Assembly: GCA_018820855.1 (NCBI GenBank)
Contig: JAHJNL010000040.1
Location: 1 to 64,000 of the forward strand
DNA from: Pseudomonadota bacterium
Lineage (GTDB): Bacteria > Desulfobacterota > Desulfobulbia > Desulfobulbales > Desulfocapsaceae
Direction: 5' to 3'
Length of the DNA: 64,000 nt
In this document: positions 1 through 64,000 of the stretch, piece after piece
Layout of the letters: every line of letters begins with the position of its first letter
Numbering within the stretch: the stretch's first letter is position 1
Position numbers and translations under genes: made by a program
Notes under the pieces: model-generated
Databases searched by the model: none
What the model was told of the DNA's origin: nothing
The model's input: only the letters and a program-made list of their open reading frames with translations

Positions 1-74
1 ACAAGTGAGTATCTTAAACTCAGATAACACCTGTTCTTCAAGGCTGACTTCCTGCCCTGCAAGAAAGTTTCTTT

Positions 75-109
75 AACCCGCAAGCCGATAAGGTTAGCGG
101 GTTTTTTTT
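75..109 (+). terminator. Rho-independent terminator
   Basis: The arms AACCCGC and GCGGGTT enclose a loop of about 15 bases and run into an unbroken T tract. It would end a rightward gene lying to the left of the window. No part of that gene is recognisable in the first 74 bases. Confidence 0.8.
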
Positions 110-340
110 ATAGTGCTATTCGTTTGTCTCAAAGAAAGAAACTATCAACTTCCATCGTAAGAAACCGGATATCTTCCCCGGTATTTCTTTTGGGGGAGTG
201 TGGATGTCGGCTCAAATTGTACCGATTCAGGGAAGGGTATGTTGGTAACCGACAATGTGGGAAGTAGGTAAACAGGTTGGCAGACAAGAGCTGAGGATGG
301 AAATGCTGAGAGATATGGAGAGGAAGTCTTTTTGAACTGC

Positions 341-382
341 AAACCTGAGCACCTGGGGAGAGGGTCCCAGGTGCTCAGGTTT
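341..382. terminator. Perfect 17-bp hairpin, terminator-like
   Basis: AAACCTGAGCACCTGGG at 341-357 is the exact reverse complement of 366-382, with an 8-base loop. It lies about 55 bp beyond the stop of the leftward chemoreceptor gene. Only three T/A bases follow on either side, so it is not a classical intrinsic terminator. It could still stop transcription or protect the 3' end. Nothing else is recognisable between 110 and 436. Confidence 0.5.
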
Positions 383-436
383 ATGAGATCAGGAAAATTT
401 CTTGCTGCTTATTCGTCCTGGTACGAGTTGAAAGAA

Positions 437-2164
437 CTAAATTTTAAATCTTCCTACGATATCACTCAGCTCAGTAGAGCGGGCAAGGAGATCCTCTGCG
501 CTGTTTTTAACCTCGTTGCTGTTTTTGGATATCCTTTGTGCCGATGAGGATACCTCTGTAATGTCACGGGTGATGTCAATTGCCACAGTAGAACTTTGAT
601 TCACATTTTCATTAACTTCCTGAATACCCTCGCTGGCCTGGGAAATATTATTTGCAATCTCGCGGGTTGCAGCAGTTTGTTCTTCTACTGCAGTTGCAAT
701 GGTGGCAACAATATTATTGACGCCACCGATAACTGACGAGATTTGGCTGATTTCTTCTCTGGTCGTTCTGCTCGTGACTTGGACATCGTCAATCAGTGCT
801 TTGATGTTGAGTGTAGCTTCTGCTGTCTGTTTTGCCAGTTCCTTTATTTCATTGGCAACGACAGCAAACCCCTTGCCTGCTTCACCTGCTCGCGCGGCCT
901 CGATGGTTGCATTCAGGGCCAGTAGATTGGTTTGTTCGGAAATCTCGGTAATTGTTTCTGTTACTTTGCCTATTTTGTCTGCGGCCTGGCCCAGTTCGGT
1001 CATTTTTTCCGAAGCACTGGTTGCCTGGTCTACAGCCTTGGCAGAAACCTCTCTGCCTCTTTCTGCATTTTCGGCAATTTCATTGATGGTCGCACTCATT
1101 TCTTCAGCGGCCGCTGCCACCATGTTGGTGTTTGTTGATGACTCTTCCATTGCAGCGGCGACATTGTTGAGATTTGCACTCATTTCTTCAGAGGAGCTGG
1201 CAACATTTTCTGCCCGTTGTGAAGTATCTGTTGCGTTAGAGAGTAACTCCAGGGAGATGTTGGAAAGCTCGGTGGATCTGGCTCTAACGTTTAAGGCACT
1301 CTCCGCAAGTCTCTTGATTATTCCCTGCAGTTCTGCTAAAAAATTATTGAACAATGTTGCCAATTCACCAAGCTCGTCGCTGGATCGTATGTCGATACGT
1401 CTGGTCAGGTCTCCATCTCCTTCGGTTACGTCTCTGAGGCTCGTGATCAGTTGTTTGAGTCCGGAGGTGATGCCGAATACGATAATAATGTTGAGGGCGA
1501 TAATGGTTAAGAAGATCAGGCCCGCAATCAACAGCATATTGATGGTTTTGCTGCGGGTCAGTTTGCCCATTTTGTCATCCAGTGCTGCCTTGGTGCTATC
1601 GATATTATCGATATAGACACCGGTACCGATCCACATGTCCAGCCCCGGAATCATTTCCGCATAGCTGATTTTCGGAGTCTCTCCTTTTCCCGGCTTGGGC
1701 CATATGTAGGAGACAAAACCGCCTCCGGCCCTGGCTTGTTTATCCAGTTCCTGGATGACATATACACCATTCTTGTCTTTGGTTTGCCCCAGGTCTTTGC
1801 CCTGATTGTCTTTTTTGACAGGAAATGCCACATTGGTGGTGTTCTGGTAGACGAAAAAATACCCTGAGCTGTCTTCTTCGAAACGGATAGGGTCCACCAT
1901 GGCACGGATCAGTTCGGCCATGTCCTCCTGTTCGGTATAGCCTGCCTTTTCAATGGCCTGTTGGATGGCGAGTGCCATGGAATGGCTTGCCACCTGGACC
2001 TTTGCTTTCTGGTCCTCCAGCATTACCGTGCCGGTTTCCTCAAGTCCGAGATCACGAATCTTCCCTGAGATATTCAAGGTAAAAAAGGACATTACCCCAA
2101 AAAGGATGACGATTCCGATCAGTATCAGAAACATTCGCCATTTGATGCTCATCTTGTTCAGCAT
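437..2164 (-). CDS. Methyl-accepting chemotaxis protein with single Cache domain
   Basis: A 575-residue transmembrane chemoreceptor that would pass ligand signals to CheA/CheW. Order: membrane segment at about 10-30, periplasmic single-Cache (sCache_2-like) domain at about 35-195 with YFFVYQ and WIGTGVYID motifs, second membrane segment at about 208-232, HAMP at about 232-285, then a long coiled-coil signalling domain. The conserved hairpin tip is clear ([19 protein letters not shown]). sCache_2 domains of this kind often bind small organic acids; the ligand here is unknown. A GGGAGGAG ribosome site precedes the ATG. There is no C-terminal CheR-tethering pentapeptide; the protein ends in GRFKI. 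No che genes are adjacent, so this is an orphan receptor locus. Confidence 0.95.
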
Positions 2165-2607
2165 ATTCTCCTCCCATGTCTCTTGAATATGTATATTAAA
2201 ACAGATGGTTGTGTGAACCGTGGCTGTTTGGTGCGAGTGTTGGACTCCACGCGGAAACAGCCTTTCACCTCTGATTTATTGAATCACAAAATATGCAAAG
2301 TACAAAGTGGTAATTGCATGTTTAGCGATTAATATCGTATATATTTTTAAAGGGAGCAATAAGATAGGCAGGGCGTGTGCCTTGATATAGAGTGATTACA
2401 GTCTGGTACAACAGTTGGGCTTGCTGGGTAGGCATTGCCGGAGTTGGTGAATAAAAAGAGGAGTGGAAGCCGAAGACAATATCCGGAGGAGGAATATTAA
2501 TGTTTTTAAGGTCGTTCTTCCTGATTGCACGTTAAAAAATATAAATTGAAGATATGCTGTTGTTTGCTCGTTACCTTCCTTTTTCAGGGGTTTTTTTGGC
2601 CTGTGCC
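2165..2607. other. Intergenic region, no gene seen
   Basis: AT-rich spacer between two leftward genes. It contains a hairpin with GCTGTTT and AAACAGC arms (about 2223-2261) in the 5' region of the chemoreceptor gene. There is also an 11-codon ATG reading frame at 2500-2535 behind a GGAGGAGG sequence, which I do not call a gene. No promoter could be assigned with confidence. Confidence 0.4.
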
Positions 2608-3123
2608 TCAGTCTGACAGCGCAGGCAGGAGTTTTTGCAGTTCCGTTTCGACGGTGTTATCGATGCAGGCAAAAATGACTTGCTGCAGAGTGTCAGTTTT
2701 AGAGAGAAAGGCGACTGTTTCTGCCATGGCAATTTTGCAGGCTTTGTTCGGGGGAAAGCCGTAAGCACCGCAGCTGATGGCTGGAAAAGCGATGGACTTG
2801 AGATTGTTTTGGTCCGCCAAGAGAAAGCATTGCCGGTAGCAGGAGGCAAGGAGTTCGGGTTCCCCGTTATGGCCTCCCCGCCAGATAGGGCCCACCGTGT
2901 GAATTACGTGGCGGGCCGGGAGCTTGTGCCCTCCAGTGATCCTGGCCTCTCCGGTCAGGCAGCCGCCGATCTTTCGGCATTCGTCAAGCAGGCCAGGGCC
3001 TGCAGCGGTGTGGATGGCACCGTCCACACCGCCACCTCCGAGGAGAGAGTTGTTGGCGGCGTTGACAATAGCATCTACTGCAAGGGTGGTAATGTCAGCC
3101 CGGATGACTTTAATGGAACTCAT
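2608..3123 (-). CDS. Macro-domain protein (O-acetyl-ADP-ribose deacetylase family)
   Basis: A 171-residue stand-alone macro domain of the YmdB/MacroD type. Family members bind ADP-ribose and remove acetyl groups from O-acetyl-ADP-ribose, or ADP-ribose from acidic residues. The diagnostic motifs are present: DAIVNAANNSLLGGGGVDGAIH near residue 17, GEARITGGHKLPARHVIHTVGP near 58, and FPAISCGAYGFP near 113. The length is typical. Its ATG overlaps the stop of the upstream selenoprotein gene (ATGA), so translation is probably coupled. An ADP-ribosylglycohydrolase homologue is transcribed divergently about 630 bp away, which suggests a locus concerned with ADP-ribose turnover. The exact substrate is not evident. 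Confidence 0.92.
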   Translation of the reverse strand: MSSIKVIRADITTLAVDAIVNAANNSLLGGGGVDGAIHTAAGPGLLDECRKIGGCLTGEARITGGHKLPARHVIHTVGPIWRGGHNGEPELLASCYRQCFLLADQNNLKSIAFPAISCGAYGFPPNKACKIAMAETVAFLSKTDTLQQVIFACIDNTVETELQKLLPALSD

Positions 3124-3602
3124 GGCTTGTTCTGCCTCCGCATCTCTTTTTCGAGAAGCTCACCAAGGAAAAGTGTGAAATCACCAACCAGCTCAATGCA
3201 GTATTTTCGACGGCTGTTTGGGTCGGAATAGTAGTCTTTCACTGCATTCCTGTCGTGCCAGTCAAGGCGGGCAATATCGCGGCAGTTGGAGCCTCCGTGG
3301 CATTCGGTCAGTTTTTCGAATTTGTTCACCAGGTTATGGCTGAGTCCCCAGACGCGGGGATTTTCCCGGTCCTCCAGATTTCCTCTGCTGTACAGTGTAG
3401 AGACAACTGCCACTGCACCGAGCAGGGTACCGCAGACAGATCCTGAGCCGGCTATGCCACCGCCAAAGGCACCAACGGCTTTGATAACCTCTTCATCTGT
3501 TCGCGCTACTTTATCCAGGCCCACGGCCAGAATGGCCTGGCTTCAGTGGAAACGTTTGTTAAATAGCTCAATGGCCTTTTCTCTCATCTCTTCAGGGGTC
3601 AT
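3120..3602 (-). CDS. C_GCAxxG_C_C family redox protein, predicted selenoprotein (in-frame UGA)
   Basis: Read through one TGA (3543-3545), this gives 160 residues starting MTPEEMREKAIELF, behind a GGAGAAAATC ribosome site. The UGA is codon 20 and is followed by SQAILAVGLDK. Family members have a cysteine exactly there (pattern CSQAVL or CAQAVL), so the codon reads as selenocysteine. The rest fits the family: CGTLLG at residue 57, a Cys in GGSNC, and a Cys in RRKYC. Without readthrough the frame would begin at GTG 3524 and lack the first redox residue. A hairpin directly after the UGA could act as a SECIS. The gene overlaps the macro-domain gene by 4 bp. Function is a putative redox role only; the partner is unknown. 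A nonsense mutation is the alternative, but its exact position at the conserved Cys argues against that. Confidence 0.82.
3514..3542 (-). promoter_or_regulatory. Candidate bacterial SECIS element
   Basis: Immediately 3' of the UGA on the minus strand, CCAGGCC pairs with GGCCTGG around a 12-base loop that contains GG. An alternative fold pairs GGCC with GGCC around a GTG loop, with 18 bases between UGA and loop. The second fold meets the usual bacterial SECIS spacing and a G early in the loop. I cannot tell which fold forms. Less convincing alone than the element in the rhodanese gene. Confidence 0.55.
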
Positions 3603-3756
3603 GATTTTCTCCGATCGTTATATTTTTCATTCACAGCAATCGATTCTGTTAGTAGTATGCAAAATATACCATATTTGTCAGGAAATGTCAGTGCGGAGGT
3701 GTGTCGGCAATGATAATCTTTCACCTTAACAAGGGGTTAGACTAAGCGGAGGCGCG

Positions 3757-4671
3757 ATGATGAAGGATAAGGCAAGGGCCATGGTTCTGGCCTCTTTTGT
3801 GGGTGATGCATTGGCATTAGGGCCCCACTGGATCTATGAAACGGATAGGATCGAAAAAGAGTTCGGCAGAGTGGAGAATCTTTGTTCGCCACTGGCTGAT
3901 TCGTATCACCCTGGCAAGGGAAAGGGCGATTTTACCCATTACGGAGATCAAGCCTTGGTACTCATGAAGTCAGTGGCAGCCAACAGGGGCTTTGTTCTTG
4001 ATGACTTCAGTCGTCGCTGGCAGGATTTTTTTGCCGATTATGACGGGTATGTTGATTCTGCGACCAAGGAAACCCTGGAGAACTTCGCCAAAGGGGCTGG
4101 GCCGCAGAACAGCGGTGCAAATTCCTCGGATCTCGGCGGTGTGGCTCGGATAGCTGCACTGGCGTATCGCTACCGGGATGATTCTGATGGGATGTTGACT
4201 GCAGTCCACGCCCAGACGGCCATGACCCATGCGGCTTCTGCCTCACTGGCCGGTGCTGATTTTCTCAGTCGCACCCTTTTTTTCATACTGCAAGGGGCGT
4301 CTCCCCAGGAGGCCATAGAAGAGGCCTTGGGTGCAGGGGTGGCAGATATGGCACTGGATATGCGTTTGGCTGTGGCTCTTGATTCAGCAGGGAAGGATAG
4401 CCGTCAGACGATTGCCCGTTTTGGGCAGATGTGCACCATCGTCTCGGCCCTGCCTGGTGTTGTGCATCTGGTACTGACTTATGGTGATGATTTGCGAACA
4501 GCACTGATTGAGAATGTTATGGCAGGTGGCGATTCTGCCGCCAGAGGTATGGTTACCGGCATGATTCTGGGAGCATCTCTCGGACTTGATGCCATACCGG
4601 GAGAGTGGCTGCAGGAGATGACTCGATATGATGAGATCATCGCTCTGCTGGCAGAGCTGGAGGATCAGTGA
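3757..4671 (+). CDS. ADP-ribosylglycohydrolase / J1-crystallin-like family protein
   Basis: A 304-residue all-helical protein of the ADP-ribosylglycohydrolase superfamily (DraG, ARH3, J1-crystallin). It has the opening motif ASFVGDALALGPHWIYE, then GDFTHYGDQ near residue 52, LTH-type helices, and GGDSAARGMVTGMILG near residue 265. True hydrolases carry TDDT and GGDTD metal ligands. Here these are THYGDQ and GGDSAA, as in the crystallin-like branch, so hydrolase activity is not assured. The start has a GCGGAGG site 8 bases upstream. It is divergent from the macro-domain/selenoprotein pair, and the 154-bp gap may hold both promoters. The context supports an ADP-ribose-related role. Confidence 0.85.
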   Translation: MMKDKARAMVLASFVGDALALGPHWIYETDRIEKEFGRVENLCSPLADSYHPGKGKGDFTHYGDQALVLMKSVAANRGFVLDDFSRRWQDFFADYDGYVDSATKETLENFAKGAGPQNSGANSSDLGGVARIAALAYRYRDDSDGMLTAVHAQTAMTHAASASLAGADFLSRTLFFILQGASPQEAIEEALGAGVADMALDMRLAVALDSAGKDSRQTIARFGQMCTIVSALPGVVHLVLTYGDDLRTALIENVMAGGDSAARGMVTGMILGASLGLDAIPGEWLQEMTRYDEIIALLAELEDQ

Positions 4672-5036
4672 AAATAGATGGGTGCGGACCCAGATGATGC
4701 ACAATTCGAGAAATTTATTTTCCGGAACTAACTCGTTGTTGAGATGATATCTTTCATTCTTCAAGCGCTGCCTGAATTTCTCTTTGTGAAGGATCTGGTT
4801 TTATTTATTTGACTTTGTTGCTATCGATAACTATTCTCATTTATTGTCTTGTCCCGTAATTCAGCCAAGGGAATATTCAGATTTTGCTGCGGGACGTGTT
4901 CTTTGCCGAGGGAACTGAGGAGTGTCAACTCCTTGTAACTGTTTTTTTCTTTGTGTGGCAATGGACTGAAATGATATAATTATATATCCATTCTCCATCG
5001 CATGCCAAGAAAAGTATTTTTTGTGACGAGTTAATT
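4672..5036. other. Intergenic region with possible promoter
   Basis: No gene is recognisable here. A small hairpin (GGAGT-GTCA-ACTCC, about 4920-4933) is followed a few bases later by a T7 run and might be a weak terminator. A perfect TATAAT at 4975-4980 has TTGTGT 18 bp upstream (4951-4956), a plausible sigma-70-type promoter for tatD. Confidence 0.4.
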
Positions 5037-5801
5037 ATGGAGCTGATCGATACCCACAGTCATATTGACGTGGACGTTTTCTTTGATGACTGGCAGGAAG
5101 TCCTTTGCCGGGCCAGAGGCGTAGGGGTAATAGGTCAGGTCCTGCCTGGAGTGTATCGGGCAGGCTGGGAGCGCCTTCTCTTGCTCTGTTCCAAAGAAAA
5201 TGATCTGTATCCGGCCATAGGCCTGCATCCCATGTATCTTCAATATCACGGACGGCAGGATCTGGATGCACTCCGTATGCATGCAGGACGCGGAAAATTG
5301 GTTGCCATTGGCGAAATCGGCCTCGATTATTTTATAGAAGATACGAATCGGGCAGCTCAGCAGGAACTGTTTGAGGCCCAACTAGCTATTGCCGCAGAAG
5401 CTCGGCTTCCCGTGCTTCTCCATGTGCGCAAAGCGCATGACCAGGTTCAGGCTACGCTCCGCCGTTTGCGTTTCAGTGGAGGTGGTATTGTTCATGCTTT
5501 CAGCGGCAGCCTGCAACAGGCGGAGCAATACCTGAAACTTGGATTTCACATCAGCATCTGCGGGACTGTCACTTATGACAGGGCTACACGGATTCGGGCC
5601 ATTGCCGCAGAAATTCCGCTGCAGCACATGGTCCTGGAAACTGATGCACCGGATATTCCGCCCGTCAGCCACTGGCGGCAACGGAACAGCCCTGAGTACC
5701 TTACAGAGATTTTGTCAGCCTTGGCGGAGCTGCGAGGGGAGGCGAAAGAGGAAATTGCCTTGCAGACTACGAAAAATGCAAGAAATCTTCTTGGGCTGTG
5801 A
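5037..5801 (+). CDS. TatD family metal-dependent hydrolase/nuclease
   Basis: A 254-residue TIM-barrel metallohydrolase of the TatD family. Members act as 3'-5' DNases, and related ones as D-aminoacyl-tRNA deacylases. Metal-binding motifs are all present: THSHID at residues 5-10, GEIGLDY near 88 (first catalytic Glu), LLHVRKA near 129, HAFSGS near 151 and the LETDAP motif near 201. Length matches the family. The ribosome site is weak. The neighbouring tpx gene lies 177 bp downstream, and nothing links the two functionally beyond general stress or repair. Confidence 0.93.
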   Translation: MELIDTHSHIDVDVFFDDWQEVLCRARGVGVIGQVLPGVYRAGWERLLLLCSKENDLYPAIGLHPMYLQYHGRQDLDALRMHAGRGKLVAIGEIGLDYFIEDTNRAAQQELFEAQLAIAAEARLPVLLHVRKAHDQVQATLRRLRFSGGGIVHAFSGSLQQAEQYLKLGFHISICGTVTYDRATRIRAIAAEIPLQHMVLETDAPDIPPVSHWRQRNSPEYLTEILSALAELRGEAKEEIALQTTKNARNLLGL

Positions 5802-5978
5802 GGAACAGCCAGGAGGAATAGAGTTTTTTGGGAAGATGGATTGGCTACGGATAAAATATTCGGACCCAGAGGAATTGGATTCAGTTGTGCCTCTCAGGAG
5901 AGGTATCATTATCGGACTCTTTCATTCATGTCGGAAAGAGGAAAGAAATAAGTTAATAGAGACAAAAAAGGAGACATT

Positions 5979-6497
5979 ATGAGTGAACGAAACGGAGCTG
6001 CAACATTTTTGGGAAACCCGCTGACACTGGTAGGGGATGAGGTCAAAGTGGGTGATAAGGCCCCTGGGTTTACAGTCCTCAAGAACGATCTGTCACCTAC
6101 ATCCATGGCAGATTTTGCGGGCAAGGTCTTGATCATAACCATGGTACCGTCTCTGGACACCCCTGTCTGTGATACGGAAACTCGGCGTTTTAATACAGAA
6201 GCCGCAGCTCTGGGAGCGGATGTCAATATTCTTGCCGTCAGCATGGACCTTCCCTTTGCCCAGGCGCGTTGGTGCGGGGCGGCAGGGGTGGATGCGGTTC
6301 AGACCTTGTCAGATCACAGGGATGCGTCCATGGGCCCGGCCTACGGGACACTGATCAAGGAACTACGGTTGCTCAGCCGAGCTGTATTTGTGGTGAATCG
6401 TGAAGGCAATGTAACCTACGCTCAGTATGTGAAGGAAATCAGCGAAGAACCAGATTACGATGCGGCCCTTGCCGCGGCAAAGGCTGCAGTTGGCTGA
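5979..6497 (+). CDS. tpx: Thiol peroxidase, atypical 2-Cys peroxiredoxin
   Basis: A 172-residue peroxiredoxin that reduces hydroperoxides using thioredoxin. It has the Tpx N-terminus (FLGNPLTLVGDEVKVGDKAP), the peroxidatic motif SLDTPVCDTETRRF with Cys64, and the resolving Cys99 in LPFAQARWCG, the spacing seen in Tpx. Both cysteines are encoded as Cys. A strong AAAGGAG site precedes the ATG. Expected in the cytoplasm or periplasm as an antioxidant; no signal peptide is seen, so cytoplasm is likelier. Confidence 0.95.
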   Translation: MSERNGAATFLGNPLTLVGDEVKVGDKAPGFTVLKNDLSPTSMADFAGKVLIITMVPSLDTPVCDTETRRFNTEAAALGADVNILAVSMDLPFAQARWCGAAGVDAVQTLSDHRDASMGPAYGTLIKELRLLSRAVFVVNREGNVTYAQYVKEISEEPDYDAALAAAKAAVG

Positions 6498-6515
6498 GCC
6501 TTCCTGCTGGAGTTG

Positions 6516-6554
6516 TTCGCCCTCTTTTCCTCGCTGGCAGGCAGAGAGGGCGAA
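6516..6554. terminator. Hairpin between convergent genes
   Basis: TTCGCCCTCT at 6516-6525 pairs perfectly with AGAGGGCGAA at 6545-6554, with a 19-base loop. It sits between the ends of tpx (+) and the response regulator (-). There is no T run, so any terminator role is tentative. Confidence 0.4.
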
Positions 6555-6651
6555 TGCAGTCTGGTCACGGGAGGCAGAGGGGAGAGGTTCTGAGGAACAG
6601 CTGTCTGTCTTTGTGCCCGAAAGCTCACGGTCAGGGCACCTTGGGAGGTGA

Positions 6652-8160
6652 CTATTTTTCGTTATCCTCAAAGAGCTCGGGGTAGAGCTCACGGGCGCAG
6701 TCAGGGCAGATGCCGTGGCTGAATTGCGCATCCGAATGGTCTCTGATATAGGCTTCCACCTGGTTCCAGTAGCCCTTGTCGTCCCGTATCTTCTTGCAGG
6801 AGGCGCAGATGGGAATGATCCCGCTCAGGAGCTTGACCTTGGCCAGGGCCTCCTGGAGCTTGTTGATCATATCTTCCCGTTCTTTCTCCACTTTTTTCTG
6901 TTGCGAGATGTTCCGTCCGACATTGATGGAGCCGAGCAGAGTGCCGTCATCATGAAAGCAGGGAGAGCAGGTGACCAGCAGGGGAAATCCCAGATGGGAT
7001 TCGTGAATCTCCACGCTGACCGGTCTGTTTTCGGCAATGGCCTGTAAATGCGGACAGTCGGGGAAAGGGCGGTCTCTCTTGTAAATGGCCTGGTAGCAGT
7101 GTTGTCCTAGTAGTTCTTCAGGGTCCTTGCCGAGAAAGTTTGCCAGAGATTTGTTGACCCGGACAAAGCGCATCTCTTTGTTAAGGACAGATATAAAATC
7201 AGGGATGGTGTCAAAGGTCGTGGACCACTGTCTGGCAATAAATTCCAGTTCTTCGTTCATCCTTTCTCGTTCAGCTATTTTCTGTTTCAGGGCCTTGTTG
7301 ATAAGGTCTTTTTCTGCCGTCCTTTTTTCCACCATCTCTTCCAGGTGATCCATGTAGTGCTGAATCTTTTCCTCATATTGCTTCTGCCTGGTGATATCCC
7401 TGATCAGGATAATGAGGCAATGTTCATTTTCGCTGTTTACAGGGATGATCTTGAAGCGAAGGAGCCGATTGTTGATCCTGATGGGGTACTGATCACCAAT
7501 GACCAGAGGACTGTCCTCCAATCTGTTGAAGTTTCGTTCTATGAGCTTTCGGTGTTCCTGAGAGAAAAGGTCATAAAAGCTTGAGGAGAGGAGGTGTGGC
7601 TCAGGACAGTTAAGAAACTCTGTAGCTTTTGAATTGCAGTAAGTGACTTTTTTGTCTGGGGTCAGTTCGAGAAATCCGTCACCCATGGATTCCAGTGTTA
7701 CTTCAAAGTGTTTTTTTATGGAAAGGAGTTCGGTGGTGATCTGTCGTTTATAAACTGTTTCGATCCCCAGCACCTCATTGATGGTTTTTTGGCCGACAGA
7801 AGAAAGAACTGTCTGGATATGTTTTTTCATATCTTTAGCAGGGCCCTTGGCAATGCAGGCGTTGGCTCCTACTTCACGAAAGTTATAGTCCTCCTCGGAA
7901 GCGATGGCTGAGAGGATGATAATAAGTGTGTCGTTGAATTCTTTTTTATTGCGGATGATACGGCAGAGCTGTTCCCCATCGATGTTGGGCATGATGAGGT
8001 CTGTGATCAGAATGTCAGGATGATAGGATTTGAGGCTTTCAAGGGCGGAGAGACCGTCAATGGCAGTTTTGACGCTATGGCCCATCTTTTCCAGGATTTT
8101 GGTTAGGAGCTTTAAAATAACCGGATTGTTGTCGACCAGCAGTACCTTTTTTTCTTCCAT
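6652..8160 (-). CDS. Response regulator with PAS domains and cysteine tail
   Basis: 502 residues. A receiver domain at about 1-120 has phospho-acceptor Asp54 in ITDLIMP. A PAS domain at about 150-255 and a coiled coil at about 260-315 follow, then a second PAS at about 315-420. The C-terminal module has C452xxC455 and C485xxC488 flanking a KKIRDDKGYW core. There is no kinase or DNA-binding domain, so the output is unknown. The two CxxC pairs look able to bind a metal or form disulfides. The same tail ends the response regulator at 32982-33668. No partner kinase is adjacent. Monocistronic by position. Confidence 0.88.
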   Translation of the reverse strand: MEEKKVLLVDNNPVILKLLTKILEKMGHSVKTAIDGLSALESLKSYHPDILITDLIMPNIDGEQLCRIIRNKKEFNDTLIIILSAIASEEDYNFREVGANACIAKGPAKDMKKHIQTVLSSVGQKTINEVLGIETVYKRQITTELLSIKKHFEVTLESMGDGFLELTPDKKVTYCNSKATEFLNCPEPHLLSSSFYDLFSQEHRKLIERNFNRLEDSPLVIGDQYPIRINNRLLRFKIIPVNSENEHCLIILIRDITRQKQYEEKIQHYMDHLEEMVEKRTAEKDLINKALKQKIAERERMNEELEFIARQWSTTFDTIPDFISVLNKEMRFVRVNKSLANFLGKDPEELLGQHCYQAIYKRDRPFPDCPHLQAIAENRPVSVEIHESHLGFPLLVTCSPCFHDDGTLLGSINVGRNISQQKKVEKEREDMINKLQEALAKVKLLSGIIPICASCKKIRDDKGYWNQVEAYIRDHSDAQFSHGICPDCARELYPELFEDNEK

Positions 8161-8459
8161 TGCGCACCTGCAATTAGAGGGTGATGAACTTGATAGAACC
8201 TGTTCAGCTCACCTTGGCAAAAGGAAAACGCCCATTTCATTTCTAGAAAGTGGGTATGCGTTGGAGATCAATTACGGTCATTCTTTTTTTGGTATTCCGG
8301 TTACTGGTAATAACCAACTCGTGGTCATGCACCCGTGAGCTTTCCGGAATGTGCTGTTACCACAGGAAGAATGATTACGCTATTGTCTTTCAATTTTGTA
8401 AAAAAGTCAATGGGTTTCGTCGTGCATCGCATTGTCTGGAAGGTGTTTTTTCTGCAGTT

Positions 8460-8669
8460 TTAGAGATCGTCTAAAGTAAAGGAATTGTCGTCTTCCTCAT
8501 TTGCTTCTCTCTTGCTGGCGGGAAAGAGGGCCTTTTCCCGCTCCTTGATAAAGAGGTTTTTACGGGCGCCTTCGGCAAACTGGTCGGGAAAGAACAGTGC
8601 AAAAAGTACCCTGAGCAGAAAACTGATACCCAGGATGATCCAAAACAGGAGGATGATTAATTCGTCCAT
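8460..8669 (-). CDS. Small single-pass membrane protein, hypothetical
   Basis: 69 residues: one hydrophobic segment at about 4-27 (IILLFWIILGISFLLRVLFAL), followed by a charged cytoplasmic-looking tail ending in acidic EEDDNSFTLDDL. The composition looks like a genuine small protein rather than chance. The ribosome site AGGAAGC is modest. Not recognised; no function suggested. The 299 bp on its left (8161-8459) hold no gene I can identify. Confidence 0.5.
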   Translation of the reverse strand: MDELIILLFWIILGISFLLRVLFALFFPDQFAEGARKNLFIKEREKALFPASKREANEEDDNSFTLDDL

Positions 8670-9094
8670 AATAAGGCTTCCTGTAACTTTTTTCTTTCAT
8701 GGGGGAAAAAGAAACTGCTGTTTTTGGCTTCTTGTCGTCTGTCACCTGGCACTCTGATTGACGGCAGAGAGAACCGCTGTCAGTCGTTGAAAATATGTTT
8801 CTCTTTGACGGTTGTTGCGGTTCAAGCAAGGTGGGTTCCGTGACATATGATCAGTGCCGGGAGTGCATCAGAGAGCAGCTCGGCCAGTGGCATATTTCTT
8901 GTCTGCGGATTGGCCATAGGTGTCCTTCGCTGGTATCCTTTTCTGTAGTCCTTGGTCATCTTTGCTGGAGGTGTAATGAGCGTGGCAGGCGCAGTGTACT
9001 CAATCCTCTCTTTGCGCCGCATAACAATGCTCGAATGTTTTTAAGCGAGGTTATTGTAATGGCTGGTAGCTTCATCTCAAGGGGGCCAAGGGCC
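8670..9094. other. Intergenic region, nothing recognised
   Basis: Lies between the terminator of the yajC transcript and the small membrane protein gene. Open frames exist on both strands but have no recognisable domains and no convincing ribosome sites. secD and secF, which often follow yajC, are not here. Confidence 0.4.
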
Positions 9095-9129
9095 AAAAAA
9101 AAGGCAGGATTTCTACTGGAAATCCTGCC
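9095..9129 (-). terminator. Rho-independent terminator of the tgt-yajC operon
   Basis: On the minus strand an 11-bp perfect stem (GGCAGGATTTC with GAAATCCTGCC) and a 5-base loop are followed by eight T residues. It lies about 50 bp beyond the yajC stop, so the operon ends at yajC. Confidence 0.93.
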
Positions 9130-9177
9130 TGCGTATCTGGTTCTACAGCCTGTAGAAGATCAGCATCCTCCGATGCC

Positions 9178-9522
9178 TCAACCGCCCACGGGCTTGGGAG
9201 GTGCTGGTAATCCTTCCTTGGTAAGCGGTCCGGCAATGGATGATCGGGAGACCTTGATACGGACATTTTCAGCAATCTCCAGGGTCACTACACTGTCGGT
9301 GAGACGGGTGATAGTTCCATGAATTCCACCTTTGGTTACTACTTTATTGCCTGTTTTGAGGTCATTCAGGAACTGTTGCAGTTGTTTCGCCTGTTTCTGC
9401 TGAGGTCTGATGAGCATGAAGTAAAAGACGGCAAAGATGAGAATAAGGGGGACAAAAGAAGCAATGCCTCCTGCTCCTCCCATTCCTGCTGCCGGGCCTG
9501 CTGCGTATGCGACTCCTGTCAT
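9178..9522 (-). CDS. yajC: Preprotein translocase subunit YajC
   Basis: 114 residues: a short Gly/Ala-rich N-terminus, one membrane segment at about 22-38 followed by the family signature MLIRPQQKQAKQ, then a soluble domain (GNKVVTKGGIHGTITRL). YajC associates with SecDF in the inner membrane and assists protein export. It lies 78 bp downstream of tgt in the same direction, the common bacterial order, and a strong terminator follows. A GGAGGAAA-type site precedes the ATG. Confidence 0.96.
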   Translation of the reverse strand: MTGVAYAAGPAAGMGGAGGIASFVPLILIFAVFYFMLIRPQQKQAKQLQQFLNDLKTGNKVVTKGGIHGTITRLTDSVVTLEIAENVRIKVSRSSIAGPLTKEGLPAPPKPVGG

Positions 9523-9600
9523 GGTGTTTCCTCCAATAAAAGAACAAAATTTGAATGTTTTAATGTATAGTATTGTACTATCATAATCAGATATTTGTAA

Positions 9601-10740
<1,140 letters not shown>

Positions 10741-10866
10741 TTAGAGCAAAGAGCGCTACTCTACCCTCTGGCTCGCGGCTTTTCAAGCTTGGGTTTGCCG
10801 GATCGGCTGAGGAAATGAGAAAATGGGCTGAATTGTCAGGAAGGAGTCAGTCTTGGTCCTGGACAG

Positions 10867-11928
10867 TTACTTTTTTTCTCCAGTCTTTTCACGTTCCAGC
10901 AATACCTTTTTTCTCTTGATATCCCAACGATACCCTCCAAGAGAGCCATCGCGGCGGATGATCCTGTGACAGGGGATGACCACAGCCACAGGATTTGCCC
11001 CGCAGGCGTTTGCCACTGCACGAACACTCTTGGGCCGGCCAATGCGTTCTGCCAGTTCACTGTAGGTGAGGGTGGTCCCTGAAGGAATTGCAGTCAGGGC
11101 GTTCCACACCAGCTGTTGGAAGGCTGTGCCCTGGATATCCAGAGGAAGTCCGCAATCCTTTGTTCGACCGTCTATGAAGGCCACGATTTTTTTTAGATTG
11201 ATGGAAAATTCCGCTTGAGCAGGAGAGATGTGAGCCTGTGGAAATCGATCCGTCAGGGCAATAAGAAGTGGCCCAGGCTCATCGCCCAGAGCAATGAAAC
11301 AGATGCCCTTCTGTGTTGTTCCGACCAAGACCCAGCCAAGGTTGCAGGGGGCGGAAGCCTGCTGGATGGAGAGTCCTTTTCCACCGTTGCGATAGGTGGA
11401 AGGGGACATGCCAAGGTCCTCTGTGCTCTGGGCATAGGCACGGCTACTGGAGTGAAAGCCGGCAGCATAGATGGCATCGGTGACGGTTGCTTCTTTTTTG
11501 AGAGAGTGAAGGAGGCGTTTCATGCGCTGTGCTTTTGCGTATTGTTTAGGAGTGATGCCCACTTCTTTTTTGAACAGGCGCTGGAAATAGTGTGGACTGA
11601 AGCCAGAGGCCGACGCCAGTTCTTGCAAAGACGGTTCCTGTTCTTCCCGGGAAAGGAGCTGGCAGGCATGGAGGACAGCAGTGTTGTGTTTATTTGTGGG
11701 ACTTGCCGTGTCGGGGAGACATCGCTTGCAGGGGCGAAATCCAGCCGCTGCCGCTGCTTCCGGATAGTCGAAGAAAAGGACATTTTCGCGATTTGGCAGC
11801 CTGGAGGCGCAACCTGGCCTGCAATAGATCCCTGTGCTTTTCACTGCATAGACAAAAGATCCGTCAGTTGCCTTATTTTTTTCAACCACTGCAATCCAGT
11901 ATTTTTCCTCACTGACTTTTCTCGGCAT
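10867..11928 (-). CDS. ada: Ada: bifunctional DNA methyl-repair protein and transcriptional activator
   Basis: 353 residues with all three Ada parts. The N-terminal zinc domain has Cys36, Cys40, Cys67 and Cys70 (GIYCRPGC, RPCKRC) and accepts methyl groups from phosphotriesters. An AraC-type helix-turn-helix lies at about 85-185 (ELASASGFSPHYFQRLFKKEVG). The C-terminal O6-methylguanine methyltransferase has PCHR with acceptor Cys320. Methylated Ada in E. coli activates its own gene and other alkylation-repair genes. Here it is alone, with no alkB or alkA beside it. Confidence 0.96.
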   Translation of the reverse strand: MPRKVSEEKYWIAVVEKNKATDGSFVYAVKSTGIYCRPGCASRLPNRENVLFFDYPEAAAAAGFRPCKRCLPDTASPTNKHNTAVLHACQLLSREEQEPSLQELASASGFSPHYFQRLFKKEVGITPKQYAKAQRMKRLLHSLKKEATVTDAIYAAGFHSSSRAYAQSTEDLGMSPSTYRNGGKGLSIQQASAPCNLGWVLVGTTQKGICFIALGDEPGPLLIALTDRFPQAHISPAQAEFSINLKKIVAFIDGRTKDCGLPLDIQGTAFQQLVWNALTAIPSGTTLTYSELAERIGRPKSVRAVANACGANPVAVVIPCHRIIRRDGSLGGYRWDIKRKKVLLEREKTGEKK

Positions 11929-12302
11929 GGCTGTTATTCTTTTGTCGTCGTGATTTTTCTTAACTTCAAACGGAAATCAGTCGTTCGATCCGTGGAAGAG
12001 TTGAGGAAAGGATATGGGGATTTCGGCGTTGCAGCAGGGGGCTCTGGTATCGCTTTCCATGAGAGCAGTATAGATCTTTTTCCTCCCGGAAACATCCTGC
12101 TTCTTGTCCTGTAATAAAAAAAGAAAGAGCCGATGAAAAGTAAGAAAAACAGAGACTGCAAAGTTTACAGGGCTGACGAAACAACAGGAGAGTCCTTGCG
12201 GAATTTAACGGATTCACTAGGGGTTGGATATAGTGAGCCCAGGTAGGATAAAATTTATCTGAGAATCGGAAGAGGTTTTGTTGAGTTTTTGAAGGAAGGG
12301 AT
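11929..12302. other. Intergenic region between divergent genes
   Basis: Separates ada (leftward) from the CAP gene (rightward) and must hold both promoters. I could not assign -35/-10 pairs or an Ada box with confidence. No gene recognised. Confidence 0.35.
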
Positions 12303-12827
12303 ATGTCTATGAAAAAGAAGAGAAGGTCTGATGGACAGCGGTTAGTCCTGTGTCTTTGTCTGTTTTCTGCGGTGTTGTTACAAGCTGCAGGGGGCATGAC
12401 ACAGTCTGAAAGCGAGGAATGGCTGGCCAGCCACAACAGGTATCGCAGCCTGCATAAAAGTAAACCTCTGCAGTGGTCCGATACCTTAGCTGAGAGCGCT
12501 CGGGCGTATGCTGCCACCTGTCCCAGAGGCCACTCTTCATCGGAATACGGAGAAAATATTGCTTGGGCCACCTATGTGCAGATCCCGGAAAATGTAGTCG
12601 CTCGCTGGTATAGTGAGGAGCCTGAGTACGACTATGAAAATCCTCGGTTTTCTTCTGGGATCGGACATTTTGCTCAGATTGTGTGGAAGGCTACCGCTGA
12701 GGTTGGCTGTGCCTGCAGGTCCGATTGTCCTGGGGGGTACAGTGATGTCTGCGTCTGTCAGTATAACCCTCCCGGCAACTATCGAAACAGATATGCAGAA
12801 AATGTTCTGCCTCCCCAAAAAAAGTAG
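12303..12827 (+). CDS. Secreted CAP (SCP/PR-1) domain protein
   Basis: 174 residues. A basic start and hydrophobic stretch (about 13-30) form a signal peptide, followed by one CAP domain with HNRYRS near residue 40, ENIAWATY, GHFAQIVWKAT and the closing CQYNPPGNYRNRY. Six or more cysteines follow the signal, fitting disulfide bonding outside the cytoplasm. The bacterial function of CAP proteins is largely unknown. GGAAGGG lies just before the first ATG. The CYTH gene starts 9 bp after its stop, so the two form an operon. Confidence 0.88.
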   Translation: MSMKKKRRSDGQRLVLCLCLFSAVLLQAAGGMTQSESEEWLASHNRYRSLHKSKPLQWSDTLAESARAYAATCPRGHSSSEYGENIAWATYVQIPENVVARWYSEEPEYDYENPRFSSGIGHFAQIVWKATAEVGCACRSDCPGGYSDVCVCQYNPPGNYRNRYAENVLPPQKK

Positions 12828-12836
12828 GAGATGGTC

Positions 12837-13301
12837 ATGGCTATAGAGATAGAAAGAAAATTTCTGGTGAAAGACAGCTCCTGGAGGCAGGGAATAGAGG
12901 GGAAATTATACTGCCAAGGGTATCTGAGCAGGGAAAAAGAGCGGACTGTGCGGGTGCGCAGGGTGGAAGATAAGGCCTTTCTCACGGTGAAGGGGGTAAA
13001 CGACGGTCCTTCCCGTCTGGAATATGAGTATGAAATTCCGGTGCAGGACGGGCAGGAACTCCTGGACAATCTCTGTGAACAACCCCTGATCGAAAAGATT
13101 CGTTATCTGGTCCCGTATGGAGAAATGATGTGGGAGGTGGATGAGTTTCGAGGAGCAAACAAAGGACTTGTTGTTGCGGAGATAGAACTTTCCTCACCGG
13201 AACAGCAGGTTGAAAAACCTCCCTGGCTTGGAGAGGAGGTGACTGACGATCTGCGCTATTATAACTCCTGTCTCAGTATGAAACCTTTTTCAGCGTGGTA
13301 G
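12837..13301 (+). CDS. CYTH-domain triphosphatase-like protein
   Basis: 154 residues. CYTH enzymes form a beta tunnel that hydrolyses triphosphate compounds, including inorganic triphosphate. The N-terminal ExExK signature is EIERK in MAIEIERKFLV. Further basic and acidic strand motifs follow: TVRVRR, FLTVKG, RLEYEYEIP, EKIRY, WEVDEF and VVAEIEL. An ATG 6 bp further upstream abuts the GGAG directly, so the second ATG with 7-base spacing was chosen. It pairs with the CAP gene, but no known link explains the pairing. Confidence 0.9.
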   Translation: MAIEIERKFLVKDSSWRQGIEGKLYCQGYLSREKERTVRVRRVEDKAFLTVKGVNDGPSRLEYEYEIPVQDGQELLDNLCEQPLIEKIRYLVPYGEMMWEVDEFRGANKGLVVAEIELSSPEQQVEKPPWLGEEVTDDLRYYNSCLSMKPFSAW

Positions 13302-13372
13302 TGGGCAACATGTTGTAATTGCTGTTATGTTCTGTGCACTTGATGATTTGACTGATTGTGAAGTGTTGTTGG

Positions 13373-13774
13373 TCATCTATGGCGAAAAGTATGCCAAGTC
13401 ACCCAGTTGGGGATCTTAGCCTTTTTTACTGCCTTTCGCAGTGCCTTCTGTGTGATGTCTCTTGGATATGGTATCGTCTACGTTCCCCGCTCTTGGATAC
13501 GACAGTAAGTTCTTTGACTGGAAAAAAACATTGCCAGGTAATTTCACTGGCTGCGTTTTTATATTTCTTTTCCAATTGTCCATATAGAAAAAACGCCATC
13601 ATACCCCGCATGACAGTCATGTTCATGCAGGGTAATGACTCTGTCGAGTTGCTTCCGTAATTCATCTATAAGTGATTCAGGAATAGGGACGGTACGATCT
13701 TTTTGTCCCTTGCCATCACGAATGGTCAGAATTTTCATGTCAAAATTAAAATTCTGAATCTGCAATGATAGATA
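13373..13774 (-). pseudogene. Integron integrase (IntI-type tyrosine recombinase) remnant
   Basis: Three short frames together spell the middle of an integron integrase. Frame one runs 13774-13594 with ILTIRDGKGQKDRTVPIPES and LHEHDCHAGYDGVF. Frame two resumes as LYGQLEKKYKNAASEITWQ after one extra base in an A6 run (plus strand 13588-13593), and includes FFPVKELTVVSKSGERRRYH. Frame three (from about 13452) gives QKALRKAVKKAKIP and HTFRH, then a stop at 13373. The segment between patches corresponds to the extra domain special to IntI. The N-terminal half, the first catalytic Arg region and everything after HTFRH are missing, so it is inactive. Upstream codons 13858-13775 are open but do not look like integrase. 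Confidence 0.82.
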
Positions 13775-14021
13775 CTCGGAATTGATGGTTCCTCCACTGA
13801 AATCAGCGACTATTTCTTTTTTTTCCAAAGCTTGTAATGAATTGTAGATTCTTATACACTTTATTTTAATAAGATCACTCTTGTCGTATAGAGGTGGCCT
13901 CAGTCATTAGGACAGGTTGTCGACGTGCTTGGCAGCGGAGGATTTCCCCGCAAGGTCCGGCCCGGTTACCGTCAGCCTAAAATATTCAGCCAAATATTTC
14001 CTTTTACCGGAAGTGACCTCA

Positions 14022-14930
14022 ATGAGAAACTTTTTGTTTTGCACCACTGCGGTGGTGTTTTGTTTGTTTTTCACACCTGCATCTGCTCAACAACAGATCT
14101 TAACGCCAATCCTGGCATCAGACGCAAATTTCAGAGACCTTGCGGGGATCTCGGCGAGTAACGGGGGAACCGGATTCGTCAACACGACCAGCAACAACGG
14201 AGTGATGCGAACCGGAATTTTTTACCGTTCCCAGGCCCTGAGTACTCTTACCAGCGCAGATAAGGAAAGCCTCTCAACGTTGCATATCGGCCTGGATATC
14301 GATTTGCGAACACCCCGTGAGATCATTGGTACGCCCAGTCTTCTTGATCCAAATGCAGGGATAGATTGGCTACCGAATGGAACCGATTATCTCAATGTCA
14401 ATATCTATGGCACTGTTGATCCGCCGTCGACTGGGTCAGTGAATAGCCCGGAGACAGCGGTCGACTATATGAAGAGCACATACCAAAACTTTGTTACTGA
14501 TCCGTTCCAGCGAGCAAAGTTTCACGAGGTCTTGCTAGCCTTGGCCTCTGAAGCCGATGCTGCAGTATTTCACTGTTCAGGCGGTAAGGACCGTACCGGA
14601 TGGACAGCTATGCTCCTGCAGAGCATAGCTGGTGTATCGCCGTCGACTATCATGGACGACTATCTGGCCTCCAACAGCTATATGGCTGCGGCCATTAACG
14701 ATATACTGGATAAAGTCCCGGCCGAGGAAAGGGCGACGTTTGCAGTGATGTTGGGGGTTCAGTCCGAATTTTTACAAGCCGGGCTCGATCAAGTGACCGT
14801 TTCATATGGGTCATTGGATGCCTATCTGACTCAGGGGTTAGGACTCAGTCAGGAAACCATCTATCTACTTCGCAACAAGATGGTCTGCTATAATTCGCTT
14901 GTGCCAGCCCTTACTCTGATCCTGCTATGA
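14022..14930 (+). CDS. Exported tyrosine/dual-specificity phosphatase-like protein
   Basis: 302 residues from MRNFLFC, with a signal peptide at about 1-22 (cleavage near ASAQQQ). The PTP loop is FHCSGGKDRTGW with Cys185 and Arg191, the CX5R signature, and the overall pattern (FRDLAG, FYRSQALS, DLRTPRE) matches the bacterial Y_phosphatase3 group. That group includes MptpB and LipA, which act on phosphotyrosine or phosphoinositides. Site would be periplasm or outside. The last 15 residues after LLRNKM look atypical and may be readthrough from a small frameshift. The ribosome site is weak. It lies beside the integrase remnant and before an exported PS decarboxylase. Confidence 0.85.
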   Translation: MRNFLFCTTAVVFCLFFTPASAQQQILTPILASDANFRDLAGISASNGGTGFVNTTSNNGVMRTGIFYRSQALSTLTSADKESLSTLHIGLDIDLRTPREIIGTPSLLDPNAGIDWLPNGTDYLNVNIYGTVDPPSTGSVNSPETAVDYMKSTYQNFVTDPFQRAKFHEVLLALASEADAAVFHCSGGKDRTGWTAMLLQSIAGVSPSTIMDDYLASNSYMAAAINDILDKVPAEERATFAVMLGVQSEFLQAGLDQVTVSYGSLDAYLTQGLGLSQETIYLLRNKMVCYNSLVPALTLILL

Positions 14931-15050
14931 AATAGTGGACACTCAGTTAAGCCATTGTTAGAACCATGGCAGGCGGCAGTCAGAACAACAGGGTCTGGCC
15001 ATATCAACATGCTGGTTCTATTGAATAAATTCATTAAAATGGCCCATCTT

Positions 15051-15071
15051 GGTGCTTAAGAGCACCTTTTT
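15051..15071 (+). terminator. Rho-independent terminator
   Basis: GGTGCT-TAAG-AGCACC followed by TTTTT, about 120 bp beyond the phosphatase-like gene. Confidence 0.85.
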
Positions 15072-15103
15072 AGTGGCATAAACAGCACTCTAACCCAAAA
15101 ACA

Positions 15104-15126
15104 CACCGGTTGAACCGGTGATTTTT
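15104..15126 (+). terminator. Second tandem terminator
   Basis: CACCGGT-TGA-ACCGGTG followed by ATTTTT. Two terminators in 75 bp isolate the phosphatase-like gene from the decarboxylase gene downstream. Confidence 0.75.
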
Positions 15127-15218
15127 ACGTTGGCCAATGAAATAGAGGAATAATGGATTACTGGGGGGACAGCCCCTGACTGGCTTGAAAAAGAAGTGAA
15201 AACAAAGGGGGACACTTT

Positions 15219-16514
15219 ATGAAAACAAAGAATTCTTTAGCCTGGGCATTGTCGGTTCTTGCCATATGTTTTTTATTGAGCTTCAACGCTTTTGGACAGG
15301 ACGACAAGTCGGCACAAGCAGAGCATTCACTTACCACACAGCATTTGATGACCATGGTCGAGCATAATCCGGAATTAAAAGGAATGCTTATCGAATCAAT
15401 TGAAAAAGCAAAGAAGATTAATCCGGATAAGGCAACAAATCCGGCTCAGACCTTGGAAGAGTATTATGCTTTTATAGATTGGGCAGCAAAGGCATTGCCC
15501 TGGTCGATCCTACCGGATGCTCCGTATTCAACATTGTACGATCAAATCGATCAGAGTTTGGATTACTTCTATTTCATTAACGATCAACCGCTCCCTGAAT
15601 TAAAAGATAAAGGCTATTACAATAATTCACTGCAATACCATGAACCGTACCGTACATGGATGATCCTTTTTGTAAAAGATTGGGGTCTATATTTAAGCAA
15701 AGAAGGATCGTGGACTGATGAGTATTACAAGAAAGCCTTAGAAGATGACCGGTTCGGATTGGATAAAGGGTGGTATGAAGATCCGTCAAAATGGAAAACC
15801 TTCAATGATTTTTTTGCGAGGTATCTGAAATCTCCCGCTCAACGCCCGATTGCATCTCCCAATGACCTATCCATCGTATCCTCCCCCGCTGATTCAACGC
15901 CCCAAGGCGTATGGAAAATAGATAAAGACTCTAGCATTGTTCATGGGGAAGGCGTTGCAATCAAATCTAAAGTGTTTAAGTCCATAGCTGCACTTATTGG
16001 CGAAGGGAGCGCTTACACGGATGCCTTCGCCAGTGGCACGCTGACCCATACGTTTCTCGATGTGAACGATTATCACCGCTATCATTTTCCGATTGGCGGA
16101 ACCATAAAAGAAGTTCGAATCATTCAGAGCGATGATGCGGCGGGTGGCATTACGACCTGGGATGCCAAAATCAAGAGATATCTTCTTGACGCAAATACAC
16201 CCGGTTGGCAAATGATTGAGACACGTGGTTGCGTAATTATCGAAACCAAAGAATACGGCCTGGTTGCGTTGTTGCCGATTGGCATGTCGCAGATATCCTC
16301 CGTTAACTTTGAAGATACCGTCAAAGCAGGTAATACCGTCAAGAAGGGGGATATGCTTGGCTATTTCCTGTTTGGCGGTTCGGATTTTGTCATGCTGTTT
16401 CAAAGCAAGGTTGACTTTAAGCTGACCGTCCCTCAAGACAGTAAAAGAACATATAAACACGTTTTGATGGGTGAAAAATACGGCGAACTCACAACAAAAT
16501 CTAACTCTCGGTAA
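15219..16514 (+). CDS. Exported phosphatidylserine decarboxylase family protein
   Basis: 431 residues. A clear signal peptide (about 1-26, ending FNAFG) precedes an alpha-helical region. The decarboxylase fold follows: WKTFNDFFARYLK near 190, ASPNDLSIVSSPADS, FASGTLTHTFLDVNDYHRYHFPIGG near 268-300, and the self-cleavage site F-GGSD at 386-389, where Ser388 would become the pyruvoyl group. Ordinary bacterial Psd proteins have no signal peptide, so this is an unusual periplasmic or secreted form. It converts PS to PE if active. GGGGG lies 7 bases before the ATG. Base use is more AT-rich than the flanks, consistent with acquisition. Confidence 0.88.
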   Translation: MKTKNSLAWALSVLAICFLLSFNAFGQDDKSAQAEHSLTTQHLMTMVEHNPELKGMLIESIEKAKKINPDKATNPAQTLEEYYAFIDWAAKALPWSILPDAPYSTLYDQIDQSLDYFYFINDQPLPELKDKGYYNNSLQYHEPYRTWMILFVKDWGLYLSKEGSWTDEYYKKALEDDRFGLDKGWYEDPSKWKTFNDFFARYLKSPAQRPIASPNDLSIVSSPADSTPQGVWKIDKDSSIVHGEGVAIKSKVFKSIAALIGEGSAYTDAFASGTLTHTFLDVNDYHRYHFPIGGTIKEVRIIQSDDAAGGITTWDAKIKRYLLDANTPGWQMIETRGCVIIETKEYGLVALLPIGMSQISSVNFEDTVKAGNTVKKGDMLGYFLFGGSDFVMLFQSKVDFKLTVPQDSKRTYKHVLMGEKYGELTTKSNSR

Positions 16515-17055
16515 GAAACAGGAGAAACGCAACGGCCGGCTCAGAACCAAAAGCAGTTACGAACTTAGATCTATTGGTGTAAAGATACCGGCCAACCAAG
16601 GCATCCAGCCGGGCACGGGCTAGCTAGTGTCCGTGCCGCTGATATTGCCATTGCGAAGGACTGAATATTTTACTTATGCTTCAAGTTGACCTTACTTATA
16701 GTTGTTCCAAAGAGAGGAAAATATAAAATGATTACTTTGTGATTTAAGAGAATGCGCCTCTCCCCGTTACGAACGAGCCGACTAAACGTTGAACGTTTTA
16801 CAGTAGACTTTCGGGCGGGTGAGAGCAGCTGGTTTAAACGAATACTCAGAAGCCGATCATGTAAATTGATCTTGCTATAAGGAGCTCGACAAACAAGCGA
16901 TGCGTTTCTTCAAACCTTCGATTTGAAATTCCGTGACCACCCGTCTCAACCTCTTTGCTCGAGATCTTGTCAGGAAGCATGTGAACGTACTGAATGTCTG
17001 GAAAAAATTGACCTTACCCCTGCCAATTTACATCTTAAAACAATAAACTCAACCG
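16515..17055. other. Non-coding region with large imperfect hairpin
   Basis: No gene recognised. At 16597-16653 a long hairpin forms from CAA/TTG, GGCA/TGCC, CAGC/GCTG and GGCACGG/CCGTGCC paired blocks, around a GCTAGCTAGTGT tip. It has no T run. It could be a factor-dependent terminator or a decayed recombination site. Confidence 0.5.
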
Positions 17056-18240
17056 TCATTGTATCAGGTCTAGATCTTCAAGCCAACCGGCGTTTTCAGT
17101 CAGATGGCCCATGAGAATGCGCGAGGCTTCTTCGGGATGTTCGGGGCGAGCGTGGATCTGGTTCATCACCAGAATGTCGTCCTTGCGCCCGCAAATCTCG
17201 ATTTTCCCGATGTCATGGCCCATGATGAACTTAAAGCGCTTGGCGTAGCCATCCAGAGAGCGCTTGGCTTTGGACACAATGTCCACGCCGTGCTTTAGAG
17301 GCACTTGGAAGTGATGACGCACGCGCGAAACGGGCATGCACTGATATAGGTAGTAGGGGTTCACTCCGATGCGGGTCAGTCCGTTCATCAGGTCTTCAAG
17401 ATCCTGGACGGTGTCGTTGACGCCCTTGAGGAACACAGCTTGATTGTTGACGGTGATTCCAGCATTACGGATGCGCATCACAGCTTCTTTGGACAAATCG
17501 GTTATTTCGTTGGCGTGATTGAAGTGGGTAGGGATGTAGAGAGTCTTCTGTTTGTTGAAATTACGCAATACTTCGATGAGCTCATCATCGAAATAGCGTA
17601 GGGGGTACACTACAGGGGTGCGGGTTCCGATGCGGACATAGTTTACATGATCAATGTCTTTCAAGGCTTCCAGCATCTTGGCAATGACTTTGGTGGGCAA
17701 CATCATAGGGTCACCACCTGAAATGATGACATTGGTGATTTCCTTGTGTTCGGCAATATACTTAGCGGCATTCTGGAAGTTCTCGACGGTCTTGTCGTTG
17801 GGCAGTCCCACCAGACGCTTGCGGAAGCAATGGCGGCAGTACATGGAGCAGTATTCGGTGGTCACGACCAAGGCGGAGTAAGGGTACTTGTGCAGAATCC
17901 CATTGCCCTTATTATGTTTGTCGTCACCGTAAGGATCCCCAGTGGTTTCGCCCATCTGACCGGCCACAACCAATTCCTTGGCGGTGGGAATGGCCAGTTT
18001 GCGGATGGAGTCGTGGATATCGTCGGAGTTAATGAGGCTGAGGTAGTAGCGCGGGATATTCATGGGATGATTATCCAGTACCTCCTGCATAGAGTGCTCC
18101 TCCTCTTCAGTCAGAGAGAAATACTGTTTGAGATTTTCCAGAGAATTAACGTTGTTAGCGAGTTCGGTGTTCCATGCCAATTTGCGAAAATCAATGGTGT
18201 CCAGTTTCTCGAATGGCTCTTTGGTGCTCAATTCACACAT
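17056..18240 (-). CDS. KamA-family radical SAM aminomutase-like protein
   Basis: 394 residues. The radical SAM cluster motif is YC131SMYC135RHC138F, followed by IISGGDPMML and the PVVYPLRYFDDEL region of the KamA family (lysine 2,3-aminomutase, EpmB). The Lys that binds PLP in the family corresponds to Lys346 in HDIGKIEI. In lysine aminomutase this Lys follows VDAPGGGG, where the Asp contacts the substrate amine; here that stretch reads FIMGHDI. The substrate is therefore probably not lysine (inference). It lies 97 bp after marR, same strand, with AAGGAG upstream. No beta-lysine acetyltransferase (ablB) is adjacent. Confidence 0.87.
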   Translation of the reverse strand: MCELSTKEPFEKLDTIDFRKLAWNTELANNVNSLENLKQYFSLTEEEEHSMQEVLDNHPMNIPRYYLSLINSDDIHDSIRKLAIPTAKELVVAGQMGETTGDPYGDDKHNKGNGILHKYPYSALVVTTEYCSMYCRHCFRKRLVGLPNDKTVENFQNAAKYIAEHKEITNVIISGGDPMMLPTKVIAKMLEALKDIDHVNYVRIGTRTPVVYPLRYFDDELIEVLRNFNKQKTLYIPTHFNHANEITDLSKEAVMRIRNAGITVNNQAVFLKGVNDTVQDLEDLMNGLTRIGVNPYYLYQCMPVSRVRHHFQVPLKHGVDIVSKAKRSLDGYAKRFKFIMGHDIGKIEICGRKDDILVMNQIHARPEHPEEASRILMGHLTENAGWLEDLDLIQ

Positions 18241-18337
18241 GCTTTGTTTTTGATCTCCTTAAGTAATTTCTGTTGTTTTTAGAGTAAGTTAGTAAATATT
18301 TCTTCTTCTGAAGAAACTTGTTAGGTATCGCATATGA

Positions 18338-18844
18338 TCAGGTGATATCGTTGTTGGCAACTTTCTCCCTGGGGAATAGGTTTGGGGAGGCATCCACTTT
18401 TTCGACTTCCATGAGTGCCACAACCAATTCAAGTGATTCTGTTATGGCTATCTGCTCAGATTCAGGTAATTGTGATAACGACATGGATAGTTTGTCCTGA
18501 AGTAAAGAGGGAGCTTTCGATACAATTTCCTTTCCGGTAAGGGAAATTTCTATAAACACCTTTCGACGATCGTCTGAAGACCTTTTTCTGGTCAGATATT
18601 GTTTTGCTTCAAGACGATCAATTATCCCATTTACTGTGCTTACACCGAGATTCACTGCTTTTGCCAAATCACTAAGGGTGGTCATAGTCTCAGATTTAGC
18701 TAAAACATGCAGACACAAAAGCTGAGGGGTTGTAAGCCCCAGCTCTGTGTTTAATTTTCTGGAATAGATATCCACCGCCCGAATAACACGACGTAAAGCG
18801 CTTAGAATCCGGTGTTCGTAAGTATTGTTATTTTTAGTGCTCAT
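18338..18844 (-). CDS. MarR-family transcriptional regulator
   Basis: 168 residues. Winged-helix domain at about 45-115 with LSDLAKAVNLGVSTVNGIIDRLEAKQYLTRKRSSDDRRKV, including the family wing motif. Helices at both ends are for dimerisation. MarR proteins usually repress their own operon and release on ligand binding. Its promoter region carries three TTCGTGT half-sites, the likely operators. It is the first gene of a probable two-gene operon with the KamA-like gene, so it probably controls that enzyme. Confidence 0.92.
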   Translation of the reverse strand: MSTKNNNTYEHRILSALRRVIRAVDIYSRKLNTELGLTTPQLLCLHVLAKSETMTTLSDLAKAVNLGVSTVNGIIDRLEAKQYLTRKRSSDDRRKVFIEISLTGKEIVSKAPSLLQDKLSMSLSQLPESEQIAITESLELVVALMEVEKVDASPNLFPREKVANNDIT

Positions 18845-18853
18845 GTTGAATCG

Positions 18854-18895
18854 TTCGTGTTAGAATGTTTCGTGTACGAAGTATACTGACACGAA
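18854..18895 (-). promoter_or_regulatory. Repeated TTCGTGT half-sites, probable MarR operators
   Basis: TTCGTGT occurs at 18854-18860 and 18869-18875, and its reverse complement ACACGAA at 18889-18895. The middle copy forms a near-palindrome TTCGTGTACGAA. On the minus strand a TATACT (-10-like) lies between the middle and right copies, so bound repressor would cover the promoter. Confidence 0.65.
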
Positions 18896-19176
18896 GGTAA
18901 CGCATTTTATACGCAATTGCAAGAGAACCAGCGGGTAAAGCTGGTTACCCCTAATAATTCAGCAAGATAGGAAGTGTAAAAAAGACGAGAGGCAAGTCTG
19001 CTTTTTGTTTTTGCTGGTTGTTGTATGCCATATGGCTTCTAATTTAACCTAAAAACCCCAGGATAAACCGTGTAGTTCCCCGGTAATATTGCCACGCCTA
19101 AAATCTGATTTTCTCAAACTGTCTTCTTTTTGAGATGTCTGCTGTACTTTGAGTAAAAGGGGGCTTCCAGTTGAGG
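18896..19176. other. Intergenic region
   Basis: Spacer between marR and the leftward phosphotransferase gene's stop. Nothing recognisable beyond the operator region on its left. Confidence 0.3.
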
Positions 19177-20268
19177 TTACACAGCTCCAAGCGGGATAAT
19201 GGCGAGGAAGGCATTTTTCCGTTTTACTATGTCCTGTAACAGGGAAAACTGTACTACGGCCCTGTGCAGGGTTTCTTCAGGGGTTTGACATTTGAAGTAG
19301 ATGCCGCCTTGCAGATAGTCTGCAAAAAAACGTAGTCCTAATTCAAAGGTGATCGCCTTCAATCCGTCATAGATCAATCGTCTATCTATGGGAGTGAGCA
19401 GCTTGTCTGCCTCCTGGAAATAACCTTTCAATACGATCCGGCAGAGGTCGAGATCAAATTTTATCTGGGTCTGGTCACTGTCTTCTCCTGCAGTGTTGCA
19501 GGCAGAACGCAAACAGTCGCCAAGGTCGTGGTGCAGCAGGCCGGGTCCTACCGTATCCAGGTCGATGAGGCATACTGCCAGGTGGCTGTCCCGGTCAAAG
19601 AGGACGTTGGCGACCTTTGGATCTCCGTGGATGATTCTTTGTTGGATATCGCCCCTGGCAAGCATCCTCTCCAGGGAGAGTGCACTTTCCCGTTTATTTC
19701 TGATAGCTTCCAGGCAAAATCGAATATCTGTTGAGTGCTGAGGCAGGTCATGTGTGGTCAGTTGATCATAATGACGGAGATAGCCAGTGAGCTGGTGAAA
19801 TCCTGGTAGCGGCAGGTGCATCTTTTGTACATCCAGGCCAATGAGTCTTTTGTGAAAATGGCCAAGGGCCCAGCCGCATTGTTCAGCGAGGAGGGGACTG
19901 TCCACCCGGGAAACAGTGATACTGTCTTTGATATAGGAAAGTGCGCGCCACATCGAGCCGCGGCTGTCGAGTACTGAGAGTGAACCGTCTAAGGCAGGAA
20001 CGAGCACGGCTTCTTCCCAGCGTTGCCTGGCAGTATCCGGTCGGGATGCCAGGTGACGGGTCAGCTGTTGCAGGTTGTCGATCAGAAGCTGCGGCGAAGG
20101 AAAGACCTGATCGTTAATGCGTTGCAGGACAAAGACTTGTTTTTCTGTGCGGACCAGGAAGGTATCGTTGATGTTTCCCTGACCTAGAACTGTCACCTTG
20201 GCGACGGAGGGGGAGGAGCAGTAACGGATAAGGATTTCCTGAGGTGGCGTCGGGACTGTCATGGGCAA
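19177..20268 (-). CDS. Phosphotransferase of the APH/NahK type
   Basis: 363 residues with a kinase fold of the aminoglycoside phosphotransferase family. The N-terminus (GQGNINDTFLV, FVLQRINDQVF) resembles N-acetylhexosamine 1-kinase (NahK). The catalytic loop is HGDPKVANVLFD near residue 215 and the metal-binding Asp lies in IDLDTVGPG near 236. It probably phosphorylates a sugar or amino sugar; the substrate is not fixed by sequence. The start overlaps the stop of the upstream acyltransferase gene by 10 bp, so translation is coupled and both may act on the same glycan. Confidence 0.85.
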   Translation of the reverse strand: MPMTVPTPPQEILIRYCSSPSVAKVTVLGQGNINDTFLVRTEKQVFVLQRINDQVFPSPQLLIDNLQQLTRHLASRPDTARQRWEEAVLVPALDGSLSVLDSRGSMWRALSYIKDSITVSRVDSPLLAEQCGWALGHFHKRLIGLDVQKMHLPLPGFHQLTGYLRHYDQLTTHDLPQHSTDIRFCLEAIRNKRESALSLERMLARGDIQQRIIHGDPKVANVLFDRDSHLAVCLIDLDTVGPGLLHHDLGDCLRSACNTAGEDSDQTQIKFDLDLCRIVLKGYFQEADKLLTPIDRRLIYDGLKAITFELGLRFFADYLQGGIYFKCQTPEETLHRAVVQFSLLQDIVKRKNAFLAIIPLGAV

Positions 20269-21443
20269 GAGGGGTCCTGTTCTGCTGCCTGACGGTAGTG
20301 TGAGCTTTTCTGGAGGAATGGACGCTCAATCAGATGATAGGAGCAGGCTGCTGTGAGAAGAATGGAGAGGATCAGCAAGGTGAAAGCCAGCCATGGGTGT
20401 GGCTGAAAGATGCCAAAATAGGTAAAGAGTTGGATAAGTGGAAAGTGAAAGATATAGACGCCGTAGGAGATATCTCCGTATTTTCCCCAGTTGCCGGCAT
20501 AGGGGAGACAGACAGCAAAGGAAATGACTCCAATGGCCAGGGCCAAGGGATACAGGGCCGGGAAAAAACTATAGCCTTTCAAGATCAGAAAAAGCAGGCT
20601 GATCAGGAAAAATTTCCACCAATGTCTTTTGAAAAAGGAAAAATAGAGATAAATCCCCCCCCCGCCTAGGAAAAAAGCCAGTTGACCTGGCAGCTGTTTT
20701 TCCAGTCTGAGGTAGCTTTCCAGTCCGCTCGTGTGGTGGAGATGGAGCAGGAGAGAGGAGTATGCGATTGATGCCGCATAAAGAAGGCCAAGGACAAGCC
20801 ATTTTTTTCTGTTTCTGAAGAGAAGAAAGATGAGGGGAAGTGAAAGGTAGAACATGACCTCGACTTTGATGGTCCAGAGCGGGGCATTGATGACCTGCAA
20901 GGGATTGGCAGTAAACACTCCGGGAAGATCCGGCTGCAGAAAGTTGAGAAAGAAGAGGTTGGCAAAGAGGTAGCGAAACCATTCCGGGGAGAAAAAAAGA
21001 GATGTCTCTGCAGTGGCAAGCAAGGGCATGACAATGGCGGCAAGCAGAACCACTGTCACGTAGGCAGGGTAGATACGCCGAAGCCGTTTGTTCAGATAGG
21101 AAAAAAGGCTGGAAGAGCGTTCATGACTTCTGAAAATAAGAAATCCGCTGACCACGAAAAAGCAGTCGACAGCCACTCCTGAATAAAAATAATGACTTAA
21201 AGGGATAAAGGCAGAGACACCACTGATCTCTCCCAGGTGGGCCAGACAGACACTAAAGGCCAGGACAAGACGGAGGAGGTCAAAATTATTTTTATATGGA
21301 ATATCTGCCACAGAGTTTATCCGATGCAACATTTGCAGTACATTATTCTTCAGGTAAGAGAGTGAGGCGTGAAGGCTGGAAGCCAGCTCGAAACTTGCCT
21401 TTTTGCCCAAGCTCTTCGTCACAGTCAAAAAAATAATGCTCAC
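20259..21443 (-). CDS. Acyltransferase 3 family membrane protein (OafA-like)
   Basis: 394 residues with about ten membrane helices. It carries the family opening NNFDLLRLVLAFSVCLAH near residue 53 (His needed for acyl transfer), FVVSGFLIFRSHERS near 95, and a C-terminal GDISYGVYIFHFPLI signature. Such enzymes O-acylate surface polysaccharides or exported sugars in the inner membrane. The GTG at 21443 is weak. An internal ATG about 40 codons later (MLHRINS) may be the real start, because the family usually begins just before NNFDLLR. Overlaps the sugar-kinase-like gene downstream. Confidence 0.9.
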   Translation of the reverse strand: MSIIFLTVTKSLGKKASFELASSLHASLSYLKNNVLQMLHRINSVADIPYKNNFDLLRLVLAFSVCLAHLGEISGVSAFIPLSHYFYSGVAVDCFFVVSGFLIFRSHERSSSLFSYLNKRLRRIYPAYVTVVLLAAIVMPLLATAETSLFFSPEWFRYLFANLFFLNFLQPDLPGVFTANPLQVINAPLWTIKVEVMFYLSLPLIFLLFRNRKKWLVLGLLYAASIAYSSLLLHLHHTSGLESYLRLEKQLPGQLAFFLGGGGIYLYFSFFKRHWWKFFLISLLFLILKGYSFFPALYPLALAIGVISFAVCLPYAGNWGKYGDISYGVYIFHFPLIQLFTYFGIFQPHPWLAFTLLILSILLTAACSYHLIERPFLQKSSHYRQAAEQDPSCP

Positions 21444-21861
21444 ATATCACTCTATGCTGCACTTATTTTTTCGTCTGTTCCTCGATCTTGAACAAAAAAT
21501 CTAATTTTTCAAGGTACCCCGAAGGCAAAACAATGTAACAGGAATCATTGCGGCCTTTCCAGGTAAAAATTGACAAGGCGTTTGTCTCGAAAGCCGATAT
21601 TTCTTTGCTTTCAGTCTACCTTCTAACCACCTGAATAGTTGCGTGCTGCGGTACAACAATTAATCCGGTATCCCGGACACCTTTTATCTACTGTGAAACT
21701 ATACTCTATTCCGGTTTGTTTTGCTCTTTGAACCCTGTCCGAAGGGTTCGCAGTCTGTTCCAGGCGAAAGAGAGTACAACGTGCGGAAACAGCAACGGCA
21801 CAGTGGCTTGTTGCCGACTGCGCCGTTGCTGGATGGGCTTGATGTCCTGAATAGGGCGGAA
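21444..21861. other. Intergenic region with two hairpins
   Basis: Holds GAACCCT/AGGGTTC (21730-21749) and a larger nested hairpin at 21791-21830. The larger one has AGCAACGGC/GCCGTTGCT outer arms, CAGT/ACTG inner arms and GGC-TTGTT-GCC at the tip. Both lie just beyond the rhodanese stop and may end its leftward transcript, though no T tract follows. No gene recognised. Confidence 0.5.
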
Positions 21862-22434
21862 TTACAGCTGCTTGACACCATCTTCACTGATGTAACGTTT
21901 GGCTTTCCGTTTCAGCTTGGCATCAGACTGAATCTTTTTGAAGAGGAAGGGGTAGCCTTCACGGAACCAGACGATCTGCTCCGGGGCATATCCCCAATCG
22001 GTGACCGCGGCAAAACTGGCATTATAGCTGCGATGACATTTTGGTCCTTGGCAGAAGAAGGCAATGGTAGCTTTGTCTTTGGCAATTCCTTTGTCGGCCA
22101 GGGCCTTATCCAGTGACTCCTGAGTCAGGGTGTTTTCCGGCATGCCTTTTTTGTTGTAAATGAGCAGGACAGCATCCTGTACCGTACCTTTCTTGAAAAA
22201 GCTTTCCGGGCGAGTATCCACCCAGAGGATATTTTCACCCTCTTGCAGCTTCGTAACGGCCTCATCAACATCCCATATATTCGCCCCACAGGCGAGTTTC
22301 TTATAGGATTTTGCCAGCTGATCCTCTGGGATTTTCCCCTTGTCCACTTCCTGGGCCATGAGTGGAGCAGACAGGCAGAGGCAAAATAAAGTCAAAACGG
22401 ATAGATACATGGATTTGAACAGGATGTTAGACAT
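21862..22434 (-). CDS. Exported rhodanese-like protein
   Basis: 190 residues. Signal peptide at about 1-27 (LSAPLMAQ), then a rhodanese domain with WVDTRPESFFKKGTVQDAVLL near residue 71 and active-site loop FFCQGPKCHRSYNA near 127, where the first Cys would carry the persulfide. It transfers sulfane sulfur in the periplasm; the acceptor is unknown. It starts 43 bp after the stop of the upstream chemoreceptor, same strand. A shared operon of a receptor and a periplasmic sulfur carrier suggests sensing of a sulfur-related cue (inference). Confidence 0.88.
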   Translation of the reverse strand: MSNILFKSMYLSVLTLFCLCLSAPLMAQEVDKGKIPEDQLAKSYKKLACGANIWDVDEAVTKLQEGENILWVDTRPESFFKKGTVQDAVLLIYNKKGMPENTLTQESLDKALADKGIAKDKATIAFFCQGPKCHRSYNASFAAVTDWGYAPEQIVWFREGYPFLFKKIQSDAKLKRKAKRYISEDGVKQL

Positions 22435-22477
22435 GTTTTTCTCCTTGGGATAAGTTTAAGGGCTGGGGTAAAAGAAA

Positions 22478-24481
22478 TCAGCTTTTCAGGGTAAATGACT
22501 TTACCTGGTTGCGAAGAGTCGTGGCTATGGACTCGAGTTGCTGTGCCGATTCGTTGAGGGCAACCATCGTCTCACTGGTAATGGTTGCCGAGTTGCTGAT
22601 ATCTGCAATGTTTTTTGAGAATCCAGTGGTTGTTTGATAGGCGCTGGAGATATTGTTGGAAATATCATTGGCTACAGAGGCCTGTTCGTTGACTGCTGTT
22701 GAAATGACAAGAGATGATTCACTCACCGATTCGATAACGGTGGAGATACTTTTGGCACCAGCAACCGCCTCTGCTGTATATTTTTGGATATTTTCAATAT
22801 CTGTGTGAATGGCATGAGCCGTGTTCATGCTTTGGCCGGCCAGAACTTTTACTTCGGAAGCTACTACGGCAAAACCTTTACCGGCATCACCGGCCCGTGC
22901 TGCTTCAATGGTTGCATTCAAAGCAAGTAGGTTGGTTTGGTCGGCAAATTCGGTGATGGCTTGGTTGGCTTTTCCTATACTGATAACGACGTTACTCAGT
23001 TGCTGAATGACTTGGGAGGACTTTTGTGAGATGTGTTTTGCCTCGTTAGTTGTTTTGCTGCTTGTCTCTGTGTTGTCACTGATCTCTTTTATCGATGCCG
23101 ACATCTCTTCTGTGGCACTGGCAACGATCTGGAGATTGTCGGTTACGGAAGCAAAGGATGCTCCCAGTTCCTGGGTCCTGGATTCGATAATATTTGAGGA
23201 GATACCCAAGTCATCTGAGAGTTCAGAGACCTGACGGGAGGTCTTGAGGAGATTGTCTGCGTTATCACTGATATTACGGATGATGGAACCAATGTTGTCA
23301 GTGATGGAAGCAAGGGATTTTCCCAGAACATCCTGATCCGAATAGATATCGATCGGTACTGCAAGATTCCCTTCTGCAATGGCTTTTGCCTGTCGGGCCC
23401 GTTCCTGAATATGAGTGCCCATGGTGTTGAGGGCAGCACTCATTTCATTGAGTTCTCTGCTTGCCCGTACCTGGAGAGAGGAGGAGCTGTCGCCGGCGGC
23501 AAGTGCTGATGCAAAAGTTATCACCTTTCTGATGGGGGTCGTGATACCCTTGCTTATCGCAAGAAGAGCAAATATTTGTGAAAAGAGAACAATGGCCAAG
23601 GTGATAGCCAAACCGTAAATCCATCGTTTTTGTTCAGCTTGAACAAATTTCGTGGCGTCGCTGATAACCAGGAGCAGACCAATAGGTTCTTCGCTGGGGC
23701 CAAGCAGAGGAAGGATGTCGGCCAGAAAATCAGTGGACTGAGCTGTGGTCTGAATAAAAGAGCTGTTGTGAATATCTTCGGGTAAGGCCGGCAGTAATCT
23801 GTTGGTCAGCTCTTCGTTGGTCGAAAAGCTGATGACTCGACGCTTGGAATCGTAGAGCATTACCGTATTGGTGGTCAGTTCTGCGATCTGATTTATCCAG
23901 AGGGCTGAATCAAGGGCGAGTTCAACGTAGCCGATGATATTATCGTTATCATCGGTGATCACTGTGGCCACACTGTAGGCAACAGGAAAAGATTCCGTGG
24001 ATTGGCCGGGGCCGCGGAAGAAAAAGTGGAATTCGAAGTCTTCTGCAGCCTGTTGAAAGAGTGCTTGAGTATTCTGTGGTAACAGGCTGGGGTACGGGGG
24101 AAGGTTCTTGGTTTGTTGGAGAAGAATTTTATAGTTGACGTCATAGATAATGAAGCGGACAACCTGTTGTTCCCGTAAAGAGAGAAAGAGGCCGTCAAGA
24201 ACCATTTTTGAGGTGCTGTCTTGTGGATTCTGTATGTAACTGACCAACTCGTCAGTATTCAAGACATTGGTCAATGCCTTTTCAATAAGTGGTTGCTGGC
24301 TGGAGATGGCACCGTTCAGGGCGATGGTGTCGGCGATGTGCATGGTCCTGTTGCGATCCTGCTTTAATGCTCCGGTTCCCTGGCTGTATATGGAAAAAAA
24401 GACCGGGAGAAGGAGAAGGATAGGCAGACCAATCATGCCCATTATTTTAATTTTTAACGATAAGGTATTTAGCAAGTTCAT
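22478..24481 (-). CDS. Methyl-accepting chemotaxis protein with large periplasmic sensor
   Basis: 667 residues. Membrane segments at about 12-32 and 285-310, with a periplasmic region of about 250 residues between them that looks like a double-Cache fold ([42 protein letters not shown]). A HAMP pair at about 310-405 and the signalling domain follow, with the tip [20 protein letters not shown]. The ligand is unknown. The ATG was taken at 24481; GCACCTTGAGAT upstream is a weak ribosome site. Probably cotranscribed with the rhodanese. Confidence 0.94.
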
Positions 24482-24924
24482 ATCTCAAGGTGCAGAAAAA
24501 GACAATTGTCAGATGTTGTAACAGCGTATTTTCAGGGGTAAGCCAGTTACAACGATTCCGGATAGAGGATCGTTTAAAAACAGTGTATCACAAGGGCATA
24601 TGAAAAGGGAAATATAGGCGTATTTTTTTTGTGTACAGCAAGTTGCCGGAACACCTGATAATAATTGAAGTATTCTCTGTAGACGAAAAAAAAGGCAGTG
24701 TGGACAATCAGAAGATGCCAAAGGATAAGTGCGGGGCGCAGTAGACTTTATTATCCTTACAAGAGAGATGAAGACCAGAGGCATCCTGAAAATTAGCGCT
24801 GAAAGAAGCCTTGGAAGTGCTTTGTATACACTCAACATGACTGGTCAGGAAGAGTATCAGTCGGTAGGACGTGGACCAAAATTATGTAAGGAGAGGAGCA
24901 AATGCTGCTTGCTCTCCTTGTCGG
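24482..24924. other. Intergenic region, no clear gene
   Basis: Separates the end of the flavoprotein operon from the chemoreceptor start. Near 24888-24919 a purine-rich arm (AAGGAGAG) faces a pyrimidine-rich arm and may form an imperfect terminator for the flavoprotein transcript. Frames on either strand show no recognisable domain. Confidence 0.35.
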
Positions 24925-26388
24925 TTACGTAATCTCTGAGCTGGGAGTGCAGCTGGCACCTTTGAGTTGGAAAAAGAGTTTTAATCCCTTTTTCACTGTG
25001 GGTGAAAAGATCTTGGGTGAGATGTAGGAACCGGCCACCCGTTTGTTAATTTCAGCAAGGCTGGGATAGGGATGGATGATTCCGGCCAGGGAGGAAAGCT
25101 TTATGCCGCCACCCAGAACTGCAGCCCATTCTCCGAGAAGGTCGCCAGCCCGCGGTCCCAGGATCTGGACACCGATGGGAAGCTCTTTCTCATCAAGAAT
25201 CATCTTGAGTTTTCCCCTTCCTGTCCCTTCGGCCAATGCCCGGTCGTTTTCACGAAAGTGCTCTGTCCACACGGTGTAGCGGATGCCTGCATCCCGGGCT
25301 CTTTTTTCATTCATACCGATGGAGGCCAGCTCTGGTTCGGTATAGGTGCACCAGGGCATCCATTGGCTGTTGACCTTGCGCGGCAGGTGGAAAATGGCAT
25401 TGGTCACGACAATTCCCCCTTCGTAACCGGCAGCATGGGTAAACTGGAAGGCCCCGTTGATGTCACCGGGTGCATAGATGTGCTTATGCGAGGTACGCAT
25501 CCGCGGGTCCACGACAATGCCCCGCTGGCTGTACTCCAGATTGATTTTATCAAGCCCAAGTCCATCCACATTAGGACTTCGTCCCTGGGCCAGAAGGACA
25601 GTCTCAGCTGCCAGATGAATAGTCTCTTCACCCTGTTGAATGGTTAACTCCCGGCTGTGTCCTGTGTCTCTTGCCTCAGTCACTGTGCAATTGAGGAGAA
25701 TGGTAATCCCTTCTTCTTGCAGAATCTGCATGACCTCGTCGGCCATATCCTTGTCTTCCTTGGTCAGGATCTGGGCAGAACGCTGGATAATCGTGACTTG
25801 TGCGCCCAGGCGGCAGAAGGCCTGAGCCATTTCAATGGCAATGGGGCCTGCCCCGAGGATGATCAGAGACTGCGGCAGGCGAGGCAGGGAAAAGATTTCC
25901 TTATTGGTGATATAAGGAATTTTCTTCAGGGCCTCCAGGCGGGGAGGAGCAGGTGATGAGCCTGTGGCAATAACCCAGGCCTTGGCAGAGATACGTTTGC
26001 CATCCAGTTCTATCACGTGCTCATCTGCAAAGCAGGGGGCTCCGAATTTTACCTCAACGCCGAGTTTGCAGAAACGTTCTACGGAATCATGTCTCTGGAT
26101 GACACTGATGACCGATTGAATGCGTTTTGCTATTTGCTGAAAATCCACGGGAGGCAGCTGTATCTCGGGCAGGCCGAATTGCGGTCCCTGTTTCATGGCA
26201 TGGTAGAGCTTGGCCGAGTGGATCAGGGTCTTGGAAGGGACACAACCGAAATGGAGACAATCCCCGCCAAGACTGGGTTCTTTTTCAATGAGCAGGGTCC
26301 TGGCCCCAAGCTGGGCTGCACCTGAGGCAACGGTGAGGCCGGCTGCACCGCCGCCTATGATACCGATATCATAATCATATTTTTTCAC
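24925..26388 (-). CDS. MerA/Lpd-like FAD-dependent dithiol oxidoreductase
   Basis: 487 residues, class I pyridine nucleotide-disulfide reductase. FAD site GIIGGGAAGLTVA near 9-21, redox-active GGDC44LHFGC49VPSK, NAD(P) site ILGAGPIAIEMAQAF near 178, second FAD motif YAPGDINGAFQFTHAAGYEG near 314, and a C-terminal dimer domain with HPYPSLAEI. It resembles mercuric reductase but has no N-terminal HMA domain and no C-terminal Cys pair, so mercury reduction is unlikely. The stop of the TVP38 gene overlaps its start by 4 bp, a frequent pairing in which the two form a functional unit of unknown role. Confidence 0.92.
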   Translation of the reverse strand: MKKYDYDIGIIGGGAAGLTVASGAAQLGARTLLIEKEPSLGGDCLHFGCVPSKTLIHSAKLYHAMKQGPQFGLPEIQLPPVDFQQIAKRIQSVISVIQRHDSVERFCKLGVEVKFGAPCFADEHVIELDGKRISAKAWVIATGSSPAPPRLEALKKIPYITNKEIFSLPRLPQSLIILGAGPIAIEMAQAFCRLGAQVTIIQRSAQILTKEDKDMADEVMQILQEEGITILLNCTVTEARDTGHSRELTIQQGEETIHLAAETVLLAQGRSPNVDGLGLDKINLEYSQRGIVVDPRMRTSHKHIYAPGDINGAFQFTHAAGYEGGIVVTNAIFHLPRKVNSQWMPWCTYTEPELASIGMNEKRARDAGIRYTVWTEHFRENDRALAEGTGRGKLKMILDEKELPIGVQILGPRAGDLLGEWAAVLGGGIKLSSLAGIIHPYPSLAEINKRVAGSYISPKIFSPTVKKGLKLFFQLKGASCTPSSEIT

Positions 26389-27083
26389 GATTTTTCCTTC
26401 CTTGCGTTGCGGATCCGGGTCAGGAGCTTTTTGGCGGTAATGGGAAAAAGGCCCAGCAGGACAAAGGAGATGATGAGACCTGGAGAAAGAATCCCGGAGA
26501 GGGAATCGATCTTTCCCAGTTCTTTACCGGCATTGACATAGACAATGGTTGCCGGGAGCATTCCCAGCTGTGACACCCAGTAATAGGTGCTGAGGCGGAT
26601 GGTGGCCAGTCCCATGACCAGATTGATGACAAAGAAGGGGAAAATCGGGACCAGGCGCAGGGTGAAGAGATAAAATCCTCCCTCTTTTTCCATTCCCTCA
26701 TTGATCTTTTGCAGCTTGTCGCCAAACTTGGACTGTACCCAGTCCCGGAGAAGATAACGGGAGACCCCGCAGGCCAGGGTGGCACCGATGGAGGAAGCAA
26801 AAGAGATTACGATGATGCCGGTGACCAGGCCAAAGAGTGCTCCTCCTGCCAGGGTGAGGATCAGTGCTCCGGGAAGGGAAAGGGCTGTGGCCGTGATATA
26901 GATGAGCATGTAGCCGGCGATCACCAGCAGTCTGTGCTCACTATAGATGACGGCAAAGGCAGCTTGCGATTCCTTGAGGTAGCCGAGGTTCAGGTACTGA
27001 GCCAGGTCCAGAAGCCAGAAGGCAAGGAGCAGGGCGAGGATGGCGACCAGGATACCGATTTTCTTGTAAAGCGTTGCCGACAT
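26385..27083 (-). CDS. TVP38/TMEM64 (VTT/DedA-like) membrane protein
   Basis: 232 residues with five to six membrane helices. The core VTT motif is GGALFGLVTGIIVISFASSIGATLAC near 80-105, and a second conserved block is LRLVPIFPFFVINLVMGLATIRLSTY near 142-168. Related proteins move or scramble lipids or act on selenite and toxicant resistance; the role here is unknown. Translationally coupled to the MerA-like flavoprotein, 30 bp after glk. Confidence 0.92.
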   Translation of the reverse strand: MSATLYKKIGILVAILALLLAFWLLDLAQYLNLGYLKESQAAFAVIYSEHRLLVIAGYMLIYITATALSLPGALILTLAGGALFGLVTGIIVISFASSIGATLACGVSRYLLRDWVQSKFGDKLQKINEGMEKEGGFYLFTLRLVPIFPFFVINLVMGLATIRLSTYYWVSQLGMLPATIVYVNAGKELGKIDSLSGILSPGLIISFVLLGLFPITAKKLLTRIRNARKEKS

Positions 27084-27113
27084 GATACACTCCGGAGGCC
27101 ATAATTGGCGGGG

Positions 27114-28127
27114 TTACACGCTGTCGTTCCTGTTTGCTTCTGTAAAATGATATCGGCCATAGGCGACGGCTCCAAAGAGGGCAGCATCAGGTTTCATGAT
27201 CAGGTGGAGAGGAAAGGAAGACATGAGTCCCTCCATCTTTTCTTTTTGGGTGAATTTTTCGAGTAAGGGGGCAAAGGAGATGCGGCCGGCAAGTCGTGGC
27301 AGGATGCCTCCGCCGATGAACAGCCCGCCTGTGGCATAGAGCTTCAGGGCCAGGTTTCCTGCTTCCGCTCCCAGAATTTCCAGAAAAGTTGTCACTGTCT
27401 TTACGCAGAGGGGGCATGGAGCGTCAGCCAGTGCCCCCTCCATAATGAGTGGAGTTCTGTCAACGGCCGTTGTTATCTCTTGCAACCGTTTTTCGTCCCT
27501 TGCCAAGGCAGTGGCAGCAAAGAAATCAAAGATATTGGGGATTCCCTTGCCTGAGCAGACCAATTCATAGCTAACAGAGGGATTGGCTTTTTGCAGATAA
27601 GCCAGAAGTTCTGCCTGCTCCTGAGTCAGTGGAGCAAAGTCACAATGTCCTCCCTCTGAGCCTTTCGGGAAAAAAAATGATTTCCCGGGGATGAGAAAGC
27701 CTTCGCCCAGTCCTGTACCGGGAGCGATCACCGCTTGTATCCCGTTTTTCTCTTCTCGGCCCTGCTGGATTGTCAGGAGATCGCTTTCTTGCAGGTGTGG
27801 CAGAGAGGCACAGAGTGCTGTCAGGTCATTGATCAGGCAGATATCGTGTAAACCGTATTTTGCCTGCAAAGCGTGTTCGCTCAGTTTCCACGGGAGATTG
27901 GTGAGCTGAGCTTCTCCCTGACGGACAATCGCGGCTACTCCTAAACAGCCATAATCCGGTGTCGGAGTATCATCAAGAAAGTCTGTCAGGATTTCATCAA
28001 AATCTCGAAACTTGTTGTTGAGAAAGCGTTTGCGGGCAAGTGGCAAAGTATCCCTTCTGTCTGCAAGGTCAAAGATTGCCAGTTCGCTCTTGGTTCCGCC
28101 GATATCTGCTGCCAGGAGAAGGGTCAT
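27114..28127 (-). CDS. glk: Glucokinase
   Basis: 337 residues of the Glk family. ATP-binding LLAADIGGTKSELAIFD at the start, LINDLTALC near 99, GTGLGEGFLIPG near 137 and GSEGGHCDF near 156 match the glucose and phosphate sites. It makes glucose 6-phosphate from ATP and glucose in the cytoplasm. No Shine-Dalgarno is visible before the ATG; instead the ATG overlaps the stop of a short upstream frame (ATGA) that does have one. With edd, eda and pgl at 61-64 kb it would feed the Entner-Doudoroff pathway. Confidence 0.93.
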   Translation of the reverse strand: MTLLLAADIGGTKSELAIFDLADRRDTLPLARKRFLNNKFRDFDEILTDFLDDTPTPDYGCLGVAAIVRQGEAQLTNLPWKLSEHALQAKYGLHDICLINDLTALCASLPHLQESDLLTIQQGREEKNGIQAVIAPGTGLGEGFLIPGKSFFFPKGSEGGHCDFAPLTQEQAELLAYLQKANPSVSYELVCSGKGIPNIFDFFAATALARDEKRLQEITTAVDRTPLIMEGALADAPCPLCVKTVTTFLEILGAEAGNLALKLYATGGLFIGGGILPRLAGRISFAPLLEKFTQKEKMEGLMSSFPLHLIMKPDAALFGAVAYGRYHFTEANRNDSV

Positions 28128-28186
28128 TTGTCAGGCTGAAGGTTGAAGGTAAAAGGCTGTTGGCAACACCATATCATTTGATTCAT
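28124..28186 (-). CDS. Possible 20-residue leader ORF coupled to glk
   Basis: ATG at 28184-28186, 9 bases after GGAGAAG, 20 codons (begins MNQMIWCC, ends QPDK), and a TGA that overlaps the glk ATG. Because glk has no ribosome site of its own, coupled translation from this frame is plausible. It may simply be the true translation-initiation module of glk. A chance frame cannot be ruled out. Confidence 0.35.
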   Translation of the reverse strand: MNQMIWCCQQPFTFNLQPDK

Positions 28187-28260
28187 TATGATCTTCTCCA
28201 AATAAAAGAACAACAGTAACCTTTCTGAAATGCTTTAGCTTTTCTTTCAGCCTGAAAACA

Positions 28261-28653
28261 CTACTTTTCTTCCACCGGGAATTTAGCACGGAACCATTCG
28301 CGCCATCCTCCCTTGAGAGCATAGACATCTGTGTATCCCTGGGCAATAAGCTGTTGTGCCAGACCGGCACTTGTCGCCTCGTGAGGTCAGGCGCAGTAGA
28401 GAAGCAGGGGCTTGTCTTTTGGGTAATGTTCGGACCACACTGCCAGCTGTTCTCCCGGAGCCCGAATAGCGCCCGGAATCTTGAATTCGCTGGCACTCCA
28501 GTCCCTTCCGGAACGTACATCAAGTATGGTGAGATCCGGAGAGTCCAGTCGGGATTTGAGTTCCTCTTTGCTCATGGTTGAAACATCGGCAGCCAGTGCC
28601 GGGAGAGTGGTGGCAATTAGAAAAAATGCGAGCAGGACGAAGAGTTTTTTCAT
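28261..28653 (-). CDS. Exported rhodanese-like selenoprotein (in-frame UGA)
   Basis: Reading the TGA at 28387-28389 as selenocysteine gives 130 residues. Signal peptide at about 1-22 (ALAAD), rhodanese start ILDVRSGRDWSASEFKIPGA near 43, active loop YC87A-Sec89-PHEATS, and a full C-terminal half (LIAQGYTDVYALKGGWREWF) ending at TAG. Cysteine homologues have YCxCPxExTS, so Sec replaces the second Cys. If translation stopped at the UGA, 41 well-matching residues would be lost. A near-ideal SECIS hairpin starts 17 bases after the UGA. Probably a periplasmic sulfur or selenium relay. It lies 18 bp after the APC-like permease gene. Confidence 0.88.
28356..28370 (-). promoter_or_regulatory. Bacterial SECIS element
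   Basis: On the minus strand GTGCC-GGTCT-GGCAC forms a 5-bp stem with loop GGUCU, starting 16 bases and reaching its loop 21 bases after the UGA. The loop matches the GGUC loop of the E. coli fdhF SECIS recognised by SelB, and the spacing is within the known range. Confidence 0.85.
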
Positions 28654-28671
28654 ACTGTTTTCTCCTTCAGG

Positions 28672-29907
28672 TTAAGGTGCGTGTTTATGGTGTCTCATTA
28701 TAAAGTACCAACAGGTGCTGAGTAAGCCACCGGCAAAGAGTACGGAAAAGATGAAGATGCTCATCTGCAATCTGTGCGGATCTCCAACAACCAGAGTGAT
28801 ACACGCGGCGATGAGCAGTAGTGTGCAGAAAAGAGACAGGTAGGGTATGGCTGCGGACACTTTTTGTACCCAATAGACAGCAGAGAGGCAGAGGAGACTG
28901 TAGTAGAGAAGCCAGAGGATGAGGGCGCTCCTGAGAAGTGATTCCAGGAGTTCGTCTCCTGCCAGTCCTGTAGCCATGCAGGTCCCGATTGCTGCTGAGA
29001 GGAAGAAAGGGAGAACCCATCTCTGCTTTTTGGAAGATAAAAATGCTGGGACTGTTTTTTCTCTGGACAGCGTGTCAACTATATTCCGGGTCAGAATCAT
29101 CAGCCCGTTTAAGGCTCCGCAGGTACCGAAGATAATCACAACCCCCATAAGCTGGCGGCCTGGCTCTCCAAGGATTTTTCTTGCCGCAGTCATGTAGGGA
29201 ATTGTGGAGGTGGCTAGTTTCTCTGGGCTAACATGGCCAAGGGAGGCGAGAATCCAGAGAAAGAAAATTATGAAGCCTGTGGTCAGAGCAAGGGGGAATG
29301 GTCTGGCTTTTTGTTCCAGGGACGAACCGTGTCCAACAAAAAGAAGCAGGAGGAGGCTGGCCGAGGAAAAAGAAAATCCAGTCGATTGCCGGAGTATTTC
29401 CGAGGCTGGTTTGTCAGGAGAAAAAACTCCGAAGAGAGATAGGGTCAGGAGGCCTCCCATGGCCAGGCCCACGAAGCAGACCTGCAGCCAAAGACCATAC
29501 TCTTTTCGCAAGAGTTGCAGGATGGTGAGCAGGGCCAGGAGAAGAAAGGAAAATCCGAAATTGGGAAACCAGTAGAGGAAGACCTCGTTTAAGGTATAGC
29601 CTGCTGTGACCAGGAGGGCAGTCCCTGCAAGTACCGTTAGAGGGAGGCAGGCTGCCAGGCAAAGAGTCGTTGCCGTAATGCTTCCGCCTCCATGCTGTAA
29701 AATGAGAAATTCCCGGCCTGGTGCAGGAGGGAGGCCTTCAGTCCTGAGGAGTTGGTTGCAAAGAACATAAAGAATGACCACTCCGATAAGGGAGGGAAAG
29801 GTTAACCAGCCTGTCTGGCCGCTTATGTTGCCTGCAATCACCAGAGACTCAGGAGAAAGTATCCAGCTGACTCCGAGGGCCAGTGAGAGTAGCAATGAGG
29901 ATTTCAT
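28672..29907 (-). CDS. APC-superfamily-like permease
   Basis: 411 residues with about eleven hydrophobic helices. It begins MKSSLLLSLALGVSWILSPESLVIAGNISGQTGW, the unwound first helix pattern of amino-acid permease relatives, and has GTCGALNGLMILTRNIVDTLSREK near residue 268. No substrate can be named. The ribosome site is weak. It sits between a ferredoxin gene 35 bp upstream and the selenoprotein rhodanese 18 bp downstream, in one leftward run. Confidence 0.7.
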   Translation of the reverse strand: MKSSLLLSLALGVSWILSPESLVIAGNISGQTGWLTFPSLIGVVILYVLCNQLLRTEGLPPAPGREFLILQHGGGSITATTLCLAACLPLTVLAGTALLVTAGYTLNEVFLYWFPNFGFSFLLLALLTILQLLRKEYGLWLQVCFVGLAMGGLLTLSLFGVFSPDKPASEILRQSTGFSFSSASLLLLLFVGHGSSLEQKARPFPLALTTGFIIFFLWILASLGHVSPEKLATSTIPYMTAARKILGEPGRQLMGVVIIFGTCGALNGLMILTRNIVDTLSREKTVPAFLSSKKQRWVLPFFLSAAIGTCMATGLAGDELLESLLRSALILWLLYYSLLCLSAVYWVQKVSAAIPYLSLFCTLLLIAACITLVVGDPHRLQMSIFIFSVLFAGGLLSTCWYFIMRHHKHAP

Positions 29908-29942
29908 TGTTTCATGGTTGGTTGTATATGGGAGAGAAAATT

Positions 29943-30128
29943 CTATGCCTCTTCAACGGTGATGGCGTCGGTCTCACACAGTTCTTCACAGGTATGGCAG
30001 CCATGACACTCATCTTTGTTTACCGGTGTGGCTTTGTTGTCTATCAGCGCGTAGACTTCGCCGGGACAACCCTCCACACATTCACCGCAACCATTACATT
30101 TTTCTTTATCAACAGTGAGTCGCCACAT
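29943..30128 (-). CDS. 2[4Fe-4S] ferredoxin
   Basis: 61 residues from MWRLTVDKEK; a longer frame exists upstream, but CCAGGAG sits 6 bases before this ATG. Eight cysteines form two complete CxxCxxCxxxC motifs (11, 14, 17, 21 and 41, 44, 47, 51), each binding one cubane cluster. A low-potential cytoplasmic electron carrier. It is the first gene of the run that continues through the permease, selenoprotein rhodanese, glk, TVP38 and flavoprotein. Confidence 0.95.
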   Translation of the reverse strand: MWRLTVDKEKCNGCGECVEGCPGEVYALIDNKATPVNKDECHGCHTCEELCETDAITVEEA

Positions 30129-30302
30129 TTTTAATTCTCCTGGCCGGAATCTCCATTTGTATCTTCCCGGGAAAAAATGAAGTTGATGGAAGAGAGGAAT
30201 GATTAACAAAAAGTATATGGCGCATCCAGCTGAAAATCAAGAAGACTCTTCTGGTTTGAGTTGATGCCCAAGGTTTAACTTCTTGGAAAACTGTTACAAA
30301 AT

Positions 30303-30331
30303 TTGACTGTTTCTTTTTCTTCCCCTACAAT
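30303..30331 (+). promoter_or_regulatory. Sigma-70-type promoter of the sensor kinase gene
   Basis: TTGACT (30303-30308), 17-bp spacer, TACAAT (30326-30331). Predicted start near 30338, giving a leader of about 90 bases before the kinase start. Confidence 0.7.
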
Positions 30332-30427
30332 GAACTGGATATCTCTATTTGTCACAGAGTATAATGTTAAGAATAGCCCCTAACTGAAAGATGAGTTAGT
30401 TGCGAACGACTCCTTATATAAGAACTG

Positions 30428-32965
30428 GTGCTTGATTTGAAGAATATAGCACATATCGTTTTTCTGGCTCTCTGGACTGCAGCTTTCGTGATGATCTTCT
30501 GTGGATCGTTTTTTTCCCCTCTATATGCCTATAAGGGCGACAAGGTAGCGGAGGGGCAGCTTCCATCTCTTGCTCTTACAGATGAGGAACAGAGCTTTCT
30601 GGAAAAGAAAGGGCAAATCACCATGTGTGTCGATCCCGACTGGATGCCTCTGGAAAAGATCGAGGATGGCAAACATGTGGGAATGGTCTCCGATTACATG
30701 GCCCTTTTCCGCCGGGCAATACCGGTACCCCTGGTGCTGGTTCCCACTAAGACCTGGGTGGAAACTATAGAGTATGGCAAGGCCAGAAAATGCGATATCT
30801 TCTCCCTGGCCATGTCCACTCCGGAGCGTATACATTATATGGATTTTACCCGTCCATATCTTCGTATTCCTCTGGTTATGGCAGCTAGGATGGAACGCCC
30901 TTTTATCGATGATATCACCGTTATCACTGACCAGAGACTGGGTGTGGTGAAGGGGTATGCCTTTGGAGAAATCTTGCGTAAACGCTATCCGAAGATGCAG
31001 ATTGTGGAGGTGGAGAATGTCGATAAAGGTCTGCAGCAGGTTGCAGAAGGTAAGTTGTATGGTTTTATCGGAACCCTTACCACAGTGGGCTATTCCATCC
31101 AGAAATCATTTTCCACCGAGTTGAAGGTAGCCGGGAAATTTGATGAGCGCTGGGAGCTTGGAGTAGCCACCCGAAATGATGAACCCCTGCTTCTCTCTAT
31201 CTTTGATAAGGCCATTGCCGCAATTGACCGGGAAGATTCTCAGCGCATTTTCAACCGTTGGATATCAGTCAAATATGTGCATGGTCGTGATTATAAGATC
31301 CTCTGGGAGGCCTTGGTTTTTGTTGTGATTGGTCTTGCGCTGCTTCTCTATCGAAATTTCACTCTCAGAAAATACTCCCGGCAGCTGGAGCAACAGAACC
31401 AGCAGATTTCGCAACAGTCAGAGCAGCTGCAACAGACCGAGCGGCAATTGCTTTTTACCCAATATGCCGTGGAGTCCTGCGCATTTCCCATTGTCTGGGT
31501 TGTTAACGGCAAGACCCTGGCAGAGACGCTCATCATCAATGCCAACAAGGCATCCACTGATCTTCTGGGTTACAGCCATGAAGAACTGTGTGCTCTCTGT
31601 ATTGATGATATTGATGTGGAACTTACCGAAAAAGCGTGGAAAGATTGGCTGGTGAATACCTCGGACAATCGGCATTCCCTCTCCATGAGGCGCACATACA
31701 GACGTAAGGACGGTTCTACTCTTCCTGTGGATATTTTTGTCAGTTACTTTGAATACCATGGACTGGAATATCAATTTTTCTTTTTTATTGATGTGAGTAA
31801 AGAGGAAAAGATGCAGGAGAAACTGCATCGCTCCATGAAAATGGAGATGATTGGCACCATGGCTGGAGGTGTGGCCCATGATCTGAACAATATCCTTTCC
31901 GGTATTGTCAGTTATCCAGAACTGTTGCTCATGCAGATTCCGGCTGACAGCGAGTTGCGCAAGCCTTTGGAAGCCATACATGATTCTGGAAAGCGGGCGG
32001 CTGATGTTGTGGCCGATTTGCTCACTGTGGCCCGTGGTGTTGCCGCTGCCAGAGAGAATACAAACCTGAATTCATTAATCCAGTCCTATCTCAATTCTCC
32101 GGAATATAAGCAATTGCATTTTCATCATCAGAAAGTCGAATGTGTAGCTGCTCTCGATCCGGAACTGTTTGAGATCTCCTGTTCTCCTGTTCATATAAAC
32201 AAATGTCTGATGAATCTTATTACTAATGCTGCCGAATCTGTGGGAGAAAGCGGTCATGTCTGGATTACGACCAGTAACTGCTATATAGACCAGCCTCTTG
32301 AGCGGATGCAGTTTATGGAACAGGGAGAATATGTGGCGCTTGCTATTGCTGATGACGGTCCCGGTATCAGAGAGGAGGACCTGCAACATATCTTTGAACC
32401 CTTTTATTCCAAGAAGGTCATGGGCAAGAGTGGTACCGGTCTGGGACTAACTGTGGTCTGGAATAGTGTTCAGGATCATGGCGGGACTATTTTTGTAGAA
32501 AGCGATAACAAAAAAACAACCTTTACCCTCTACTTTCCTGCCACGCGGAGCAAGGCGACGGGCAAGGCTGAAACGCTTGGAGTTACTGCCTTGCAGGGAA
32601 ATGGAGAGAAAATTCTTATTGTTGATGATGAGGCACAGCAGCGGGATATAGCAGAAAAGCTGCTGACCGTTCTAGGTTATACCGTGGATTGTGTGGAGTC
32701 GGGAGAGAAGGCCGTGGCGTATGTCCGTGTCAATCAGCCGGACCTTATCGTGCTTGATATGATCATGGAACCGGGTATGAATGGACGCAGAACCTATGAG
32801 GAAATCAGCGTTATCCGTCCGGGACAGAAGGCGATTGTTGCCAGTGGCTTTTCAGAAAATGAGGAAGTGAAAAAACTCCAGGCTCTGGGAGCAAGGACTT
32901 TTGTAAAAAAGCCATACACCCTGCGCCAGATAGGTCTGAGCGTTCAAGAGGCCTTGACTTCTTAA
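30428..32965 (+). CDS. Hybrid sensor histidine kinase with periplasmic solute-binding domain
   Basis: 845 residues. Signal/anchor at about 8-30, then a family-3 solute-binding sensor at about 60-285 (MCVDPDWMPLEK, DIFSLAMSTPERIHYMDFTRPY). A membrane helix at about 298-315, coiled coil, and PAS at about 345-460 follow. The kinase has phospho-His in MAGGVAHDLNNIL near 480 and ATP-binding DDGPGI and GTGLGLTVV. A C-terminal receiver has Asp in IVLDMIMEPG near 778. It senses a small solute outside and autophosphorylates. The GTG start lacks a clear ribosome site. The convergent response regulator at 32982 may not be its partner. Confidence 0.93.
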   Translation: MLDLKNIAHIVFLALWTAAFVMIFCGSFFSPLYAYKGDKVAEGQLPSLALTDEEQSFLEKKGQITMCVDPDWMPLEKIEDGKHVGMVSDYMALFRRAIPVPLVLVPTKTWVETIEYGKARKCDIFSLAMSTPERIHYMDFTRPYLRIPLVMAARMERPFIDDITVITDQRLGVVKGYAFGEILRKRYPKMQIVEVENVDKGLQQVAEGKLYGFIGTLTTVGYSIQKSFSTELKVAGKFDERWELGVATRNDEPLLLSIFDKAIAAIDREDSQRIFNRWISVKYVHGRDYKILWEALVFVVIGLALLLYRNFTLRKYSRQLEQQNQQISQQSEQLQQTERQLLFTQYAVESCAFPIVWVVNGKTLAETLIINANKASTDLLGYSHEELCALCIDDIDVELTEKAWKDWLVNTSDNRHSLSMRRTYRRKDGSTLPVDIFVSYFEYHGLEYQFFFFIDVSKEEKMQEKLHRSMKMEMIGTMAGGVAHDLNNILSGIVSYPELLLMQIPADSELRKPLEAIHDSGKRAADVVADLLTVARGVAAARENTNLNSLIQSYLNSPEYKQLHFHHQKVECVAALDPELFEISCSPVHINKCLMNLITNAAESVGESGHVWITTSNCYIDQPLERMQFMEQGEYVALAIADDGPGIREEDLQHIFEPFYSKKVMGKSGTGLGLTVVWNSVQDHGGTIFVESDNKKTTFTLYFPATRSKATGKAETLGVTALQGNGEKILIVDDEAQQRDIAEKLLTVLGYTVDCVESGEKAVAYVRVNQPDLIVLDMIMEPGMNGRRTYEEISVIRPGQKAIVASGFSENEEVKKLQALGARTFVKKPYTLRQIGLSVQEALTS

Positions 32966-32981
32966 TATATTGCTTCATCCC

Positions 32982-33668
32982 TCATGGGAGATGTTGGCAT
33001 TCCGTATCATTTTTCTGTTCTGCAAGATTTTTTTTATATGCAGCGATTCGATCAATTTCTTCTTCATAACAATCCGGGCAAAATCCGTGCGTAAATTCGG
33101 CATCGCTATGTTCTGAAATATACTGTTCCACCTGTTTCCAGTAGCCATTGTCATCACGCACCTTTTTACATCTGCAGCAAATGGGGAGAATACCGCTGAG
33201 CTGTTTGATCTCTAACAGAGCCCGTTCCAGTTGCACTTTTTTTTCCAAGATTATTAGCTGTTGCCGTCGGATGGTCAGGTGAGCCCTGAGCCGGGCCAGC
33301 ACTTTCTGCTGGTGGAATGGTTTGGTGATATAATCCACTCCGCCGGCCTCAAAACCGTGCAGTTCGTCATCAAGGCTATTGAGGGCGGTCATGAAGATAA
33401 CCGGAATGGCTGTGGTTGCCGGGTCTGCTTTGAGGCGGCGGCAGGTCTCAAATCCGTTAATACCAGGCATCATGACATCGAGGAGGATGATGTCGGGGAG
33501 TTTCCGGGAGACCAGTTGCAGGGCCCGCTCACCACTGTTTGCAATGAGGATGTGAAAATCCGCTTTCAGGAGGACTTTCAGAAGAACCTTCAGGTTGGCA
33601 GGCTGATCATCAACAACAAGAACAGTATCCTGAGAAGAGATGTCTGTCATTTTTATACTCGGATGCAT
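32982..33668 (-). CDS. Response regulator with C-terminal cysteine module
   Basis: 228 residues. Receiver at about 14-130 with acceptor Asp64 (ILLDVMMPG) and KPFHQQ, a coiled coil at about 135-160, then a tail with C164/C165/C167 and C197xxC200 around KKVRDDNGYWKQVE. The tail matches that of the regulator at 6652-8160 closely. No DNA-binding or enzymatic output domain, so the cysteine module is probably the output (inference). It lies 35 bp after a large hybrid kinase on the same strand and is its likely partner. Confidence 0.9.
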   Translation of the reverse strand: MHPSIKMTDISSQDTVLVVDDQPANLKVLLKVLLKADFHILIANSGERALQLVSRKLPDIILLDVMMPGINGFETCRRLKADPATTAIPVIFMTALNSLDDELHGFEAGGVDYITKPFHQQKVLARLRAHLTIRRQQLIILEKKVQLERALLEIKQLSGILPICCRCKKVRDDNGYWKQVEQYISEHSDAEFTHGFCPDCYEEEIDRIAAYKKNLAEQKNDTECQHLP

Positions 33669-33703
33669 AGGGGAAAAATTTTAAAATCTCGGAATGTGGA
33701 TTT

Positions 33704-36700
33704 TCAGCAATGCTCCAGTCCGTCATTGAGGAATTCTTCAAGTGCTTCAAAATTAAAGTTATCAATCAACTCTTCAACCTTTGTGCTGAACAGGGAATAC
33801 TGGGAAGCCTCAGCGTTGTTTTTCAGCTGTTTCATTATCTCGTGAATGGATATGATATCGCCGAGCTGCGCTTTTTCAAAGAGTTTCCAGAGCATTTCCT
33901 GGTTTGGAAAGAGGATATTGGCATTTTCCTGAATTGAGCGCTGTTCTTCTGTGAGCAGATATCGCTCAAGAATGTCACGTAATTTCTCGATGTTGATAGG
34001 TTTGGGGAGATATTCATTGAACCCTGCCGTGATGCATTGCTGTTCAATGCTGCCGTCACTGTCGACATGTGCTGATACAGCAATGATGGGAACTGTTTTA
34101 CACCCTCCGTGTTCGCGGATAGTGCGAGTGGCTTCATAGCCGTCAACTGTCGGCATGGAGAGGTCCATGAGGATCAGGTCGGGGTGGAATTCGTTGCATT
34201 TTGTTATGGCCTCTTTTCCGTGTACAGCCTCTTCAATGACGAACCCGTAAGGGGCCAGACAGGCCTGGAGCATTAACCGGTTACTGTCTTCGTCATCAGC
34301 CAAAAGGATTCTCTTCTCTTGAAATCCTGATACCGGATGAATGACAAGCTGATCCTTGTTGTCTTTCAGCTCCGTTGTTTTCATCGGTTCCTGTAGTGCT
34401 GCCACTTCAATGGTAAACATGAAACGGCTTCCCGGTCCTCCTGAACTGTCATTTTTGTCAATTGGGAGGGGGCTTTGGACCTGAAGATCCCCTCCCATCA
34501 GCCTTACCAGTCTGCGACTGATGGTTAGCCCAAGTCCTGAACCTTCTGCAGAGTGAAGGCGATCGCCCACCTGGCGGAACGGTTGGAAAATGGCCTCCTG
34601 CATTGGCTCGGGGATCCCTGTCCCTGTATCTTCCACAACAAAAGAGAGGTTGATCCGATCTTTCTTACCTTCCTTCGCTTCAGTCTTTACCGATAACCTG
34701 ACCCATCCTTTGTCGGTGAATTTGACTGCGTTGGAGAGAAGGTTCAGAAGGATCTGGCGTAATCGGTGGTCATCGCACTCGATTTCCGGAGGAAAATCAG
34801 GTGCCAGGAGGAGATGAAAGGAGATGTCTTTCTCTCTGGCTTTTACCCCGATAATGTTGGCTATGCTTTGCAGGAATTCTTTTATGGAGAAACTGGTCAG
34901 AAGCAGGTCTAACTTGTTGGCCTCTATTCTTGAGAGATCAAGGATTTCGTTGATCATCAGGAGCAGATGTTCTGCACTCTGATGGATAGTATTGATTCCA
35001 TCCTGCTGCTGGGAGGAAAGAGACTGGTCCTGGCGGAAAATCTGGGTGTAGCCCAAGATGGCATTCAAGGGGGTTCGCAGTTCGTGACTGGTGTTGGCAA
35101 AGAAGATAGTTTTGGCTTTATTGGCCTTCTCCGCGGCTTCTTTTGCTTCTACGAGTGTTTGCTCAGCTTCTTTACGGTCGCTGATGTCAAGAAGATAGCC
35201 ATGGAAGCGAATTATTTTATCATACTCATCTCGTATTACGGTTGTATTGTCCATAACCCAGATGACTTTTCCAAAGCGGGTGATGAGGCGATAGGGTTGA
35301 TGGGAAAGATGTGTTTCTCTACTGTGAGAAACAGTCCTGATCTCTTCGGTTACCTGGTTAAGGTCGTCCGGATGGATCAGAGAAGTATAGTCGATGGCTC
35401 CACTGAGAAAGGCGTTGTCACTGTAGCCCAGGATGTCGACAACATTGGGAGAGACCTGCTCAACCGGCATGTTTTCTTCGTTTTTCCAGGTAAAGGTGAC
35501 AACCGGCCCACTCATAAAGAGGTCCCGATCTTCCTGCAGTTTCAACTCAATCAGTTTTTTGTCGGTGATATCGCGGTTTGATATGCGGCGGCCCAGCCAT
35601 TTTCCGTCTTTGTTCCATGCCGGCCGGCACTCGTGCCAGATCCAGACGATATCGCCGTTTTTGTGGATAATGCGAAATTCGAAAAAAGAGAGACCACTCA
35701 ATATCTGCAGGTGTCGCCGATTATGATCGTTGACTCGTTGACGGTCGTCAGGGTGGATAATGCGTTGCCGGAGATCCGGATCTTCCATGAACTCCTGTAC
35801 TGTGTATCCGGTAATGCGTTCACAGGAAGGAGAGATGTATTCCGTTGTGCCATCGGGAAGCAGCCATATCTCCCAATCATAGGCATAATCAGCAACTGTT
35901 TGGAAGCGTTCCCGGCTTTTACGGACCTCTTCCAGGGTTTGGCGGATTTTTTCCTGCTTCTCTTCAATTATTTTTTCCAGTTTTTGGGTGCTGGCCTGCA
36001 TGCCCAGGAAGAGGAGGATTTCCACCAGGAGAAAACCGAAAATTCCATAATAGATATTGATTCGAATGGTCCGGTAAAAAGAGGAAAGTTCCTGTTGAAT
36101 GTCGTGCCAGAGGACAACATGTCCGGCATCGGGAAGTGAAGGATTTTTCTTGCCTTGGAAATCACGGAGTGGGAAAAAAGAGACATCGTAGGGGACGTTG
36201 TCAATTATTTGAGTGAAATGTTTTGGCCGGGCGATGGGGTGCTCCTGGTTGAACTGTTCCAGGATGTCTGTGATCTGAGAGTTGGTTGTGGATTCTACCA
36301 TGTAGCCGTTGATTGCAGGATTCTTTTGCAGTGATTTTTCAAGAAAATCCGGCCACACCCTGGCCTGTAAATGATCCAGGGTCAGGACTACGGCAATGTT
36401 GGTATCCTGACTTTCGGCCACCATATCCAGTGTCGTTTGAAAGGCTGTTCCGGCCTCAAGGGCTCCCACATACACCTCTTTTCCCAATTGATGATCAAGG
36501 GCAAAGACCGGTGCCACTCCCCTTATCCCCGAAGAGACTCGACCTGTTTCAAAACCTGTGGCCGGTTGATGATCTTCATTGACGGCCACAATGATATGAC
36601 GGATGTCCTGCAGCTGATCGCTGAACTTGGCAGGCCAATGGACGCGGAGAAAGGAGAGGGCACCAGGACCCAATTGAAAATGGAGTTGCCGAAAGTCGTA

Positions 36701-37087
36701 GAGTTCGGCAAGTTTTTTGTACGGCCCTTCCATGAGGGCATAGAGATCGCTGCGGATGGCGGCGGCGTTATCCTCGTTTCCGCTTTCTTCCTCTATCGCT
36801 TTTTTTCCATTTAGAAAGAGTTGCTGAATCCGTTCATCTTCGGCGGCAAAGGTGGCAAACTGCATCATCCGGATTTCGGTATCGGCCAGGGCCAGTTCGA
36901 AACTGGAATGGATCTTGGCATCGGTCAGATCGCAATTGTAGGTGAGTTCTGCTTTGGAGGCGCGGTAATTAATCCAGATAAAGAGAATATCAGAGATCGC
37001 AATAAACAGAGTCAGTGCAAAGAAGATTTTCCAGTGTTTTTTCATTCGCATCGGGCTTCTTTCCAGCAGTTGAGTGGAGATGATCAC
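33704..37087 (-). CDS. Hybrid sensor histidine kinase with Cache and PAS domains
   Basis: 1127 residues. Membrane helix at about 18-37, a large periplasmic dCache-like region at about 40-330 (LGPGALSFLRVHWPAKF, SGIRGVAPVF), second helix at about 338-358, coiled coil, and two PAS/PAC domains at about 390-510 and 515-650. The kinase has SHELRTPLNAILGY near 680, then NLLSNAVKF, DTGTGI and GSGLGLTIS. A receiver has Asp in LILMDLSMPTVDG near 980, and a helical C-terminus of about 90 residues follows. The start may be an internal Met (13 or 15) just before the first helix. The response regulator follows directly. Confidence 0.93.
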   Translation of the reverse strand: MIISTQLLERSPMRMKKHWKIFFALTLFIAISDILFIWINYRASKAELTYNCDLTDAKIHSSFELALADTEIRMMQFATFAAEDERIQQLFLNGKKAIEEESGNEDNAAAIRSDLYALMEGPYKKLAELYDFRQLHFQLGPGALSFLRVHWPAKFSDQLQDIRHIIVAVNEDHQPATGFETGRVSSGIRGVAPVFALDHQLGKEVYVGALEAGTAFQTTLDMVAESQDTNIAVVLTLDHLQARVWPDFLEKSLQKNPAINGYMVESTTNSQITDILEQFNQEHPIARPKHFTQIIDNVPYDVSFFPLRDFQGKKNPSLPDAGHVVLWHDIQQELSSFYRTIRINIYYGIFGFLLVEILLFLGMQASTQKLEKIIEEKQEKIRQTLEEVRKSRERFQTVADYAYDWEIWLLPDGTTEYISPSCERITGYTVQEFMEDPDLRQRIIHPDDRQRVNDHNRRHLQILSGLSFFEFRIIHKNGDIVWIWHECRPAWNKDGKWLGRRISNRDITDKKLIELKLQEDRDLFMSGPVVTFTWKNEENMPVEQVSPNVVDILGYSDNAFLSGAIDYTSLIHPDDLNQVTEEIRTVSHSRETHLSHQPYRLITRFGKVIWVMDNTTVIRDEYDKIIRFHGYLLDISDRKEAEQTLVEAKEAAEKANKAKTIFFANTSHELRTPLNAILGYTQIFRQDQSLSSQQQDGINTIHQSAEHLLLMINEILDLSRIEANKLDLLLTSFSIKEFLQSIANIIGVKAREKDISFHLLLAPDFPPEIECDDHRLRQILLNLLSNAVKFTDKGWVRLSVKTEAKEGKKDRINLSFVVEDTGTGIPEPMQEAIFQPFRQVGDRLHSAEGSGLGLTISRRLVRLMGGDLQVQSPLPIDKNDSSGGPGSRFMFTIEVAALQEPMKTTELKDNKDQLVIHPVSGFQEKRILLADDEDSNRLMLQACLAPYGFVIEEAVHGKEAITKCNEFHPDLILMDLSMPTVDGYEATRTIREHGGCKTVPIIAVSAHVDSDGSIEQQCITAGFNEYLPKPINIEKLRDILERYLLTEEQRSIQENANILFPNQEMLWKLFEKAQLGDIISIHEIMKQLKNNAEASQYSLFSTKVEELIDNFNFEALEEFLNDGLEHC

Positions 37088-37221
37088 GCTAATCCAGTTG
37101 GGAACTCTTCATCATATCCTAACGCAACTATTTTTAGAAAACAAAAACGGTGGTATTTTTAGCGATCTGAATTCAGGAGAGAAAATTCTATGTTCTGGAG
37201 GGATAGGGGTGAAAAGGAATC

Positions 37222-37599
37222 TCATTGCTCGGGGCTGTTCAAGGCCTTCTGTAACTTGCAGCCGGGGCTGAAGTTGACCTGTTTTTTTTGGGTTCCTGCA
37301 GATGAGAGGGAAAAGCTGCCGAATCCTCTGAGATGAACTGATTCTCCCTGAATCAGAACCTTGGTGAGTGCATATGCTAATTCCCGGAGAAACTTTTTTG
37401 TCTGCAGGGGTGAGAGCCCACTGCAGGCTGCGATAGGTTCGAAGGGCAAGCTGTTGTCAGCCTCCTGCGCCAAAAAACCAACCCCATTGCATTCAGGGCA
37501 GTCTTCATATGAAAGGAGAAAGCGGCTGACACCTCCGAAGTGGGTGGTCTGGCCGGTACCGTTGCAGCCGGGACAGGGGCGCATTTTGGAACTGTTCAT
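37222..37599 (-). CDS. Fusion of DnaJ-type zinc-finger repeats and an HU-like domain
   Basis: 125 residues. The N-terminus has two CxxC pairs (Cys9/12 and 34/37) with GxG spacing, CPGCNGTG and CPECNGVG, as in the DnaJ cysteine-rich region. Residues 62-121 look like a shortened HU/IHF domain: helices (LSPLQTKKFLRELAYALTK), GESVHLRGFGSF, then VNFSPGCKLQKALN as in HU termini. The long DNA-bending arms are missing. I do not know a described family with this pairing. It starts 10 bp after the HerA-like ATPase stop with AAGG ahead, so it is in that operon. A DNA- or nucleoprotein-binding role is inference. Confidence 0.75.
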   Translation of the reverse strand: MNSSKMRPCPGCNGTGQTTHFGGVSRFLLSYEDCPECNGVGFLAQEADNSLPFEPIAACSGLSPLQTKKFLRELAYALTKVLIQGESVHLRGFGSFSLSSAGTQKKQVNFSPGCKLQKALNSPEQ

Positions 37600-37609
37600 A
37601 AAGCCTTAG

Positions 37610-39109
37610 TCACCGTCTTTTGCCGATGATGGAACCGAGGATGCCGCGGACTATGGAACGGCCAATCTGAGAACCCACGGTTCGGACCACAGATTTGAGC
37701 ATGGCTTCTCCCACAGACTGTCGCTGTCTCCCGGAGCTTTTGCGGGATATTTCCTCCTCCTTGGCAGCAGTTTTTTCTCTTTCCAGCTCTGCCGTAGCCT
37801 CCTGACGTTTGAGCTGAAGGTTTTTTTCCCGTTCTGCCAGGAGTTCATAGGCAGATACCCGATCTGCCGGAGTATCATAGCGGCCCTTAAGGGGTGAGCG
37901 GGCCATGAGATGGCTCCTCTCTTCACTATTAATTGGCCCGATCTGTGAATGGGGTGGGGCCAGCAGGCACCAGTCCACCATGGTGGGACGGCCTTTAGGG
38001 TCCAGGGTGGAGACCAGAGCCTCTCCCACGCCAAGTTCGGTGATGGCTTTTTCGGTATCGATGTCAGGATTCTGGCGAAAGGTCTGGGCCGCGACCTTTA
38101 CGGCTTTTTGATCTTTTGGGGTGAAGGCACGCAGACCATGCTGGATGCGGCAGCCAAGCTGGCCGAGGACTTCGTCCGGGATATCATTGGGGTATTGGCT
38201 GACAAAAAAGATGCCCACTCCCTTGGAGCGAATGAGACGGACCACCTGGGTGATCCTGTCGATCAGGGCTCTGGGGGCATTGTTGAAAAGGAGATGCGCC
38301 TCGTCAAAGAAAAAGACCAGTTTCGGGAGTGGGGCGTCACCGCGTTCAGGAAGGTCTTCCATCATCTCGGAGAGCAGCCAGAGAAGAAAGGTGGAATAGA
38401 TTTTGGGGTTGGAGTAGAGAGATGAGGCATCGAGCAGGCTGATCACTCCATGACCGGAAAAGTCTGCATGCATCAGGTCTTCAATGTTCAGTCCCGGTTC
38501 CCCGAAAAAGAATTCACCTCCTGATTCCCGAAGTACCAGAAGCTTTCGCTGGATAGCGGATACGCTTTGACTGGTGATGTTGCCGTACTCTCTGGCCAGT
38601 TCCTGTCGGTTGTCGGCGATCCAGTTGAGCATGGCACTCAGATCCTTGAGATCAAGGAGGAGCAGGCCCTGGTCGTCGGCAACGGCAAAGGCCACATGGA
38701 GGATACCGCCCTGGGTGTCATTGAGGTCAAGGAGGTTGGCCAGAAGCACCGGTCCCATTTCTGAGATTGTGGTACGCACCGGGTGACCCGTCTTTCCGAA
38801 GATGTCCCAGAAGAGGACAGGGCAGCCTGCAAAGGAGTGGTCGGCGATCCCGATATGCTGCAGTCGTTCGTTGATCTTTTCGTGTGCTTTCCCGCCCTGG
38901 GCAATGCCGGAGAGATCGCCTTTGACATCAGCGGAAAAGACAGGGACGCCGAGGCGGGAAAAGGATTCGGCCAGCAGTTGCAGGGTAACGGTTTTGCCGG
39001 TACCGGTGGCTCCGGTGACGAGGCCATGGCGATTGGCCATGGCCGCGTCCAGAAAAATCTTACTGCCGGTTTTGTTGCCGCCAATGAGAACCTGCTGCTG
39101 TTCGGTCAT
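37610..39109 (-). CDS. HerA-like ATPase, DUF853/YjgR family
   Basis: 499 residues. Walker A GATGTGKTVT near 33, GVPVFSADVKGDLSGIAQGG near 53, Walker B KLVFFFDEAHLLFNNAP near 262-278, and an arginine-finger-type region GCRIQHGLRAFTPKDQKA near 320. A charged coiled coil at about 420-460 and a C-terminal VGSQIGRSIVRGILGSIIGKRR tail follow. HerA relatives are hexameric DNA translocases; YjgR itself is uncharacterised. It leads the operon with the zinc-finger/HU fusion. Confidence 0.93.
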   Translation of the reverse strand: MTEQQQVLIGGNKTGSKIFLDAAMANRHGLVTGATGTGKTVTLQLLAESFSRLGVPVFSADVKGDLSGIAQGGKAHEKINERLQHIGIADHSFAGCPVLFWDIFGKTGHPVRTTISEMGPVLLANLLDLNDTQGGILHVAFAVADDQGLLLLDLKDLSAMLNWIADNRQELAREYGNITSQSVSAIQRKLLVLRESGGEFFFGEPGLNIEDLMHADFSGHGVISLLDASSLYSNPKIYSTFLLWLLSEMMEDLPERGDAPLPKLVFFFDEAHLLFNNAPRALIDRITQVVRLIRSKGVGIFFVSQYPNDIPDEVLGQLGCRIQHGLRAFTPKDQKAVKVAAQTFRQNPDIDTEKAITELGVGEALVSTLDPKGRPTMVDWCLLAPPHSQIGPINSEERSHLMARSPLKGRYDTPADRVSAYELLAEREKNLQLKRQEATAELEREKTAAKEEEISRKSSGRQRQSVGEAMLKSVVRTVGSQIGRSIVRGILGSIIGKRR

Positions 39110-39171
39110 AATGTGCTCCTTGCTGCCAGGGGAAGGGTGAAGAATTGATGATGTTTTTCAGTATAGCGTTA

Positions 39172-39801
39172 TTAGAGGGGATAATCAAATACCAGGGCGG
39201 GTCGTACCACTCCTTTTTTACCTTTAACATTGCAATTGATATAGGTGGTACTCCCCACTGTCTGCATGCCGCTGTGGTTATGAATATGACCGAAGACATG
39301 AAACCGGGGACGGATGCGCTGTACTGCTGCCAGGAGGTCGGAACAGCCGTGGCTGATTCCACCATCCTCATCCATGATGCCGCAGGGAGGGACGTGAGTG
39401 ATGAGAATGTCGGTATCTCTCGGAATCAGGGACCATTTCTCGTGCATGGCCTTGCCTCTGGGCAGGGCAAAGGCATCACAGGCTCCGGTGTTGAAAGTCG
39501 GTTGCCAGGGAGATCCGTAGAACTTGATCCCTGCAATGATCACCTCTTCATCCTGGAGATAAATCGCGTCCTGCAGCAGTTCTCGGCCAAGTTCCGGGGC
39601 CTTGGCCAGGAGATGGTCATGATTGCCGCCAATAACTATTTTGTAGCGATGGGGCAGAGCTTTCAGAAAGGCGTTGAAGCCGGCCACATCCTGAATCGTC
39701 CGGCACACGGACATGTCTCCGGCAAAAATAAGGATATCACCGCTGGGAATTTCCACCTGCTTATGAAGCATGTGGGTGTCACTGAAAGCGATTATTTTCA
39801 C
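39172..39801 (-). CDS. Calcineurin-like metallophosphoesterase
   Basis: 209 residues with all five metallophosphoesterase motifs: FSDTHMLH, FAGDMS, GGNHDHLL, ITHVPPCG and FGHIHNHSG. The order and spacing resemble the small MPPED-like group. Hydrolyses a phosphoester or cyclic nucleotide; substrate unknown. It lies between the NYN-domain gene (17 bp upstream) and the HerA-like gene, all leftward, so a nucleic-acid-related operon is possible. Confidence 0.92.
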   Translation of the reverse strand: MKIIAFSDTHMLHKQVEIPSGDILIFAGDMSVCRTIQDVAGFNAFLKALPHRYKIVIGGNHDHLLAKAPELGRELLQDAIYLQDEEVIIAGIKFYGSPWQPTFNTGACDAFALPRGKAMHEKWSLIPRDTDILITHVPPCGIMDEDGGISHGCSDLLAAVQRIRPRFHVFGHIHNHSGMQTVGSTTYINCNVKGKKGVVRPALVFDYPL

Positions 39802-39818
39802 GGTCGTACAGGAATCGG

Positions 39819-40592
39819 TCAGGGCTGAATTTCGTCGATGGAACGAATATCCCAGGCCTCGGTCTTCGCCTTGTTGTCCGGATTGCTCACCACCTTGAAT
39901 TCAAAGATGTTATTGGGGTCAAGGAAGAGACTGTCTGAGGTGACGCTGGACTTGGAGCAGTGAAAAAAGACACTTTCTGCATGCAGGCCGTGGGGTTGCA
40001 TGGTGAAGTAACGCATGAAACCGAAGCCGCGGTCCGGGTTGTAATTGATGGGAAATCCACGTTGCCGGTTAGAGTCTCCATTCTGGATGGGGAGAAGACC
40101 CGGGATAAGAAAACCTGAGAGGTAACTGTCTGCCTCCTCTTTGAGATTACTGCTCACATTGTTGAAGGCAATTACTTCCACCCGACAGCCCATGTTCTGC
40201 AGAGCCTGGACCAGGCGGATAAAATCACCGTCTCCGGTGAGAAGAATAATGCGATCAAGGTTTCTTGCCTGGAGCAGGGCGTCAATGGCCAGATCCATAT
40301 CGGCATTGGCCTTGGTGGTGAGGATACCTTCGTCATCAACAAAGTGTTTCACATATTTTTTAATCACCTTGAAGCCGCACTGGCGGAGGATGCCATGGTA
40401 GCGGTAGAGTTTTTGACGGTATTCCCGGTCTTCCTTGGTTCGTTCCCCGTCTTCGGCCAGGTACGAGTTGGCACGCAGCAGTATGGACTGACCGAGGTTG
40501 GCCAGTTCCACCAGCACATCATAGCGCATTCCGTATCCGCCGCAGAGCCTTATGTTCTCTGCATCTACATATATTCCGGTCTTTAATGTCAT
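39819..40592 (-). CDS. NYN-domain (LabA/DUF88) nuclease-like protein with OB/cold-shock-like tail
   Basis: 257 residues. The N-terminal NYN/PIN-like domain has YVDAENI with Asp10, NADMDLAIDAL near 96, and LLTGDGDFIRLVQ near 117, the acidic residues expected of a metal-dependent RNase. Residues about 185-255 (NPDRGFGFMRYF, ESVFFHCSKS, FEFKVVSN, EAWDI) read like a cold-shock/OB fold with the FGF and VFFH motifs. That points to RNA binding plus cleavage (inference). First gene of the run NYN, phosphoesterase, HerA-like, zinc-finger/HU. Confidence 0.88.
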   Translation of the reverse strand: MTLKTGIYVDAENIRLCGGYGMRYDVLVELANLGQSILLRANSYLAEDGERTKEDREYRQKLYRYHGILRQCGFKVIKKYVKHFVDDEGILTTKANADMDLAIDALLQARNLDRIILLTGDGDFIRLVQALQNMGCRVEVIAFNNVSSNLKEEADSYLSGFLIPGLLPIQNGDSNRQRGFPINYNPDRGFGFMRYFTMQPHGLHAESVFFHCSKSSVTSDSLFLDPNNIFEFKVVSNPDNKAKTEAWDIRSIDEIQP

Positions 40593-40981
40593 GGTTTTTT
40601 TGAACAGGCAGGCCTGTGGAGAAGAGAGTTGAATTTTTCTGTTACCCTATTGCTACTTTTATAAATAATATCGATTGTACAGAGTTTCAAGGGGGTTGGC
40701 AAGGAGCGGAAGAAGGATTTTATTCTTCTCAGAGAACCTGAGGATTGTTCAGGGAGAGAGGATGTATAAAGGAGAAAAATGCAATGCCTGCGGGGATGTG
40801 TTTTCCTCGAAAACATGTGAGGGCGGAGACCTGCACAGGTGTGATAATGCCACAGGCCAGACAGATGACAGGTGCCGTAACGCTGCTGAAATTTTCCCCT
40901 TGGCCAAGAGCCTGCTCTGCTTACCGAGTAAGACGTTGACAGATCAATTTTCTGTTCAGGCTGCCACTGCTCCCCTTGGTA
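40593..40981. other. Intergenic region
   Basis: Separates the end of phoR from the NYN gene. A rightward frame from ATG 40762 with a GAGAGAGG site encodes a Cys-rich peptide of about 80 residues that runs into phoR. I do not recognise it and do not call it a gene. No terminator seen. Confidence 0.3.
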
Positions 40982-42784
40982 TTATTCTTTTTCGGCCGGC
41001 AGGGTGATGGTAAAAGTAGAGCCGTGACCAATCTGACTGCGAACTTCCACTGTGCCGTTATGGGTGCTGGCAATGTGCTTGACAATGGCCAGCCCCAAGC
41101 CGGTACCGCCCTGCGTACGGCTGCGAGATTTGTCGCAGCGATAGAATCGTTCAAAAATACGCTCCTGGTGTTCAGTGGCAATACCGGGTCCCTCGTCCTG
41201 CAGGCTGATGTGGATGACCTTACGGCCGGCTGTGTTTGCTTGCTTTTTCGCCAGCAGTTTGATTGTTGACCCTTCCGGGCTATAGGTAATTGCATTGGTC
41301 AGCAGGTTGATAATTGCCTGTTCAAGCATGGAGCGGATCACAGGTCCCATAAGGTCTGGGGCACATTCCATATCGATGGTGATGTTTTTCTGTTCAGCAC
41401 CTACTGCACAGGTCTGGACTGCTGCCTCAAGAATGGGGCATATCTTTTCCAGCTGCAGTCCCATCTCATCTTTTTTGGCCTGGTTTTCAATGCGGGCCAG
41501 GGTTAAAAGATCGTCGACAATGGCATCGAGTCTCGCTCCCTGCTTGTCGATGATTTTCAGGAAATTTTTTGCCTCTTCCGGTTCATTCATGGCCCCGTCA
41601 AGCAAGGTCTCCACATAGCCGCGAATTGCAGTAATAGGGGTCTTCAGTTCATGAGAGACATTGGCCACAAAATCCTGTCTGATATGTTCCAGCTGATTGA
41701 TCCGCGTCAGGTTATGCATGACCACCAGGCTGCCCATTCTTTTGTTCTCTCCGTCATAGAGTGGGTGTGCTGAGCTGCGCAGGGTCATCTTCTGCCCATT
41801 TTCCATGAGGACGAGATCTTTTCTGGCTGTTACTTCCTGGTCCAGCGACTTGCTGAGAAATTGCTGCAGCACCCTGTTGCGGATAACTCCCTCAAATGGT
41901 GTGCCCTGTACAGCCTGACCGTCTATGTGGAAGAGTTCGGCTGCAGCCTTGTTGATGCGGATGATTTTATGGTCGGGGCCTATGGCCAGGACTCCGTCGG
42001 TCATACTGGTGAAAACTGCTTCAAGTTCGTTTCGTTGTTGAATAATAATTTTTATACGTCCGTTGATCTGTTCAGCCATATTGTTGAGCGAGTGAGACAG
42101 CTCGGCCATCTCTCTGGGGAGGTGACTGTCAGTTAAGAGAATGGGATGATCGGTCTCGCCCCCGGCAAGTCGTTCGGCCCCTAACCGCATTGCTTCAAGG
42201 GGGTGGCTGATGCGGCGAGCCAGGTAATAGAATAAGATGCCTGCTATGAGGGCGATGAATAACGTGCCGAAGAGAAGTCGTATGCCGGTAGAGGAGAGTA
42301 CCGTATCGAGAGCTGTGGCAGGGACTGAAAGACGAAGGATGCCTTCGAGTGGCTTGTCGGTTTGCAGCGGGATCGCTACATACAACATATTCTGGTGCAG
42401 TGTTTTGCTGAAACGCAATGAAGCGCCGACCATTCCGCTCATGGCTGTTTGTATTTCCGGCCGGGCCTCATGGTTGTCCATCTGGGCAGGATCTTCATTG
42501 GAATCGGCCAGTACACTTCCGTCCTTGGCAATAACGGTGATTCGGGTGGTGGCCGCTCGGCCAGTCTCACGGCAGAACTCCTGGAGGGTATTGCCATTAT
42601 TGTTGAGAAGCTGGATGATATGCGGACGGAGAAGCAGAGCCCGGTCTTTAATGTCTTCTTGCATCTCATGGTAGTAAAAGGACCGAATCATTTGCGTCCC
42701 GTACCAGGTCGTGGCAAAAATAGAAGTGATGATGATAAGGAGAGCCGCCGGGAAAATCTGCCAGAAAAATCGTCTATTTTTCAT
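40982..42784 (-). CDS. phoR: Phosphate regulon sensor histidine kinase PhoR
   Basis: 600 residues. Helix at about 8-28, a periplasmic loop of about 135 residues, helix at about 170-190, HAMP at about 190-245, PAS at about 255-350. The kinase core has FVANVSHELKTPITAIRGY near 385, NLLTNAITY, DEGPGI and GTGLGLAIVKHI. It phosphorylates PhoB under low phosphate. E. coli PhoR has no large periplasmic domain; this longer form is common outside enterics. It lies 134 bp after phoB on the same strand and beside the pst genes. Confidence 0.93.
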   Translation of the reverse strand: MKNRRFFWQIFPAALLIIITSIFATTWYGTQMIRSFYYHEMQEDIKDRALLLRPHIIQLLNNNGNTLQEFCRETGRAATTRITVIAKDGSVLADSNEDPAQMDNHEARPEIQTAMSGMVGASLRFSKTLHQNMLYVAIPLQTDKPLEGILRLSVPATALDTVLSSTGIRLLFGTLFIALIAGILFYYLARRISHPLEAMRLGAERLAGGETDHPILLTDSHLPREMAELSHSLNNMAEQINGRIKIIIQQRNELEAVFTSMTDGVLAIGPDHKIIRINKAAAELFHIDGQAVQGTPFEGVIRNRVLQQFLSKSLDQEVTARKDLVLMENGQKMTLRSSAHPLYDGENKRMGSLVVMHNLTRINQLEHIRQDFVANVSHELKTPITAIRGYVETLLDGAMNEPEEAKNFLKIIDKQGARLDAIVDDLLTLARIENQAKKDEMGLQLEKICPILEAAVQTCAVGAEQKNITIDMECAPDLMGPVIRSMLEQAIINLLTNAITYSPEGSTIKLLAKKQANTAGRKVIHISLQDEGPGIATEHQERIFERFYRCDKSRSRTQGGTGLGLAIVKHIASTHNGTVEVRSQIGHGSTFTITLPAEKE

Positions 42785-42918
42785 GAGTAACGAGAGTGGT
42801 AATTAAGTAATTGAGTGATGAAAAACGTGATCATCTGCATTGTTCAGAGTAGGCACTGTTTTTGATAGTAAACGAAAACAGTCATTTTTCAAAGTATCAT
42901 TGTCAGCGGTCATGACAG

Positions 42919-43626
42919 CTACCAACCTTTTTCTTTCAGGCGATAGCCGATGCCACGCACAGTTTCGATACAATTTCCTATCTCGCCCAGTTTCTTACGC
43001 AGGCCGAAGATCTGGACATCTACTGCACGTGGAGTAATGAGGTAGTCATAGCCACGAATTCTATCGATGATCTGCTGCCGGGTATAGACCCAGCCGGGAC
43101 GAGCCGCCAGCTGTTCGAGAATGGTAAATTCAGTAGCTGTCAGATGGACCTGCTGTCCTTCGACCAGAACTTCATGGCGACCGCGGTGAATGACGATGGA
43201 GTGAATGCTTATGGTTTCCTCGTCTGAGCGCTGTTCTTCAAGAATTTTGTCATGCTCTCTCCGCAACAATGCCTGGACACGGGCAATGAGGATCCGTGGG
43301 CTGAAAGGTTTTGTGACGTAGTCATCTGCACCGCAGGCAAGGCCGGAGACTATATCGTCCTCTTCGCTCTTTGCCGTCAGCATGATAATCGGTGGTTGAG
43401 CACTCTCCGGTTTTTCACGGATTACCCTGCACACCTCCATCCCATCTTTGCCGGGCAGCATCAGGTCAAGGATAATCAGGTCGACTTGTTCCTGTTCCAG
43501 GAGCTGTAACGCCTCTTCCCCGGAATCGGCGCAGGTGACATTAAATCCTGATTTGATCAGATTGTAGCTGACAAGCTGCTGGATATCAGCATCGTCTTCT
43601 ACGACGAGGATACTTGCTTTTCCCAC
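42919..43626 (-). CDS. phoB: Phosphate regulon response regulator PhoB
   Basis: 235 residues, OmpR/PhoB class. Receiver at about 1-120 with LIILDLMLPGKDG (acceptor Asp) and KPFSPRIL, and a winged-helix DNA-binding domain at about 135-232 (VHLTATEFTILEQLAARPGWVYTRQQIIDRIRG, RAVDVQIFGLRKKLG). A longer frame extends upstream, but GTG 43626 has CAGGAG 7 bases ahead and gives the usual PhoB N-terminus (VGKASILVVEDD). The divergent spacer toward phoU carries a Pho-box-like repeat. Confidence 0.94.
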   Translation of the reverse strand: MGKASILVVEDDADIQQLVSYNLIKSGFNVTCADSGEEALQLLEQEQVDLIILDLMLPGKDGMEVCRVIREKPESAQPPIIMLTAKSEEDDIVSGLACGADDYVTKPFSPRILIARVQALLRREHDKILEEQRSDEETISIHSIVIHRGRHEVLVEGQQVHLTATEFTILEQLAARPGWVYTRQQIIDRIRGYDYLITPRAVDVQIFGLRKKLGEIGNCIETVRGIGYRLKEKGW

Positions 43627-43818
43627 ACGGTTTCTCCTGGTGTTTAAGTAATAAGATGTTCCAAATAACATATTCAGGATTGAGAACGGGAGCCCCCGAA
43701 GGGTCACCGGAATTTCCAGTTTTGCTTGCCGGGATTCTGATTGCTACCTTCTTAATTCTTCATGTAATCCTACATGCCAGTCACCAGCATGCAAGAAAAA
43801 TTGACTTCCTAACGCGAT

Positions 43819-43847
43819 CTTAATAAAATATTAACAAAAACCTAAAA
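43819..43847 (+). promoter_or_regulatory. Pho-box-like direct repeats before phoU
   Basis: CTTAATA, ATTAACA and CCTAAAA are spaced exactly 11 bp apart (7-bp units with A-rich 4-bp spacers), the geometry of PhoB sites. The first two units recur before pstS. It lies between divergent phoB and phoU and might control both. Confidence 0.7.
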
Positions 43848-43898
43848 AACATTGAGTTAAAGGAAGTTAACAATAATTCAGACACCCAGGAGAATACT

Positions 43899-44561
43899 TT
43901 GGCTCACCAACTTACCTTCCATCGCGAAATTGATAAATTAAAGAAGAAATTCATGGTCCTGGGCTCAATGGTTGAAGATCGTCTGCAAAAGGCGAGCCTG
44001 GCCATGCAGACCAGGGACCCTGACCTGTTGCAGGAGATCGTCAGTTCCGATTGGGAAATTGATGATATGGAAGTTGAGGTGGAAGAGGAATGCCTCAAAA
44101 TTCTTGCCCTCCACCAGCCGGTTGCCTCCGATCTTCGTTTGCTTGTCGCCATTATCAAGATTAATAACGAACTGGAGCGCATTGCTGACAATGCCGTGAA
44201 CATTGCCAAGCGTTTGCAGACGATCAGTAAGGACTCGACTCTGACCTTTCGCATTGATTATCAGCCCATGTCCGGCAAGGTGCTGAACATGTTCAAGTTG
44301 GGTCTGGATGCGTTGGTCACTGAGGATGCTGATCTGGCGCGTAAGATCTTTCATGAAGATGAAGAGGTGGATAGTTTACGCAATCAGGCCTATAGGGATG
44401 TTATACGGGAACTGGACAGTGATCCCGGCCATGCGGCCTGTCTGGTAAACCTCTACCTGCTTGCCCGTCACCTGGAGCGGATAGGGGATCGAATTACAAA
44501 TATTGCCGAAGAGGTTATCTATCTTGTAGAAGGGAAGATCGTACGTGGGGAGATCGATTGA
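43899..44561 (+). CDS. phoU: Phosphate transport regulator PhoU
   Basis: 220 residues, two PhoU helical repeats. Visible metal-binding-type motifs are DDMEVEVEEECLKILALHQPVASDLRLL near 47 and DNAVNIAKR near 98, with the second repeat HLERIGDRITNIAEEV near 190. PhoU links the Pst transporter to PhoR and represses the regulon in high phosphate. The start is TTG with CCAGGAG 6 bases ahead; no better ATG exists. The pstC start follows 1 bp after its stop. Confidence 0.95.
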   Translation: MAHQLTFHREIDKLKKKFMVLGSMVEDRLQKASLAMQTRDPDLLQEIVSSDWEIDDMEVEVEEECLKILALHQPVASDLRLLVAIIKINNELERIADNAVNIAKRLQTISKDSTLTFRIDYQPMSGKVLNMFKLGLDALVTEDADLARKIFHEDEEVDSLRNQAYRDVIRELDSDPGHAACLVNLYLLARHLERIGDRITNIAEEVIYLVEGKIVRGEID

Positions 44562-44562
44562 T

Positions 44563-45951
44563 ATGTCACCTTCAATTTTGCTGCTCATTTTGTTGACCCT
44601 TGCTTCTTTTGCCTATATGCAGGGAAAACGGAGGGCCTTTTCCCTGAGCGGGCCTGAGGTCGGCTCAAGCAGGCTTCATTCGCGACCCGGGTATTACGGG
44701 ATGTTGACCGCGCTCTGGTGTGTGCTGCCGCCACTCATCGTCTTCGCATTCTGGATGGCTTTTTCCGATTCTATATTGATCGCCATGGCCATGAAAGCAC
44801 TGCCGACCTCCCTGCAGGAGCTCTCTGCCGATCAGACCAATCTGCTGGTCAATAACCTGCGCAACCTGATTGCCGGGCATGTGGCGGCCAGGGATATTGA
44901 TCCGATTCTGCAGCAGGTCGCAGAACAATATATTGGTATGGAGCGTATCAGTCAGATCGCCCTGGGCGTTGTTATGCTGGTAACAGCCGTGTTCTCCATG
45001 TCGTATGTCTATAGGCGTATTCGTCCTGAGATGCGTGCCCGAAATCATGTGGAACGAATTGTTCAGATCAGCCTTGTCCTCTGTTCCACCATTGCCATTC
45101 TTACCACTATCGGTATTGTTCTTTCTGTTCTTTTTGAATCCATCAGGTTTTTTCAGCAGGTACCGTTGACCGATTTTCTCTTTGGCCTGAAGTGGAGTCC
45201 GCAGATGGCCATGCGTGCCGATCAGGCGGGCAGCTCCGGCAGTTTCGGGGCAATTCCTGTACTTGCCGGTACCTTTATGATCTCAGGTATTGCTCTGGCT
45301 GTGGCTGTTCCCATTGGTCTCATGTCAGCCATCTACCTGTCCGAATATGCCAGCTCACGCGTACGGGCCTGGGCCAAGCCGATTATGGAAATTCTGGCCG
45401 GTGTCCCTACCGTGGTGTACGGCTTTTTTGCAGCTCTTGTGGTGGCTCCTTTTATTCGTGACAGCGGAGAACTCTTTGGCCTGAATGTTTCGTCTGAAAG
45501 TGCTCTGGCCGCAGGGCTGGTTATGGGGGTCATGATCATTCCCTTTGTCTCTTCACTTTCCGATGATGTCATCAATGCCGTCCCCCAAGCCATGCGGGAC
45601 GGGTCTTATGGGCTAGGCGCAACGAAGAGTGAGACAATTCTCCGGGTCATTGTCCCTGCGGCCCTGCCGGGTATTGTCGGCGGAGTCCTGTTGGCTGCAT
45701 CGAGAGCAATCGGTGAGACTATGATTGTGGTCATGGCTGCCGGTCTTTCTGCAAATTTGACAGCAAATCCTCTACAGGCGGTGACCACGGTGACTGTTCA
45801 GATCGTGACCCTGTTGGTCGGAGATCAGGAATTTGACAGTCCTAAGACCTTGGTTGCCTTCGCCCTTGGCCTGCTGCTCTTTATCGTGACTCTGATTCTG
45901 AATGTGATTGCCCTGTATGTGGTGCGCAGGTACCGGGAAGAATATGAGTAG
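44563..45951 (+). CDS. pstC: Phosphate ABC transporter permease PstC
   Basis: 462 residues, longer than the roughly 300 usual for PstC because of an N-terminal extension with two extra helices and a periplasmic loop (about 1-170). The permease core has GVPTVVYGFFAALVVAPF near 282 and the ATPase-contact loop AVPQAMRDGSYGLGATKSETILRVIVPAALPGIVGG near 335-370. ATG 44563 was chosen over an in-frame GTG inside phoU because it follows GGGGAG. Pairs with PstA in the inner membrane. Confidence 0.95.
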   Translation: MSPSILLLILLTLASFAYMQGKRRAFSLSGPEVGSSRLHSRPGYYGMLTALWCVLPPLIVFAFWMAFSDSILIAMAMKALPTSLQELSADQTNLLVNNLRNLIAGHVAARDIDPILQQVAEQYIGMERISQIALGVVMLVTAVFSMSYVYRRIRPEMRARNHVERIVQISLVLCSTIAILTTIGIVLSVLFESIRFFQQVPLTDFLFGLKWSPQMAMRADQAGSSGSFGAIPVLAGTFMISGIALAVAVPIGLMSAIYLSEYASSRVRAWAKPIMEILAGVPTVVYGFFAALVVAPFIRDSGELFGLNVSSESALAAGLVMGVMIIPFVSSLSDDVINAVPQAMRDGSYGLGATKSETILRVIVPAALPGIVGGVLLAASRAIGETMIVVMAAGLSANLTANPLQAVTTVTVQIVTLLVGDQEFDSPKTLVAFALGLLLFIVTLILNVIALYVVRRYREEYE

Positions 45952-46019
45952 GTGCCGGGCGTGAGAGGGTGAGGGTGGCAGAGGTTGAGAACTAACAAGG
46001 ATCAAGACGAGGAAGAGGT

Positions 46020-47294
46020 ATGCAGGCAGAAAAAAGAGAAACGACCATGGATCGAGTGAGTAAGGGACTGGCCCGGCGTTATCGTCGGGAACGATGGTTC
46101 CGTTTGTTCGGTCTGAGTGCAATTGTTACAAGCGTCTGTTTTATAGCCCTTCTTTTTGTCTCCATAGGAGCGAATGGCTGGTCTGCCTTTCAGCAGACTG
46201 AGGTCCTGCTCGATATTCATTTTGATAAGGAGCAGTTTGATGTCGATAATCTGTCTACTGCAAATTACGGAGCTCTTGTCAAAAACTCCATGCAGGCCCT
46301 CTTTCCTGATGTCACGGGACGTAGTGATAAGCGAGAACTCAATAAGCTCGTCAGCTCCGGTGCCTCCTATGTCCTGCAGAAGATGGTGATTAAAGATACC
46401 GGAATCATCGGATCCACCAAAAAGATCTGGCTGCCGGCTGATGATGAGGTGGATATGTTTCTCAAAGGATATATCTCGCGGGATGTTGCGGAGAGTGCTC
46501 GGAGACTGAACGATAAACAGATTGGCTGGATTGACCAGTTGGTTGCTGAGGGGAGACTGGAGAAAAAGTTCAACACTATCTTTTTTACGGCTGGAGATTC
46601 CCGAGAGCCTGAGCTTGCCGGAATTCGCGGTGCCGTTGCCGGCTCTCTCTTTACCCTGGCTGTTACCCTGTTACTCTCTTTCCCCATAGGCGTGGCCACA
46701 GCTGTCTATCTTGAAGAGTTTGCGCCCCGTAACAGGTGGACTGATCTTGTTGAGGTCAATATCAATAACCTGGCAGCTGTTCCCTCCATTGTTTTTGGTT
46801 TGTTGGGTCTGGCCGTTTTTCTCAATGTTTTCGGAATGCCCAGATCCGCTCCATTGGTCGGCGGTCTGGTGCTGACCCTGATGACCCTGCCGACTATTAT
46901 TATTGCCTCCCGTGCCTCATTGAAATCCGTGCCGCCATCCATTCGAGAGGCTGCCCTCGGGGTCGGAGCTTCCAAAATGCAGGCCATAACACATCATATC
47001 CTGCCGCTTGCCATGCCCGGAATGATGACCGGTACTATCATCGGCATGGCCCAGGCCCTGGGGGAAACTGCACCGCTGTTGATGATAGGTATGGTTGCTT
47101 TTATTGTTGATGTGCCCCATGGTGTGACTGATCCTGCCACAGTGCTTCCGGTTCAGATATATCTCTGGGCTGATTCCCCGGAGCGGGCCTTTGTTGAACG
47201 AACCTCAGCAGCTATCATGGTCCTCCTGGGGTTTCTAATTTCCATGAATGCTATTGCTGTCTTTCTGCGCAGAAAATTTGAACGCCGGTGGTAG
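46020..47294 (+). CDS. pstA: Phosphate ABC transporter permease PstA
   Basis: 424 residues. It also carries a long N-terminal part (about 1-195, DUF3333-like: a helix at about 28-50 then a periplasmic domain) before the six-helix core. The core has AVPSIVFGLLGLAVF near 257 and SIREAALGVGASKMQAITHHILPLAMPGMMTG near 308-340 for contact with PstB. 68 bp after pstC. Confidence 0.95.
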   Translation: MQAEKRETTMDRVSKGLARRYRRERWFRLFGLSAIVTSVCFIALLFVSIGANGWSAFQQTEVLLDIHFDKEQFDVDNLSTANYGALVKNSMQALFPDVTGRSDKRELNKLVSSGASYVLQKMVIKDTGIIGSTKKIWLPADDEVDMFLKGYISRDVAESARRLNDKQIGWIDQLVAEGRLEKKFNTIFFTAGDSREPELAGIRGAVAGSLFTLAVTLLLSFPIGVATAVYLEEFAPRNRWTDLVEVNINNLAAVPSIVFGLLGLAVFLNVFGMPRSAPLVGGLVLTLMTLPTIIIASRASLKSVPPSIREAALGVGASKMQAITHHILPLAMPGMMTGTIIGMAQALGETAPLLMIGMVAFIVDVPHGVTDPATVLPVQIYLWADSPERAFVERTSAAIMVLLGFLISMNAIAVFLRRKFERRW

Positions 47295-47323
47295 GCCGAG
47301 ATGTAATTGTCTTCTAATGTGAC

Positions 47324-47341
47324 CTTAATAAAAATCTAACA
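47324..47341 (+). promoter_or_regulatory. Pho-box-like repeat before pstS
   Basis: CTTAATA-AAAA-TCTAACA, two units at 11-bp spacing, nearly the same as the box before phoU. It suggests pstS has its own phosphate-regulated promoter within the cluster. Confidence 0.65.
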
Positions 47342-47442
47342 ATTGTCGGGTAACCTCTTCGAACGCTGAAACTTCTGCAAGGGTTAAGAACATGCAGGGG
47401 GATTTCGATTGGAATTACTTATCTTTTAACAGGAGAGAAACA

Positions 47443-48501
47443 ATGTGGAAAAAAGGATTAACACTGGCAACTGCATCAATTATTCTGGCTTCGGCTGCTG
47501 TAAATGTCTATGCAGCCTCCGGTCGTGATTATATCTCGATCGTCGGCTCTTCAACGGTCTACCCTTTTGCCACCACCGTGGCCGAACAGTTCGGGAAAAC
47601 CAGTAAGTTCAAGACACCGAAAATTGAATCGACGGGATCTGGTGGCGGAATGAAGCTGTTCTGCGCCGGTTCAGATATTGATACCCCGGATATTACTAAC
47701 GCCTCTCGGCGAATCAAGTTTTCCGAGTATGAAAAATGTCAGAAAAACGGGGTGAATGAGATTGTCGAGGTCAAGATAGGCTATGACGGTATTGTTCTCG
47801 CAAATTCCAAAGCAGCTCCGCAGATGACATTGAGTAAAAAGGATATCTTTTTTGCCCTGGCAAAAGAAGTTCCGGATCCACAAGGCGGTGAAAAATTGAT
47901 TGCCAACCCCTATACAACCTGGAAAGAGGTGAATCCATCTCTCCCTGACACAAAGATCGAGGTCCTTGGGCCGCCTCCCACCTCAGGTACCCGTGACGCC
48001 TTTGTTGAGCTGGCCATGGAAGGTGGTTGTAGCAAAGTTGATTGGATCAAGGCTCTGAAAGAAACAGACAAAAAATATTATAAGTCTGTTTGTCATACGG
48101 TTCGTGAAGACGGTGCTTATGTTGAAGCCGGTGAAAATGACAACCTGATTGTACAAAAGCTTGAAGCCAACCCCAAGGCCCTTGGAATCTTTGGTTTTAG
48201 CTTTCTTGATCAGAACGGGGACAAGATTCAGGGATCTGTTGTGGAAGGTGAGTTACCAACTTTTGAGAATATTGCAGCCGGAAAATATCCTGTTTCCCGT
48301 CCGCTCTACTTTTATGTGAAAAAAAGTCATGTTGGTGTTGTTCCCGGGATGACCGAATTTCTGGGTGAATTCATCAATGATAAGGCCTGGGGAGAGGAAG
48401 GGTATTTGTCCGATAAGGGCCTTATCCCGATGCCTGCCGAGGAACGCAAGCAGTTCGCGGCCGATGTAGTGGCTCTTAAACCGCTTGTTATGAGTAAATA
48501 G
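47443..48501 (+). CDS. pstS: Phosphate-binding protein PstS
   Basis: 352 residues from ATG 47443, which follows AGGAGAG; an upstream in-frame start lacks this. Signal peptide at about 1-24 (NVYAAS), then SIVGSSTVYPFATTVAEQF, STGSGGGMKLFCAGSDI and PTSGTRDAFVELAM, the phosphate-contact loops of the PstS family. It captures phosphate in the periplasm for PstCAB. Positioned after pstA rather than first in the cluster. Confidence 0.95.
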   Translation: MWKKGLTLATASIILASAAVNVYAASGRDYISIVGSSTVYPFATTVAEQFGKTSKFKTPKIESTGSGGGMKLFCAGSDIDTPDITNASRRIKFSEYEKCQKNGVNEIVEVKIGYDGIVLANSKAAPQMTLSKKDIFFALAKEVPDPQGGEKLIANPYTTWKEVNPSLPDTKIEVLGPPPTSGTRDAFVELAMEGGCSKVDWIKALKETDKKYYKSVCHTVREDGAYVEAGENDNLIVQKLEANPKALGIFGFSFLDQNGDKIQGSVVEGELPTFENIAAGKYPVSRPLYFYVKKSHVGVVPGMTEFLGEFINDKAWGEEGYLSDKGLIPMPAEERKQFAADVVALKPLVMSK

Positions 48502-48514
48502 GCTGAAGGTAGAG

Positions 48515-48572
48515 AGACAGAAGGCTGAAGTGAAAAAGAGAAGTTGTTGGTTTTTCTTTTAGCCTTCTGTCT
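48515..48572. terminator. Hairpin between pstS and pstB
   Basis: AGACAGAAGGCT (48515-48526) pairs perfectly with AGCCTTCTGTCT (48561-48572), with a 34-base loop. No T tract. It may reduce readthrough from the abundant pstS message into pstB, or stabilise the pstS 3' end. Confidence 0.45.
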
Positions 48573-48702
48573 AAAGGTCTGAACAAATCTTTTCTTGACT
48601 AAATTCGGCGTAGATCTTACTTCGATAGATAAGGATCCGATTATGGAATCAATGAGTGCGGTGCTAACTACTGGTGAAACCCCATTTTTAGGAGCATATA
48701 GT

Positions 48703-49536
48703 ATGACCCAGGAAAAGGTCCGGCAAGAGGACAAGGCTCCGCGAGAGAACCGGATGACGGTCGGTGTTCCGTTCGTGGATGATGCCCGTATGACTTGCCG
48801 GGGTGTGAATGTTTATTACGGTGAGAAACATGCCATCAACAATGTCTCCATTGACGTGGGCCGTAATGAAGTCCTGGCCATGATCGGTCCTTCCGGTTGC
48901 GGGAAATCCACTTTTCTGCGCTGCCTGAACCGGATGAATGATACTGTGGAAGGTTGCAGAGTGGAAGGGGATATCCAACTGGATGAATTAAATATTTATG
49001 ATAAGTCCGTGGATGTCGTACCCCTTCGCGCTCAGGTAGGGATGGTTTTTCAGAAGCCCAACCCTTTTCCCAAGTCCATTTATGATAATGTCGCCTACGG
49101 TCCCAAAATTCACGGCTTGGCCTCTTCCCGTGCAGAACTTGACGAGGTTGTGGAAAGCTCTTTGAAAAAGGCTGGTCTGTGGAGTGAGGTGAGTGATCGT
49201 CTTGATCAGCCCGGAACCGGGCTGTCAGGTGGCCAGCAGCAAAGACTCTGTATTGCCAGGGCTATTGCGGTGCGGCCCGAGGTTATTCTTATGGATGAGC
49301 CCTGCTCCGCTCTTGATCCCATTGCCACGGCCACTGTGGAAGATCTTATTTCCGAGTTGCAGGAGCAGTATACCATCGTTATTGTTACCCATAACATGCA
49401 GCAGGCCGCCCGCGTCTCGCAGCGAACTGCTTATTTTCATCTTGGCGATCTGATAGAGGTGGGGAGTACTGATCGAATCTTCACCAATCCCCGTCACAGA
49501 TTGACAGAGGACTATATCACCGGTCGCTTCGGTTGA
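48703..49536 (+). CDS. pstB: Phosphate ABC transporter ATPase PstB
   Basis: 277 residues from ATG 48703, which has AGGAG 8 bases ahead; a TTG frame extends 36 codons further but looks unlikely. Walker [24 protein letters not shown], signature [14 protein letters not shown], Walker [14 protein letters not shown] and the switch His in IVTHNMQQA are all present. It drives phosphate uptake and completes the Pst system. Confidence 0.96.
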
Positions 49537-49763
49537 TCGGGAGGGTTGGCGCGCCTTATAACGATAATCTGCTTTAGACCTCGATTTTACCTGTATGTTT
49601 TTTCTTTTTGCTGCCGTTTTCTTGCCATGCTTCCTGTTCTCTCTTATAATAAACCTATGTTGCAGACAGGTGTCGGGGTGCGGCCATACCAGATCCCCGG
49701 AATGAATGCAGGTTTGTTTCCCGGTGTTGAGGGGGGTTGATTCATGGGCTGTGTAAAATATTT

Positions 49764-49783
49764 ATAGCTTCAGGCTATTTTTT
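49764..49783 (+). terminator. Short rho-independent terminator after pstB
   Basis: ATAGC-TTCAG-GCTAT followed by TTTTT, about 230 bp after pstB and just before the next rightward gene. The stem is only 5 bp. The rest of 49537-49838 holds no recognisable gene. Confidence 0.6.
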
Positions 49784-49853
49784 GTCAGTAGGGGAGATAA
49801 GTTTTCAGGATAGCTGAACAAGAATTCAACTCATAAATTTGGTGACTCATTCT

Positions 49854-50354
49854 ATGCAGACATTACTCAAGCAACCTTTCTCTGTCCTTTCTGTTGTCTT
49901 TTGGCTGGTATTCCTTACTTGCTCTCCCTCTCTTTACGCTGCATCAGAAAAAGAGATGAAGGGCTGGGGCATTGATGATGAATACAATAAGCTCTACAAC
50001 CCAAAGGAGTTAGATAAACTTAAAGGAGAGGTCGTAACCTTTAAGGAGATAGAGCCTCTCCCCGGAATGTCCAAGGCAACAGCCCTGATCCTGGATGAAG
50101 GTGGCGATAAAATAATGGTTCACCTTTGTCCGCTCTGGTTTGCGACAGCAAAAGAAACCGGAATCAAACGTGGCGATAAGGTAAAAATAAAGGGAAGCTG
50201 GGTGGAAATTGAAGGGGAGGATGTTTTTCTGGCCTCCAAGGTCAAAAAAGGCGAAAATTATGAATTTAAGGTTCGCCTGACCCAGGATGGCACCCCTTTC
50301 TGGACAATGACTTCGGAACAGCTGATTCGTGAACGTGAGCGTGACCAGGAGTGA
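49854..50354 (+). CDS. Exported OB-fold-like protein, hypothetical
   Basis: 166 residues from ATG 49854. Signal peptide at about 1-30 (LTCSPSLYAASEK), then a small beta-rich domain (LKGEVVTFKEIEPL, KATALILDEGGDKIMVHLCP, GDKVKIKGSWVEIEGEDVFLASKV) whose strand pattern suggests an OB fold. The last part (FWTMTSEQLIRERERDQE) is charged. Probably periplasmic. Function not recognised. The ribosome site is poor. Upstream is the pst cluster; downstream is a convergent kinase. Confidence 0.75.
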   Translation: MQTLLKQPFSVLSVVFWLVFLTCSPSLYAASEKEMKGWGIDDEYNKLYNPKELDKLKGEVVTFKEIEPLPGMSKATALILDEGGDKIMVHLCPLWFATAKETGIKRGDKVKIKGSWVEIEGEDVFLASKVKKGENYEFKVRLTQDGTPFWTMTSEQLIRERERDQE

Positions 50355-50500
50355 TGTAGTTGAAGGAGTCTGTCGAATTTGCTGCTAATCCGGTTCGGCA
50401 GAGAGCGAAAGGGCAAGAAAGGCCTTTTTCCACATTCTGGAGTACAGCGCGGAGCGTGATTCGTGAAAGCGTACCTTCTGTGTAATAGCAACTCCGATAC

Positions 50501-53488
50501 TTATTGTTGCCCTATGGATTGGCTGATTATCTTTTTAAGTTCAGGGAGTTGGTATGGTTTCGCAATTGCTGCGCAGAAACCGTAATCTTTGAAATTTGCC
50601 ATGACTGGGTCGTTCGAATACCCACTGGAAACTATAACCTTTGCTTCTGAATTGATTGCTAGAATTTTCTGAACCGTTTCTTTCCCGCCCATCCCTCCCG
50701 GGACAGTCAGATCCATGATTATCAGGTCAATGGGGGTCTTGCTCTCTATTGCTTCTCGATAAAATTGTAGCGCTTCCATCCCATCTTTGGCAAGCACAAC
50801 CTCGTGTCCTATCAGTCCGAGCATTGCCTGCGTAATGGCTCGAATTTGCTCTTCATCATCCATAACCATAATCTTGGATTTTTTTGTGTTCAATATTGTT
50901 TCTTCTGCCTTTCGGACCGGGACGGAACGCTGTGTTGAAGCTGGCAGATAAATCGTAAAGATTGTTCCAATGCCAGGGGTGGACTCTGCTGAGATGTGTC
51001 CGCCATGTTTGTTGATGATGGAATGGGTAATTGCCAGACCAATACCACTTCCTTCCTGTTTCGTTGAAAAATAGGGATCAAAGATCTTATCCAGTACATT
51101 CGCGGGAATGCCGGTACCGGTGTCCGTGATTTTCATCTTTACATAGCGACCGGTTTTCGGCAAATGACTGATCGTTGAACTTGCAGGAGGTACGTTTTCA
51201 CATGATACCTTAACTATTCCACCATTGGGCATGGCGTTGCTGGCATTGAGCATGATATTCTGCACAACTTGACTTATCTGGCCCTTGTCAATGTCGACGA
51301 GCCAGAGATCATCGGGGAATACATAGCGGCAGGCGACCTTGTCCCCTCGGAGTACAAAGTCGGCAGAATCTTTGACGACTTCGGCGAGGGACGCTGCTTC
51401 TTTGATTGGTTCACCGCCCTTTGCGAAAGTGAGCAGTTGCCTGGTTAAATCCTGTGCCCGCTGGGATGCTTTTATGGCATCTTTGAGAAGTTTCTGCGTT
51501 TCCACAGAGAGGTTGGAATCCAGAAGAGACAGGTCGATATTGCCGAGAATGGCTGCCAGGATGTTGTTGAAATCATGGGCTATACCACCTGCAAGGACAC
51601 CGATGGACTCAAGTTTTTTTACTTTAATCAGTTCCTGTTCCGTGCGCAGCTGCTTTGTGATATCTCTAAAGACCAGTACGATACCAATGGTTTTGCCGTC
51701 TTTGTCTCTTATCGGCGCGCCACTATCGTCAATGCTCCTTTCCTGGCCATCTTTTGAAATTAAGACAGTGTCGTTCGTTACACCGCTAATTCCTCCAGAA
51801 GTCAGGATTTTTTCCACCGGATTGTCGCAGGGCTTCCTTGTTGTGTTGTTAATAATATTGAAAATATGAGCTAAAGGCTGTCCAACCGCCTCCTCACTGT
51901 TCCAGCCTGTCAGTGTCTCAGCCACCTTGTTGATGAGGGCAATCCGTCCTTGGGTATCAGTGGTAATGACGCCATCTCCTATACTTCTCAGGGTCACTGC
52001 CAGACGTTCTGTCTCTTCAGCCAGTCTGGTCTCGGCTAGTTTCCTTTCCGTAATGTCTGTGGCGACTTCAAGGCGGACTATACGATCGTCAATCCATGAT
52101 ATTGCCCTATCGTGTATGTGAAACCATTGTCCGGTAACAGTGTGTTGAAAATCCCAGGTGTATACTTTTCCAGGTTTACCTTTCCCATCCAGAAGATATT
52201 TGTTGGTACAGAAGCTACACGGACCGCTCTGATCTTTCTGGATGCTCTGCCAACAAATTTTGCCGGTAATATCACCGTGTATTTTTTTTCCGTACTCGTT
52301 GACGAACAAGACCTCATAGGTATCCATATCGGCAACATAAACCAATGCATCCAGGCTGTTCAGCAAAAGACGGAACCGTGCCTCATTTTCCTGCAGTGTC
52401 TTCTGGCCAATGGTCAGGGCGGTAGCCATATTATGGAACGCTTTGGTCAGTGCCCCGAATTCATCAGTTCTGCCGGCCTGTTCACTGCGAATGTCAAGGT
52501 TTCCCCGGGCAAATTCTTGTGTCATGTTCACAAGTGTTTTTATTGGCGAAATTAATGTCTTTCTGCCAAGCAACCAGGCGAGGAACAGCGAGGTTGTCGT
52601 GGCGAGGAACATGATGAGTAAGTTCCTGGCCAGGGCGGCGTTGGCGGGCCCAAGAATATATTCTTCAGGAATACCAGCCCAGACATAACTATAAGGAGTA
52701 TCTTCAGGGGTGAGACGTACCTGCTCGAAGGCAACTATTATGCGCACACCGTCTGAGCCCTTGCCGATGAATATTCCCTGTTTCTTCGCCTTTTGTGCTA
52801 TTTCCCAGGGTTTGGCTTTGATCGGCTTACCGATAGGGTTGGTCGTATCCTTGGCAGGATAATAAAACAGACGGATTCCCTGATGGTCTGTTACGGCCAC
52901 AAAGGATTTGTCAGGCAGGGTTGAGATGTCATAAAAGCGGGAAAAATGTTCCTGTTTGACGGACATGGTTAACATGGCCTTGGGCCTATCGTTTTTGTCG
53001 AGTATCGGATAGGCAAAGGCAAATGCAGAAACCGGAGTCCCGGTTCTGCTTAGTATATATTCACCAACAGCAAAGTCTTTTCTTTCCAAGGCTTCGCGAA
53101 AATGTTTGCGATCCGAGAGATTTGTTTCGGAAAATTCTCTTCCTGAAGCTAAGACGTCTCCGTTAAGATCCGTCAGGGTGATATTGTTATATTCAGGATT
53201 TTTCTTTAACACGGCCCTGAAAATTTCACTGCTTGCCTGGATGTCTTTGGCCTGAATTGCAGGGAGCAGAGATAGTGTGGAGAGAATTTGTCTGCTGGCG
53301 CGGGTAATATCTTTTTGAGCTTCTCTCATGGTGTGGGTTAACAGTAATACATCGCGCTTGGCATCTTCAATGGATTGGTCTCGCTGTTCCATGCCAGTAT
53401 AAAGAAGAATACCCAGGGCCGGCAGAACGGCAAGTATGACCAGTAACGCTATGTTTTTGCTTATTGAACCCAAGTTTGTGAATTTCAT
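50501..53488 (-). CDS. Hybrid sensor histidine kinase with double-Cache sensor
   Basis: 995 residues. Helix at about 13-32, dCache_1-like periplasmic sensor at about 35-285 (LTDLNGDVLASGREF, YDISTLPDKSFVAVTDHQGIRLFYYP), helix at about 292-310, HAMP at about 312-365. Two PAS domains follow at about 375-490 and 505-625; the first has a Cys-rich insert QSGPCSFCTNK. The kinase has GGIAHDFNNILAAILG near 645, DTGTGI and GSGIGLAIT. A receiver has Asp in LIIMDLTVPGGMGG near 935. No regulator gene is adjacent. Confidence 0.93.
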   Translation of the reverse strand: MKFTNLGSISKNIALLVILAVLPALGILLYTGMEQRDQSIEDAKRDVLLLTHTMREAQKDITRASRQILSTLSLLPAIQAKDIQASSEIFRAVLKKNPEYNNITLTDLNGDVLASGREFSETNLSDRKHFREALERKDFAVGEYILSRTGTPVSAFAFAYPILDKNDRPKAMLTMSVKQEHFSRFYDISTLPDKSFVAVTDHQGIRLFYYPAKDTTNPIGKPIKAKPWEIAQKAKKQGIFIGKGSDGVRIIVAFEQVRLTPEDTPYSYVWAGIPEEYILGPANAALARNLLIMFLATTTSLFLAWLLGRKTLISPIKTLVNMTQEFARGNLDIRSEQAGRTDEFGALTKAFHNMATALTIGQKTLQENEARFRLLLNSLDALVYVADMDTYEVLFVNEYGKKIHGDITGKICWQSIQKDQSGPCSFCTNKYLLDGKGKPGKVYTWDFQHTVTGQWFHIHDRAISWIDDRIVRLEVATDITERKLAETRLAEETERLAVTLRSIGDGVITTDTQGRIALINKVAETLTGWNSEEAVGQPLAHIFNIINNTTRKPCDNPVEKILTSGGISGVTNDTVLISKDGQERSIDDSGAPIRDKDGKTIGIVLVFRDITKQLRTEQELIKVKKLESIGVLAGGIAHDFNNILAAILGNIDLSLLDSNLSVETQKLLKDAIKASQRAQDLTRQLLTFAKGGEPIKEAASLAEVVKDSADFVLRGDKVACRYVFPDDLWLVDIDKGQISQVVQNIMLNASNAMPNGGIVKVSCENVPPASSTISHLPKTGRYVKMKITDTGTGIPANVLDKIFDPYFSTKQEGSGIGLAITHSIINKHGGHISAESTPGIGTIFTIYLPASTQRSVPVRKAEETILNTKKSKIMVMDDEEQIRAITQAMLGLIGHEVVLAKDGMEALQFYREAIESKTPIDLIIMDLTVPGGMGGKETVQKILAINSEAKVIVSSGYSNDPVMANFKDYGFCAAIAKPYQLPELKKIISQSIGQQ

Positions 53489-54015
53489 TTTTTTACCTGT
53501 TTACAGGGTATTTCAAGGGAAATATACCCGTACGTCTTACAAATGGTGCTGCACTATTATGTTACTATACCTCTTGATACAACTTGGCAACAAGGTGGAA
53601 AGATGGTTTTAAAGGAGTGTACTCTATAACGGGTTGAGGCGTTTCGTTTCTATCTCTTGTTCTTCCGCTGGAGGACTGGACTCATGTCATGATTCACCCA
53701 AAAGGGTTGCAGGGCTTGATGAGGGCAGTTGCCTGAGGAGGCTGGTTTTTTTTGAGTACGTCCGGTACGGGGGGAACTCCCCCTGTATTTGTGTCGATAT
53801 TAAGAAATCAGCTTAGCATGAATTGCTGGCTGAAGGCAAGGGTGTTACCATGAAGCAGGATAGGAGGTGATCTCCATGTGTTTTGCTGTAGTTGAAGGTG
53901 CTGCATTGTTCAAGGTCTGATCTGGTGTCGGAGAGAAAAGGTCACTGCTGGTAATGAACAGAATTACCGATGGTTTTTTCTTGATAGACTGCCTTATGGC
54001 TTGTTTTAGCCTTTT
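53489..54015. other. Intergenic region, nothing recognised
   Basis: Lies upstream of the hybrid kinase and downstream of the small membrane protein, so it should hold the kinase promoter. A short GGGGGA/TCCCCC inverted repeat sits near 53769-53786. Short frames have no recognisable domains. Confidence 0.35.
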
Positions 54016-54408
54016 TCACCTGGCGAACTTTATTGTGAGTGCAGTGACAATGCCCCATATCCAATTGTAAAATATCACGAAAAGTGGAGTGTATAATCCC
54101 AACTCCATTCCAGCCATTCCTTTGTGTGCCTGTAGCGGAAAGACTACAAATAATTGAACCGCGGTGGGAAACAGACTGAGGACTGTTCCTTTTAAGAGCA
54201 ATTTTGATTGCAGCATTGGAAGAATAAAAAGCAATGCCCAAAGACCACCCCATACAATGCGGGGATAAAGATAGTTAGCCGTTAAGGATGGGGCTATTGC
54301 AACACCAAAAGATGATGCAATACCGAGGTCTCCCGCTAGCCAGACTGTAAGGCTGTTTGCCAGTGCACCCACGCAACCAGCTGCAAAGAAAACTAATAAT
54401 TTTTTCAT
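54016..54408 (-). CDS. Four-helix membrane protein, hypothetical
   Basis: 130 residues from ATG 54408, which has GGAGATAC just ahead. Hydrophobic segments at about 5-25, 40-68, 72-93 and 104-125, with a conserved-looking LYPRIVWGGLWALLFILP. I have the impression of a widespread uncharacterised proteobacterial family but no function is known to me. It lies 150 bp after the ABC importer operon, on the same strand and behind a hairpin, so cotranscription is uncertain. Confidence 0.7.
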   Translation of the reverse strand: MKKLLVFFAAGCVGALANSLTVWLAGDLGIASSFGVAIAPSLTANYLYPRIVWGGLWALLFILPMLQSKLLLKGTVLSLFPTAVQLFVVFPLQAHKGMAGMELGLYTPLFVIFYNWIWGIVTALTIKFAR

Positions 54409-54485
54409 ATTGTATCTCCACTGCATTGAGTAGCTGATGAGGTGTAGTAAAAAGAGACACTTTTCCTAACTTGCTTTTTTAAGGT

Positions 54486-54508
54486 TCTTAGAGTGTTCTC
54501 CTCTAAGA
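54486..54508. terminator. Hairpin after ABC importer operon
   Basis: TCTTAGAG and CTCTAAGA form an 8-bp stem with a 7-base loop about 50 bp past the second ATPase stop. There is no T run on the minus strand, so termination is tentative. Confidence 0.4.
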
Positions 54509-54558
54509 GTATAATTTCAATTTTGAAAAAGTGTTATTTATTTTGTATGTTATCCGCT

Positions 54559-55167
54559 TCACTTCCCGGTATCTTCAAAAAAATGGACAACACGGGAACA
54601 GAGTCGTGCAATCAGAGCGTTGTCATGGCTGATTACAAGTACACCAAGTTGTCGTTTTTCGATCTCTTGCAACAACGAGTGCCAGATGCCGGCCTGAGTC
54701 AAAGCATCAAGCATAGAGGTGATCTCATCACAGATAAGGTAACGAAGATTAGAGCAGAGGGCTCGGACAAGGCAGATCCGCTGCAATTCGCCACCTGAGA
54801 GTTCATGAGGGAACCGATCCAGCCAGAAATTCTGAATGCCGAAGTTTTTTGATAATTCCGGATTAATAATCCCGCCTTCGTTTAGTATTTTCCGTACGTT
54901 CCAGTGTGGGTTCACAGCGTGTTCCGGATTTTGAAAAATCAATTGAACAGGATTCTTTCCTGCGGGCAGCGGTGATCCGTCAACCAACACTGTTCCAACC
55001 TGCGGCTGCAGGTAGCCGGATAACACTTTGGCCAGAGTTGACTTGCCCTGTCCGCTAGGCCCGGGCATGCCCACTATTTCTCCGGGATTTATTTTAAGAT
55101 CAATATCCTGGAAGAGCTTCTTGTGATTTTTGTCGTAACTAAATGTAATTCCGCGACATTCAAGCAT
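54559..55167 (-). CDS. Peptide/nickel-type ABC importer ATPase (second)
   Basis: 202 residues from ATG 55167 (MLECRGITFSYDKNHKKL); the frame runs further upstream but only through the preceding gene. Walker A GPSGQGKST near 39, signature LSGGELQRICLVRA near 129 and Walker B YLICDEITSMLD are present. Short for the DppF/NikE group, because the usual C-terminal oligopeptide-transporter tail is absent. Overlaps the first ATPase by 8 bp. Confidence 0.9.
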   Translation of the reverse strand: MLECRGITFSYDKNHKKLFQDIDLKINPGEIVGMPGPSGQGKSTLAKVLSGYLQPQVGTVLVDGSPLPAGKNPVQLIFQNPEHAVNPHWNVRKILNEGGIINPELSKNFGIQNFWLDRFPHELSGGELQRICLVRALCSNLRYLICDEITSMLDALTQAGIWHSLLQEIEKRQLGVLVISHDNALIARLCSRVVHFFEDTGK

Positions 55168-56092
55168 TGTGGCACCGTACCAGACCGTCTCTGAGTTCTT
55201 GCATTCTCGGCAGTTCGTCAGCACAGTCAGGGCCATGTTTTGCGCAATGCAGATGGTAAGGACATCCCCCTGTTTTCCCATTGCTCGGTGTTGTTGCCTG
55301 CGATGGTGGACTGGTGAAGCTGTTTGTTGGTAATGCTGCCCATAACGCTGTCGTATAAGGATGACGTAGGCATAATTTCCCTGTGAAATCGGAAGTGTTT
55401 GCGACTTCAAGGGTTATCCCATCGTAGAAAACAGACACCCTGTCAGTGATTTTCAGTACAGATTCTATATCGTGGGTAATCAATAATACTGCTTTGCCTG
55501 TATCAGCAAGTTCGCGAAGGTGGCCAAGCGCCTCTTCTGCTGCCAATGCATCAAGACCATTCGTCGGTTCATCGGCCAGAAGCAGATCTGCCATCCCTAC
55601 GGTAGCGGTAGCTGTCAGAATACGACGAGCCATGCCTCCTGACAGTTGGAATGGGTAGTATTTTGCAACACTGTCGTCAAGAAGGTATCTGGCCAGTGCG
55701 CTATGTGCGGCCTGCTTCGCTTCGTCCCTGTTCTTCAGACCACTGAGCCTTGCTGCCCTTGCAACCTGTGTACCGACCTTTAAGAGTGGGTTCAGGTAGT
55801 TGATCGATTGCGGAATCAAGGCAATTTCTTTCCCGCGGATTTTTTTGATACGTTGAGCAGTCAAACTGCGGCCTTTGAAATATATCTTTCCGGCAGTGTG
55901 TGCATTTCTTGGCAAAATGCCCAGGATTGCATGGGCCAGAAGGCTTTTGCCGGCCCCGGACTGGCCGACAACAGCCATGATTTCTCCGGCTTTGACTTCT
56001 ATATCAAGACTGGTAATCGCAGATACCTGTTTTTTGCTTAACTGCGATGAATTGTAAGAAAAACTGACAGAAAAATTTTCAACTTTAAGCAT
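55160..56092 (-). CDS. Peptide/nickel-type ABC importer ATPase (first)
   Basis: 310 residues of the DppD/NikD type. Walker A VVGQSGAGKSLLAHAILG near 41, IALIPQSINYLNPLLKVG near 92, signature LSGGMARRILTATA near 152 and Walker B LLLADEPTNGLD near 171. The signature has MARR where most have MRQR, as in some metal importers. The C-terminal part is Cys/His-rich (GGCPYHLHCAKHGPDC), as usual in this family. 11 bp after the permease. Confidence 0.92.
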   Translation of the reverse strand: MLKVENFSVSFSYNSSQLSKKQVSAITSLDIEVKAGEIMAVVGQSGAGKSLLAHAILGILPRNAHTAGKIYFKGRSLTAQRIKKIRGKEIALIPQSINYLNPLLKVGTQVARAARLSGLKNRDEAKQAAHSALARYLLDDSVAKYYPFQLSGGMARRILTATATVGMADLLLADEPTNGLDALAAEEALGHLRELADTGKAVLLITHDIESVLKITDRVSVFYDGITLEVANTSDFTGKLCLRHPYTTALWAALPTNSFTSPPSQATTPSNGKTGGCPYHLHCAKHGPDCADELPRMQELRDGLVRCHNA

Positions 56093-56103
56093 GATGCCTC
56101 CTG

Positions 56104-56946
56104 TTATTCACGGCAGGTTTTTGGATCGAGCAGTACTCTTAGGCTGTTTCCCAGTATATCGAAAGCCTGCACAGAAATAATCAGAGTGAGACCCGGAGCC
56201 ACGGCAAGCCACCACAACCCCATGGAGAGATATCGCATTGACTCAGCCAGCAACACTCCGATGGCAGGGGTATGTGGTGACATGCCGAATCCCAGGAAAG
56301 TAAGGGCCGCTGCATGGAGGATGGCATGGGGAAACATAAGGAGCAAGCCGATTACAAATTGGGGGAGCAGATGAGGGAGCATGTGATGCCATGCAATCCA
56401 CAGTGGTCCTCTGCCCAATTTTGCGGATAAATGAATAAATGCGGACGACCGCAGCTGGAGAACTTCAGCTCGGATAATCCGCGTCAAAACCGGCCAGTGC
56501 GAGGCTGCCACAGCAATAATGACACCCTTGGCTCCGCCGCCACAGGCAAAAGCAATAAGGATAAGGAGGATGAGGTGGGGAGTGGCTATTGCCACATCGA
56601 TCAGCCAGGTGACAGCCGTGTCTACTGCTTTACCAAGTGTTGCTGCGGCCAGGCCCAGGATGAGTGCAATTATTGCTGAAGCCGTTGCCGCACTCAGACC
56701 AATCATCAGGCTGATTCGCAATCCTTTTAACGTGCGGGCAAACATATCCCGGCCGAGCCAGTCTGTGCCAAACGGTTGCTCCCAGCTGGGTGGCAGTTTG
56801 CGTAACTGGAGATTTGTGATCTCTCCGTTTTCACCATAGAGCCAGGCCCCGAGGAATACGGCAGCGAAGAGGGCAAGGCAGGAAATTACAGTGACAAGGG
56901 TCCGGCTTCGCCGGTTAAGATGGATTCTGTAAAGTTGCACGAACAT
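56104..56946 (-). CDS. ABC importer permease, DppC/NikC type
   Basis: 280 residues from ATG 56946 (MFVQLYRIHLNRRSRTLV), 4 bp after the stop of the first permease. N-terminal helix, then an EQPFGTDWLGRDMFARTLKGLRISLMIGLS block that is diagnostic of DppC-type permeases, and the ATPase-contact loop (LGRGPLWIAWHHMLPHLLPQF). Five to six membrane helices. The substrate is set by the binding protein upstream. Confidence 0.92.
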   Translation of the reverse strand: MFVQLYRIHLNRRSRTLVTVISCLALFAAVFLGAWLYGENGEITNLQLRKLPPSWEQPFGTDWLGRDMFARTLKGLRISLMIGLSAATASAIIALILGLAAATLGKAVDTAVTWLIDVAIATPHLILLILIAFACGGGAKGVIIAVAASHWPVLTRIIRAEVLQLRSSAFIHLSAKLGRGPLWIAWHHMLPHLLPQFVIGLLLMFPHAILHAAALTFLGFGMSPHTPAIGVLLAESMRYLSMGLWWLAVAPGLTLIISVQAFDILGNSLRVLLDPKTCRE

Positions 56947-56950
56947 GGTA

Positions 56951-57952
56951 TCACGTACCTGCCATTCTCCGCATGCGCGGATCAATATATTTGTAAATGA
57001 TGTCGGCCAGGGTGTTGCCGAAGAACACAAAAATTGCACTGAAAATTACAATTCCCAGCAGCAGCGGGACATCCCCCCTGATGCCGGCCTCGACAGTCGT
57101 TTTGCCCAATCCAGGATAGGAAAATACTTGTTCAGCCAAAACCGCACCGCCGAATAATTCGCCAAGAGATGCAAACTGGAGGGTTATTGCCGGTAACGCT
57201 GCATTGCGGACGGCGTGTCTGAAAACGATGCCGAGCGTTGAATCGCCTTGAGCGCGGGCAAAAATGACATATTCACTGTTCATGGCCTCAATCATTTTTC
57301 CTCGGGTGTGGAGTGTGATCTGGGCCACGCCGATGAGCGACAAGGTGAGTGCCGGCAACAGCAGATGATGCAGCCGTTGCCAAAAACATGTCTCTTCAGC
57401 GCTCATTCCAGGTGGCCAGGCGCAACAGATCGGAGTCCAGTCAAGCTCTATGGAAAAAATGGTGAGCAGAACCATGCCCACCCAGAATGTCGGAGTGGAG
57501 GCCATGGTAAAAGCATAGAGGCGAATTACCCGATCAAGTAGACTCTCTTCCTGGGCACCTGCAGCTATTCCCAGCAGAAAACCGAGCACTCCCGAAAAAC
57601 TCCAGGCGAGCAGCATAAGCCAGAACGAAGTGATAAAGCGTTTACCGATAACCGATAATACAGGTTCATTATAGATGGTCGAAATACCGAAATCTCCACG
57701 TACCAACCGACCCGCCCAACAGAAGAAACGTTCAGCGGGTGGTTTGTCCAATCCCCATCTGTCGGCGATGACTTCTCTTTGTTCGGGAGAAATCTTCAAA
57801 ATTGCTGCGCCAACATATGCGTCGATTGGATCTATTGGTGACCTGCTGACCAGAAAGAACGACAGCAGTGCGACTGCACCTAGCAAGACCAGCAGTTTAA
57901 TGCTCTTTTGCAAGAGAAATTTTAGAAACAAGGATTGCGGCATATAACTCAT
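56951..57952 (-). CDS. ABC importer permease, DppB/NikB type
   Basis: 333 residues, about six helices. The N-terminal SRSPIDPIDAYVG block, DFGISTIYNEPVLSVIGKRF near 92 and the contact loop ARAQGDSTLGIVFRHAVRNAALPAITLQF near 232 mark the DppB group. It would form the channel with the second permease. 83 bp after the binding-protein gene. Confidence 0.93.
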   Translation of the reverse strand: MSYMPQSLFLKFLLQKSIKLLVLLGAVALLSFFLVSRSPIDPIDAYVGAAILKISPEQREVIADRWGLDKPPAERFFCWAGRLVRGDFGISTIYNEPVLSVIGKRFITSFWLMLLAWSFSGVLGFLLGIAAGAQEESLLDRVIRLYAFTMASTPTFWVGMVLLTIFSIELDWTPICCAWPPGMSAEETCFWQRLHHLLLPALTLSLIGVAQITLHTRGKMIEAMNSEYVIFARAQGDSTLGIVFRHAVRNAALPAITLQFASLGELFGGAVLAEQVFSYPGLGKTTVEAGIRGDVPLLLGIVIFSAIFVFFGNTLADIIYKYIDPRMRRMAGT

Positions 57953-58035
57953 CTCAGGTTAGTAGGTCTGTTCAGTTTCCTTGATCCTCTAACCTGCTGA
58001 ATCTTTGAGAAGGACTCTGTACTCTCCACATGCAT

Positions 58036-59634
58036 CTAATTGCAGGTCCATTGCCACTGGTTGATGTTGGCGGTAATGGGCCAACCGTGGCCATGGGGTT
58101 CCATTTGAGATTGTCCCACATCAAGGCATTTGTTGATAAAGTATGTATGGTCAAGATTCACCAGCCATGCCCAGGCCGCATCACCCGATACGGCAAAGCC
58201 TGTTTCGCCATCCCATTGCGCTTTCTGCCAATAGGGAATGGAATCCTCAAAAGTTTTTGCCAGCAGCGCCTGGTCCAAATAGCCGTCTACAACAGGATTG
58301 GAATAGAAACCCGCATTCCAGTAAAGTGGTTCAGGCCCGGAAGTATGATAGAGTTTGTACATTTCAAGAGGACTGTGATCGCCAAAGCCATAGACCACCA
58401 CATGAAGATGAGTTAATTCTTTTTTGATCCGATCCCAGCTCTCCCCCTGTGGTATTGCTTTGATACCTACGCGCTTGAGCATTTCAGAGACTGTCAGAGC
58501 AAGTCCCTGGCGCAGTATATCCTTTGAATTGTAGAGAATGACGAATTCGGCATCCCGACCATTTTTCTCTACAATTCCATCTCCGTTTGCATCCACCCAA
58601 CCTGCCTTTTCCAGGATTTCGATGGCCTTTGCCGGATCATTGTCATGGAAACGGATCTTGTTATTGTCCCAGGGCATATCGTCGACGACCCCGTAGGCAG
58701 GCCGACCATAACCATCGAGTACGCCATCCACCAGGGCCTGGCGATTGATGGCATAATTTACCGCTTTTCGAATGGCCGGATCAGAGGTAACGTCATTGCC
58801 GATTGCCAGGCCATCAGGTGTTTTTTTCCCGGTATTGGGTACGAGGGGGAACATCAGTCCTCTATTATCAACACTCTTGACAACGTGGAGTTTCATTCCT
58901 GCAATATCCTGGTTGGCGAAACTTGAGGGAATGCCAAGGACATCTACTTCTCCAGCCCTGGCTGCAGCAAGGGCGGCATTCTCTTCGGAAAAGAGAAACA
59001 CCAGTTTCTTGATTTTCGCTTTGTCGCCGTAGTAACGGTCATTGGCCTCGACTATCATCTGCTGGCCTTCATCCCAACGGACGAATTTGTATGGACCTGA
59101 ACCAATAGGATTCCTTGCATATCCTGGACCGTAGAGCTTTTCCGGAACAATGCCCAAGCTGATAAAATGTTGCATGAAAGTTATGTCAGGGGTCTTCAAG
59201 GTAAAGATTATGGTTTCATCATCAGGAGCCTCTGCTTTCTGAAGATTGGAAAGATCCAGCAAGCCGCCGGCAGAGGCCGCAGTATTAAAGGTAAAAGCGA
59301 CATCTTCGGCAGTCAGTGGAGAACCGTCAGAAAAAGCAACATCGGCACGAATCTTGACAGTCCATATTAAACTGTCCTCGCTCAATGACCAGTCAACGGC
59401 AAGATCAGGGACTATTTTTAAATCAGCATCCCGTTTAAGCAAGGTGCTCTGAAAGAGTGGATTTCCATAACTGCCCCATCCTAAAATCGGATCATATCCC
59501 TCAGGATTCTCACCTCCAATGGCAAGTATGATGGATTCTTTGTCCGCATAAACGGTTTCCATGCTTCCCATAATAAAAGCAGATCCAAGCAAGGCGATGG
59601 TGAAGTGTTTTAAATAATGAGCTTTGCGTTTCAT
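58036..59634 (-). CDS. Family-5 extracellular solute-binding protein
   Basis: 532 residues from ATG 59634, with a strong AGGAGG 6 bases ahead. Signal peptide at about 1-30 (ETVYAD), no lipobox Cys, so a soluble periplasmic protein. Family features are LAVDWSLSEDSLIWTVKIRADVAFSDGSPLTAEDVAFTF near 88-125, GSGPYKFVRW near 178 and AIRKAVNYAINRQALVDGVL near 288. Ligands of the family include peptides, nickel and metallophores; the sequence alone does not decide. First gene of the five-gene importer operon. Confidence 0.93.
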   Translation of the reverse strand: MKRKAHYLKHFTIALLGSAFIMGSMETVYADKESIILAIGGENPEGYDPILGWGSYGNPLFQSTLLKRDADLKIVPDLAVDWSLSEDSLIWTVKIRADVAFSDGSPLTAEDVAFTFNTAASAGGLLDLSNLQKAEAPDDETIIFTLKTPDITFMQHFISLGIVPEKLYGPGYARNPIGSGPYKFVRWDEGQQMIVEANDRYYGDKAKIKKLVFLFSEENAALAAARAGEVDVLGIPSSFANQDIAGMKLHVVKSVDNRGLMFPLVPNTGKKTPDGLAIGNDVTSDPAIRKAVNYAINRQALVDGVLDGYGRPAYGVVDDMPWDNNKIRFHDNDPAKAIEILEKAGWVDANGDGIVEKNGRDAEFVILYNSKDILRQGLALTVSEMLKRVGIKAIPQGESWDRIKKELTHLHVVVYGFGDHSPLEMYKLYHTSGPEPLYWNAGFYSNPVVDGYLDQALLAKTFEDSIPYWQKAQWDGETGFAVSGDAAWAWLVNLDHTYFINKCLDVGQSQMEPHGHGWPITANINQWQWTCN

Positions 59635-60127
59635 GAATTCCTCCTGTTTTAAAAATAAAATCGGCGGCAATTTGTCCTGATAAAAAAAGCGATGCTATTT
59701 TTCCAAGAAAAATTCTCCTGACCAGTAAATTTTAGAATGAGTCTTCCGATTCTTTTATCAGAACATGTGATTGAAAAGAGACGGTCAGCAGCTTACCTGC
59801 CGGTAACACGTAAACAGATAACGTGTTACCGGCAGGTATAAAAAAATCCGCGCAAAAAACTGACCGTAACATTAGGAGGTACAGTAAGTATAGGCGGACA
59901 AGCATCCCGGTAACACAATATCAAGAATCGTATGATAAGTATCCGGTTCCTCTTGTCACGTCAATACTTTTTTCTGAAAACAGTATGCGGATGGAGGTAT
60001 TTCTCCAATGTTCCAGCAGGATTCAGGTTTTTCAGGATCTCTCCGCTGTGCCGGTTTTTCTGTTCAACAAAACAAATGGTCTCTGGCCTGAGTTGAAGGT
60101 CTTCATAGGCAGCGACTGAGGTTATCT
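59635..60127. other. Intergenic region upstream of ABC importer with structured repeats
   Basis: No gene recognised. Holds the nested palindrome described separately, plus a second CCGGTAACAC copy at 59907-59916. Likely contains the leftward promoter of the importer operon. Confidence 0.5.
59781..59867. repeat. Nested palindrome: 17-bp inner and 8-bp outer arms
   Basis: Inner arms ACCTGCCGGTAACACGT (59795-59811) and its exact reverse complement (59821-59837) flank a 9-base loop. Outer arms ACGGTCAG (59781-59788) and CTGACCGT (59860-59867) enclose it. No T tract follows on either strand. It lies about 150-230 bp upstream of the solute-binding protein start. It may be an operator, a leader-RNA fold or a small palindromic repeat. 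Confidence 0.75.
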
Positions 60128-60156
60128 TTGCAGAAGGTGTTTTTTTGTTCTATAAT
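60128..60156 (+). promoter_or_regulatory. Sigma-70-type promoter of the outer-membrane-like gene
   Basis: TTGCAG (60128-60133), 17-bp spacer, TATAAT (60151-60156). Predicted leader of about 100 bases before the ATG. Confidence 0.75.
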
Positions 60157-60264
60157 ATCAATTTATTGTGCATTTTATGGCTTGATTTGGTAGGGAAGAG
60201 GATTGCATCTGGCATGAAATCTCTTTTAATTAAAAAAATAAATTGTTAACACCAGGAATAAATT

Positions 60265-60942
60265 ATGAAAAAAAAGTATCTTGTTTTGGCCGGTTGTCTT
60301 GTTTTCCTTTATTCCACACAGGCTGCAGCAGGTGAGGAAAACTTTGGTTTTGGTCTCAAAGCAGGGAGTCTTGGCGGTGGTGTCGAATTGACAAAGTTGT
60401 TGACTGATGACCTGGTACTACGGACAGGAGTTAATTATTTGACATTTTCCATCGATTCTACGATCAGTGGTATCGATTATGATATGGAGGCGACCTATAA
60501 AAACGGCAATCTGTTGCTTGACTGGCATCCGTTCAGCGGCTCCTTCAGGATATCGGGTGGCGTGTTCCTCAATGGTAATGAAGTTGATGTGGATGGTGCG
60601 GTGCCAACGGACAGAATATTTGCCGGGTATGCCTATTATGTACCTCAGACTGATCTGCTCCATGTGAAAGGGAATGTCGATTTTAATTCCATCGCACCCT
60701 ATGCAGGTATTGGCTGGAAGAGTAACCACGGTGAATCCGGGTGGGGACTTGCCTGTGAATTGGGAGTATTGTTTCAGGGCTCTGCGCAGGTGTCTGATCT
60801 CTACGTTCAATCGCCTGTAGATGTGAATAAAATTGAAATTGTGCAGGATTTTTTGGATGAGCAGAAAAAAGCAATTGAGGATGATCTGGATGACTATCAG
60901 TACTATCCAGTTGCTTCAATTATGCTCATGTATAACTTTTGA
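60265..60942 (+). CDS. Outer-membrane beta-barrel-like protein
   Basis: 225 residues. Signal peptide at about 1-22 (STQAAAGE), then alternating-residue amphipathic strands (FGFGLKAGSLGGGVEL, LRTGVNYLTFSID, GNLLLDWHPFSGSFRISGGVFLNGN, APYAGIGWKS) and a C-terminal YYPVASIMLMYNF ending in Phe, typical for barrel insertion. A charged helix at about 190-215 interrupts the last strands. Probably an 8-stranded outer-membrane protein; no function or symbol assigned. AGGAATAA precedes the ATG, with a good promoter upstream. Confidence 0.82.
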   Translation: MKKKYLVLAGCLVFLYSTQAAAGEENFGFGLKAGSLGGGVELTKLLTDDLVLRTGVNYLTFSIDSTISGIDYDMEATYKNGNLLLDWHPFSGSFRISGGVFLNGNEVDVDGAVPTDRIFAGYAYYVPQTDLLHVKGNVDFNSIAPYAGIGWKSNHGESGWGLACELGVLFQGSAQVSDLYVQSPVDVNKIEIVQDFLDEQKKAIEDDLDDYQYYPVASIMLMYNF

Positions 60943-61037
60943 TGCGCCGCAGGGAAACGAGTAACAGAAATTCTGTTTTTACAGTGGAAGTGGATTTATT
61001 CGCGAACAGGGGTTGATACAGTCCGCCTGTATGTTTT

Positions 61038-61082
61038 AGCTCACTAGGAGCTGTTCGCGGCTGAAGTCGTTCCTAGTGAGCT
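61038..61082. terminator. Hairpin overlapping the eda stop codon
   Basis: AGCTCACTAGGA (61038-61049) pairs perfectly with TCCTAGTGAGCT (61071-61082), with a 21-base loop. The right arm contains the last eda codons and the TAG stop. No T tract. Could end leftward eda transcription and rightward transcription from the outer-membrane gene. Confidence 0.5.
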
Positions 61083-61714
61083 CCGGCAACAGCTTCTTGT
61101 GCCATTCGGGTGATTCCCTGCCAATCTTCGCCTTCAATGAGATCGTTGGGAACGATCCAGGAGCCGCCGACACAGAGAACATTTGGCAGCCTGATGTAAT
61201 CCCTGTAATTTTCGGCAGATATTCCTCCGGTGGGACAAAAGCGGATTTGCGGGAATGGACCGGCGATGGATTTGAGAATCTTGATCCCGCCTGCCGCTTC
61301 TGCCGGAAAGAACTTGAAGGTATTGTAGCCCTGCTCGATTCCCATCATCAGTTCAGAGACTGTGGCAATGCCTGGGATGAGAGGGATCGTCCCCTTGTTT
61401 GCTGCTGAGAGGAGGGTGGGAGTCAAACCCGGACTGATGGCAAAAAATGCCCCGGCATCGGTTACAGCGGCAAGGTCGTGAGCGTTGACTACGGTTCCGG
61501 CACCGGTGATGGCCTCGGGTACCTCAGCGTTGATTGACCTAATTGCATCAATTGCACTATCTGTACGAAGGACGATCTCCAGTACTCGTATGCCGCCAGC
61601 CACAAGAGCTCTGGCCAGGGGTACCGCATGCTCGACCTTTTTTATTACCATCACCGGAATTACAGGTCCGTTTTCCAGAATTTCTCTGCCACTTTTTTTC
61701 CATTTCTCAGACAT
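61073..61714 (-). CDS. eda: KHG/KDPG aldolase
   Basis: 213 residues from ATG 61714; a second ATG 15 bp upstream has poorer ribosome spacing than this one (AGGAG, then 6 bases). The enzyme splits 2-keto-3-deoxy-6-phosphogluconate into pyruvate and glyceraldehyde 3-phosphate. Motifs: [19 protein letters not shown] (catalytic Glu region), [16 protein letters not shown], and the Schiff-base Lys in [20 protein letters not shown] closes the barrel. It lies 22 bp after edd. Confidence 0.96.
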
Positions 61715-61736
61715 CTCATTCTCCTGCATAGATCAT

Positions 61737-63590
61737 TTATGATAACGGTTGTGGGGAAACACTTTCCTGATCTGTTCCGAAAATGGAGCTTGCCCCTTCC
61801 TCGGCACCCGGGAGGTTGCGGCGCAGGGAGGCAAAAATCTCTCTGCCTGTTCCTTTGCGTAACTCGCTCAGATGGTCAGCTTTGGCATAGTCGCGGGCAG
61901 CTAATTCGGCCTTCTCCACATGGAGGTGGAGCTGTCCAGCTTTGGCATCCATACTGATGAGATCTCCCTCTATGATCTTGGCGATCATGCCGCCGTTTAA
62001 CCCTTCGGGGGTGAGGTGGATGGCAAACGGAACTTTACCCGAGGCCCCGGAGAGACGTCCGTCCGTGACCAGACCCACCGTATAACCGCGATCCATGATG
62101 ATGCTGAGGTAGGTGATCAGTTTATGCAGTTCCGGCATACCGTTGGCCCTGGGGCCTTGGAAACGGACAACAGCTACCATGTCACGATCCATCTTGCCAG
62201 CCTTGAATGCTTCACCCATCTCTTGCTGGGTATGAAAAATCATGGCAGGGGCCGTCAGTCTGGTCTCTATTCCCTGGGCCAGTGACGATACTTTGATAAT
62301 GGCGCGGCCGAGATTGCCGGACAGGACTTTGAGGCCGCCGCTAGCGGCAAATGGGGTTTTGAGGGTACTGATGATTTGGCTGTCCCGGCTCCCTTTGGCG
62401 TCTTTTCCCCAGATCAGCTCTTCATTCTGCACTTTCGGGGTCTTGGTGTAGCGTTCAAGGCCTCTGCCGGCAACGGTCTGTACATCCTCGTGCAGAAACC
62501 CGTTTTCCAGGAGTTCCCTGATGAGTACTGCCATGCCGCCGGCCTCCTGAAAGGAGTTGATATCACCCGGACCATTGGGGTAGATGCGGACGAGCAGCGG
62601 CGTCACATCGGAGAGATCCGTGAAATCATCCCAGTTGATCCTGATTCCCGCTGCCCGGGCAATGGCCACCAGATGGATGGTTTCATTGGTGGAACCACCG
62701 GAAGCCATAAGGCCGACAATGGCATTGACCACTGATTTTTCACTGATCACATGACCGATGGGGGTGTAATCATTACCCTGTGCGGTAATGGCTGTGACTC
62801 TGGCGGCAGCGGCCCGGTTCAGTTGTTCGCGAAAGGTGGTGCCGCTGTTGACAAAAGAGGAACCGGGCAGATGCATGCCCAGCATCTCTGCCATGAGTTG
62901 ATTGGAGTTGGCGGTTCCGTAAAAAGTACAGGTGCCTGGACTGTGGTAGGCCCGGCACTCGAAGGCCAGCATTTCGGCCCTGTCGATTTCTCCTTGAGCA
63001 AAACGTTCCCTGGCTCTGGCTTTTTCCTTATTGGGCAACCCGGATTTCATGGGGCCGCCAGGTATCAGGAGCATGGGCAGATGACCGAACTGAAGTCCGC
63101 CCATGAGAAGACCGGGTACGATCTTGTCGCAGATTCCCAGGAGCAGTGCCCCGTCAAATACATTGTGAGAAAGACCGAGCACAGTCGACATGGCGATTAC
63201 GTCGCGGCTGACCAGGCTCAGATCCATTCCCGGTTCACCCTGGGTCACTCCGTCGCACATGGCAGGCACCCCTCCGGCAAACTGGCAGGTGCCGCCCGCC
63301 TTGGCTACGGCATCTTTAAGAATGGGAGGGTAGTCACCATAGGGCTGGTGGGCGGAGAGGAGGTCGTTGTAGCCGGAGATGATGGCAATGTTGGGCCGGG
63401 CAGGATCGAGTAGCCCCTTTTTCTCCTTGGGGTCAGCACCAGCCAGGTCGTGAGCCAGGTTGGAGCAGGGGAGGCGATGTCGGAAGGGCTGCGGGGCTCG
63501 CGTCTCATTGATCTGTTGCAGATATGATTCCCGCAATTCGCTGCTGCGGGCAACGATACGTTCGGTAACTTTTTTGACCACCTTGTTCAT
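61737..63590 (-). CDS. edd: 6-phosphogluconate dehydratase
   Basis: 617 residues, IlvD/Edd family. It makes KDPG from 6-phosphogluconate and needs a 4Fe-4S cluster. Motifs: GGVPAMCDGVTQGEPGMDLSLVSRD near 140-165, GICDKIVPGLLM near 178, GTCTFYGTANSNQLMAEMLG near 222-241, GLMASGGSTNETIHL near 300, and the C-terminal TDGRLSGASGKVPFAIHLTPEG. Three conserved Cys (in MCDG, GICD, GTCT) fit the cluster ligands. GGAGAAAA precedes the ATG. Middle gene of pgl-edd-eda. Confidence 0.97.
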   Translation of the reverse strand: MNKVVKKVTERIVARSSELRESYLQQINETRAPQPFRHRLPCSNLAHDLAGADPKEKKGLLDPARPNIAIISGYNDLLSAHQPYGDYPPILKDAVAKAGGTCQFAGGVPAMCDGVTQGEPGMDLSLVSRDVIAMSTVLGLSHNVFDGALLLGICDKIVPGLLMGGLQFGHLPMLLIPGGPMKSGLPNKEKARARERFAQGEIDRAEMLAFECRAYHSPGTCTFYGTANSNQLMAEMLGMHLPGSSFVNSGTTFREQLNRAAAARVTAITAQGNDYTPIGHVISEKSVVNAIVGLMASGGSTNETIHLVAIARAAGIRINWDDFTDLSDVTPLLVRIYPNGPGDINSFQEAGGMAVLIRELLENGFLHEDVQTVAGRGLERYTKTPKVQNEELIWGKDAKGSRDSQIISTLKTPFAASGGLKVLSGNLGRAIIKVSSLAQGIETRLTAPAMIFHTQQEMGEAFKAGKMDRDMVAVVRFQGPRANGMPELHKLITYLSIIMDRGYTVGLVTDGRLSGASGKVPFAIHLTPEGLNGGMIAKIIEGDLISMDAKAGQLHLHVEKAELAARDYAKADHLSELRKGTGREIFASLRRNLPGAEEGASSIFGTDQESVSPQPLS

Positions 63591-63656
63591 TGATTTTCTC
63601 CTCGGTCGTAACGCGTTGGCGTGGATAGCAGCAAGTCGGAGATCTGTTATCCTCTG

Positions 63657-64000
63657 TCAGGGGGCCCAGTAAACAGTAACCGGGGTCTGGGACTGGTTCA
63701 GAATATACCTGATTGGCATTTTTTCTGCAGGCCCATGGTCGCAGGCCTTTTCGTAGACATCACGTTTCGTTGCACCACTGATATGAAGAATGATCTGTCG
63801 AGAGTTCAGGATGGCAGGCAGGGTCAGGCTCATTCGTTCATGAGGGGCTTTGGGTGGGGAAATGGCCATGCAGAGTTTTCCGCTGTCCATGGCAACAGCC
63901 TCCTTGAGACGAACTGCACCGGGAAAGAGTGAGGCCGTGTGGCCATCATTGCCCATACCCAGGATCAACACATCAAAAGGCAGTGTAATAGGCGACAGGG
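63657..64000 (-). CDS. pgl: 6-phosphogluconolactonase, C-terminal part (runs off the window)
   Basis: The frame is open to the right edge, so the N-terminal part lies outside the window. About 113 residues are visible, with the family signature DVLILGMGNDGHTASLFPG, then PPKAPHERMSLTLPAILNSR and HISGATKRDVYEKA. It hydrolyses 6-phosphogluconolactone, the step before Edd. It ends 66 bp before edd, same strand, so a shared operon is likely; zwf may lie further upstream. Confidence 0.93.
   Translation of the reverse strand, partial: LSPITLPFDVLILGMGNDGHTASLFPGAVRLKEAVAMDSGKLCMAISPPKAPHERMSLTLPAILNSRQIILHISGATKRDVYEKACDHGPAEKMPIRYILNQSQTPVTVYWAP

Follow-up and report, generated by a model that had tools for sequence, protein, structure and literature searches.

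Selenoproteins of the C_GCAxxG_C_C family are already known, and the gene described here is a further member. NCBIfam names its model TIGR01909 'C-GCAxxG-C-C family (seleno)protein', with selenoprotein members on record, and the Pfam annotation reads 'putative redox-active protein'. In the available portions of two reviews, the family is entered as 'form 1' and 'form 2' (PMC13188914) and as a single entry (PMC9312934). These entries, as far as the portions extend, print no Sec motif, whereas the subfamily studied here has HUSQAIL. The name 'GCAxxG' is absent from the main text of Zhang and Gladyshev 2008 (PMC2398784), the source of form 2.

The gene lies in a 64,000-nucleotide stretch of DNA, which we refer to as the window. 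With Cys put for Sec, its protein exceeds the cut-offs of PF09719 (74.4 bits against 27, E 1e-20) and TIGR01909 (59.1 bits against 47.4), and it has the same four Cys places as the (seleno)protein family. The best NCBIfam E-value (8e-20) comes from the DVU_1555 family C-GCAxxG-C-C protein model NF045669, on which the score of 70.9 bits is under the cut-off of 103. The HUGP/GUXX-star fusion selenoprotein model NF045501 aligns over residues 4–139 (profile 8–144 of 236) with 42.3 bits. This is far below its cut-off of 325, and the window protein stops before a second domain. Judging by the model name and the alignment offset, the His-Sec of NF045501 would fall on H19-U20 of the window protein. 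A further relative is split-Soret cytochrome c, a dihaem c-type cytochrome. Its structure, 1H21, has four Cys positions that recur in the window protein, one of them as Sec; 1H21 has extra sequence, and the translation of the window gene is without a CxxCH.

A frame interrupted at codon 20

The features of the gene are as follows.

3120..3602, minus strand: predicted selenoprotein gene of the C_GCAxxG_C_C family, encoding 160 residues (Sec20); the coordinates include the TGA stop
3609..3612, minus strand: GGAG, probable ribosome-binding site, six bases 5' of ATG 3602
3543..3545, minus strand: in-frame TGA, codon 20, a very probable selenocysteine codon; 93/93 distinct genes have TGA or a Cys codon here
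3513..3533, minus strand: SECIS-shaped hairpin of eight pairs and a U-U mismatch; it begins 9 nt downstream of the TGA and has its loop at 18 nt
3522..3524, minus strand: GUG apical loop, which is codon 27 (Val) and the GTG start in the list of open reading frames
3432..3434, minus strand: Cys57 codon (CGxxxG motif), invariant in alignment A1
3282..3284, minus strand: Cys107 codon, invariant in alignment A1
3198..3200, minus strand: Cys135 codon, invariant in alignment A1

On the minus strand, the frame that begins at ATG 3602 continues with SQAIL directly after the codon 20 TGA and is then open to the TGA stop at 3122-3120. The initial annotation had described an in-frame TGA at 3543-3545 between an ATG with a ribosome site and a frame that continues the family, and this is what we find, with GGAG at 3612-3609 and a PF09719 match at E 1e-20. 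It had placed the TGA at the first conserved Cys of the family; codon 20 indeed aligns with that column, and the protein scores above the TIGR01909 cut-off. The four conserved Cys that it took to define the family correspond to invariant Cys columns at 20 (Sec), 57, 107 and 135 in the 69 rows of A1. Cys101 lies outside the invariant and nearly invariant columns of this alignment. The expectation that gene callers would truncate the gene to GTG 3524 also held, the mechanical list of open reading frames beginning the remainder after the TGA exactly there.

Coding constraint is seen on both sides of the TGA. Pairwise differences among eleven Sec-type genes number 861, 497 and 2158 at codon positions 1, 2 and 3 of codons 21–96, and 56, 39 and 507 at those of codons 1–19. 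Since the latter concentrate at third positions, the codons before the TGA are, on this comparison of sequences, under protein constraint too. A true stop at codon 20 would leave no reason for constraint on codons 1–19.

These data bear on whether the TGA stops translation, the functional product being a shorter protein from GTG 3524. Such a protein, of 134 residues, would still score 53 bits on TIGR01909, over the cut-off, but neither the first, invariant Cys nor helix 1 would be part of it, and the constraint on codons 1–19 speaks against it. Moreover, its GTG is the loop of the hairpin, and an AGG at eleven bases is the sole resemblance to a ribosome site upstream. We consider a product of this kind very improbable. 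A UGA read as selenocysteine is the reading that we prefer for codon 20.

Codon 20 among relatives, its hairpin and the decoding machinery

A search at the level of the order found a relative at E 1e-10 in 95 of 257 genomes. These relatives and nine further loci, of which eight duplicate genes already included, constitute the codon set, which comprises 102 loci with 62 TGA, 34 TGC and 6 TGT at codon 20. When identical 60-base stretches are counted once, 93 distinct genes remain, the window gene included: 54 have TGA, 39 have TGC or TGT and none has another codon. The 54 TGA genes come from 53 genomes, among them that of the window. Codon 20 is uncovered in L122, L128, L129 and L130, which are outside all of these counts. 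The TGA is not there by chance, since all 93 distinct genes have only TGA or TGC/TGT, and because relatives have TGA or a Cys codon at exactly the same place, codon 20 is very probably selenocysteine. We put the probability of this reading at about 0.95.

The pattern holds at different distances from the window gene. All 16 genes found in the same genus have TGA at codon 20 (four genus genomes gave no match), and beyond the genus the codon is TGA or Cys. Eight loci from named records (for example Desulfocapsa sp., Desulfocapsa sulfexigens and Desulfobulbaceae) show 64–83% identity. A sample of the phylum has PF09719 members in 236 of 395 genomes; among the matches listed, an in-frame TGA occurs in at least 27, and 26 of those 27 have it at the same first Cys. 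The exception, L165, is a PF09719 gene that keeps the first Cys and has its in-frame TGA 17 residues later, which is either a second Sec site or the mark of a broken gene. No relative of the window gene was found among PLSDB plasmids. A protein tree of 91 rows (54 Sec, 37 Cys), computed with codon 20 masked, requires four changes between the two forms; without a known root, these may be gains or losses. The tree omits 11 loci, namely the eight second copies from the named records, one identical protein and two short ones.

The TGA might simply be a true stop in a pseudogene, or a sequencing error. It does interrupt the frame, and the list of open reading frames does begin at GTG 3524. However, 54 distinct genes from 53 genomes have TGA at this very codon, the others have only Cys codons there, and coding constraint is seen on both sides. 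We regard a broken or misread gene as extremely improbable. The initial annotation had inferred a selenoprotein rather than a broken gene, a view that the exchange of TGA and Cys codons supports, as does the Sec machinery described below. Close relatives with neither Cys nor UGA at this position, which it had named as evidence that would count against a selenoprotein, are not seen (54 TGA, 39 TGC/TGT, 0 other).

A bacterial SECIS element is modelled as a hairpin with a loop of 3–9 nt and a G in the first two places, 16–37 nt after the UGA (PMC13188914, in the portion available). The hairpin of the window gene (3533-3513; AUUC-U-GGCC-GUG-GGCC-U-GGAU), at -8.4 kcal/mol or -7.6 kcal/mol for the 21 nt alone, matches this model in shape and place. 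By itself it is marginal, with a p of 0.07 relative to synonymous shuffles and a z of -1.5 when the 21 nt are taken on their own. The lowest-energy fold of 41 nt at the window gene is a competing helix without SECIS shape (-13.5 kcal/mol), and Rfam gave only chance matches in 1001 bases near the gene (best E 1.5). Because a 49-nt fold at the window gene is no better than shuffles (z -0.59), the hairpin was tested across the set of relatives.

Across this set, the best hairpin averages -9.5 kcal/mol in the 54 UGA genes, compared with -4.6 kcal/mol in synonymous shuffles, while the 39 Cys genes average -4.7 against -4.6 kcal/mol. Its loop lies 17–19 nt past codon 20 in 53 of 54 UGA genes versus 8 of 39 Cys genes; taken gene by gene, p 0.05 is reached by only 19 of the 54. 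The stem differs in the 13 genes of a distant second Sec clade, 12 of which have CGUG as the loop, at 19 nt. One Cys-form gene in a Syntrophobacteraceae record (L063:4001-4480, 56% identical to the window protein) keeps five of the eight pairs of the window hairpin. Its best SECIS-shaped hairpin is no better than shuffles (p 0.55), and the gene is possibly a case of change from Sec to Cys.

The initial annotation had called for a search for selA, selB, selC and selD, taking the absence of selB or selC as a sign against a selenoprotein. All four are present in the 4.8-Mb genome: selA (609.5 bits), selB (367.7 bits), selD (366.6 bits) and a tRNA-Sec (73.4 bits on RF01852; anticodon tca by ARAGORN). 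The selD gene (L022:1501-2442) has one in-frame TGA of its own and probably encodes a selenoprotein itself. Among the 53 genomes that contribute TGA genes, a selB match at E 1e-60 is present in 48. Three of the other five have selA over the cut-off, G106 has a partial match and G006 has none; four of the five are 63–84% complete (G006 63%) and G115 is 98% complete. Since selB also occurs in 31 of 39 Cys-form genomes, its presence discriminates little between the two forms.

A changed code, in which UGA stands for another amino acid in this genome, is vanishingly improbable. No point in its favour was found, whereas Cys is the sole replacement in homologues, the Sec machinery is complete and TGA serves as a normal stop, terminating 5 of 6 neighbouring open reading frames of the window.

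For the selenocysteine reading, we propose that SelB and tRNA-Sec would decode the UGA at codon 20, with the hairpin immediately 3' of it directing Sec insertion, and that the product would be a 160-residue helical C_GCAxxG_C_C protein with Sec20. The exchange of Sec and Cys, the constraint on two sides, the placed hairpin, which most Cys genes are without, and the machinery are apparent from comparison of genes and genomes; that the full-length selenoprotein is made, we infer. The gene is a clear case in which standard gene calling would truncate a selenoprotein, the likely false start sitting in the SECIS loop itself.

Kinship with split-Soret cytochrome c and a putative iron site

The AlphaFold model of the protein, with Cys at 20, is all-helical and confident (mean pLDDT 96.5, pTM 0.91). 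Residues 20 and 107 are at helix starts and residue 57 is just before a helix. In a search of PDB sequences with the A1 profile, the sole match up to E 1 is split-Soret cytochrome c (1H21, E 9.2e-5). Structural comparison of the model with 397 chains by VIA-align 2 gives 1H21 a Z of 14.1 (rmsd 4.0, 143 aligned, model residues 1–159) and the next chain 4.6, where for helical models a Z under about 13 may reflect arrangement only. Foldseek with the model returned no match at E 0.001, and 1H21 is absent from its best 50 rows. The gap in Z to the next chain, together with the independent sequence match, argues for kinship between the predicted protein and split-Soret cytochrome c. We found no published link between the C_GCAxxG_C_C family and split-Soret cytochrome c in the literature searched.

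The kinship extends to the Cys positions. The same genome has a split-Soret relative (L012), which scores 142 bits on NF047622, below the cut-off of 400. Its alignment with 1H21 (2.4e-33) has Cys in both proteins at the F-C, V/I-CG, LCH and RC places. An hhalign alignment of A1 with the split-Soret sequence (E 0.0012, probability only 19.5%) has positions 20, 57, 107 and 135 on these same four Cys. By NF047622, the window protein is not itself a split-Soret cytochrome (15.6 bits against 400).

The title of the 1H21 entry names a novel iron centre. Abreu et al. in 2003 reportedly described an EPR centre, perhaps of the [2Fe-2S] type, that the crystal, obtained from cytochrome purified aerobically, lacks. 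We propose a Cys3Sec iron site on the basis of the split-Soret kinship, the kept set of Cys and two published tables, in the portions available. One, from proteomics, has a family member as 'putative FeS cluster-binding' (PMC8322314), and the other, of an iron stimulon, has a Bacteroides family member beside an Nramp metal transporter (PMC10434189). The chemistry that we favour is a metal site of Sec20, Cys57, Cys107 and Cys135 that would bind iron, as the homologous split-Soret cytochrome c is reported to do, and that Sec would tune or protect. By analogy, such a putative site in the window protein is a tentative but real prospect. That Sec is a direct ligand of the iron, instead of serving close by as a selenol that acts on a substrate, is a guess and on balance unlikely.

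The chemistry of the protein, which we likewise infer, may instead be that of a metal-free thiol/selenol redox site with a Sec-Cys bond, a possibility to be taken seriously. Sec at a redox-active Cys is the usual case, and the Pfam label of a putative redox-active protein points the same way. Against this, the sequence around the Sec site is H-U-S-Q, without a CxxC or UxxC motif, and the four invariant positions are separate and all retained in split-Soret cytochrome c. The entry of a member as putatively FeS cluster-binding in the available table (PMC8322314) also disfavours a metal-free site.

If the iron site is true, a small protein that exists in twin Sec and Cys forms would allow the effect of selenium as a simple iron-centre ligand to be measured. 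Sec-metal bonds are described in large Mo/W formate dehydrogenases and in NiFeSe hydrogenases (PMC13188914, in the portion available), and the site would be a case outside both. The new lead concerns mechanism: the tie to split-Soret cytochrome c hints that selenium may stand beside iron. In its most general and still doubtful form, the proposal is that C_GCAxxG_C_C proteins might be haem-free split-Soret relatives with a four-Cys iron centre, possibly [2Fe-2S]. In the present subfamily one ligand would be Sec, exchanged with Cys at least four times, giving a natural Cys3Sec site with native Cys4 twins.

Neighbouring genes

Two genes flank the predicted selenoprotein gene.

2608..3123, minus strand: macro-domain protein (O-acetyl-ADP-ribose deacetylase type), in ATGA overlap with the selenoprotein stop
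3757-4671, divergent: ADP-ribosylglycohydrolase

Of the 16 genus genomes with the selenoprotein gene, 9 have the macro-domain gene after it. In nine genus genomes, including that of the window, the ATG of the macro-domain gene begins with the A of the selenoprotein gene's last codon (ATGA), which suits translation that continues to the gene end. The divergent ADP-ribosylglycohydrolase is found in three genomes (that of the window, G109 and G098), several loci having short flanks. The two make up an ADP-ribose pair around the gene in part of the genus only, and a TatD neighbour is likewise confined to genus loci. None of these three neighbours was found at the loci outside the genus where they were looked for, so we build no function on them.

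Elsewhere in the window, a scan for TGA-interrupted frames gave 88 candidates, and none of the 60 listed was a second selenoprotein by eye. In the literature, the pairing of 'Desulfocapsa' with 'selenoprotein' gave a match that, in the portion available, concerns Geobacter ExtI.

The distant Sec clade and its Cys cousins (L097-L120) have other neighbours. Three kinds of gene lie near them in the same orientation: at 13 loci (7 Sec, 6 Cys) a glyoxalase-type gene resembling methylmalonyl-CoA epimerase, at 12 (5 Sec, 7 Cys) a carboxyl transferase, and at 6, all of them Sec, a methylmalonyl-CoA mutase. A link between this PF09719 selenoprotein and the methylmalonyl-CoA pathway is possible from these neighbours.
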